From NCBI GenBank assembly GCA_944324895.1, contig CALUYC010000003.1, positions 1 through 35,010 on the forward strand: a DNA stretch of 35,010 nucleotides, given 5' to 3'. Positions 1 through 35,010 of the stretch are shown here, in pieces (the first letter of the stretch is position 1; every line of letters starts with the position of its first letter). Source of the stretch: Candidatus Gastranaerophilales bacterium. Lineage in GTDB: Bacteria; Cyanobacteriota; Vampirovibrionia; Gastranaerophilales; Gastranaerophilaceae. A program made the translations under genes and the position numbers. The notes below the pieces were generated by a model. The model was not told the origin of the DNA. It saw only the letters and a list, made by a program, of their open reading frames with translations, and did no database searches.

Positions 1-406
1 TGTGATGTAAGTATTTTCTGTTGTATAGCCCTGTAAGTTCATCTGTTATTGATAATTTTTTCATATTTAAGTGATATTTATATGTCTTTGCAAGAGCTTC
101 AATTCTTGTTGTTAGCTCTTTGTCGACAAAGGGTTTTATTATAAAATCGTGCGAATCTGCTCTTACCGTAAGGTCTTGCGGAAATTCATCCGCTACGATT
201 AATACGGAAGTTTCAAATTTGGTTACTGCGCATATATCTTGGATTTTAGATATTGGCGCATCCATAACAATTACTGCAGGGTTAACTTCTTTGTAGTTTT
301 TTATTTCGTCAAATTTTAATTCCCTGACTTCAAATTCTTCATTTACGTCTTTTAAAATATTTGCATATTCACTAGTGCCGTTTTGACTGTAAAAAATAAT
401 ATTCAT
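1..406 (-). CDS. Receiver-like/GGDEF response regulator, C-terminus cut by window edge
   Basis: The minus-strand frame from the ATG at 404-406 is open to the left edge, giving about 135 residues. Residues 1-115 have the pattern of a response-regulator receiver: a buried strand ends in Asp49 (VIVMD), and a late Lys-Pro-Phe (KPF) sits at the usual switch position. After it comes LSITDELTGLYNRKYL, the characteristic start of a GGDEF diguanylate cyclase domain, so the whole protein would be a PleD/WspR-type cyclic-di-GMP synthase. The catalytic GGDEF loop lies outside the window, so activity cannot be judged. The acidic pair after the first receiver strand is absent (Ser-Gln instead of Asp-Asp), so phosphorylation may be altered. 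An AAAGGA ribosome binding site precedes the ATG. The start lies 4 bases after the stop of the gene at 411-785, suggesting co-transcription. Family assignment is firm, function of the receiver is not. Confidence 0.85.
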   Translation of the reverse strand, partial: MNIIFYSQNGTSEYANILKDVNEEFEVRELKFDEIKNYKEVNPAVIVMDAPISKIQDICAVTKFETSVLIVADEFPQDLTVRADSHDFIIKPFVDKELTTRIEALAKTYKYHLNMKKLSITDELTGLYNRKYLHH

Positions 407-410
407 GCCG

Positions 411-785
411 TTAATATCCTTTGCTTGGTACTTTCATTACTATATTTTTAATTTTATATCTTTGTATTTCAATTTTTCCTGCAGGTGTATAAATTACTGC
501 CGTCATCCTATCTAAACTCTCAATTCTTCCCATTACTTCCAAAACTTTGCGTGAAAGAACATTTTTTTTATACATAACAACATCGCCAAAATATTCGTTG
601 TTAACTTCTCTGTGATATGTAAGATCCGAACCGCCTTCGCGTATTTGAATCAACCCGCCGCTGACAGTTTTAATTCTTCCGTTTGACTCCATTGAGGATG
701 AAATAACGGTATCGCAATAGCCAACGTTTTGAAGTGTTGATGATACAATAATAGTGTAGGCAATAATTTTAAATATTCTTTTCAT
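411..785 (-). CDS. Small exported protein of unknown function
   Basis: A protein of 124 residues if started at the ATG at 783-785. An in-frame ATG 15 codons upstream (830) would put charged residues before the signal sequence and is less likely. Residues 1-24 (MKRIFKIIAYTIIVSS...) form a typical signal peptide, probably cut near the Cys-Asp after VGY. The mature part is short-strand rich with alternating hydrophobics (GRIKTV, LIQIRE, VVMYKKN, MTAVIYTPAGKIEIQRYKIKNIVMKVP), suggesting a small beta-barrel. I do not recognise a family. A TATACT hexamer ends 7 bases before this ATG with no Shine-Dalgarno, so the message may be leaderless. It is followed at 4 bases by the receiver-GGDEF gene, with which it probably shares a transcript. 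Confidence 0.7.
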   Translation of the reverse strand: MKRIFKIIAYTIIVSSTLQNVGYCDTVISSSMESNGRIKTVSGGLIQIREGGSDLTYHREVNNEYFGDVVMYKKNVLSRKVLEVMGRIESLDRMTAVIYTPAGKIEIQRYKIKNIVMKVPSKGY

Positions 786-859
786 TGTTGATAGTATAGC
801 ATATTTTTTTATTACTTGATTATTTTTCATATAAATATACTATGTATTTTTGTTGAATA

Positions 860-2074
860 TTGAATAAACTATTAATATACACTGATGGAGAGAGTTTTTT
901 GCCTGCACCGCTCAGAAAACAAGAATATTATAATTATTCATACGGAACTGTTAAGGTTTATCCTAACAGGCAAATTAATAAAGTAAAACGTTCTAAAAAA
1001 AATCCTTTAGTTTCTATTTTACGTTTCGTTTTTGCCAGTGTATTTTTATCTGCTTTTTCATATCTTGTTGCACCACAAGTTTATACAGACTATTTTGAAC
1101 CACTAATTTTAAATCACATTTTAAACAGAAATATAAAATTAGATGCGGGAGGTTATGTTTCTACTTATTTGAATTATGTTAGCAATTCCGAGCTTTTCGG
1201 ACAAAATTTGATTGTTCCAGTAAATAAACATGTTAAAACTGTAGTTCCGATTATAACCTCCGGCGAGTTAACAATTACAAAAAAACAGCTTGAAACACTT
1301 TTTGCAAAGTACCCAAAACTGCATGCCAGTGCTTATGTTTGGGAGTATTCAAATGCCAAGGAAGTAAGTATCAACGCTGACGAAATTTTCCCTGCAGCAA
1401 GCATAATTAAGCTTCCTGTGTTATTTGAATTATTTAGAAAGATTGACCGAAGTGAAGCTGATGGATCAAATTCAACACTACTTTCAAAAAAACTTTTATA
1501 CAATAGCAGAAATCTAACTTCAGGTTCGGGGCAACTTCAATACTCACCGCTTAATAGGCTTCACAGCGTTGATTATTTGGCAAAAATTATGATTACTCAT
1601 TCCGATAATTCTGCGACAAACATGTTAATTGAAGAGACCGGTGGAAAGTCTGCTATTAATTCTTCTATGCGCTCTTTGGGATTTGATAAAATTGAAATTA
1701 ACAACAGATTGCCTGATTTAGAAGGTACTAATAAAATTAGTGCAAAACAAATTGCTACACTTCTTTATAATTTAGATAACCCGAATTTTTTAAGTGATAA
1801 AAGTAAAATTACAATTAAAGAGTATATGGCTAATGTCGAAAACAGAAGTCTTTTACAAGCAGGATTGCCTCCTGAGGCAATATTAATCCACAAAACAGGT
1901 GATATTGGTAAGATGCTTGGCGATGCAGGTATTGTTTATGCACAAAACGGAAGAAAATACATTGTTGTAATACTTGTTAAACGTCCGCATAATGATTACA
2001 GTGCAAGAGATATGATTCGCGAAGCTTCAAAGATAATATATAACAATATTAATTCAGGTGTAGATTTAAATTAA
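860..2074 (+). CDS. Membrane-anchored class A beta-lactamase-fold serine hydrolase
   Basis: A 404-residue protein starting at TTG; no in-frame ATG precedes the conserved region. Residues 1-46 are basic and presumably cytoplasmic, 48-70 form one membrane span, and the rest is periplasmic. The penicillin-binding fold motifs are present in order: SIIK at 181-184 (nucleophile Ser181 and Lys184), SDN at 248-250, and HKTG at 344-347. The omega loop reads LPDLEGTN near 284-291 and lacks the Glu-x-x-Leu-Asn element that deacylates true class A beta-lactamases. It is therefore better called a beta-lactamase-related hydrolase or peptidoglycan-acting enzyme, similar in style to the cyanobacterial family, than a resistance gene. 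A TATACT at 836-841 could be its -10. No Shine-Dalgarno is visible. A bidirectional hairpin separates it from aspS. Confidence 0.82.
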   Translation: MNKLLIYTDGESFLPAPLRKQEYYNYSYGTVKVYPNRQINKVKRSKKNPLVSILRFVFASVFLSAFSYLVAPQVYTDYFEPLILNHILNRNIKLDAGGYVSTYLNYVSNSELFGQNLIVPVNKHVKTVVPIITSGELTITKKQLETLFAKYPKLHASAYVWEYSNAKEVSINADEIFPAASIIKLPVLFELFRKIDRSEADGSNSTLLSKKLLYNSRNLTSGSGQLQYSPLNRLHSVDYLAKIMITHSDNSATNMLIEETGGKSAINSSMRSLGFDKIEINNRLPDLEGTNKISAKQIATLLYNLDNPNFLSDKSKITIKEYMANVENRSLLQAGLPPEAILIHKTGDIGKMLGDAGIVYAQNGRKYIVVILVKRPHNDYSARDMIREASKIIYNNINSGVDLN

Positions 2075-2076
2075 AA

Positions 2077-2099
2077 AAAGCGACTTAAAAAGCCGCTTT
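2077..2099. terminator. Bidirectional intrinsic terminator between serine hydrolase and aspS
   Basis: AAAGCG at 2077-2082 pairs with CGCTTT at 2094-2099, and after one mismatch CTT pairs with AAG around an AAA loop. On the minus strand the stem is followed by a run of seven T, making it a strong terminator for aspS. On the plus strand the T-rich tail (TTTCGCTTTTATTT) is weaker but serves the gene ending at 2074. Confidence 0.8.
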
Positions 2100-2108
2100 C
2101 GCTTTTAT

Positions 2109-3887
2109 TTAGTGTAACTTTGGTAAATTTCTAAGTTTTATATGCAATTCCCTTAATTGTTCTTCTGAAACTTCAGAAGGTGCTTGAGTCATTACACATT
2201 TTGCCTGTGCGTTTTTAGGAAATGCTATAACATCTCTGATTGAGTTTGCTCTGACTAAAAGCGCAACAAGTCTGTCTAAGCCAAGCGCAATGCCACCATG
2301 CGGAGGTGTACCGTACTTAAATGCGTTAATCATAAACTCAAATTTATTATGAATTTCTTCTTCGCTCAGTCCAAGTGCTTTAAATGCTTTTTCCTGAATT
2401 TCCGGATCATGTATTCTTATTGAACCGCCACCAAGCTCATTTCCGTTATAAACAACGTCATATGCTATTGATTTTACATTTGCTTTATCTGTTTCAAGTT
2501 TATCTAAATCTTCATAAGCAGGCATTGTGAACGGGTGGTGTACGCTAACATATCTGTCTTCTTCTTCAGAGTATTCAAATAGCGGAAAATCTACAACCCA
2601 TAGCAAATCATGTTGAGATTTATCAATCATACCCAATCTGTCGCCAAAGTATAATCTGAATCTTCCAAGCACGTCAAATACAACTTTATGTGTGTCTGCT
2701 ACAAAGAAAACAATGTCGCCTTTTTGCGCATCAGCTCTTTTTTGAATTTCATCTATTTGTTCTTGAGTCAAAAATTTAAATACAGGAGACTTAACTGTTC
2801 CGTCTTCCATATAAGTTACCCATGCTAGACCTTTAGCACCAAAGGAAATTGCAAGGTTTCTGACATCATCCATTTCTTTTCTTGAATAACCTGCAATACC
2901 CGGAATTTTTATCGCACGAACAGTACCACCTTTTTCAACGACTGATTTAAATGCTTCAAAGGTTGAAGCCGCCATAATGTCTGACACATCAAACAATTCT
3001 AAACCAAAGCGTGTATCAGGCTTGTCTGAGCCATATTTTTCCATTGCCTCTTTCCATGTGAGTCTTTTAAACGGTGCTTTGACTTCAACGCCTGCGGCTT
3101 TAAATGCATCAACAATAAGGCCTTCCGCCATTTTAATAACGTCATCTTGTTTCACAAAACTCATTTCAATATCAACCTGAGTAAACTCGGGTTGTCTGTC
3201 GGCTCTTAAATCTTCATCTCTAAAACAGCGCGCAATTTGATAGTATTTTTCAATACCACCTACCATTAAAAGCTGTTTGAATATTTGAGGTGATTGCGGT
3301 AGAGCATAGAATTTTCCATCATGTACGCGGCTTGGTACAAGGTAATCGCGTGCACCTTCAGGGGTTGCTTTTGTTAAGTTTGGAGTTTCAACTTCAAGGA
3401 AATCTTCATTGTTAAGATAATTTCTGATAGCTGCGACGATTTTATGTCTTAAAGTGAGGTTAGAGAGCATTTTTTCTCTGCGGATGTCTAAATAACGATA
3501 TTTTAGTCTAACTTCTTCAGATACGTCTTCATCATCCAATACAAAAGGTAGAGCTATTGCTTTTGATAATATTTCTATGCTGTCAGGGTACATTTCAATA
3601 GTGCCTGTTTTTAGTTTTTCGTTAATTGTGTCATCAGGGCGTTTGGAAATCTTACCTGAAACTTGTATTACAAACTCACTTCTTAGGGCTTGGAACTTTT
3701 CATATACTTGCGGATTAACTTGCGGGTCGGCAACAATCTGAAATAAACCGCTTCTGTCGCGTACTTCAACAAAAATTATGCCGCCTAAATCGCGAACTGT
3801 TGAAACCCAACCTGCCAAAGTGCACTCTTTGCCAATATAGTCTTCATTTATTTGTGTGCAGTTTTGTTTTTTGTAAGACAATTCCAT
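2109..3887 (-). CDS. aspS: Aspartyl-tRNA synthetase
   Basis: A class IIb aminoacyl-tRNA synthetase charging tRNA-Asp (592 residues, the usual bacterial length). The N-terminal OB-fold anticodon domain (about residues 1-110) is followed by the catalytic core. Motif 2 is seen as FRDEDLRADRQPEFTQVDIE and motif 3 as GLDRLVALL near the C-terminus. The roughly 100-residue GAD insertion typical of bacterial AspRS is present between them. I place the start at ATG 3885-3887 because GAGGAA lies 7 bases upstream. The ATG five codons earlier (3902) overlaps that ribosome binding site. Whether the enzyme is discriminating or also charges tRNA-Asn cannot be read by eye. It is divergent from metK and ends at the shared terminator near 2090. 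Confidence 0.96.
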   Translation of the reverse strand: MELSYKKQNCTQINEDYIGKECTLAGWVSTVRDLGGIIFVEVRDRSGLFQIVADPQVNPQVYEKFQALRSEFVIQVSGKISKRPDDTINEKLKTGTIEMYPDSIEILSKAIALPFVLDDEDVSEEVRLKYRYLDIRREKMLSNLTLRHKIVAAIRNYLNNEDFLEVETPNLTKATPEGARDYLVPSRVHDGKFYALPQSPQIFKQLLMVGGIEKYYQIARCFRDEDLRADRQPEFTQVDIEMSFVKQDDVIKMAEGLIVDAFKAAGVEVKAPFKRLTWKEAMEKYGSDKPDTRFGLELFDVSDIMAASTFEAFKSVVEKGGTVRAIKIPGIAGYSRKEMDDVRNLAISFGAKGLAWVTYMEDGTVKSPVFKFLTQEQIDEIQKRADAQKGDIVFFVADTHKVVFDVLGRFRLYFGDRLGMIDKSQHDLLWVVDFPLFEYSEEEDRYVSVHHPFTMPAYEDLDKLETDKANVKSIAYDVVYNGNELGGGSIRIHDPEIQEKAFKALGLSEEEIHNKFEFMINAFKYGTPPHGGIALGLDRLVALLVRANSIRDVIAFPKNAQAKCVMTQAPSEVSEEQLRELHIKLRNLPKLH

Positions 3888-3942
3888 GCTTAATTTCCTC
3901 ATAAAATCTGATTATAAAGTAATTATAGAATAAAAATATTAT

Positions 3943-3970
3943 TTGACCACGATTTTTTTTAAGTTAAACT
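3943..3970 (+). promoter_or_regulatory. Candidate metK promoter
   Basis: TTGACC at 3943-3948 and TAAACT at 3965-3970, 16 bases apart, give a plausible sigma-70 type promoter. Initiation near 3977 would leave a leader of about 25 bases before the metK ATG, containing the GGAGTG ribosome binding site. A second TATAAT at 3984-3989 is too close to that site. The leader is too short for a SAM riboswitch. Confidence 0.5.
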
Positions 3971-4002
3971 GGTATTGTTATATTATAATTGGAGTGAGAT
4001 TA

Positions 4003-5268
4003 ATGGCATTAAAAAATTTCTTATTCACATCTGAATCTGTAACCGAAGGACACCCTGATAAGGTTTGCGATCAAATATCAGATGCTATTCTAGATGAATT
4101 TTTAACAAAAGACCCAAAATCAAGAGTTGCTGCAGAAACAACCGTTACTACAGGTATGGCTCTTGTTTGCGGTGAAATAACCTCAAATTGTTATGTTGAT
4201 ATTCCATCTGTTGTTAGAAATACTATTAAATCAATAGGATACAATGGCGAGGAAGGCGGCGGTTTTGACTATAAAACTTGTGCTGTTTTAACAAGTATTG
4301 ATGAACAATCTACAGATATTGCAGGCGGCGTTAATAAAGCTTTGGAAACAAGAAATGATAACGCTGATACATCTAAAGATGAAACTCTTGATATTGGTGC
4401 AGGCGACCAAGGTATTATGTTCGGATATGCTTGTAACGAAACACCTGAACTTATGCCTCTACCTATTTCGCTTGCTCACAGATTGGCATTTCAATTATCA
4501 AAAGTCAGAAAAGATAAAACAGTTAACTATTTAAGACCTGACGGAAAATCTCAGGTTACTGTTGAATATGTTGATGGAAAACCAAAAAGAATTGACACTA
4601 TTGTTATTTCGACTCAACATGACCCTGAAATTAACGGTGAAAGCGATAACCAAAAAATACAGGCACAAATACGCGAAGATATGATTAAATACGTTATTGA
4701 ACCTGTTTTTGCAAATGATGCAATTAAACCTGATTCAACTACCAAATATTTAATCAACCCCTCAGGAAGATTTGTTATCGGCGGCCCTCAGGGTGATGCA
4801 GGCTTAACCGGTAGAAAAATCATTGTTGATACATATGGCGGTTATGCTCGTCATGGCGGCGGTGCGTTTTCAGGAAAAGATCCGACAAAAGTTGACCGCT
4901 CTGCTGCATATGCTGCTCGTTGGGTTGCAAAAAATATTGTAGCAGCAGGTTTGGCTGAAAAATGCGAAGTTGAACTTGCTTACGCTATAGGCGTTAGCCG
5001 TCCTGTGTCTGTTTTAGTTGATACTTTTGACACAGGTAAGCTTGAAGATGAGTGTCTTGCTAAGCTTGTTGAAAAGAACTTCGACTTAAGACCTGCAGCA
5101 ATTATTAAACAATTTGATTTAAGAAATCTGCCTGCTAAAAATGGCGGCAAGTTCTATCAAAGATTGGCTGCATATGGTCACATTGGCAGAACCGACTTCG
5201 ATGTACCTTGGGAAGATACATCTGTAGCATCAAAATTAAAAGAACAAGCACTTGCTTGTTCAAAATAA
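4003..5268 (+). CDS. metK: S-adenosylmethionine synthetase
   Basis: Methionine adenosyltransferase makes S-adenosylmethionine from ATP and methionine in the cytoplasm. The 421-residue product begins [20 protein letters not shown], carrying the first conserved block with GHPDK. GAGDQG...FGYA (ATP-binding) and [19 protein letters not shown] (phosphate-binding loop) follow, all of the standard bacterial type. The start at 4003 is set by GGAGTG a few bases upstream; the frame extends further back only through a TTG that lies in the promoter. A strong intrinsic terminator follows immediately (5281-5307). Nothing in the protein looks unusual. Confidence 0.97.
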
Positions 5269-5280
5269 ACAGTGATTTTC

Positions 5281-5307
5281 GGCGGCACTAATTGTGCCGC
5301 CTTTTTT
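5281..5307 (+). terminator. Intrinsic terminator after metK
   Basis: GGCGGCAC (5281-5288) and GTGCCGCC (5294-5301) form a perfect 8-bp stem around a 5-base loop, followed by six T (5302-5307). It ends only six bases before the ATG of the DciA-like gene at 5314, so that gene is reached by read-through or from a start site not obvious here. Confidence 0.92.
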
Positions 5308-5313
5308 AATATT

Positions 5314-5826
5314 ATGAGTGATGATTTTATTAATGTTTTTGAAATTCTAAACGATAGCTTTTTGGATTCCAAAAAGGCTCAAATTGCTGTTAAATATTCG
5401 ACTATTTTTTCATTTTGGCCTCAAATTGTCGGTTCTAAATTTGCTGATTCATCCAAGCCTATTGCCATAAAAAATTTTAAATTGCACGTTGTATGTGAAA
5501 ATTCTTTTGTTGTTCAAGAGCTATTAATGTATAAAAAAATCATTTTAAACAAGCTTTTACCATACTGCAAGCCTCTTGGTGTTGAAATTTCTGATATTCT
5601 ATTTGAATACAAAAATTGGGCTAACGCCAAATTGGATAAAGCTTCTGATGATTTTCCCAATTTTTATACCGATGATGAACTCTCAAAAGTAAGTGTCGAT
5701 ATTTCTGATTTTGAAGCCGTATTTAATAATATCGATAACAGTGAATATTTGAGTAATGAACAAAAAGAAAAATTTAAAAATAGGATTTTAAAACTGCAAA
5801 AAGCTAAAAAGCTCAGATTTTCTTAA
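5314..5826 (+). CDS. dciA: DciA-like (DUF721) protein, possible replicative helicase loader
   Basis: A 170-residue protein whose N-terminal 100 residues match the DUF721/DciA pattern. FWPQIVGSKFA is the signature Trp-x-x-Ile-Val-Gly block, followed by a beta strand (FKLHVVCENSFVVQELL) and the VEISDILFEYKNW end of the KH-like domain. In several bacteria DciA loads or activates the DnaB helicase; that role is inferred here. Residues 110-170 are acidic then basic (KEKFKNRILKLQKAKK) and poorly conserved. The ATG at 5314 begins just after the conserved region's expected N-terminus. A GTG at 5272 would run through the terminator hairpin and is rejected. No Shine-Dalgarno is visible. It is the first gene of a plus-strand run ending at 8453. 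Confidence 0.75.
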   Translation: MSDDFINVFEILNDSFLDSKKAQIAVKYSTIFSFWPQIVGSKFADSSKPIAIKNFKLHVVCENSFVVQELLMYKKIILNKLLPYCKPLGVEISDILFEYKNWANAKLDKASDDFPNFYTDDELSKVSVDISDFEAVFNNIDNSEYLSNEQKEKFKNRILKLQKAKKLRFS

Positions 5827-5888
5827 TTTTCTTGTGCATATTTAAAAAAACATATAAAATATTATTGTATAGTAATTTTAAGGTAATT

Positions 5889-6155
5889 ATGAGCGAGAAA
5901 GAAAAAAAAGTTGTTTCAATAGGTTCTAAGGCTAAAAAACAGTCAGAACACAAAGAACCACCCAAAGTTGAACTCGAATATTGTAGTTTTTGCGGCAGGC
6001 CAAATACCATGGTGCCAAAACTCGTAAAGGGTCCAGGTGTTAACATTTGCTCTGAGTGCACTTTAATTGCAGTGCAGTATTTAATATTGCAAGATGGTGC
6101 ATTGTCTGCAGAAGCTCAAAGAATAATTGATATGCTTTGGGGCACAAACAGATGA
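5889..6155 (+). CDS. Stand-alone ClpX-type C4 zinc finger protein
   Basis: An 88-residue protein with one recognisable domain. CSFC at 32-35 and CSEC at 54-57 enclose RPNTMVPKLVKGPGVNI, which closely follows the N-terminal zinc-binding domain of the ClpX unfoldase (Cys4, with the conserved GPGV). The AAA+ motor is absent and the gene is complete: AAGGT precedes the ATG at 5889 and the TGA is at 6153-6155. In ClpX this domain dimerises and binds adaptors and substrates. A free copy could compete for or deliver such partners, but that is inference. Residues 1-30 are Lys/Glu-rich and probably flexible. Its stop overlaps the next start as ATGA, so the two are likely translationally coupled. Confidence 0.85.
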   Translation: MSEKEKKVVSIGSKAKKQSEHKEPPKVELEYCSFCGRPNTMVPKLVKGPGVNICSECTLIAVQYLILQDGALSAEAQRIIDMLWGTNR

Positions 6156-7780
6156 ACGCTGCTTCAAAAATACAGATTAGAGCGCAGGTTCTGCAAGCAG
6201 TTTTAAGGTTTAACAATTCTAAATTTCCGAGTGATGCTGAAATTGAAAACTGTATAAAAAACTTGCGTGAAATTAATGAACCTGATTTTGTTGCAACCCT
6301 GCTGCTAAAAGAAATTAGTGTGAACGGTTCTGTTTATGACAACATTTTAACCCTTTTACTTTTTAGCGTGTCGACACCTGTTGCACTTTCTCAGATTATT
6401 TTTAAGTTTCTAAACGACAAAGAAACAAGTGATGAGAAAAAACTGTTTTTAATAAATTTGTTGCGCGAACAAGGTCAAAAGGTTGATTATGAATTTATCT
6501 CATCTCATATTAATAATCCTGATGAGGCAATAGATAGAGAAACAAAAAAATTCCTTTCTGAAGCAAAATATTCTCCTGAGGCTCAAATTGATTTTTTTGA
6601 CTTTTATTTTACTGTTAACGAGCAAGATAGAAAAATGCTTGTAGATTCAATAATAGACGATTATTCAGGAGACGAGCTTGCAAATATATTAGAACCATTT
6701 GCATATTTTTATCCGGAGATTTGTGTTGATGAAAAAATAATCAAGGCATTGGCTGATTCAAAATCGTATTTTGCTCTTGCCCCATTAAAGTGGTGCTGTG
6801 AACATTTAAATGATGATAATTTATCAAAATATGCACTTAAAATGTTAAACAAATTAAGTACATATGGTATTAATATTTCTGCAAATGAAAAAGAAATTTA
6901 TCATGCTTTGCTTGAAAACTCAAGGCCGCTTAGCTTTTGGTATTCCAGTGCGGATGGAAATTCTAATATCTCGTGCGTTTTTGCCCGATGCAAAGATAAC
7001 GGCTTTATCCAATCTTTCTTTACGGTATTTAACTTGTTTAGTGGCCCTGTTGCCTGTTTTGGTTTTGACGAGGTTGCACAAAAAGACTTTAATGTCATAC
7101 TTTTAAGGTTTTTTAAATCGTCCCTGCATACAAAAATTTCACTAAAAGAAGGCAAGGCGATTTTTGATGCACTGAGTAATCGTGCTTGGTCGAATTCTGT
7201 TAAAGTTCCCTACGAATTTATTTGTTGGCGACATTTGACCTACGATGTCGAACCGATAAATAAGCCAATAAATGCCATATTTACATCTAAACTAAAGAAA
7301 AAGAAAGTTGACGAGACCTTTATTAACAAAATTTTAAACTCTGATATTTTCTCAAGTTGGTTTTATGATTGCCAAAGCAGTCCAAAGCTTTTTGACTTTG
7401 TTAATTCCATCAAGGATTCTGATATAGATTTAAATAAAATTGAAACCGAGCTTGAAAATCTCTCTATAACTCTCTTGAATGATGAAAAATTTAAAAATAA
7501 TTTTATCGAACATATACTTTTTCAGGCTTTTATTTTGTCTAATTCTGATATGATAACTACAGCCAATATCTTGTATAGCACCACTTTTGATGATATTTTG
7601 CTGAATAAATTATTGCTGGTAATCCTTAAGAAAAGTATTTACAATTATTTTTTAACTATTTCACAAAAAAATATATCCGATAATGTATTTTTAAAAAAAG
7701 ACAAGGATGATGCTCAGCTAGAGTTTGCAAATTCTATTTTAAGACTTATAGAGGTAAAATGGGTATCAAAGGAAGAATAA
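6152..7780 (+). CDS. Alpha-helical repeat protein of unknown function
   Basis: A 542-residue protein, almost entirely predicted helical, with repeating leucine-rich helix pairs reminiscent of HEAT-like repeats in the first half (LREINEPDFVATLLLKEI, LRE...ISSHINNPDEAI). No signal peptide, membrane span or catalytic motif is visible, so it is probably a cytoplasmic scaffold. The start at 6152 forms ATGA with the stop of the zinc-finger gene, and its last 22 bases overlap ruvX, so it sits inside one transcript. I do not recognise the family. Its coupling to a ClpX-type finger suggests a partner role, but this rests on context alone. Confidence 0.75.
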   Translation: MNAASKIQIRAQVLQAVLRFNNSKFPSDAEIENCIKNLREINEPDFVATLLLKEISVNGSVYDNILTLLLFSVSTPVALSQIIFKFLNDKETSDEKKLFLINLLREQGQKVDYEFISSHINNPDEAIDRETKKFLSEAKYSPEAQIDFFDFYFTVNEQDRKMLVDSIIDDYSGDELANILEPFAYFYPEICVDEKIIKALADSKSYFALAPLKWCCEHLNDDNLSKYALKMLNKLSTYGINISANEKEIYHALLENSRPLSFWYSSADGNSNISCVFARCKDNGFIQSFFTVFNLFSGPVACFGFDEVAQKDFNVILLRFFKSSLHTKISLKEGKAIFDALSNRAWSNSVKVPYEFICWRHLTYDVEPINKPINAIFTSKLKKKKVDETFINKILNSDIFSSWFYDCQSSPKLFDFVNSIKDSDIDLNKIETELENLSITLLNDEKFKNNFIEHILFQAFILSNSDMITTANILYSTTFDDILLNKLLLVILKKSIYNYFLTISQKNISDNVFLKKDKDDAQLEFANSILRLIEVKWVSKEE

Positions 7781-8187
7781 TTGCGCTTGATATTGGTACA
7801 AAAAGAATAGGTGTTGCTGTTTGCGACCCTATGTGGATTGTCGTGTCAAAAGTAGGTCTTATCCAAAGAAAGTCAACTCCCAATGGTGACCAAATGGCTC
7901 TTGATGAGATTAAAAAAATATGTAATGAATATAGTACAAATACAATTCTTATCGGTGTACCTTATAATATGGATGGTTCACTTGGTTTTCAGGCAAAGAA
8001 TTGTATAGATTTTATAAAACCACTTGAAGGCGAATATGAAATTTTATATCATGATGAAAGGCTAAGTTCTTTTGAGGCGGAAGAAATCCTTAAAAACGAA
8101 GGCAAAAAATACACCAAAGACAAAGGTATGGTTGATGTTGTAAGTGCTTGCATAATTCTGCAAGATTATATTAGAGAAAAGGAATAA
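7759..8187 (+). CDS. ruvX: RuvX/YqgF-type nuclease (Holliday junction resolvase-like)
   Basis: A 142-residue RNase H-fold protein with the YqgF pattern. IIALDIGTKRIGVAVCDP carries the first metal-binding Asp (Asp11). ILIGVPYNMDGSLGFQA is the Gly-rich loop, YHDERLSSFEAE the second acidic site, and VDVVSACIILQDYI the last. YqgF proteins act in pre-16S rRNA 5' end maturation and have been proposed as Holliday junction resolvases. The start at 7759 follows GAGGT and lies within the end of the preceding gene (22-base overlap). It is followed after 2 bases by a DUF1292 gene, the same pairing as yrrK-yrzB in Firmicutes. Confidence 0.93.
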   Translation: MGIKGRIIALDIGTKRIGVAVCDPMWIVVSKVGLIQRKSTPNGDQMALDEIKKICNEYSTNTILIGVPYNMDGSLGFQAKNCIDFIKPLEGEYEILYHDERLSSFEAEEILKNEGKKYTKDKGMVDVVSACIILQDYIREKE

Positions 8188-8189
8188 CA

Positions 8190-8453
8190 ATGAAAAACGA
8201 ATTCGAAATAATTAAAACTATTGATGAAAATGGCCAAGAAGTCGAATTAAAGCTAATTGATATAGTCAGCGTAAATGACGTTGATTACGCACTTTTGGTG
8301 CCTGCTGACACTGATATTGATAACGAGGATGAGTGCGAAATTGTTCTTATGAGATTAAAACAAGATAATTCTGATTATATTTTTGAAACCATTGAAGACG
8401 ATGATGAGTTTGAACTTGTTTCGCAAGCTATCATAGAAGATGAAGCCCAATAA
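8190..8453 (+). CDS. DUF1292 family protein (YrzB-like)
   Basis: An 87-residue acidic protein. The pattern (I.L..I..VND.DYALLVP, then ECEIVLMRL.Q.....F..IEDDDEFELVSQ) matches DUF1292. Members are small, widespread and of unknown function, and often follow the ruvX/yrrK gene as here (2-base gap, AAGGAAT ribosome binding site). It ends the plus-strand run begun at 5314. The convergent DUF2229 gene ends 2 bases beyond, with no terminator hairpin between them. Confidence 0.88.
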   Translation: MKNEFEIIKTIDENGQEVELKLIDIVSVNDVDYALLVPADTDIDNEDECEIVLMRLKQDNSDYIFETIEDDDEFELVSQAIIEDEAQ

Positions 8454-8455
8454 GA

Positions 8456-9535
8456 TTATTTTTTAAGGCTTATAACATCATTGATTTCATCAAATGTTTT
8501 TGTCTCTGTTTCAATATCTTGCTCAAGCTGTTGTGACAATCTGACTCTTTTGTTTCTGAAAAGCATATCGCAAAAGGCTTCAAGTCTTGTTACAAAGCCT
8601 GCTTCGCCTGTGTGCTCGTCTATCGATAAGTTTAGAAGCGGTTTTTGGAAATTTTTAGCCTTTCTTTTAATATCTTCAATCATTAATGAATCAGGCCCGC
8701 AACCAAATGCTGTTATTGTAATTATGCCGTCAATTTTATTGCTTTTTAAATAGTGACCTGCACAACCTGTAACTTCAAGTTGATTTGCCCAGTATGGAGT
8801 TGTATCTAACGAGCAAATTCCGCTTTGCAACTCTCCATCAGTCAGTTGGTATGCGCTGTGCACAACTACGCCCATATTTTTAAGCTTTTTAAATATGTCC
8901 ATGCAGGCTTTTTTGTCATATATGTTGTATCCATGCGCTACAAGCGCAACGTTAATTACTCCTTGCAAGTCTTCTTGTTTTGGCGATATAACAACTTTTC
9001 CTTCCATTGCATTTTTGAGCGCTTCTTCAAAACTTAAGCCTTGTTGCATCATTACTCTGAAGTTATTTTGCACAATAAAACCTGCTTTAGAGGCCTCTTT
9101 TATAAGTTTTTCATTTGTTATGCCAAAAGGTTTTACTGCTTGTTTTAAAAATTCATATAAGCCTAAATTTTTTTCCGATTTATCTAAAGTTGCTTCTATA
9201 ATTTCAAAATCGCCTTTTACAACATTTCTGATTAAATCGGGCAGGCCTCTGATTTTAGAACAGTTATAAATTTTTGGTGCTATTGATTGAATTGACGGTA
9301 CAAAAATTTTTTTTACACCTTTGTTTACAAGCTCTACAATGTGTCCAACGTATATTTTAATAGGCAAGCAAGTTTCTGTCACAACCAATGCAGAGCCTTG
9401 TGAAAGAGTTTTTTTTGTAGTGGGTGCGCTAAGGATTATTTCTATACCTAAATGATTAAAAAATCCCCAATAGTAAGGAAAATAATTGTAATATGATAAT
9501 GCTCTCGGTATGCCGATTTGTTTTTTTTGTTTCAT
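8456..9535 (-). CDS. DUF2229 acyl-CoA dehydratase activase-related protein
   Basis: A 359-residue protein beginning IGIPRALSYYNYFPYYWGFF, with VTETCLPIKIYVGHIVEL and near the C-terminus AFGCGPDSLMIED and SIDEHTGEAGFVTRLEAFCD. These are the landmarks of DUF2229, the domain joined to activase (BadF/HgdC-type) modules in large 2-hydroxyacyl-CoA dehydratase activase-like proteins. Here the domain stands alone: no ATPase module and no dehydratase subunits are nearby. Cysteines in TETCLP, NCSK, GICS, TGCAG and FGCG could hold an iron-sulfur cluster. The biochemical role of the stand-alone form is not established. GGAG lies 6 bases before the ATG. A GTGCAA-17-TATTAT promoter candidate lies upstream at 9559-9587 on the minus strand. 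Confidence 0.85.
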   Translation of the reverse strand: MKQKKQIGIPRALSYYNYFPYYWGFFNHLGIEIILSAPTTKKTLSQGSALVVTETCLPIKIYVGHIVELVNKGVKKIFVPSIQSIAPKIYNCSKIRGLPDLIRNVVKGDFEIIEATLDKSEKNLGLYEFLKQAVKPFGITNEKLIKEASKAGFIVQNNFRVMMQQGLSFEEALKNAMEGKVVISPKQEDLQGVINVALVAHGYNIYDKKACMDIFKKLKNMGVVVHSAYQLTDGELQSGICSLDTTPYWANQLEVTGCAGHYLKSNKIDGIITITAFGCGPDSLMIEDIKRKAKNFQKPLLNLSIDEHTGEAGFVTRLEAFCDMLFRNKRVRLSQQLEQDIETETKTFDEINDVISLKK

Positions 9536-9558
9536 GGAAATCTCCGTTTGTTATTTAT

Positions 9559-9587
9559 ATAATACTCGAAACAATATTTTTTTGCAC
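9559..9587 (-). promoter_or_regulatory. Candidate promoter of the DUF2229 gene
   Basis: On the minus strand GTGCAA (9587-9582) is followed 17 bases later by TATTAT (9564-9559). Transcription would begin about 17 bases before the gene's ATG, leaving room for its GGAG ribosome binding site. The -35 resembles the TTGCAA boxes seen before other genes of this window. Confidence 0.4.
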
Positions 9588-9672
9588 ATTTAATTGTAAC
9601 GATAAATTAATTTAATATATATTTTTAGTAAATAATTTGTGTTATGGTTTTTTATAAAAACATAGGTTTTTT

Positions 9673-12549
9673 ATGGTTCATAATATTAATTATAATTATA
9701 ATAATTCTCTTGGGGGGCAATATTACCCACCTGTAGTGCAAAATGTATACTATCAGGTGCCAAACCAACTTGTGCCGCCTTATCAGGTTACGCCTCTTTA
9801 TATGAGCAATCCTGTTAATCCTGCACTTGTAAATCCTAAAATTACGGGTGATTATACTTTTTTGGGCACAGTAAAAACCCCATATGGCGAAGACATTTAT
9901 ACATATATGTTAAAAAGCGGACAAAGAATCGCGATTTTACCAAGAGAAGGAACGACAATTCTTAAAACTTTTGTTGATTCGGGTTCTATGAACGAAAACG
10001 ACAGAATTCGCGGAATAAGTCATTTTATTGAGCATAATCTTTTTAATGGCAGTGAAAAATTAGCCCCGGGCCAGTTTTTTAAAGATGTCACCAAAATGGG
10101 TGCCTCTACTAATGCTTCAACTGACTATGCGCAGACTGACTATTATATTTCATCAGGCATTATGAACCCGAGTGACTTTAATCAGGCAGCACTTATGCAT
10201 GCTGATATGATTTTAAGACCAAAATTTTATGATGAAATGTTAGAGAAGGAAAAGGGCCCTGTTACATCTGAAATCAGTATGATTAATGATGATGTTACAA
10301 CAAAAGCTGCAAATGAAGTTGTTAGAAATCTGTTTCAAATTTCTTCTAACTCTGAAAACCTTGTAGCAGGCTCTATTGATACTGTTAACGGATTGACACG
10401 CAATGATGTTGTTGACTACTGGTCTAAACATTATACGCCTGACAGTCTTTACACTGTTGTTGTCGGCGAAGTTAAACCTTGGGAAGCTATTGAAGTACTC
10501 GCAAAAGAATTTAACCAGCCTGCAAGAGTGCGCAGTGACTCTGTCACAAAAGAAGATTTAAAACCTATCCAAAGTCCTGTTAGAATCGATTTAAAATCGC
10601 AGATTACAAATACAACAAATGTTATTATGGGTTTTGCAGCACCGCAGGCTTCTAATGTTAAAGATACTATTGCGCTCGAGGCTTTAGACGTTCTTTTGGA
10701 AGGCAATTCTAATTCGCGCTTATCAAAAGCCTTGGCAAAATATAATTCATATAGCTATTTAAGCCTACAAAAAGTAGGACTTAAAAAGCAAGACCCGCAA
10801 ACACTTTTTGTTCAACTTAATACACCACCCCAGTATGAACAAAAAGCTATTGACGCTTTTTATGATGAGATACTCAATATTGCAAATAATCCGCCATCTG
10901 ATTATGAAATGCAAACAATTAAAAGTTCACTTACAAAACAGTTGGCAATGAACTTTGAAAATGCTGAAACTGTCTGCGAAACAATAGGTAGCGGGTATCT
11001 TGATAGCAGCTTGCAAGATATTTCTCAAATGCAAAATATTATTAATTCACTAACTCCTCAAGATATTGTTAATGCTGCAAAAAAATATGTGGACTTAAAC
11101 AAAGTTTCTATGGCAGTTGTTCATCCTTCCAATATTACCGATGAGCAAATTATGAGCAACTATTCTCAAAGTAAGTTTATTGCCAAACCTAAAAACAATA
11201 CTGCAGGGGAAATTTCCTTCGGTTCACGTGTTATCAACACTGCTGACGTTGAAGAATATGCGCTTAAAAATAATACTCATATTGTATTAAATAATTCCGA
11301 TAAATCTGACGTGTGTTATCTTAATTGGCGTTTAAGTGCTATGAGTGCCATGCCTAAAAATCTTGCCGTTCCTTATGTTTTAACTGAGCTATTAAATGCA
11401 GGTTCAAATTTTAAATCAAAGGAACAAATGGGTATTAATACGACTTCTAAGGGAATTGATTATAATTTTGATTCTAACGGTTTTCAAATTTTAGTTAATG
11501 CTAACTGTTTATCAAAAGACTTAAGTGAAACTATGTCTTTGATGAACGAAATTATGTTTAATCCTAATTTTTCACAAACTGAGTTCGAAACTGCAAAAAA
11601 CAAAATTAAGGCATATTTTGAAAGTATAGATAAAGACGGTTCTGATAACATGCTCGTCCAGTTGTACCCGGGTTATTTTGGTTCACCCAAAGAAATTCTT
11701 CAAGGGCTTGAAAATATGACTTTAAATGATGTCATTGCGCATTATAATGATATGCTTAATAAATCTTCTTCTAATTATGTTGTTACGGCACCATTTAATT
11801 CAAATCCTTATTTAAGGAATTATGTTTATGCTAATGCTGCAAAAAGCCCTGTTGTTTTTAAAGATTTTACACCTAAGTTCTCAAGTGTTTATAAACCAAA
11901 TAAGCAGACAAAAGTTATTGTTGATACAGCTGAGTTAAATCAAGCGCAAATTTATAAAACATATTCATTTAAAATGTCTGGTAACATCAAAGACGAAGTT
12001 AAATTTGAGCTTTTAAACGAAATTTTAGGTGGTTCTCCTGCTTCAAGACTTTTTCAAGAGCTGCGCGAAAAGCAAAAACTTGCATATAGAGTGTCATCAC
12101 AGGTTCAATCATTTGAAGATACCGGTATTTTAACTATGTTCATTATGAGTACAACTGATGATAAAGAACAAAATGACATCAAGTATGATAATTTACAAAA
12201 ATCTCTAAATGGATTTGGCGAACAAGTTCAAAAAATGCTCAGCGAGCCTGTTAGTCAGGAAGAATTAGATGCCGCGAAAATGCAGTTAAAGCAACGTATT
12301 GCAAAGCAGACAGAGCTTCCTTCTTCTGAGACCGAACTGCTTTCTATGAATATGACGCTGCCTTATGGTATAAAAAGAATTGACGAATATGTTAAAGCCA
12401 TTGATAGCATTACCGTTGAGGATATTTCTAGCGCTGCAAAACATATATTTAAAAATAAACCAACGATTTCTATTCTTGCAAGTCCCGATACTATTGAAAA
12501 CCAACAAGAATACATTAACTCCCTAGGTGAAGTTGTTACTGCTGCTTAA
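9673..12549 (+). CDS. Double-domain M16 family zinc peptidase
   Basis: A 958-residue protein of two M16 halves (about residues 60-510 and 520-950). The inverted zinc motif HFIEH is at 117-121, with Glu200 (GPVTSEI) in the expected place of the third ligand. The second half lacks HxxEH but has the conserved ELREKQKLAYRVSS block, so the two halves probably close into one clam-shaped chamber as in PqqL/pitrilysin-type enzymes. Residues 1-58 are an unusual Asn/Tyr/Pro/Val-rich extension rather than a signal peptide, so location is uncertain. The start is the first ATG in frame, with only a weak AGG before it. Its TAA overlaps the stop of the convergent AsmA-like gene by 4 bases. Likely role: degradation of medium-length peptides. 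Confidence 0.9.
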   Translation: MVHNINYNYNNSLGGQYYPPVVQNVYYQVPNQLVPPYQVTPLYMSNPVNPALVNPKITGDYTFLGTVKTPYGEDIYTYMLKSGQRIAILPREGTTILKTFVDSGSMNENDRIRGISHFIEHNLFNGSEKLAPGQFFKDVTKMGASTNASTDYAQTDYYISSGIMNPSDFNQAALMHADMILRPKFYDEMLEKEKGPVTSEISMINDDVTTKAANEVVRNLFQISSNSENLVAGSIDTVNGLTRNDVVDYWSKHYTPDSLYTVVVGEVKPWEAIEVLAKEFNQPARVRSDSVTKEDLKPIQSPVRIDLKSQITNTTNVIMGFAAPQASNVKDTIALEALDVLLEGNSNSRLSKALAKYNSYSYLSLQKVGLKKQDPQTLFVQLNTPPQYEQKAIDAFYDEILNIANNPPSDYEMQTIKSSLTKQLAMNFENAETVCETIGSGYLDSSLQDISQMQNIINSLTPQDIVNAAKKYVDLNKVSMAVVHPSNITDEQIMSNYSQSKFIAKPKNNTAGEISFGSRVINTADVEEYALKNNTHIVLNNSDKSDVCYLNWRLSAMSAMPKNLAVPYVLTELLNAGSNFKSKEQMGINTTSKGIDYNFDSNGFQILVNANCLSKDLSETMSLMNEIMFNPNFSQTEFETAKNKIKAYFESIDKDGSDNMLVQLYPGYFGSPKEILQGLENMTLNDVIAHYNDMLNKSSSNYVVTAPFNSNPYLRNYVYANAAKSPVVFKDFTPKFSSVYKPNKQTKVIVDTAELNQAQIYKTYSFKMSGNIKDEVKFELLNEILGGSPASRLFQELREKQKLAYRVSSQVQSFEDTGILTMFIMSTTDDKEQNDIKYDNLQKSLNGFGEQVQKMLSEPVSQEELDAAKMQLKQRIAKQTELPSSETELLSMNMTLPYGIKRIDEYVKAIDSITVEDISSAAKHIFKNKPTISILASPDTIENQQEYINSLGEVVTAA

Positions 12550-15500
12550 TTTGCTGTTGCAGTATCAGTGTTTGCCCATTTAAATGATTTTATGGAAGTT
12601 GTTTTTGATATTGGCCCGTTAATTAACACCTGAAAATCCTTTGAAGTGGAGTTGTTTGAAACTGTGCTTAGAGGCGGTATTTTAGCAAGGTCATTTTTGT
12701 TTATATCGGCAAACAAGGGATTTGTCGGCGCTATTGTTTTTATTGTATTTAAGATTGCCAAACCCGCGTCAGGCAGCTTTTCAACAACTTTATTAAGCGA
12801 AAATGAGCCTAATGGGCCAAGTACGCTTACAACAGAGGATGAAATTTTACCCAAGACTTTTAAGTCGGAATTACCGGTTAAAAGATTGTATTTACCGGTT
12901 ATATATAAGCTCATATTCGGACCTGACGATTCAAGACTTGTAATGTTTGCCCACCCGTTTGCGAGCGATATTTTCCCTTCAATTTTTTTGAACTCGCCGG
13001 TGTTCCTGTTTGTTACAGCTGATATTGTTTGGTTTATATTCCAATTTAGCAAACTTTGCGAAAGCAGATTTCCGGCATGCAGAAACCTTTCAAATCTTGC
13101 GGCTTCGCCAAATTGCCCGTTTGATATATCAAAAATAACTTGTCCGTTTAGTGTGCGCATTTGTTGTTCATAAGTGGCACCCCTGAAGTTTAGTTTTGCA
13201 ATTCCGTTTGCCACTCCTCCCATAATTACTGATGCTCCACCAACAAAGCAAGACGCTGCCTTTTTAGCGTTAATTGATTTACCTACTCCATCAACAGTCA
13301 CTTTTGTATTTGCAATGTTGTATGTTGCATCAGCCGTTATATTACCCTCTGCAAAAGTTGCAACAATATTTGACAGCGTGAACAAGTTATTATACAAGTT
13401 AAAATTGAACGAAATATTTTGTGCTTCTATTGTGCCTGATTTTAATTTTGCGATTTTGCCGCTGCCTTTTTTAATTGATAAAGGCAAGCTTGGACCAGCT
13501 GTTGTTTGTGTGTTTGGCATTGATGATGTGAGTTTTATTATAGAATCGGCATTTATGTAGTTAGAATTAAAGTTCAGTGAGTTTATAGTAATTATTTTTG
13601 AAAAATTACTTGATATTTGCGCATTTCCACTGAAGTCTGAATCTACAACTTTTATTCCTTGTGCCTGTGCATCTATGACGCCTTTTTTAAAATCAAGTTT
13701 TGCACTTGAAATTGTTGTTTTGTACTCAGGGTAATTTAAATTTGCAATATTAACATTACCGCTTATTTGTGGGTTATAAATACTTGAGCTGAGTGATAAA
13801 TTTGCATCGGCATCCAGCGTCAGCTTTCCTAGTGCAGGAATTGCCATAGAAAGCTTTTGGGGTACGGAAACATTTAGAGGCGATGCTTGAGGATTTTTTG
13901 CATAAATATTTTTTATCTTACCTGTAATTGAGGCTATATTGGAATTTTTTGAATTTATTGATAGAGTATTAATTAATAAATCGTTATTTTTTATTTCTAA
14001 TTGAGCATTTAACTTGTTTTCAAGACCTTTAATATTTTTAATATCAATCAGACTTATGTAATTTTTAGGATTTGATGTGATACTGCCGTTTATTTTGATA
14101 TTTTCAATATCTCCTGAGGCACTTGCATTAAAAGGCATTTGCCCTTGATAAGACACAAGTTTTTTGTTTTGTTGGGGTACAAAAGCCAAGATTGTTTGTG
14201 GTGCAATATTTCCGTTGATATTTAGCAATATTTGAGCTTTTTCCATGTAGTCTTCTATATTGCCTGAAATATTTATATTGCTGCCTTGTAAATTTAGCGT
14301 AAAGGGCTCAAGTTTAATTATTTTTGAGTCAGCATTTATTTTGCACTGTGGCGCATTTAAACTTAAAGCAGGATTTTTCATTGTGGCTTTAAAGTTTTTT
14401 GTATCTATTTTTGCCGTAAAATTATTTTTATCTTTTTTGTCAGGTTGTGCATTAATAGCTATTTTTTCAATGCTGATAGGCATATTCAGACTTTTTATTG
14501 TCATTGCAAGCTTGTCAAGCGTAATATCTGCCAATGGAATTATATTTTTAAAATCTCCTTTTAATTCTAAAAGCAGTACAACAACACCGCCATTAAAACT
14601 ATAGTCTTTTATATCTTTTTCTTTTAATATTCCCAATTCTTTTGCCAGTTTAATAACATCGGGAATCTTAACAGGGTCGGATGTAATTTTAATGTTTGTA
14701 TTTGTGTTTGAATCTATTGTGCCTGATATAGCCAATTTTGAGTTGTTTAAATAGGCGTGAGTGTCTTTGATTGTTATTTTATTGTCGCTGAAATCCAAAA
14801 GTGAGACTATATTGCTAAGGTTTATGCCTGCCTTTGGATATTTAATGTTTCCGTCCCTAAGTTCTAATTTGCCTGATGACTGAACTTTTTTTAAGTCACT
14901 TATAAGATTAAAATCACAGTTAAGGTAACCGCTTGCGCTTGCTAATTTTAAATCATTTTTAATTGCAAGCATGTCAAGAATTGACTGTGCCAAATTTTTA
15001 ATATTAGCTAAACTTATTTTTTCTGTTTTGATGTTCAAATTTAGCTTTGACTTTTTACCTATTGACATAGAATTGTTTGTTTTTAACGTTTCATCTTTGG
15101 AAATGTATATATTAGATTGGGTTTTTATTGTATTTTTGTCGAAAGTTGTTTTTACATGGCTGTATGGTAGTGAATAATTGTTAATTTTTAACGTTAAATC
15201 ATCTATATTGGCATATCCTTTTGCGCTAAATTTTTCGCCAATGTCTGATATTTTTAAATCCACGTTTAGTTTTGAGCGAAAGGCAAATTTGTCCAAATTT
15301 GCAAGAGGATTGAAGTCAAACTTGAAATCCGTTTTTTGGGTTTGCTTATTGGCATTTTCTTGCATTTGCGGCAATTTAGTTTGCAAATTGATATTAAAAT
15401 CAACAAAGTTGTCTTTATTTTCTATTGCGCCCAAATAGCCTGTTGTTGTTATTTTTAACGGGCCATTCAAAGATGAAAGAGAAATTTTTGAGTTGTCAGC

Positions 15501-16073
15501 TTTTAGTATAAAAGTTTTTAGTATATTTTCATCTTTTAAAGTAATTTTTGTATTTTTTACTTCAATATTTATGTTTTTTAACTCTATTGGTAATTGATTA
15601 GCGGAGTTTTCAACATCAGTACTGTTGTTTTCAATGATTTTATTTATATATTCTTCTATTGTATATTTTTTATCTTTTGTGAAAATAAGGGCTAATTCGA
15701 CATCATTTACATAGATTTTGTCTAAATTTAAATGTTTAAAAAGAAGTGTTGGCAAATTTATTTCAACCGATGGATTGCTTAAATTTATGAAATCCTCGTC
15801 ATTAGTATATTTAATCGAAACTTTATCCGCAACAAATTTAACCCCAAGCCTCCATGTTGTTTTTAATTTCGGATTTTCAAGCGATAGCTTAAATCCGCTT
15901 TGTTTTTGAATTTGGGCATTAATTTGCGGCAAGAAATTATTTATATTAATAGCATTTGGCAGTATAAAAAGAAAGCTCAAATACAAAATTGCAGCTATAC
16001 TAAAGATGCTCAAGGAGGTTATTTGCAGAATTTTCAATGCCTTAGGACTGCTTTTGATTTTTTTAAAAATCAT
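12546..16073 (-). CDS. AsmA-like envelope protein (1175 residues)
   Basis: A large membrane-anchored protein: residues about 17-40 form one span (LQITSLSIFSIAAILYLSFL), then a long repetitive beta-rich periplasmic part. The start (NFLPQINAQIQKQSGFKLSLENPKLKTTWRLG) is the AsmA N-terminal pattern. The end (GQVIFDISNGQF...FLHAGNLLSQ...TGEFKKIEGKISLANG) is the AsmA C-terminal region. Family members (AsmA, TamB, YhdP, YdbH) form hydrophobic grooves thought to carry lipids from inner to outer membrane or aid outer-membrane assembly. It is the last gene of a minus-strand unit after tonB-exbB-exbD-exbD, 19 bases from the second exbD, with a strong GGAGGT ribosome binding site. Its C-terminus resembles that of the AsmA-like protein at 20291. 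Confidence 0.88.
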   Translation of the reverse strand: MIFKKIKSSPKALKILQITSLSIFSIAAILYLSFLFILPNAININNFLPQINAQIQKQSGFKLSLENPKLKTTWRLGVKFVADKVSIKYTNDEDFINLSNPSVEINLPTLLFKHLNLDKIYVNDVELALIFTKDKKYTIEEYINKIIENNSTDVENSANQLPIELKNINIEVKNTKITLKDENILKTFILKADNSKISLSSLNGPLKITTTGYLGAIENKDNFVDFNINLQTKLPQMQENANKQTQKTDFKFDFNPLANLDKFAFRSKLNVDLKISDIGEKFSAKGYANIDDLTLKINNYSLPYSHVKTTFDKNTIKTQSNIYISKDETLKTNNSMSIGKKSKLNLNIKTEKISLANIKNLAQSILDMLAIKNDLKLASASGYLNCDFNLISDLKKVQSSGKLELRDGNIKYPKAGINLSNIVSLLDFSDNKITIKDTHAYLNNSKLAISGTIDSNTNTNIKITSDPVKIPDVIKLAKELGILKEKDIKDYSFNGGVVVLLLELKGDFKNIIPLADITLDKLAMTIKSLNMPISIEKIAINAQPDKKDKNNFTAKIDTKNFKATMKNPALSLNAPQCKINADSKIIKLEPFTLNLQGSNINISGNIEDYMEKAQILLNINGNIAPQTILAFVPQQNKKLVSYQGQMPFNASASGDIENIKINGSITSNPKNYISLIDIKNIKGLENKLNAQLEIKNNDLLINTLSINSKNSNIASITGKIKNIYAKNPQASPLNVSVPQKLSMAIPALGKLTLDADANLSLSSSIYNPQISGNVNIANLNYPEYKTTISSAKLDFKKGVIDAQAQGIKVVDSDFSGNAQISSNFSKIITINSLNFNSNYINADSIIKLTSSMPNTQTTAGPSLPLSIKKGSGKIAKLKSGTIEAQNISFNFNLYNNLFTLSNIVATFAEGNITADATYNIANTKVTVDGVGKSINAKKAASCFVGGASVIMGGVANGIAKLNFRGATYEQQMRTLNGQVIFDISNGQFGEAARFERFLHAGNLLSQSLLNWNINQTISAVTNRNTGEFKKIEGKISLANGWANITSLESSGPNMSLYITGKYNLLTGNSDLKVLGKISSSVVSVLGPLGSFSLNKVVEKLPDAGLAILNTIKTIAPTNPLFADINKNDLAKIPPLSTVSNNSTSKDFQVLINGPISKTTSIKSFKWANTDTATAN

Positions 16074-16092
16074 GATACCTCCTTTATTATAT

Positions 16093-16479
16093 TTATATCT
16101 CCATAAGGGAAATGCTTTTTACACCGGCATTTCTGGCTGTGTCCATTAATTTAACAACGCAGCCATGTTGACTGTCGCCTTCTGCCTGTATCATAAGACC
16201 GTCGGTCAGCGTTGCTGCTTTTTCTTTAATTGTATTAAACAAATCAGTTTCCGCCACTTCGTTTTCATCTATATAGTATTTATTGTCTGCACTAACTGTT
16301 ACTGTTAATATTTTATTTTCCTTTGGGGTATCTTGTGTTTTTTCAACATAATCAGGTATTGCAAGATTTAAGCCTTGCTGATCGAGCATTGGCGCAATAA
16401 CCATCATTATGATAAGCAATACCAAAAAGATATCTGTTAGAGGGGTGATGTTGATTTCATTAAAAGTTTGTCTTCTCAT
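16093..16479 (-). CDS. exbD: ExbD/TolR biopolymer transport protein (copy 2)
   Basis: A 128-residue protein with one N-terminal span and a small periplasmic domain. Residues 6-30 hold NEINITPLTDIFLVLLII, the ExbD signature; Asp16 is the proton-carrying residue of the motor. The periplasmic part (ILTVTVSADNKYYID...VVKLMDTARNAGVKSISL) is the ExbD/TolR fold. It lies 2 bases after the other exbD and just before the AsmA-like gene, with GGGGAA before its ATG. With ExbB it would convert proton-motive force into movement of TonB. TolR cannot be excluded on sequence alone, but the TonB-like neighbour favours ExbD. Confidence 0.93.
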   Translation of the reverse strand: MRRQTFNEINITPLTDIFLVLLIIMMVIAPMLDQQGLNLAIPDYVEKTQDTPKENKILTVTVSADNKYYIDENEVAETDLFNTIKEKAATLTDGLMIQAEGDSQHGCVVKLMDTARNAGVKSISLMEI

Positions 16480-16481
16480 TG

Positions 16482-16931
16482 TTATTCCCCTTTGCCTTTT
16501 AGTTCTTTTTGTTCTTTCTTACTTAACGGTTCTCCTGCAACCACGAGTTTTTCAAAGCCTGCATTTTGTGCAGAGCGCATAATTTGCATAATATCAGAGC
16601 TTTTGGCTTTTTCATCAGCTTTTACAACAACTTCTTTTTTCTCCATATTTGCAATTAGTGCGGCCAAATCACCTTCCAGTGCATCATGGCTTGTTTTTTC
16701 TCCGTTTAAAAATAGTTCGCCTTCCTTTGTCAAGGATACTGTGGCATTTTTTTCTTCAATACTGACGCCCGAATTGATTTCAGGTATGGTTATGTTTTTA
16801 TCGAGCGTCTGAAAACTAGGCGCAATAACCATCATGATTATCAACAGTACCAAAAAGATATCCGTTAAAGGTGTTATATTAATTTCGTTGAATACGGGTT
16901 TTTTCCCGTCAGCATTTACTTTTATAGCCAT
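16482..16931 (-). CDS. exbD: ExbD/TolR biopolymer transport protein (copy 1)
   Basis: A 149-residue relative of the adjacent ExbD. Residues 14-38 are identical to residues 6-30 of its neighbour, including the proton-pathway Asp24, while the periplasmic domain has diverged. It also has a Lys/Glu-rich C-terminal tail (LSKKEQKELKGKGE) the neighbour lacks. GAGGT lies 5 bases before the ATG, and the gene begins 12 bases after exbB. Two different ExbDs in one operon could form a mixed dimer inside the ExbB pentamer or serve alternative motors. Confidence 0.93.
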   Translation of the reverse strand: MAIKVNADGKKPVFNEINITPLTDIFLVLLIIMMVIAPSFQTLDKNITIPEINSGVSIEEKNATVSLTKEGELFLNGEKTSHDALEGDLAALIANMEKKEVVVKADEKAKSSDIMQIMRSAQNAGFEKLVVAGEPLSKKEQKELKGKGE

Positions 16932-16943
16932 TTTTACCTCAAA

Positions 16944-17591
16944 TTAAAGAGCTATTGTACCCGATTCATCAACTTTTACTTCTTCATCAGAGTCAATAAA
17001 GCTCAAGAATACAAGTTTTATAAGTTTAAAGTCGCTTTCAAAACGTGACACTACGGTTTGGAAATAGTTATATAAAACAACTGCAACTATTGCGACTCCA
17101 AGACCAAATGCTGTTGCAATAAGTGCTGAAGCAATACCTGTTGCAACTGCGGCTGATTGGTTTCCTTGTACGGCTAAATCTTGGAAGGTGTACAGGATAC
17201 GTACAACCGTACCAAACAAACCTAGAAACGGTGCTACACCGCCGATTGTACCAAGAACAGTAAGGCCTTTTTCAAGTTTTCTTGTAGCTAAACTTGCAGA
17301 GATATCGTATGCTCTTGAAAATCCTGTGCGTTGTTCAGTGTATATTCTTAAACCTTCATCAACCATTTCACTTATTATGCCGCCAAGCTGAACTGATGCT
17401 CTTTGAGCTGCACCTATGTTATTTTTAACTAATGCTTTTTGTAATGTTTGGATAAATTCACCGATGTTGCGGTCATTTTTCTTGTAGTAGTAAAATCTGT
17501 TGATTGCAACCGCAATAGTAAGAATTGAACAAATGAATATCGGTGTTAGTACCGGCCAATCCATTTTAATTGATTCTAAAAATAGTTCCAT
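16944..17591 (-). CDS. exbB: ExbB/TolQ proton channel subunit
   Basis: A 215-residue protein with three spans at about residues 14-32, 110-135 and 148-175, and a cytoplasmic loop between the first two. LGTIGGVAPFLGLFGTVVRI and IASALIATAFGLGVAI are the MotA/TolQ/ExbB signatures. Family members form a pentamer around an ExbD dimer and drive TonB across the periplasm. GAGGAT precedes the ATG. It follows tonB by 24 bases and precedes exbD by 12, a classical ton operon order. Confidence 0.95.
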   Translation of the reverse strand: MELFLESIKMDWPVLTPIFICSILTIAVAINRFYYYKKNDRNIGEFIQTLQKALVKNNIGAAQRASVQLGGIISEMVDEGLRIYTEQRTGFSRAYDISASLATRKLEKGLTVLGTIGGVAPFLGLFGTVVRILYTFQDLAVQGNQSAAVATGIASALIATAFGLGVAIVAVVLYNYFQTVVSRFESDFKLIKLVFLSFIDSDEEVKVDESGTIAL

Positions 17592-17615
17592 AGTTATATC
17601 CTCATTTTTCTGTTT

Positions 17616-18794
17616 TTATCTGTAACTTGCGCCAAGTACATTGTAGTCGAATGTAAACTCGATATCTATACTACTGCCTTTGAATTCAGGCGGCAGCGGT
17701 TTAAATGGTGCAGTAAGCTCTACAGCTGCTTTTGCAGCGGCATCGGATAGCGGTTGTCCTGAGCTTCTGACTGTTTGTATTGATAGCAGTCTACCGTCAC
17801 GACCAATTTTAAACAACAAAACTACTCGTTTGCTTTGATCGCCTTTAGGCGGATTCCAATTTCTTTTTATTCTTGCTTCTAAATCGCGCATATAAGGACC
17901 CCAGTTGGGTTGTCTTATTGCATCAATTCCGGGTGGGCCCGATGGATTACCGGGTCCGGGATTACCAATGTTGCCACCGGAGTAGCCGGAGCCGCGCGAA
18001 CCTGTTGAGCCTCTTGATGCTCCTGAGCTTGTACCGCCTTTTGAGGCAGAGAATTGAGGTGCGGGCATTCCCGAGCCTTTTGATGTTCCTGACGCACTGC
18101 CGCCGCTTGAAGTAGTTCCGCCTGATTTTGAGCCATAGCTTGGAGCAGGCCCTACCGGTGCTGTGCTTTTAGGTACTGCAACAGAGAACGGGCTTTTGGG
18201 TACCTGTGACAATTTAGGTGCTTGTGTTTTTGGCGGTGTAACCGAAGGTTTAAGTGTGGGCTTAAACATTGGTGACGGTGCCTTTGCAGGTTGTGGTTTC
18301 TGCGGAGCTTTAGGCGCCTGTGCGACTTGTTTTTTAACAGGCGACTTTTGCGGTTGAGCTGCTTGTTTTTTGGGTTGGGTTACCTTTTTTGGCGCAACCG
18401 AAGGTGAAGAAACCGACTTTGGTGCGGGCTTTGATGGCGCACTTGGTAATGACACCTTGCGTTTAGGGTCATGAATTCCACCTGCTCTTGAATTTCTGTC
18501 AGAGCGATATTTTGTATTTTTATTGATTGGTGGTGCTTCATTTTGTGTAATTACAAACTCTATGTCTCTTGGCTTAAGAGGTGGTTTTTGAAAGAAATTA
18601 AGACTTATTGCATATGTTATAAGCGCCCAAACAATGAAAAATACTATCGGGTGCAATATGGCAGAAAGTACCAGTGAATTTTTCAGTGATAATTCATCGC
18701 TGTCATCTTCAAAACTGTTGGGAAGGGTCTTGATTTCACCTTCCATTAAGTCGTCTGAGTCGTCAATATAGAATCTGTCTCTTAGTTTTGTCAT
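17616..18794 (-). CDS. tonB: TonB-like energy transducer
   Basis: A 392-residue protein with TonB architecture. An acidic cytoplasmic N-terminus (1-40) leads into one span (about 41-67) containing Ser44 and His48, the Ser-x-x-x-His spacing important in the TonB anchor. A long Pro/Lys/Ala then Gly/Ser-rich spacer runs to about residue 290, and the TonB C-terminal domain follows (MRDLEARIKRNWNPPKG, KIGRDGRLLSIQTVRSSG). The spacer is unusually long, enough to cross a wide periplasm. First gene of the tonB-exbB-exbD-exbD-asmA unit; the ribosome binding site is a weak AGAG. No TonB-dependent receptor lies in the window, so its target is unknown. TolA is an alternative reading, but the C-terminal domain fits TonB better. 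Confidence 0.88.
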   Translation of the reverse strand: MTKLRDRFYIDDSDDLMEGEIKTLPNSFEDDSDELSLKNSLVLSAILHPIVFFIVWALITYAISLNFFQKPPLKPRDIEFVITQNEAPPINKNTKYRSDRNSRAGGIHDPKRKVSLPSAPSKPAPKSVSSPSVAPKKVTQPKKQAAQPQKSPVKKQVAQAPKAPQKPQPAKAPSPMFKPTLKPSVTPPKTQAPKLSQVPKSPFSVAVPKSTAPVGPAPSYGSKSGGTTSSGGSASGTSKGSGMPAPQFSASKGGTSSGASRGSTGSRGSGYSGGNIGNPGPGNPSGPPGIDAIRQPNWGPYMRDLEARIKRNWNPPKGDQSKRVVLLFKIGRDGRLLSIQTVRSSGQPLSDAAAKAAVELTAPFKPLPPEFKGSSIDIEFTFDYNVLGASYR

Positions 18795-18838
18795 AATTTC
18801 TCTTTTTTATTCATTGAGTTTATTGTTAGATAAATAAT

Positions 18839-18854
18839 GCTAATTTAAATTAGC
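18839..18854. promoter_or_regulatory. 16-bp perfect palindrome upstream of tonB
   Basis: GCTAATTT at 18839-18846 is followed directly by its reverse complement AAATTAGC. It lies 45 bases upstream of the tonB start and 17 bases beyond the stop of the exported-protein gene. It could be a dimeric repressor site controlling the ton unit. A terminator is less likely: the stem has no loop and no T-run follows on the minus strand. No convincing Fur consensus was found. Confidence 0.35.
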
Positions 18855-18870
18855 CGGTTTACTATTTTTA

Positions 18871-19581
18871 TTAATAACCCTTGGGTGCGGTTAATGTTAT
18901 TGGCTGATCAAAATATATGTCCATTACTGCGTTCGCAGGTATTTGAACATCTTCACCGGATTGCCTTGCTGCATTTAAAAGGCCCAATCCGCCGCCGACT
19001 GCAGTGCCGTAAACTGCTCCTTTGCCAACTTCGCCACCTGATAGAGGCCCCATTGCGGTACCTAAGACAGCTCCGCCTGCGGCTCCTATTGCTACATTTT
19101 TACCATAGTCTTTAGCACTGTCCATTGTTGCGCCGCCTTTTAGTACTCCGCTTTTATCGGTTGTTGCAATCATTGCACTAACAGGTACGCTATGACCTGA
19201 TGGTGTTCTTATGCTTGTAAATCGTATTTGAATTTGCCCGTTACGGTTGCCAATACCTGCTTTTTTACATTTTACTACTGTTCCGTTTAATGTTGAGCCT
19301 GACGGCGCTATTTGAATTCCATTGTAAGTGAAATCCTTGTTCAAAGTAGCATAAACACTCATTCCTTTTGTGCAGGTTTTAGAATCTAAGTTCTGAGAGA
19401 TTATTGCACTTGTTGTTGTACCAACGGGCACATATACTACCTGACCTTGTAGTGTGCTGTAATTATTACTGTTTGTGTTAATATCATATGAATAATTGCT
19501 TGCAGCAAAAGCTGCGCTAGAGAATACTGTTAGTGACGCGCAAATTACTACAGCAATATTTTTTGTAAGTAATTTTTTCAT
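18871..19581 (-). CDS. Exported protein with beta domain and glycine-zipper segment
   Basis: A 236-residue protein; the start at ATG 19579-19581 is set by GGAGGAG a few bases upstream (an ATG 11 codons earlier lies before that site). Residues 1-26 are a signal peptide ending AAFAAS. A beta-rich domain (VVYVPVGTTTSAIIS...IQIAPSGSTLNGTVV...GQIQIRF...TPSGHSVPV) follows. A glycine-zipper stretch (GKNVAIGAAGGAVLGTAMG) that could insert in a membrane comes next, and the protein ends AVMDIYFDQPITL. The beta domain shares its pattern with the preceding gene (19641-20195). A remote likeness to the VirB10/TrbI beta domain is possible. Function unknown; position suggests an envelope role beside the Ton system. 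Confidence 0.75.
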   Translation of the reverse strand: MKKLLTKNIAVVICASLTVFSSAAFAASNYSYDINTNSNNYSTLQGQVVYVPVGTTTSAIISQNLDSKTCTKGMSVYATLNKDFTYNGIQIAPSGSTLNGTVVKCKKAGIGNRNGQIQIRFTSIRTPSGHSVPVSAMIATTDKSGVLKGGATMDSAKDYGKNVAIGAAGGAVLGTAMGPLSGGEVGKGAVYGTAVGGGLGLLNAARQSGEDVQIPANAVMDIYFDQPITLTAPKGY

Positions 19582-19640
19582 GTCTCCTCCGTTAATTCTT
19601 ATTTTAATATACACTATAAATTCAGTTAGTAAAGATTATA

Positions 19641-20195
19641 TTATTCGATAACTATATAAGGGTTTTCAAGAACAACAAACAAATTTTGCCCAGGTTTTAC
19701 GCCCCTGTGTTGCCCGTATTCGTATTCTCCGCTTGGCACCCATTGTGTTGTGCCCGACCAATGCCAACGTGATTGGTATAAATGCGTCATTTTATTATAT
19801 GACGCGGGTGGTGTCATTTCCCCGCCTATAATGTCACTTTTCCCGTTTGAAATATATCCGTTTAATTCTCTTGTTTCGCCGTTTGGTAATGTTAAATGTG
19901 TTATTTTAAACTTAATTGCTGCATTAACACCTTTTATTGGCATTTTAAGCATGCTAACATAACCTGTGAATATAGTGTTTTTCGGAATTATGTTGGTTTC
20001 ATTAACCCACACGTCGGCAGGTGATATAAAATAAACCCTATCGCCCTCTTGCAGCGTGTCTGTAGATAAGGTCTTTTTTGTGTAAACCAGTATAAAAGCT
20101 CCTTTATCTAACTTGGCTGTATTTGCAAGGCAATATGCACATAGGGCGGATATTGTTATTGCCATTATGGCTATTGTCAAAAGTATTCTTTTCAT
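19641..20195 (-). CDS. Exported protein related to its downstream neighbour
   Basis: A 184-residue protein. Residues 1-24 form a signal peptide (MKRILLTIAIMAITISALCAYCLA). The mature part contains EGDRVYFISPADVWVNET, then IIPKNTIFTGYVSML, GVNAAIKFKITHLTLPNG and a final LFVVLENPYIVIE. This follows the same order of motifs as the 18871-19581 protein: a Gly-x-x-Val-Tyr strand, an Ile-x-Pro turn, a Gly-x-Val strand and a Pro-x-Gly turn. They are probably old paralogues. No enzyme motif is seen. There is no Shine-Dalgarno; TAATAT ends 7 bases before the ATG with TTGCAA 16 bases further up, so the message may be leaderless. It is divergent from the large AsmA-like gene. Confidence 0.7.
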   Translation of the reverse strand: MKRILLTIAIMAITISALCAYCLANTAKLDKGAFILVYTKKTLSTDTLQEGDRVYFISPADVWVNETNIIPKNTIFTGYVSMLKMPIKGVNAAIKFKITHLTLPNGETRELNGYISNGKSDIIGGEMTPPASYNKMTHLYQSRWHWSGTTQWVPSGEYEYGQHRGVKPGQNLFVVLENPYIVIE

Positions 20196-20202
20196 ACTTA
20201 TA

Positions 20203-20230
20203 ATATTAAGTCATTTTTTTAATTTTGCAA
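20203..20230 (-). promoter_or_regulatory. Candidate leaderless promoter of the exported-protein gene
   Basis: On the minus strand TTGCAA (20230-20225) and TAATAT (20208-20203) are 16 bases apart. The expected start of transcription falls at or within a base or two of the ATG at 20195. Confidence 0.45.
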
Positions 20231-20254
20231 AAGAAATTAAAATTTATGAAGATT

Positions 20255-20284
20255 TTTACCAACTTTACTTACTGATAGTATAAT
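20255..20284 (+). promoter_or_regulatory. Candidate leaderless promoter of the large AsmA-like gene
   Basis: TTTACC (20255-20260) and a perfect TATAAT (20279-20284) are 18 bases apart. The -10 ends 6 bases before the ATG at 20291, so transcription should start at about the A of the ATG. An in-frame TAG at 20276-20278 rules out a longer reading frame, and there is no Shine-Dalgarno. Confidence 0.6.
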
Positions 20285-20290
20285 ATTCAT

Positions 20291-23200
20291 ATGGATTTCA
20301 GAAAACTTCTGTTTAACAAAAAGTTCATAGCTTTTATTGGTGTGTTTTTATCACTTTGTATTTGTTTATATTTTCTTGTGGGTTTTTTTGCCAGTAATTT
20401 TTTTACAGCCGAAAGAATTGAAAAACTTGTAAAAAAACAAACGGGGCTCAATATTGTACTTAAAAATTCCAAAATAAGAACTTTGCCCAATTTATCTATT
20501 TTCCTTGCTGCAAGTGACATTGGCGTTATTCAACCTGATACAAATCAATATGTTTTCTCAGCAAAGAATGCCAGTTTACAAATTAAGATATTGCCTTTGT
20601 TGTTTAAGCAAATTGATATTTCTCTTTTATCATCGCATGATTTGCAAATTAATGTTAACAGAGATAAAAACGGAAGGTTTAATTTTGAAAAATACATTAA
20701 CGGTACTCGAGATTTTCCCATAAATTTTAAGTTTAAGCGTTCCTGTATAAAATTTGATAAACTTTCATTTAATTTTATTGATGAAAAAAATGAAAGAGAT
20801 ATTGTTTTTAAATCAAACAATTTTTTTGCAGATGTTAATAACCGTCCGCAAAGTGTAAAGACCGATATTGACGCTACTTTACAAATTTGCGATACTTTGA
20901 CGGATAAGTGTAGCGCTACTAATTTTAACACTTTTATAAGCACTCGTTTGCCTGCTAACAAATATTTAGATTCAAAGGATACAAATTTTGACGTTATTGC
21001 TAATAATGTAGATTTAAAACTTTTTGAGCCGTACTTTAATGAATTTTTAAAGTTTCAATTTAACGAATTTGATTTTAAAACCGATATTCTTTTTAAGAAA
21101 AACTCGACCAATAGTGAATATTCGCTAAAATTCAGACCTAAAATAATCAATCTTGATTTTATCCTTAATGAAAAAAAGAGTGCAGTGAAACTTTTAGAAC
21201 CGTCTGATTTGAACTTAAATTTTATTGCAAAGAAAAATTTTGCAGATATTATTACATCTACTTTTAAATCAAAAGATATTAACGTTACATTTGATGGAAA
21301 AATAAAAAATTACAAAACCAAAAAACCACAACCTGATGTTAGAGTAAATGTTGTAAACAGCGATTTTATGCGCTTTATTAAGCTTATTCCTGCTGGTTTG
21401 GTTGTTTATAAAACCGATCTTATAAACGAGTTAATTAATGCAAATCCTCATGCCAGAGTTGATGCCGATGTTGTCATTTCGGGAAATTATTTGCAGCCTA
21501 ATATCAATGGCAAAGCTCAGGTTTATGATATTTATCTTTTTTCTCGACCAATAGGTTTTGATACTGCCCATGTTGATTGTGATTTTATCGGAGATAAAGT
21601 AAATGTTGATGTGTATGTCCCTGGTCCAAATAATCAGTATGTCAGCGTTAAAGGGTATTCTGAGATATACGGTAAACAATCAGGTAATTATGAAGTGATT
21701 TCATCTGACAGCGTAGATTTAGCTTTTGCACATAAATATTTAGTTCCGGTTCAAAGGGTAATTGGCTTTAAACTTGGCCCTGTACCTTTCATGAAACTTG
21801 CCGGTAAAGGAAAAATTCATATTAAAACAAAAGGTACTATTTATGATGCTATTGTTGACGGTAAGTTTTTTGCTCACAATATTACTGCTTCAATGCAGGG
21901 GTTAAATACTGTGCTTAAAAACGGAAAAATCGAGCTAGATTTTAACGGAAAAGTCATAAATATTTTAAACACAAGTGCAAAAATGAATGACGGCAATTTT
22001 ACTTTATCGGGCTTTGCTGACGACTATAACAATTTAAATGTTACGGCAAATATTACCGATATTAACGTCTTACATGTTTTAAATATTGCCAAAACCAGCC
22101 CTATTATAAAGCCATTTAGCGGAGATTTATCCTTTATAAAGTCTGCCAACGGTAAAACAGATTTAATTGTAAAATTCGACGGAAAGGCAAAAAGCCTTGA
22201 GGGCATGAATTTTTTAAATGATATTAAACCAAGCGGTGAAATTATTTTAAAGAACGTAAACGCTGTTTTTATTCCAAATTTTGTTTTTACCGACTCAAAA
22301 GGCAAAATATCTTTTGACGATGATTTTAAAGTCGATATTAATGCTCTTTTTAAGGGGGCTAAATCTTCTATTTCGGGTGTAATCAGCCCTTTGACAAAAG
22401 ATTTATCAGACAAAGATGCTAAGTTAAAATTAAATCTTAAAGGTAGTATTAATTCGCTTCTTTTTTCACAACTTTGCGACGTAATAAAAGCGCAAAATTA
22501 CTTTGAAAATAATGACTTGAAATTTTTATTGACAAGTACTCCTGTGAAATCTTTAGACTTTATTTTCAACACCGAAGGAAAAATAAACGGCGTCATACCT
22601 GCTGATTATAATAAGATTGATTTTTCAAAACTTTCTGTCGAGGGTAGTTTTACTCCTTTAAATTCGAATAAATCTGAGAATATAAGTTTTATAAGCGGGA
22701 AATATTTCGCAAATGATAACAAGGTAAATATCTTAAATTCGCATGTTAAGTTCTTTGGTGCAGATATATACACAAACGGCAGTATAGACAATTTTTTAAA
22801 AAAACCTAAAGCAAATTTAAAAGTTCGTGCAAATTCTTTATCATTAAATAATCTTCAAAGTATTGTCCAATATACAGATATTATGCTTATTAAAACCTTG
22901 TTAGCGGATTTTACTGATTACAAGGGATTTCTTGATTTAAATTTAAATATCAAAAAAAATCTTCCATACGGAAAATTGTCTTTTAATGATGTGGGTATGT
23001 ATAATAAAAAGCAACAAATACCTTTGTTGTTAAAAAGCGGCGGCATTAAGTTTGCAGGCGATAGAATATTTATTGAGGCTCTTAATTTCAATTATGGTAA
23101 CACTCCTATATATTTTAATGCTTCAGCAAAGGACTATCTAACGAAAAAACCCGCTTTTAATGCGATGTTTTCGACTAATTTGGATGAAAAATCAGCTGAT

Positions 23201-24838
23201 ATGCTGATTAACCCATACCTTACTTATCCTTTTAAAATAAAGGGTGAAGTTCGTGCCAAAGGCAGAATAAAGGGCGGTATTAATAATTACTCACTAATTT
23301 CTTATCTTACTTTGCCAAAAGATACAGATATTTCTTATATGGGCGCTAACGTCGGTGATTTGCAGTACGACAGAGAGTTTGAAATTAAGTCTGACTTTAC
23401 AAAAAATACCGCAAAGGTACAAAGTGCAAAATATGTAAAATATATACCTTCTCAAAACAATAAACCTACGGCTGTTACAATGCTAAAGGCGTATGGACGT
23501 GTCGATTCACATGGCAATGATTTATTCTTTAATAATTTTAAAATTGAAACTCCTAACCCTGTTACGGCAAAGATTTTTAATTTGTTGTTTAAAAAATCTG
23601 TCTTAAAGCAGGGTTTGTTTACGTGTGATTTAAATTTAAACGGCAATGTTCTTTTGCCCCATGCTACAGGAAAAATTAATTTTAGAAACATTAATATTCC
23701 GCTGTATAGTACGAAAATTAACGACATGGATTGTGAAGTTACAAAGAATAAAATTAATGCGGTATTGCAAGGAAAAAGTTTTGATTCTGATGTAGAAATT
23801 CGTGCAAGTGTGCAAAATAAACAAACATTGCCGGTTGTTGTCGAAGGGTTGAGTATAAAATCAAAGAGAACAAGTCTTTCGCAACTAATCGAAGGTATTT
23901 CGCAATTACCTAAGGGTTCGTCAGATATTGTTCCGGGGCAGCCGATAGTTTTAAAGCCAAAAGATTTAATTGTAATTAGCGGACATGCTTCGGCAGATGA
24001 AGTTGAGCTGTATGATATTAAAGCAACTAATTTAACTGCAGATTTTTCTAATCCTACAGGTGATATATTTAATATAAATAATATGCAATTTAACATTGCA
24101 GGAGGAAAAGTAGTTTCAAAAGGTAATTTTGACATTGCCTCAATGCTTTTTGACCTTGATTCTATTGTCGAAGACTGTGATGCCAACACATTAAGCGCTA
24201 ATTTTTTGGGACTGCAAAACCAAATTTATGGCAGGACGAATGCGAGAATTAACTTAAAAGGCAAAATTCCCGAAAATGCACAGGATATAAAACTGGTATC
24301 AGGTACTGTTAATTTTAGCGTAAATAACGGAAAAATGCCTAAGTTAGGCTCTTTGGAATATCTGTTAAGAGCTGGTAATCTCATAAAAAGCGGTATTCTA
24401 GGTCTTACGCTAAACAATTTAATCGAGGTTTTAACTCCTTATAAAACCGGAGAGTTTTCTGCAATTAAAGGTAATTTTAATGTGCATGACGGAAAAATAA
24501 GCAAGTTGGAAATATTCTCCAGAGGCAATAACCTGAGTTTATTTATATATGGCGGATATGACATTATTAATGATAATGCAGACATCGAAATTTTAGGAAG
24601 GCTTTCAAAAAAAGTCAGTAACGTACTAGGCGCTGCGGGAAATGCCAGTTTGAATACATTGTTAAGTACTATTACGGGGAATAAAATTAAAGAAGGTGCC
24701 AAGTCTCAAATAATTGAAAATGTTAACAAAATTCCGTTAATTGAAATTTCAGGAGATGATTACAGATTATTCCTTGCAAAAATTAAAGGAAAACTCAATT
24801 CCGATGATTATGTAAAAAGCTTTAACTGGCTGAACTAG
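20291..24838 (+). CDS. Giant AsmA-like/TamB-like envelope protein (1515 residues)
   Basis: The largest gene of the window. Residues about 12-34 form one span (FIAFIGVFLSLCICLYFLVGF), followed by FTAERIEKLVKKQTGLNIVLKNSKIRTLPN, the AsmA N-terminal pattern. More than 1300 residues of repeating beta strands follow, many carrying short Gly-Lys-Ile or Asn-Gly turns. The C-terminal 250 residues (GTVNFSVNNGKMPKLG, LRAGNLIKSGILG, KTGEFSAIKGNFNVHDG, LSLFIYGGYD, LGRLSKKVSNVLG) match the end of the AsmA-like protein at 12546-16073. The length suits a bridge spanning the periplasm, as proposed for TamB and YhdP in lipid transport. It faces the exported-protein/Ton cluster across a 95-base region and has its own promoter. 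Confidence 0.88.
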   Translation: MDFRKLLFNKKFIAFIGVFLSLCICLYFLVGFFASNFFTAERIEKLVKKQTGLNIVLKNSKIRTLPNLSIFLAASDIGVIQPDTNQYVFSAKNASLQIKILPLLFKQIDISLLSSHDLQINVNRDKNGRFNFEKYINGTRDFPINFKFKRSCIKFDKLSFNFIDEKNERDIVFKSNNFFADVNNRPQSVKTDIDATLQICDTLTDKCSATNFNTFISTRLPANKYLDSKDTNFDVIANNVDLKLFEPYFNEFLKFQFNEFDFKTDILFKKNSTNSEYSLKFRPKIINLDFILNEKKSAVKLLEPSDLNLNFIAKKNFADIITSTFKSKDINVTFDGKIKNYKTKKPQPDVRVNVVNSDFMRFIKLIPAGLVVYKTDLINELINANPHARVDADVVISGNYLQPNINGKAQVYDIYLFSRPIGFDTAHVDCDFIGDKVNVDVYVPGPNNQYVSVKGYSEIYGKQSGNYEVISSDSVDLAFAHKYLVPVQRVIGFKLGPVPFMKLAGKGKIHIKTKGTIYDAIVDGKFFAHNITASMQGLNTVLKNGKIELDFNGKVINILNTSAKMNDGNFTLSGFADDYNNLNVTANITDINVLHVLNIAKTSPIIKPFSGDLSFIKSANGKTDLIVKFDGKAKSLEGMNFLNDIKPSGEIILKNVNAVFIPNFVFTDSKGKISFDDDFKVDINALFKGAKSSISGVISPLTKDLSDKDAKLKLNLKGSINSLLFSQLCDVIKAQNYFENNDLKFLLTSTPVKSLDFIFNTEGKINGVIPADYNKIDFSKLSVEGSFTPLNSNKSENISFISGKYFANDNKVNILNSHVKFFGADIYTNGSIDNFLKKPKANLKVRANSLSLNNLQSIVQYTDIMLIKTLLADFTDYKGFLDLNLNIKKNLPYGKLSFNDVGMYNKKQQIPLLLKSGGIKFAGDRIFIEALNFNYGNTPIYFNASAKDYLTKKPAFNAMFSTNLDEKSADMLINPYLTYPFKIKGEVRAKGRIKGGINNYSLISYLTLPKDTDISYMGANVGDLQYDREFEIKSDFTKNTAKVQSAKYVKYIPSQNNKPTAVTMLKAYGRVDSHGNDLFFNNFKIETPNPVTAKIFNLLFKKSVLKQGLFTCDLNLNGNVLLPHATGKINFRNINIPLYSTKINDMDCEVTKNKINAVLQGKSFDSDVEIRASVQNKQTLPVVVEGLSIKSKRTSLSQLIEGISQLPKGSSDIVPGQPIVLKPKDLIVISGHASADEVELYDIKATNLTADFSNPTGDIFNINNMQFNIAGGKVVSKGNFDIASMLFDLDSIVEDCDANTLSANFLGLQNQIYGRTNARINLKGKIPENAQDIKLVSGTVNFSVNNGKMPKLGSLEYLLRAGNLIKSGILGLTLNNLIEVLTPYKTGEFSAIKGNFNVHDGKISKLEIFSRGNNLSLFIYGGYDIINDNADIEILGRLSKKVSNVLGAAGNASLNTLLSTITGNKIKEGAKSQIIENVNKIPLIEISGDDYRLFLAKIKGKLNSDDYVKSFNWLN

Positions 24839-24867
24839 ACCTATGGATTAATTATTTCTTTACATAG

Positions 24868-24896
24868 TTGCAAGCTTAAATTTTTAATTATAAAAT
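24868..24896 (+). promoter_or_regulatory. Candidate promoter of the TPR lipoprotein-lgt pair
   Basis: TTGCAA (24868-24873) and TAAAAT (24891-24896) are 17 bases apart, placing transcription start near 24903 and leaving a leader of about 16 bases that holds the AGAGGA ribosome binding site. Confidence 0.5.
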
Positions 24897-24918
24897 TTTT
24901 ATAAAAGAGGATTTTATC

Positions 24919-25530
24919 ATGAGAAAACTCACTTTATTTTTAGCAATTTTATTTGTAAGCGTTTTGTGTAGCGCCTGTATAAATAATATTGCAATTCAAG
25001 AGCTTAATAACAAAGCACAAGAATATATGCAAAAAGGCGATATTCAAAATGCCATTTGCAGATTAGAATCCAGTGTTGATCTAGACGGCACTGTTTTTGA
25101 AACAAGATATAACTTAGGTGTTGCATACATTAGTGCACAAGACTTTAAAAAAGCGCAAGAACAATTAAATGAAGCTATTAAAATAAAACCCGATTTTGCT
25201 GATTCGTATTATTCTTTAGCTGTTGCTCAAGAAGGTGATGCGCTTAAGGTTTTAGAAGATGATGAAACTGACGAAACAAAAGTTGAAGTAGAAGTTGTAT
25301 CTCAGGATGATGATGAATTATCAGGTCTTAAAAATATTAGCGATCAAGATGCAAAATATCTTGTTGATACGCTTGCTCAAGCGGTTAACTCTTATAACAA
25401 ATATTTAGAATTAAAACCGCAAACTAACGATAAAGATGAAATTTTGGCACAAATAAACTATCTACAAGAAACTGCAACTAAATATGCTCAAAAATACAAT
25501 TTAACTTCTGATTTCGGTGTTCAGGAATAA
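24919..25530 (+). CDS. TPR-containing probable lipoprotein
   Basis: A 203-residue protein. The signal peptide ends VLCSAC at 15-20; Cys20 is the likely lipidated residue, although Cys rather than Leu at -3 makes the lipobox imperfect. Two tetratricopeptide repeats follow at about residues 28-95 (ALNNKA-type helices, AICRLESSVDLDG, YNLGVAYISAQDFKKAQEQLNEAIKIKPDF, ADSYYSLAVAQ). An acidic linker (DDETDETKVEVEVV) and a further helical pair (AVNSYNKYLELKPQ) complete it. TPR lipoproteins commonly scaffold envelope assembly machines. AGAGGA lies before the ATG. Its stop overlaps the lgt start as TAATG, so the enzyme that lipidates such proteins is made from the same message. Confidence 0.85.
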   Translation: MRKLTLFLAILFVSVLCSACINNIAIQELNNKAQEYMQKGDIQNAICRLESSVDLDGTVFETRYNLGVAYISAQDFKKAQEQLNEAIKIKPDFADSYYSLAVAQEGDALKVLEDDETDETKVEVEVVSQDDDELSGLKNISDQDAKYLVDTLAQAVNSYNKYLELKPQTNDKDEILAQINYLQETATKYAQKYNLTSDFGVQE

Positions 25531-26321
25531 TGTTTCAGTCTCCTTTTGTTAGCGCTTTTTCTATTGGCAGTTATGAAGTAAAAATGTATGGCGTTGTAAT
25601 GTTTTTTGCAATTTTAGGGGGTGTATTTGCCTCTGACTATTTTGCTAAGAGATATTTTATAAATGTCGATAGAGACGCCTTGTTTGATTTTTTCCCTTTT
25701 ATGATTATTTCGGGCATTATTTTTGCAAGATTGTATTATGTTATTTTGAATTTTGATTATTATATTTTAAACCCCATAGAAATCCCTGCAATTTGGCATG
25801 GCGGTATATCAATCCATGGGGCAATTTTGGGTGGAGTATTTGCAGGAGTTGTTTATTTTAAATCTAAAAAAATTCAAATATTGCCATATGCCGATGTAAT
25901 ATCTTTAGGTCTTGTTTTGGCTCAGGCCATTGGTCGTTGGGGAAATTTTTTTAATTCGGAAGCCTTTGGTACCCCTTGTAATTTACCTTGGAAACTATAT
26001 ATTGCGCCGCAATACAGACCTTTAGAATACTATTCTTTTGATTATTTTCATCCGACTTTTTTATACGAATCACTTTGGTGCATCTTTGCGTTTTTTATTT
26101 TATTTTTTGTTGTGCGCAGATTAAAAAACTATTCTTCCGGTATGATTTTTTATTCTTATTTAATTTTATACTCCGTAGGCAGATTTTTAATCGAGGGTAT
26201 TAGAACAGACAGTGTATTAAATATTTGCTCTATACCTATAGCGCAGATTGTTTCGTTCGTTGTTTTTTTGATTGGCATATTTGGGGTTCTATTTTGTTTA
26301 AAAAAACACCCGCTCAGCTGA
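25530..26321 (+). CDS. lgt: Prolipoprotein diacylglyceryl transferase
   Basis: The inner-membrane enzyme that moves a diacylglyceryl group from phosphatidylglycerol to the lipobox cysteine of prelipoproteins. The 263-residue product has about seven spans. HGGISIHGAILGGV is the Lgt signature, GRWGNFFNSEAFG the loop around the conserved Asn, HPTFLYES follows, and GRFLIEGIRTD holds an essential Arg. Start and upstream stop share one base (TAATG). The final TGA lies inside the terminator hairpin at 26303-26332. Confidence 0.95.
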   Translation: MFQSPFVSAFSIGSYEVKMYGVVMFFAILGGVFASDYFAKRYFINVDRDALFDFFPFMIISGIIFARLYYVILNFDYYILNPIEIPAIWHGGISIHGAILGGVFAGVVYFKSKKIQILPYADVISLGLVLAQAIGRWGNFFNSEAFGTPCNLPWKLYIAPQYRPLEYYSFDYFHPTFLYESLWCIFAFFILFFVVRRLKNYSSGMIFYSYLILYSVGRFLIEGIRTDSVLNICSIPIAQIVSFVVFLIGIFGVLFCLKKHPLS

Positions 26322-26332
26322 GCGGGTGTTTT
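26303..26332. terminator. Bidirectional terminator between lgt and gpmI
   Basis: A perfect 30-base palindrome: arms of 15 bases (26303-26317 and 26318-26332) centred on CAG/CTG with the core CACCCGCTCAG. T-rich tails occur on both strands. The lgt TGA (26319-26321) is inside the stem, and the gpmI stop begins 3 bases beyond it. Confidence 0.92.
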
Positions 26333-26334
26333 AT

Positions 26335-27864
26335 TTAGTGCTGTATTAAACTATTCCCGCTCATTTCTTTAGGTTTTTGAATACCCAACAAATCCAACAC
26401 TGTTGGTGCAATATCACAAAGCGCACCAGTGTCTTTGAGTTTGGCGTCTTTCATATCGTTTGTAACCAGTACAAAAGGTACGGGGTTTGTTGTGTGTGCT
26501 GTCTGTGGCGAGTTTGTTTGTTCATTAAACATCCACTCGGCGTTGCCATGGTCGGCTGTTATAATCATTTCAACATTATTTTCAAGTGCTTTTTGTGCAA
26601 TTTTGCCCACACAGTTGTCTACTGCCTCAACTGCTTTAATTGCCGCATCCATAACTCCTGTATGTCCTACCATATCAGGGTTTGCAAAGTTAACAAGTAT
26701 GAAACCGTATTCCTTGTTATCCAGTGCTTCAAGCACATTGTCACAAACTTCATAAGCACTCATTTCAGGTTTTAAGTCATATGTTGCAACTTTTGGCGAT
26801 GCAACAAGTTTTCTTGTTTCAAGTTTAAAAGGTACTTCTTCGCCGCCATTAAAGAAGAATGTAATGTGTGCATATTTTTCAGTTTCTGCTGTTCTGAATT
26901 CTTTAACATTGTTATTATCTAAAACTTGACCCAAGATGTTTGTTAATTTCTCGGGTTTGAATGCAATGGGTAGCGGGAATGTTTCATCGTATTGTGTCAT
27001 GCATACATAATATATGTTTTCTCTTTTTGCTTTTCTTTCAAAACCTTTAAAATCATTCAGTGCTATTGCGCTTGTAATTTCTCTTGCGCGGTCAGGTCTG
27101 TAGTTAAAGAAAATTACGGCGTCATTGTCTTCAATTCGTTTTCCGCCCACAACAATGGGTTCTACAAATTCGTCATTTTTGCCGTTTTCATACGACTTTT
27201 CTAAGCCTTCAACTGCGCTTTGAGCTTTGTTTCCTTCGCCTAAAAGTAGTGCATTGTAGGCGCGTTCGACTCTCTCCCAACGTTTATCTCTGTCCATAAC
27301 CCAGTATCTGCCTATAACAGAAGCAATAGGTGGCAAGTTGTATTGTTTAAGCGTGCCTTCGATTTCTTCCAAGAATTCTTTGGCGCTTTGCGGGGGTGTG
27401 TCACGACCGTCTAAAAATGCATGAACATATACATCTTTAAGTCCGTTTTGCGCAGCCATTTTAATTAGGGCTTTCAGGTGTTCGATAGAACTGTGTACGC
27501 CACCTGTTGATACTAAGCCGTATATGTGAAGTGACGAATTATATTTTTTAACATGGTTTATCGCATTTAAAAATTCTTCATTTTTAAAGAATTCGCCTTC
27601 TTCTATGGCTTTATTTATTCTTGTTAATTCCTGATAAACAATTCTGCCGGCACCTATGTTTAAGTGTCCGACTTCGGAATTACCCATTTGTCCTTTTGGC
27701 AAGCCTACATTATTTCCATCTGCATGGATTTGTGTATGTGGCATTGTACTTATATATTTGTCAAAATTAGGAGTTTGACCCTTTGAAATTGCATTATATT
27801 TTGTGTCGTTTGAAATGCCCCATCCGTCAAGTATACAAAGTAATACGCGTTTTTGATTTTCCAT
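26335..27864 (-). CDS. gpmI: 2,3-bisphosphoglycerate-independent phosphoglycerate mutase
   Basis: A glycolytic enzyme interconverting 3- and 2-phosphoglycerate with two Mn ions; 509 residues, typical for the family. Landmarks: ILDGWG near residue 10 (metal Asp), GQMGNSEVGHLNIGAGR with the phosphorylated Ser, HAFLDGRDTPP, GRYWVMDRDKRWER (substrate Arg/Asp), FANPDMVGHTG and TADHGNAEWM (metal ligands). The start is set at ATG 27862-27864 by GAGGAA 8 bases upstream; 14 further codons upstream belong to the leader. It is a single gene between two divergent or convergent neighbours. Confidence 0.97.
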   Translation of the reverse strand: MENQKRVLLCILDGWGISNDTKYNAISKGQTPNFDKYISTMPHTQIHADGNNVGLPKGQMGNSEVGHLNIGAGRIVYQELTRINKAIEEGEFFKNEEFLNAINHVKKYNSSLHIYGLVSTGGVHSSIEHLKALIKMAAQNGLKDVYVHAFLDGRDTPPQSAKEFLEEIEGTLKQYNLPPIASVIGRYWVMDRDKRWERVERAYNALLLGEGNKAQSAVEGLEKSYENGKNDEFVEPIVVGGKRIEDNDAVIFFNYRPDRAREITSAIALNDFKGFERKAKRENIYYVCMTQYDETFPLPIAFKPEKLTNILGQVLDNNNVKEFRTAETEKYAHITFFFNGGEEVPFKLETRKLVASPKVATYDLKPEMSAYEVCDNVLEALDNKEYGFILVNFANPDMVGHTGVMDAAIKAVEAVDNCVGKIAQKALENNVEMIITADHGNAEWMFNEQTNSPQTAHTTNPVPFVLVTNDMKDAKLKDTGALCDIAPTVLDLLGIQKPKEMSGNSLIQH

Positions 27865-27984
27865 AATATTTTCCTCTCTTACCTGTTTAATATAACATAA
27901 AAACAAAAAAATAGACCTAAAGATTGATACAAAATTATTCTAAATATTGGATACTATACATGTGTATGAATAAGGACTTGGGTC

Positions 27985-28317
27985 ATGCTGGACAGAATTT
28001 CTAATGATAGAAATGAGGCTATATCTCAAAGTAGTATAAGCAAAATATCTTCTTTGGGTTCTCAGGGTATATACGATAATGATGATAACGGATTATTCGT
28101 CGATGAGTCTAACATTTCTGACGCTGCCATAAAAATGTATGAGCGTGAAATGGATGTTAAAAAGTTCACTAAACTTGCACTTAGTGATTTCGATGATAAA
28201 AGTGCAGATGCTCTTGTAATAGCAAAAGCATTTGACGGTGATATTTCAATCGATGATGACGATGCCATTTTTTCATTGTTATCTAACGAAGACTTTTTAA
28301 ATGAAATTGCTTCATAA
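27985..28317 (+). CDS. Small acidic protein of unknown function
   Basis: A 110-residue, very Asp-rich protein (GIYDNDDNG near 28-36, LSDFDDKSADALVIAKAFDGDISIDDDDA near 75-100) without signal peptide or membrane span. AAGGA lies upstream of the ATG and the reading frame is well used, so it is probably real. A stretch resembling an EF-hand loop (residues 31-42) lacks the final Glu. Its last 17 bases overlap the start of the YkgJ-type gene, suggesting co-expression. No family recognised. Confidence 0.65.
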   Translation: MLDRISNDRNEAISQSSISKISSLGSQGIYDNDDNGLFVDESNISDAAIKMYEREMDVKKFTKLALSDFDDKSADALVIAKAFDGDISIDDDDAIFSLLSNEDFLNEIAS

Positions 28318-28750
28318 ATTAAAAAGGTTCTATTACCTTTATATCCTCAAAAGGAAATATTACCGCAGCGGGAAATGTAACTGTTGCGGGCGTTGTTGTG
28401 AGAAAATTTATGTAAAACATGGAAAAAACATTATTACAGATGAAAATGTTTTTAAAAAGTTGCAAGGGATGCATGAATTTTATGCAAATCTTGAGGTAGT
28501 AGGCTCAGATGAAACGGGTTTAATTTTTAGATGCAACTATTTAGACCCTATAACCCGACTTTGTAAAAACCATAAAAATAGAGATAGAATTTGCCGAGAT
28601 TACCCTCAGGAAGAAATTTTTATGATGGGTGCTTCGTTAAGTGAGGATTGTGGTTATAAATTTACGCCGATTGTTCCCTTTTCCGAGGTATTTAAAAAGG
28701 TTTTGAAATCTAGCAAGAATAATAGTGAGTGTAAATTTTTTATTGATTAA
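28301..28750 (+). CDS. YkgJ-type cysteine-cluster protein
   Basis: A 149-residue protein with GKCNCCGRCCEKI at about 24-36, the CxCCxxCC cluster of the YkgJ/UPF0153 family (putative zinc- or iron-chelating domain). RCNYLDPITRLCKNHKNRDRICRDYP, the second conserved block, follows. Such proteins are thought to bind a metal or Fe-S cluster; some act in protein modification. The N-terminus is strongly basic (KLLHKLKRFYYLYILKRKYYR) and may touch membrane or nucleic acid. It overlaps the preceding gene by 17 bases and converges on folP with an 11-base overlap. No clear ribosome binding site, consistent with translational coupling. Confidence 0.85.
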   Translation: MKLLHKLKRFYYLYILKRKYYRSGKCNCCGRCCEKIYVKHGKNIITDENVFKKLQGMHEFYANLEVVGSDETGLIFRCNYLDPITRLCKNHKNRDRICRDYPQEEIFMMGASLSEDCGYKFTPIVPFSEVFKKVLKSSKNNSECKFFID

Positions 28751-29900
28751 AAATTTTACCGAATTTTATTGCGTTTGCACTTTTTTCAACGTTATGTACA
28801 CGTATGTAGTCTATGTTACATGAGGCAAAATATGCACTTGCAATAGCGCTCATATCATCGGCTTCTTTAGCGTTTGTTACGTCTGCAAGTTTTTGAATAA
28901 ATCTTTTCCTTGACACCCCTGCTAAAATTTCATAGCCAAGACTTTTAAATTCTTCTATTCTTGTCATTAACTCAATGTTTTGTTCATAATTTTTTGCAAA
29001 ACCAAAGCCGACATCTATAATGATATTTTCAGGTTTTATACCATTTTTTAAAGCATAGTCGCATTGTGATTTTAGTTCAAAATATATGTCATCAATCAGG
29101 TTGTTGTATTGGCACATATTGTCCATATCTTTTGGTGTTGAACGTGAGTGCATTATTACGATTTTTGCATCAAAATCAGCTATTGTTTTTGCCATATTAT
29201 CATCAAATCTAAGGCCTGATACGTCGTTAATAATTTGTGCGCCGGCATTTAGTACGACTTGAGCTACTTTTGAGCTTCTTGTATCAACACTTACAGTTAT
29301 GTTTGGATGTTTTTCTTTAATATACTTTAAAACAGGCAATATTTTATCAATTTGTATGTTATATGGTATTTCTTCCGAGTTTGGTCTTGTGCTTTCTGCA
29401 CCTATATCAATAATTTGCGCGCCTTGTTCTATCATTTTATCAGTTTGCATACAGGCTTTTTCAAACTCCAAAAATTCTTGGCCATCTGAAAAAGAATCTT
29501 CTGTCAGATTCAAAATTCCCATAATCTTTGTGTTTGCAGTTTTTTTATATAAAAATATCTGATTAATAATTTCTCTTGAAATATTTTTTAACGAAAGGTT
29601 TTGAGGTTGTTTTTTTAGTTTTTGTGAGACTTCTATCAGCTGACTTATGGTTCCGCATAGAATACAGTCGGTTTTTTCTACCTTGCAGTTAATTGCATTT
29701 TTGTGAACAGCACAGTCGCAATCGCAGCTAAGGGCTGTTTGTTTTAAAATATTTGCCTCGAATGCGCGCAGGTCGTAGATTTTAAAACAAATATGTCTGT
29801 ACTTGTTTAGTGCTATTTGCAGGTAATCATCACTAAAGCCGACATTTTTTATTTCTTGTTCTATAAAGTTTTTTGAAATAATTTTCATGATAAATTGCAT
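28740..29900 (-). CDS. folP: Dihydropteroate synthase with Cys-rich N-terminal extension
   Basis: The folate enzyme joining p-aminobenzoate to dihydropterin pyrophosphate. The catalytic barrel occupies residues 125-386: MGILNLTEDSFSDG (pterin site, with Thr-Glu instead of the common Thr-Pro), GAESTRP, SVDTRSSKVA, INDVSGLR, IVIMHSR, IIDVGFGFAKNYEQN and GVSRKRFIQ (sulfa/pABA loop region), RVHNV. A 120-residue extension of a type seen in other bacterial DHPS proteins (ANILKQTALS, GTISQL, LKKQPQNLSL) precedes it. Here it carries cysteines 38, 59, 61, 63, 72, 79 and 82, more than I expect. The start at 29900 is the first ATG; ATG at 29888 is possible, and neither has a clear ribosome binding site. 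Confidence 0.93.
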   Translation of the reverse strand: MQFIMKIISKNFIEQEIKNVGFSDDYLQIALNKYRHICFKIYDLRAFEANILKQTALSCDCDCAVHKNAINCKVEKTDCILCGTISQLIEVSQKLKKQPQNLSLKNISREIINQIFLYKKTANTKIMGILNLTEDSFSDGQEFLEFEKACMQTDKMIEQGAQIIDIGAESTRPNSEEIPYNIQIDKILPVLKYIKEKHPNITVSVDTRSSKVAQVVLNAGAQIINDVSGLRFDDNMAKTIADFDAKIVIMHSRSTPKDMDNMCQYNNLIDDIYFELKSQCDYALKNGIKPENIIIDVGFGFAKNYEQNIELMTRIEEFKSLGYEILAGVSRKRFIQKLADVTNAKEADDMSAIASAYFASCNIDYIRVHNVEKSANAIKFGKIFNQ

Positions 29901-29922
29901 TTTAGTATTTACTACATATAAT
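29895..29922 (+). promoter_or_regulatory. Candidate rplY promoter
   Basis: TTGCAT (29895-29900) and a perfect TATAAT (29917-29922) are 16 bases apart. Transcription would start near 29929, giving a leader of about 34 bases with an AGGAG ribosome binding site. Confidence 0.6.
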
Positions 29923-29962
29923 AGAATAACATCAAAGTAATATTTTTAGGAGAAAAAATAAA

Positions 29963-30250
29963 ATGGCAGAATCTACCATCATCAAATTAAACGCTCAAGA
30001 GCGTGATACAAACATGAACCCAAGACAACTAAGAGCAGCAGGTTTAGTTCCGGCTACAGTTTATGGCAAAGGTATGGAATCAAAAAATGTTCAAATTTGC
30101 GCACATGAATTTGAAATGTCTACAAGAAACGACAGAGATGCCGTTTTTGAACTTGTTGTAGGTAAAGAAAAATTTAAAGTTGTTATTCAAGAATTACAGA
30201 AAAATTATTCTACAAATCAAATTTTAAATATTGAATTTAAACTTGCATAA
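29963..30250 (+). CDS. rplY: Ribosomal protein bL25, short form
   Basis: A 95-residue large-subunit protein binding 5S rRNA. The sequence (LNAQERD, NPRQLRAAGLVPATVYGKG, the loop VQICAHEFE, then VVGKEKFKVVIQELQKN and LNIEFKLA) is the L25 core domain. The C-terminal CTC/TL5 extension present in many bacteria is absent, as in E. coli L25. AGGAG lies 11 bases before the ATG. A strong terminator follows at once, so it is a single-gene transcript. Confidence 0.93.
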   Translation: MAESTIIKLNAQERDTNMNPRQLRAAGLVPATVYGKGMESKNVQICAHEFEMSTRNDRDAVFELVVGKEKFKVVIQELQKNYSTNQILNIEFKLA

Positions 30251-30261
30251 TTCAAGCAAAT

Positions 30262-30291
30262 AAAAAGCCGCCTTGTATATGGCGGCTTTTT
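30262..30291. terminator. Bidirectional terminator after rplY
   Basis: AAAAAGCCGCC (30262-30272) pairs with GGCGGCTTTTT (30281-30291) around an 8-base loop. A-runs and T-runs on both sides let it end rplY on the plus strand and the small gene 30299-30580 on the minus strand. Confidence 0.93.
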
Positions 30292-30298
30292 GTGTGCT

Positions 30299-30580
30299 TT
30301 ATTCTTCTTCGTTGAAGGAGGTTGAAAAACTGGTGCTTTGCGAGTTCAGTGAATCGATAAAGTGTGTGTATCTTTCCATTCTCAGCTTTAGCCAACCCAA
30401 CATAGAATTTGAGCCGACAATTTTTACAATACGAACAGAGCCGAAACATTTCATTTTCGGATTGTAGCTTTCCTCAAAAAATGTCTGACACTTGCAGTTT
30501 AATTCATCAACAAGGTCATAAAGCGTTTTTAGCCATGCGCTTTGTACATTGAGTTCATCTATTTTGTATTCAAGTATCAT
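30299..30580 (-). CDS. Small protein of unknown function
   Basis: A 93-residue protein (MILEYKIDELNVQSAWLKTLYDLV...). It is chosen over overlapping open frames because AAGGAGG lies 7 bases before its ATG and it ends at a bidirectional terminator. The first half is helical. The middle holds two cysteines (CKC near 29-31) and the segment NPKMKCFGSVRIVKIVGSN looks like beta strands. The tail is Ser/Glu-rich. No signal peptide or membrane span. No family recognised; it is transcribed alone and divergently from the DUF192 gene. Confidence 0.7.
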   Translation of the reverse strand: MILEYKIDELNVQSAWLKTLYDLVDELNCKCQTFFEESYNPKMKCFGSVRIVKIVGSNSMLGWLKLRMERYTHFIDSLNSQSTSFSTSFNEEE

Positions 30581-30712
30581 ATATTGTGCCTCCTTGGCAT
30601 TTTAGTATGCAGATTGTGAAAAGTCCGTTTTAGAATGTATGCGATTGATTTGTTACTACTTATATAGTATTATATATTTATTATATCAGATGTTGCATAA
30701 AATACTAGTGTT

Positions 30713-31057
30713 ATGAATAAAAACATAAAAATATTTTTAAACAATAAACTAATAGATGCTGATATTTCTTTGCAAGAGTCCTTTCTAAAAAGATTTTTGG
30801 GGTTTATGTTCTGTGCTAAACCAAAGGGCAGAAAAATCCTTATTTTTAAAAATGCCTTTTGGATTCATACGCTTTTTTGTTTTTTTAGGTTTGATGCTGT
30901 TTTTTTAGATGACAATTTTAATGTAATAGCGTACAAAAATAATATTCCACCTTTTTTAATTTTAAAACCAGTTTTCGGAACAAAATATCTTTTGGAAATT
31001 GCAAACGGGTGTTTTGATATTAAAATTGGTGATAAAATAATAATTGATGAGCAGTGA
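30713..31057 (+). CDS. DUF192 family protein
   Basis: A 114-residue protein with the DUF192 pattern: FLKRFLGFMFC, then ILIFKNAFWIHTLFCFFRFDAVFLDDNFNVIAY with the conserved hydrophobic core and Phe-Leu-Asp, and KYLLEIANGCFDIKIGDKIII at the end. The family is a small beta-barrel of unknown function, often exported, though this copy lacks a signal peptide. TAAAAT ends 9 bases before the ATG, so the leader is short or absent and no ribosome binding site is seen. It overlaps uvrC by 11 bases. Confidence 0.85.
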   Translation: MNKNIKIFLNNKLIDADISLQESFLKRFLGFMFCAKPKGRKILIFKNAFWIHTLFCFFRFDAVFLDDNFNVIAYKNNIPPFLILKPVFGTKYLLEIANGCFDIKIGDKIIIDEQ

Positions 31058-32711
31058 TATTAAACAGCAAATTAAGCTTATGCCAAAGCTTCCGGGGTGT
31101 TATCAATACTTTGATAAAACAGGGGAGATAATTTATATCGGTAAAGCTAAAAATCTTTACAACAGGGTTAACAGTTATTTTGTGGGCAAAAAAGATTCGC
31201 CTAAGTTGCAAGTCATGGTACCTCAAATTGTTCGCGTGGAGTGTATTGTCGTTAACTCTGAGGTTGAAGCTTTAATTCTAGAATCCGAGCTTATTAAAAA
31301 ACACAAGCCTAAATATAACATATTATTAAAAGATGATAAAAAATTCCCATATTTTTTAATAACGGATGAGGAATATCCTAGGATTACGGTTGTTCGAAAA
31401 GCAAATAAAAATATGCTCAAGGGAAAATATTTTGGACCTTACACAGATTCTCGCGCCATGTATTGTACATTAGAAACATTGGGTAAAATTTTCCCTCTTA
31501 AAAAATGTAAAACCCCAAAGTTTAAATCAAGACCTTGTCTTTATTATGATATCGGACAGTGTTGTGCACCTTGCCAAAAGTTAATTTCTAGCGATGATTA
31601 CAAGAAAATTTTAAAAGATGTTGAATTATTTTTATCAGGCAGACAAAATGAGCTTTTAAAAGTCATAGAAGCCGAAATGAAAAAAGCCAGTGATAACCTT
31701 GAGTTTGAAAAAGCTGCACGATACCGCGACAGCTATAATGATATTAAAAAGACCATGGAAAAACAAAAGGTTGTTAGTGAAAATACGCGCATTAATCAGG
31801 ATTATGTCGGTATTGTTAAATCTGACTCTTTGTATTGTGCTACAATTTTACAGGTGCGACAAGGCAGACTCATTAATAAAAAAGATTTTACCTTTACTCA
31901 TTATGCAAATTCGCACAATAATGACGTAAATGAAATTATGCAGGCCGTATTAAGAGAATATTATGCTATTATTACTGATACGGAAATTCCCGCTAAAATT
32001 ACTTTATCGCAAACGCTTGACGATGTTGAGTTATACGAAAAATGGTTAAGCGGCAGGCTGGGTAAAAATGTTGTAATTAATGTGGCAAAATCCGCTCGTG
32101 ACAAAGAAATGCTTAATATGGCACAGAATACCGCACAATTTAATTTAGAGCAAGCAAAACTAAAAGAGTTATCCAATATCCAAAATGACTACAATGAAGT
32201 AGGCACTTACCTTATGGAGAAATTAAATTTGCGCAAATTTCCTCATACCATCGAGTGTTACGATATTTCTCATACACAAGGTACAAATACTGTTGCATCA
32301 GGTGTTTATTTTGAAAACGGTATGCCTAAAAAATCAAAATATAGAAAATATAAACTTCAAACTATTAAAAAGGGTGAAGTTGATGATTTTAAAAGCATGA
32401 GAGAAATTTTACGCAGGCGTTTTAAAAGGATTAAAAACGGCGATATTTTGCCTGCAGATTTAATTATTATAGATGGTGGAAAAGGGCAACTTTCAAGCGT
32501 TATAGAAGTCATGCGTGAAATGAATCTTGATTTGGATATTGTTTCTTTAGCGAAGCGCGAGGAGGAAGTCTTTTTGCCTGATAAATCGGAGCCTGTTATA
32601 TTTGCCCTAAATTCTCCCGCACTACATTTGTTTCAAAGAATTCGAGATGAAGCACACAGATTTGCAATTACTTTTCACAGACAGTTGCGCTCAAAGAATA
32701 TGACGCGCTAA
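31047..32711 (+). CDS. uvrC: UvrC excinuclease subunit lacking the C-terminal HhH domain
   Basis: The nuclease of UvrABC nucleotide excision repair. The 554-residue product has the GIY-YIG 3'-incision domain at 10-90 (PGCYQYF, EIIYIGKAKNLYNRV) and a Cys-containing linker (CLYYDIGQCCAPC). The UvrB-interacting UVR motif (NLEFEKAARYRDSYNDI) follows. Last is the RNase H-like 5'-incision domain (IECYDISHTQGTNTVASG, IIIDGGKGQL, RDEAHRFAITFHR) with its Asp-Asp-His residues. It stops just after this block, where UvrC usually continues about 60 residues into a helix-hairpin-helix DNA-binding pair. The following DNA encodes the convergent GT2 gene, so the domain is absent rather than frameshifted. ATG 31047 is preferred to the TTG one codon earlier. 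Confidence 0.93.
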   Translation: MSSDIKQQIKLMPKLPGCYQYFDKTGEIIYIGKAKNLYNRVNSYFVGKKDSPKLQVMVPQIVRVECIVVNSEVEALILESELIKKHKPKYNILLKDDKKFPYFLITDEEYPRITVVRKANKNMLKGKYFGPYTDSRAMYCTLETLGKIFPLKKCKTPKFKSRPCLYYDIGQCCAPCQKLISSDDYKKILKDVELFLSGRQNELLKVIEAEMKKASDNLEFEKAARYRDSYNDIKKTMEKQKVVSENTRINQDYVGIVKSDSLYCATILQVRQGRLINKKDFTFTHYANSHNNDVNEIMQAVLREYYAIITDTEIPAKITLSQTLDDVELYEKWLSGRLGKNVVINVAKSARDKEMLNMAQNTAQFNLEQAKLKELSNIQNDYNEVGTYLMEKLNLRKFPHTIECYDISHTQGTNTVASGVYFENGMPKKSKYRKYKLQTIKKGEVDDFKSMREILRRRFKRIKNGDILPADLIIIDGGKGQLSSVIEVMREMNLDLDIVSLAKREEEVFLPDKSEPVIFALNSPALHLFQRIRDEAHRFAITFHRQLRSKNMTR

Positions 32712-33694
32712 AATCCAAGTATCATGCCAATTTTTTCAAATAGTGTGAGTTTGATAATTTCATTAAGTTCTTTTGAAAATAGTATTTTAATGAAATTGAT
32801 GTCGCTGACGCATTTTTTCAAAAAATCTTTGAAAAACACTCTGTTAAGGGAATATCCGACTTTTATGCCGCTTTCTTTAAGTTTATACATAATTTCCTGT
32901 ACAAAACAAATTAGCAGTTTTAAGTCTTTTGAGGTTACGATATTGTTATTACTGTACTTGTCAATAATAGCAATTACATTAGCGCTGTCAGTATTAAAGT
33001 ATTCACCTTGAGCCATAAACATTAGTCTTTGTGAACCTGCGCTTTGGATAAATGTTTTTCTTTTGGATATACTGTTTTTATGCCATCTGTATTTTAAAAG
33101 CACATCATCTATATTTGAAAAGCTTGTATATTTTATAAGTTTTAGCCACAAGCCGTAGTCCTCACAGACTTTTTCTTTTTCATTGTATTTTAGCTCCTCT
33201 TGCGGGATTTGCGACCTGTTAATCATAACCGCAGGATGACAAATGCAGTTGTGCGAGAATATTAGCGTGTGTTTGATTTCTTCATCTGTTGTTGGTAATT
33301 TTATTTCCTCGTTCTTTGGAAATTTCAAAAAATTAGCACTAATTAGCCCTATATTAGGATTTTTTTCTAAAAATTTAAGTTGTTTTTCAAGTCTTTGGGG
33401 TAATGATATATCATCAGAATCCATTCTTGCAATAAAATTTGCTCTTGAGTTATTTATACCCACGTTTAATGCCCCTGTTACCCCTAAATTTTTCTGATTT
33501 CTAATGTATCTTATTCTGTTGTCATGGTAACTGTCAATTACTGATTTAACATTGTTTTTGGAACAGTCGTCTATAATTATAAACTCAAAATCACTAAAAG
33601 TTTGTTTTAAAATACTTTCAATAGACTCTCTGAGTTCTTCCTCAGGAGTATTATACACAGGCATAATAACGCTTATTTTTGGATTTAATTCCAT
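32708..33694 (-). CDS. Family 2 glycosyltransferase
   Basis: A 328-residue GT-A fold enzyme. KISVIMPVYNTPEEELRESIESILKQT is the GT2 start, FIIIDDCS the nucleotide-binding Asp pair, NLGVTGALNVGI follows, and ARMDSDDISLP holds the metal-binding Asp-x-Asp-Asp. HPAVMINRS and EDYGLWLKL (catalytic Glu-Asp region) complete the domain by about residue 210; the C-terminal 110 residues are helical. It probably adds one sugar to a surface polysaccharide or lipid; donor and acceptor cannot be read. Its TAG overlaps the uvrC stop by 4 bases. It is divergent from the GT8 gene, 37 bases away. Confidence 0.9.
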   Translation of the reverse strand: MELNPKISVIMPVYNTPEEELRESIESILKQTFSDFEFIIIDDCSKNNVKSVIDSYHDNRIRYIRNQKNLGVTGALNVGINNSRANFIARMDSDDISLPQRLEKQLKFLEKNPNIGLISANFLKFPKNEEIKLPTTDEEIKHTLIFSHNCICHPAVMINRSQIPQEELKYNEKEKVCEDYGLWLKLIKYTSFSNIDDVLLKYRWHKNSISKRKTFIQSAGSQRLMFMAQGEYFNTDSANVIAIIDKYSNNNIVTSKDLKLLICFVQEIMYKLKESGIKVGYSLNRVFFKDFLKKCVSDINFIKILFSKELNEIIKLTLFEKIGMILGF

Positions 33695-33731
33695 ACAGAT
33701 TACCCCGTTTTTTTTATGATATTATAAACAT

Positions 33732-34661
33732 ATGAAAAAGCTAGAATTATGTTTATCAACTGATGATAATTATGCAAAATATGCTTCAACTGTCATTTGT
33801 AGCGCAAATTGCAATAAAAGCGACGATGAGGAACTTATTTTTCATATTTTGTATTCAAACTTAACTGACGAGAATATTGAAAAACTTGCATCCTGCGGTA
33901 ATGTCATTTTTCATAAAATTGATAAAGCAATATTTGAGCCTTATTTTAATAATGGTGTGTGCAAGAACGTAACAATACCCACTCTGTACAGATTGATGTT
34001 GCCTTCACTTTTGCCCAATGCTGATAGAATTTTATATTTGGATTGTGACTTAATTGTCTTAAGCAGTCTTTGGGAGCTGTTTAATGTAGATTTAAATGAA
34101 GACCAATATGCTGCTTGTGTTAAGGATTTAGGTTCAAATGAACATATTAAGCGCATGGGCTTTGAGTTTTCAGGAGACGATTTTTACTTTAACGCAGGTG
34201 TTTGTTTGTTTAATCTTAAAAAAATGCGTCATGAAAATATTCAGGATAAGATGTTTGATTACTTAAAACAAAATTGGCAAAAACTCAACTATTCTGATCA
34301 AGACGTATTAAATGCAGTTTTATATAGACATGTTAAACGCATGGATAAAAAATTTAACTTTATTACTTATAATTTCTATTTTTCAAATGATATTAACCCA
34401 GTTATAGCACATTTTGCAGGTGTAAAACCTTGGAAAGTCGGTTTTTACAATGTTTATCGCGAAATGTTTTGGAAATACTTTTTAATGACTCCGTTTAAAG
34501 ATGATAAAAGTCAAAACATGATGAAAAACTCGGTACTTTTTATGCACAACAGAATTTGCCAAATTTTGTGGTATATAAAAATGTACCCCTTATTTTTTCT
34601 TAATAAGTCACGAATTAGTGATTTTATGCGGATTGTGAGAAATTCCGAAATTAACCCCTAG
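33732..34661 (+). CDS. Family 8 glycosyltransferase
   Basis: A 309-residue retaining enzyme of the GT8 family, which includes lipopolysaccharide galactosyl- and glucosyltransferases. LELCLSTDDNYAKYASTVICSA is the N-terminal nucleotide site, TLYRLMLPSLLPNADRILYLDCDLIVL holds the Asp-x-Asp metal motif, DFYFNAGVCLFNL follows, and SDQDVLNAVL plus AHFAGVKPWK are the C-terminal motifs. A basic aromatic tail (LWYIKMYPLFFLNKS) may associate with membrane. TATTAT ends 6 bases before the ATG with no ribosome binding site, so the message may be leaderless. Its TAG overlaps the stop of the convergent GT6 gene. Confidence 0.9.
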   Translation: MKKLELCLSTDDNYAKYASTVICSANCNKSDDEELIFHILYSNLTDENIEKLASCGNVIFHKIDKAIFEPYFNNGVCKNVTIPTLYRLMLPSLLPNADRILYLDCDLIVLSSLWELFNVDLNEDQYAACVKDLGSNEHIKRMGFEFSGDDFYFNAGVCLFNLKKMRHENIQDKMFDYLKQNWQKLNYSDQDVLNAVLYRHVKRMDKKFNFITYNFYFSNDINPVIAHFAGVKPWKVGFYNVYREMFWKYFLMTPFKDDKSQNMMKNSVLFMHNRICQILWYIKMYPLFFLNKSRISDFMRIVRNSEINP

Positions 34662-35010
34662 AATTTAATGTTGGTTATTTTTGATATCCAGTATTTCAAG
34701 GGTGTGATTTTTTTGTCCGTAATACCCCTTAAGTAAGAATGTCCGCCATATTTCCAGTGCAATTTATTTAACAGTAAACCTTTTCGATTTTTTGTGTAAC
34801 CTTTATATTTCCAGTTTTCAGGAATAGCATACTGGGGTGGAATTATAAGCGGATTTTTATCTAACATATATTTATTTAAATGACTTTCATCATGCCAAAG
34901 CGCAATTATACCTTTTGCAAAATCTTTTCTAATGTTATCTTCAAGCTCTGTGTACATTTGGATAACTTCCTGACGTCTGCCGCCATGCACGCCGCTCATA
35001 AAGTAATGAG
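34658..35010 (-). CDS. Family 6 (ABO-like) glycosyltransferase, N-terminus cut by window edge
   Basis: The minus-strand frame is open to the right edge, giving the last 116 residues; the apparent ATG at 34999 is internal because the frame continues upstream as HYF. HYFMSGVHGGRRQEV and IIALWHDESHLNKYMLDKNP closely match GT6 landmarks, the family of human ABO transferases, alpha-1,3-galactosyltransferase and bacterial relatives such as E. coli O86 WbnI. LIIPPQYAIPENW is equivalent to the family's LSPEYLW block. GT6 enzymes are retaining and add Gal or GalNAc in alpha-1,3 linkage. The metal-site motif (DxD, or NxN in many bacterial members) lies outside the window. Together with the GT2 and GT8 genes it suggests a surface-glycan locus continuing to the right. 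Confidence 0.85.
   Translation of the reverse strand, partial: HYFMSGVHGGRRQEVIQMYTELEDNIRKDFAKGIIALWHDESHLNKYMLDKNPLIIPPQYAIPENWKYKGYTKNRKGLLLNKLHWKYGGHSYLRGITDKKITPLKYWISKITNIKF

Follow-up and report, generated by a model that had tools for sequence, protein, structure and literature searches.

A genus-fixed GT6 glycosyltransferase with a probably altered acceptor site and an apparently mosaic middle segment in gut Gastranaerophilales

The closest described counterpart of the enzyme reported here is BoGT6a from Bacteroides ovatus (PDB 4AYJ, 4CJ8), a blood-group-A-type GalNAc transferase whose product is known. In the sections of PMC3961637 on which we draw, BoGT6a itself yields A-antigen-like products, the NxN motif is tied to metal independence, Glu192 is key in catalysis, Lys231 acts in leaving-group stabilisation, and a table lists contacts of His122 and Thr134 with the sugar bound at the acceptor site. 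The same sections describe human ABO and bovine alpha-1,3-galactosyltransferase as metal-dependent DxD enzymes that have a stem and are type II membrane proteins. E. coli O86 WbnI and Helicobacter mustelae BgtA are bacterial GT6 enzymes that make B-like and A-like antigens (PMC4202792, in part); we liken them to the present enzyme by description only. A 2014 count put bacterial GT6 genes in 36 species (PMC3961637, in part), and these genes have been discussed as horizontal acquisitions (PMC4202792, in part). Judged by titles and the starts of abstracts, none of the papers listed from the openly accessible literature reports GT6 in Gastranaerophilales, Melainabacteria or Galligastranaerophilus.

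The window, that is, the whole stretch of DNA analysed, is one entire contig (C3) of 35010 bases from a MAG of 134 contigs that is 77.8% complete; an overlap partner for its left end was looked for in the genome and none was found. At the other end, an open frame on the minus strand (35008..34658) matches PF03414 Glyco_transf_6 (E 3.3e-12, 46.2-46.9 bits against a cut-off of 25) and the BoGT6a chain 4ayj from the PDB (E 1.6e-10). The following features belong to this gene.

34658..35010, minus strand: 3' part of the GT6 gene, residues 149-264 plus stop (the last 116 codons), with PF03414 and BoGT6a matches; the contig end cuts the gene
34884..35010, minus strand: 127 bases shared exactly with the end of contig C72; genus-mate G010 (L049) has the same sequence here, and the mosaic segment includes this stretch as its right part
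34991..34999, minus strand: donor-site Met152-Ser153-Gly154, aligned with ABO 266-268 and BoGT6a 155-157 (role of ABO 266 and 268 from part of PMC4202792)
34886..34897, minus strand: catalytic-region Trp186-His-Asp-Glu189 (BoGT6a 189-192), placed by alignment; WHDESHLNKY runs from 34897 downward
34763..34765, minus strand: Lys230, aligned with BoGT6a Lys231 (stabilisation of the UDP leaving group; role from part of PMC3961637)

The upstream codons lie on contig C72 of the same genome (7353 bases), at C72:6785-7353. The last 127 bases of C72 are the first 127 of the reverse-complemented window and occur at no third place in the genome. Because this exact end overlap is found at only two places, and because the resulting gene order is that of the genus-mates, we accept the join, which gives an unbroken frame of 264 codons with a GC content of 33.7% (contigs, 33.6 and 33.9%). 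A second complete GT6 copy in the genome is rejected, as the two PF03414 matches are the two halves of one gene. The earlier note on this DNA had assigned the partial frame to GT6 in a gut-type bacterium, rightly on both counts, and had named a missing upstream core or a frameshift as what would speak against the family. The C72 part holds the catalytic core (HFNANMRF, the NxN motif) and scores 85.4 bits with PF03414, and the joined frame is open throughout. The GT6 gene at the window end is thus confirmed, and the choice between DxD and NxN, which the note had left to the complete gene, falls on NxN (FNAN). The GT6 of the closest relative reaches 112.2 bits with PF03414 (cut-off 25); with NCBIfam NF041524, a GT6 subfamily model, it scores 223.2 bits and stays under the cut-off of 250, which is a naming threshold and not a biochemical feature.

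Our structural view relies on the copy L006, which is 88% identical to the joined protein. A first model, built from seven close sequences, was discarded (pLDDT 41); the model from a 50-row alignment has a pLDDT of 91.2 and a pTM of 0.88. It superimposes on the BoGT6a chains with a Z of 33.8 and an rmsd of 1.2-1.4 over 231-240 residues, that is, nearly whole-length at 34-35% identity, and on the ABO and bovine alpha-1,3-galactosyltransferase chains with a Z of about 28-30. As modelled, the closest relative's GT6 has the GT-A fold of GT6 type, and a shared fold shows no product. All 15 genus copies keep Tyr13, Trp66, Asn95-x-Asn97, Trp189-His-Asp-Glu192, Asn196 and Lys231 (BoGT6a numbering), so that NxN, WHDE and Lys231 are common to BoGT6a and the genus. 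ABO and bovine alpha-1,3-galactosyltransferase share the fold and the WHDE region with it, but differ from it in their DxD motif. The likeness to BoGT6a ends in the sugar sites: BoGT6a has HPG with His122, Arg73 and Ala155, whereas the copies of the genus clade lack HP[GSA] and have mostly Lys for Arg73 and Met for Ala155. Moreover, the product of BoGT6a is known, whereas the genus enzyme is read from its sequence and a model.

The acceptor motif HP[GSA] was searched for in the 15 genus copies and is present in none of them, whatever the alignment. In the alignment of the residue table, the His122 column holds Trp in 15 of 15 genus copies and His in 67 of 73 non-genus sequences, the ABO chain included, in which the acceptor His is present. 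Among the latter are all 49 copies from phages and viruses (six from phage records and 43 viral representatives), 3 of 3 Bacteroidota copies and 14 of 20 copies from other Cyanobacteriota, the remainder of these being three Trp, one Leu, one Gln and one Ser. Which residue of the joined protein falls on His122 varies by aligner, phmmer placing Glu117 there and MAFFT with the viral rows His121. In pairwise alignments against it, Trp118 takes the position in 12 of 20 Cyanobacteriota and 3 of 49 viral rows, and His121 in 3 of 20 and 15 of 49, where it is the commonest viral outcome. The loop of L062, which is of equal length, and those of L068 and L069, read ungapped against BoGT6a, favour Trp118. 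Trp in place of the acceptor His122 is accordingly an alignment-dependent assignment, and of the two changes the loss of HP[GSA] alone holds with every aligner. At the Arg73 column, Lys stands in 13 of 15 genus copies and Arg in the other two; Arg is found in 71 of 72 other sequences, including all 49 phage and viral ones. The Thr134 column holds Pro in 15 of 15 genus copies; this change says little, since 13 of 72 others have Pro there as well. As the His of HP[GSA] lines the acceptor site, its loss suggests an acceptor that is probably not of the ABO or alpha-Gal type. The label "ABO-like" given by the earlier note hence holds for the family and does not extend to the product.

The earlier note had proposed to read the residues that fix donor choice. 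Those aligned with ABO 266 and 268 are Met152 and Gly154, and Met plus Gly recur in all 15 genus copies. The pair is mixed, Met being GTB-like (Met266/Ala268) and Gly GTA-like (Leu266/Gly268). In the portion of PMC4202792 consulted, Met266 goes with Gal, GTA has Leu266 and Gly268, and position 268 adds nothing to the difference. With position 266 alone decisive, the residues lean towards Gal over GalNAc as the likelier donor; BoGT6a, a GalNAc enzyme, has Ala there. The residue check thus points in one direction by its Met, while its GTA-like Gly leaves the choice between Gal and GalNAc unsettled.

The gene neighbourhood within the window consists of the following features.

33732..34661, plus strand: GT8 glycosyltransferase gene, convergent with GT6; its only NCBIfam match, to lipopolysaccharide 3-alpha-galactosyltransferase, has 72.6 of 461 bits, far under the cut-off
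32708..33694, minus strand: GT2 glycosyltransferase gene, by family match; missing here in 4 of the 13 genus-mates whose locus reaches past GT8
31044..32711, plus strand: uvrC-like gene, the conserved left flank of the glycosyltransferase group

GT8 and GT6 lie tail to tail with a 4-base overlap, as do their counterparts in 13 of the 13 genus-mates whose contig continues, the fourteenth being cut by its contig end. GT2 is found between GT8 and uvrC in 9 of 13 and is absent from G002, G008, G009 and G011. The abutting GT8 and nearby GT2 genes described by the earlier note are therefore present; its expectation of a surface-glycan locus continuing to the right did not hold. Beyond GT6, C72 carries a lipoprotein-like gene (no family match), a gene for a BlaI-type regulator (PF03965), two genes without a family match and a GT2 gene (PF00535), followed in order by rsmH-, ftsL-, ftsI- and murE-like genes, and a large glycan locus on that side is rejected in favour of these housekeeping- and division-like genes. 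We use uvrC, rsmH, ftsL, ftsI, murE, folP, gpmI and tadE as presumed names; a family search with the tadE-like protein gave no match. In all 14 genus-mates, GT6 adjoins the blaI gene and the lipoprotein-like gene, and rsmH-, ftsL- and ftsI-like genes come next in 13 of them, the fourteenth (L053) ending with its contig. Hence, GT6 occupies one fixed place between uvrC-like and cell-division-like genes and not the edge of a large glycan locus.

The blaI gene is present in 25 of 26 other genomes searched. Three of these have the closest copies, and in two of the three, the sister-genus genomes G511 and G512, GT6 lies about 1-1.3 kb from it. The third, G148, a 98% complete genome of the same genus as G512, is without GT6; at that site it has one gene like a GT2 and another similar to G512's second GT2. 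This distribution implies a site common to the sister genera, at which GT6 would have been gained or lost at least once. In G511 and G512, an epimerase-like gene accompanies GT6.

L110 8350-9321 and L111 6671-7588: GalE-like gene in the two sister-genus genomes, overlapping the GT6 start by its own end; TIGR01179 164-169 bits, under the cut-off of 262.3

Such an overlap points to a donor with an epimerised C4.

Relatives of the joined protein at 71-88% identity come from five Gastranaerophilales MAG records, one "uncultured bacterium" record and Candidatus Galligastranaerophilus intestinavium; these seven loci coincide with those of seven genus-mates among G001-G014 and were counted once. NCBI taxonomy puts Galligastranaerophilus in Melainabacteria, Gastranaerophilales, and the window's genus, by contig match, includes Candidatus Galligastranaerophilus. 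GT6 is present in 15 of 15 genomes of this genus, the window's own included. The family-level sample has it in 33 of 383 genomes, namely these 15 and 18 of 368 outside the genus, in 13 of 40 other genera; the order sample has it in 19 of 286 and the phylum sample in 11 of 386, one of them (G435) from outside the order. None of 14 control genomes has it. In the GT6 tree, the genus copies form one clade (support 100/100) whose sister is L061, a copy from another genus (99/96), followed by L068 and L069 at a weak fork (93/72). Cut or broken copies (L059, L063, L045) were left out of the tree, and cut rows entered the residue tables as gaps; in L059 (G182) and L063 (G249), both from other genera, the GT6 match is in two pieces, and these may be pseudogenes or sequence errors. 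For the three closest pairs within the genus, the dN/dS values of GT6 are 0.02, 0.042 and 0.056, near the values of uvrC (0.013-0.028) and below those of GT8 (0.09-0.10) in the same pairs; only seven GT6 pairs have a dS below 1.5 (median 0.042, highest 0.155). GT6 is under purifying selection, measurable in close pairs.

A phage source of the genus clade was sought by scanning viral contigs with the genus alignment; 87 stretches matched and none was confirmed as a relative. When a mixed GT6 alignment was used for scanning, 325 GT6 relatives were confirmed and 80 of them kept; 43 representatives of these 80 were entered in the residue table and none in the tree. Cyanophage enzymes (P-SSM2, ACG-2014f, B23) share the GT6 family with the genus, at 24-30% identity in the cyanophage rows, but three copies (L077-L079) have DxD and His at the acceptor column and fall outside the genus clade. 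Among 71 phage records with GT6 relatives, 64 are named Synechococcus or Prochlorococcus. In the records L078 and L079, an annotated GT11 gene stands directly upstream of the GT6 match in cyanophage B23 and three genes upstream in ACG-2014f, which is an H-then-A/B type gene set in marine cyanophages. Two unverified "bacteriophage" clones from human faeces (L074 and L075; MT838506 and MT836157) have an NxN GT6; in the tree, the two group together (98/97) amid bacterial copies from outside the genus, and they may be bacterial DNA.

The sugar supply and the possible carrier were assessed across the 15 genus genomes. LpxC is matched in 14, the window's own included. GalE is above its cut-off in 13, again with the own genome, and falls short in G006 and G010; in the latter, a 97% complete genome that has GT6 and GT11, the best GalE match reaches 139.8 of 262.3 bits. 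Gmd is above its cut-off in 13 genomes, with none above it in G006; in the own genome, the match is partial, covering model positions 1-131 of 342 and scoring 234 bits against a cut-off of 415. GT11, the alpha-1,2-fucosyltransferase family, is above its cut-off in 15 of 15 genus genomes and in 0 of 14 control genomes; the own genome's matches lie on contigs other than the window and C72. With GT11 in all genomes and Gmd in 13, an H-type acceptor could exist, and the cells could carry an outer glycan that contains alpha-galactose and fucose.

Taken jointly, we regard as reasonably probable the reading of an NxN GT6 with a changed acceptor site, a UDP-Gal or UDP-GalNAc donor, an outer, LPS-linked glycan as its target and a mosaic middle. 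By its NxN motif the enzyme would very probably be metal-independent, and by its family it would be retaining and form an alpha linkage. The donor should be of the UDP-galactose type, UDP-Gal or UDP-GalNAc, as suggested by the family, by GalE in the genus and by the GalE-like epimerase gene overlapping GT6 in the two sister-genus genomes; G006 and G010, which have GT6 and fall short of the GalE cut-off, speak against it. The enzyme would attach one alpha-linked sugar to one of the gut bacterium's outer glycans, which in view of LpxC and the GT8 neighbour is most likely linked to LPS, and the acceptor would probably not be the Fuc-Gal or Gal-GlcNAc used by ABO and alpha-Gal enzymes.

The earlier note had suggested that host-like alpha-Gal or alpha-GalNAc epitopes could be made. 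In its fullest form this would be host mimicry, GT11 first adding alpha-1,2-fucose and GT6 then a true blood-group-B/A-like or alpha-Gal-like cap, which we consider unlikely. The GT6 catalytic core, the BoGT6a-like fold and the products of BoGT6a itself agree with such a cap, and the genomic setting offers the makings of one: GT11 throughout the genus against none in the controls, and Gmd and GalE each in 13 of 15 genomes. These sugar-supply genes, however, are set against the absence of HP[GSA] from every genus copy and the replacement of Arg73 by Lys in 13 of them, at a position where all phage and viral copies keep Arg. In the window's own genome, moreover, the GT11 matches lie on other contigs and the Gmd match is partial and under its cut-off, and membership in GT11 is no proof of an H-type product.

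A target other than LPS, for instance an exopolysaccharide or a glycan on an S-layer or lipoprotein, appears to us quite unlikely. It would accord with the GT2 that lies four genes past the divergent lipoprotein-like gene and is matched best in NCBIfam by an S-layer N-glycosylation enzyme (131.5 bits against a cut-off of 325), and Melainabacteria are reported to encode an S-layer-like protein (PMC3787301, in part). The genes from the lipoprotein-like one to this GT2, however, are on the other strand and therefore do not form one transcript with GT6; LpxC is matched in all genus genomes but one, and the GT8 neighbour is nearest, if weakly, to an LPS enzyme. The one genome without an LpxC match, G002, is 99% complete and has GT6 and Gmd, which counts against LPS as the only possible carrier.

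The preferred reading includes a mosaic gene. The copy closest to the window GT6 is that of G010 (88%), yet in most flanking genes, blaI excepted, G010 belongs with the most distant genus-mates. Nucleotides 193-569 of the gene are 98% identical to G010 and the gene ends 70%, the mismatches being 58 over nt 1-192, 8 over nt 193-569 and 67 over nt 570-792; identity at third positions is 0.50, 0.96 and 0.33, respectively. The 8 mismatches in 377 middle positions against 125 in 415 at the ends (Fisher p 5e-30) rank first of the 105 GT6 pairs, and the middle-versus-ends contrast is also the largest (0.28, the next being 0.05). A segment search returned nt 193-568 with a likelihood gain of 65.4, the maximum of 20 shuffles being 8.1. 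On this sequence evidence, from one genome, a MAG, we conclude that the middle of the window GT6 apparently came by intragenic recombination between species. The gene's ends resemble G005 and G013 (77-85%) and the middle does not (69-72%), so that the window's lineage was probably the recipient of a G010-like segment. Codons about 65-190, nearly the whole pocket, would thus have been acquired by homologous recombination from a G010-like species.

This pair is not alone in the genus. When the segment search was extended from five genes to twelve, with 1052 gene-pair comparisons at a coarser step, it ranks third with a gain of 63.7, ahead of a fourth at 32.1 and behind two folP pairs, L040/L053 (145.6) and L043/L053 (86.6); in a first scan with a 150-base window, folP and lipoprotein pairs likewise stood above it. 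The folP of G014 (L053) is a clean mosaic, like G001 (L040) over nt 1-703 and like G004 (L043) over nt 694-1144, with the break at about nt 700. Intragenic recombination is hence a habit of the genus and not of GT6. A GT6-specific recombination system is not supported, as there is one strong mosaic among 105 GT6 pairs and two folP pairs are stronger.

The 127-base overlap between the two contigs is the longest stretch identical to G010, is closed by mismatches at gene nt 442 and 570, and coincides with the right end of the mosaic; a co-resident G010-like genome would explain the contig break. That the mosaic and the C72/C3 join are an assembly or binning artefact of a mixed sample, as the fragmented MAG and a break exactly at a G010-identical stretch might suggest, is nevertheless highly improbable, since the left breakpoint (nt 192/193) lies within C72 and nt 1-192 share no identical word above 20 bases with the G010 gene, the C72 segment differs from G010 at 8 sites, the genes of both contigs are similar in identity to the same genus-mates, and the gene order matches theirs.

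Collectively, the sequences indicate a GT6 variant that is fixed in the genus and probably changed at its acceptor site, and in addition one clear swap within the gene. We think it very unlikely that the whole genus, a non-photosynthetic gut group allied to the cyanobacteria, builds a genus-specific surface antigen of fucose and alpha-galactose type through a GT6 of new acceptor specificity, and that its species swap the catalytic pocket by homologous recombination, so that surface-sugar alleles would spread without the rest of the locus. In contrast to the discussion of bacterial GT6 genes as horizontal acquisitions, GT6 is here fixed and conserved in a gut genus, and its glycan therefore probably matters to the cells. 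The swap within GT6 would mean that species exchange genetic material at a sugar-transferase gene, and the genus recombines elsewhere too. The changed acceptor site offers a natural test of the residues that set acceptor choice in GT6 enzymes, and if the product were to react with anti-A, anti-B or anti-Gal, these bacteria would be a further source of such antigens in guts.
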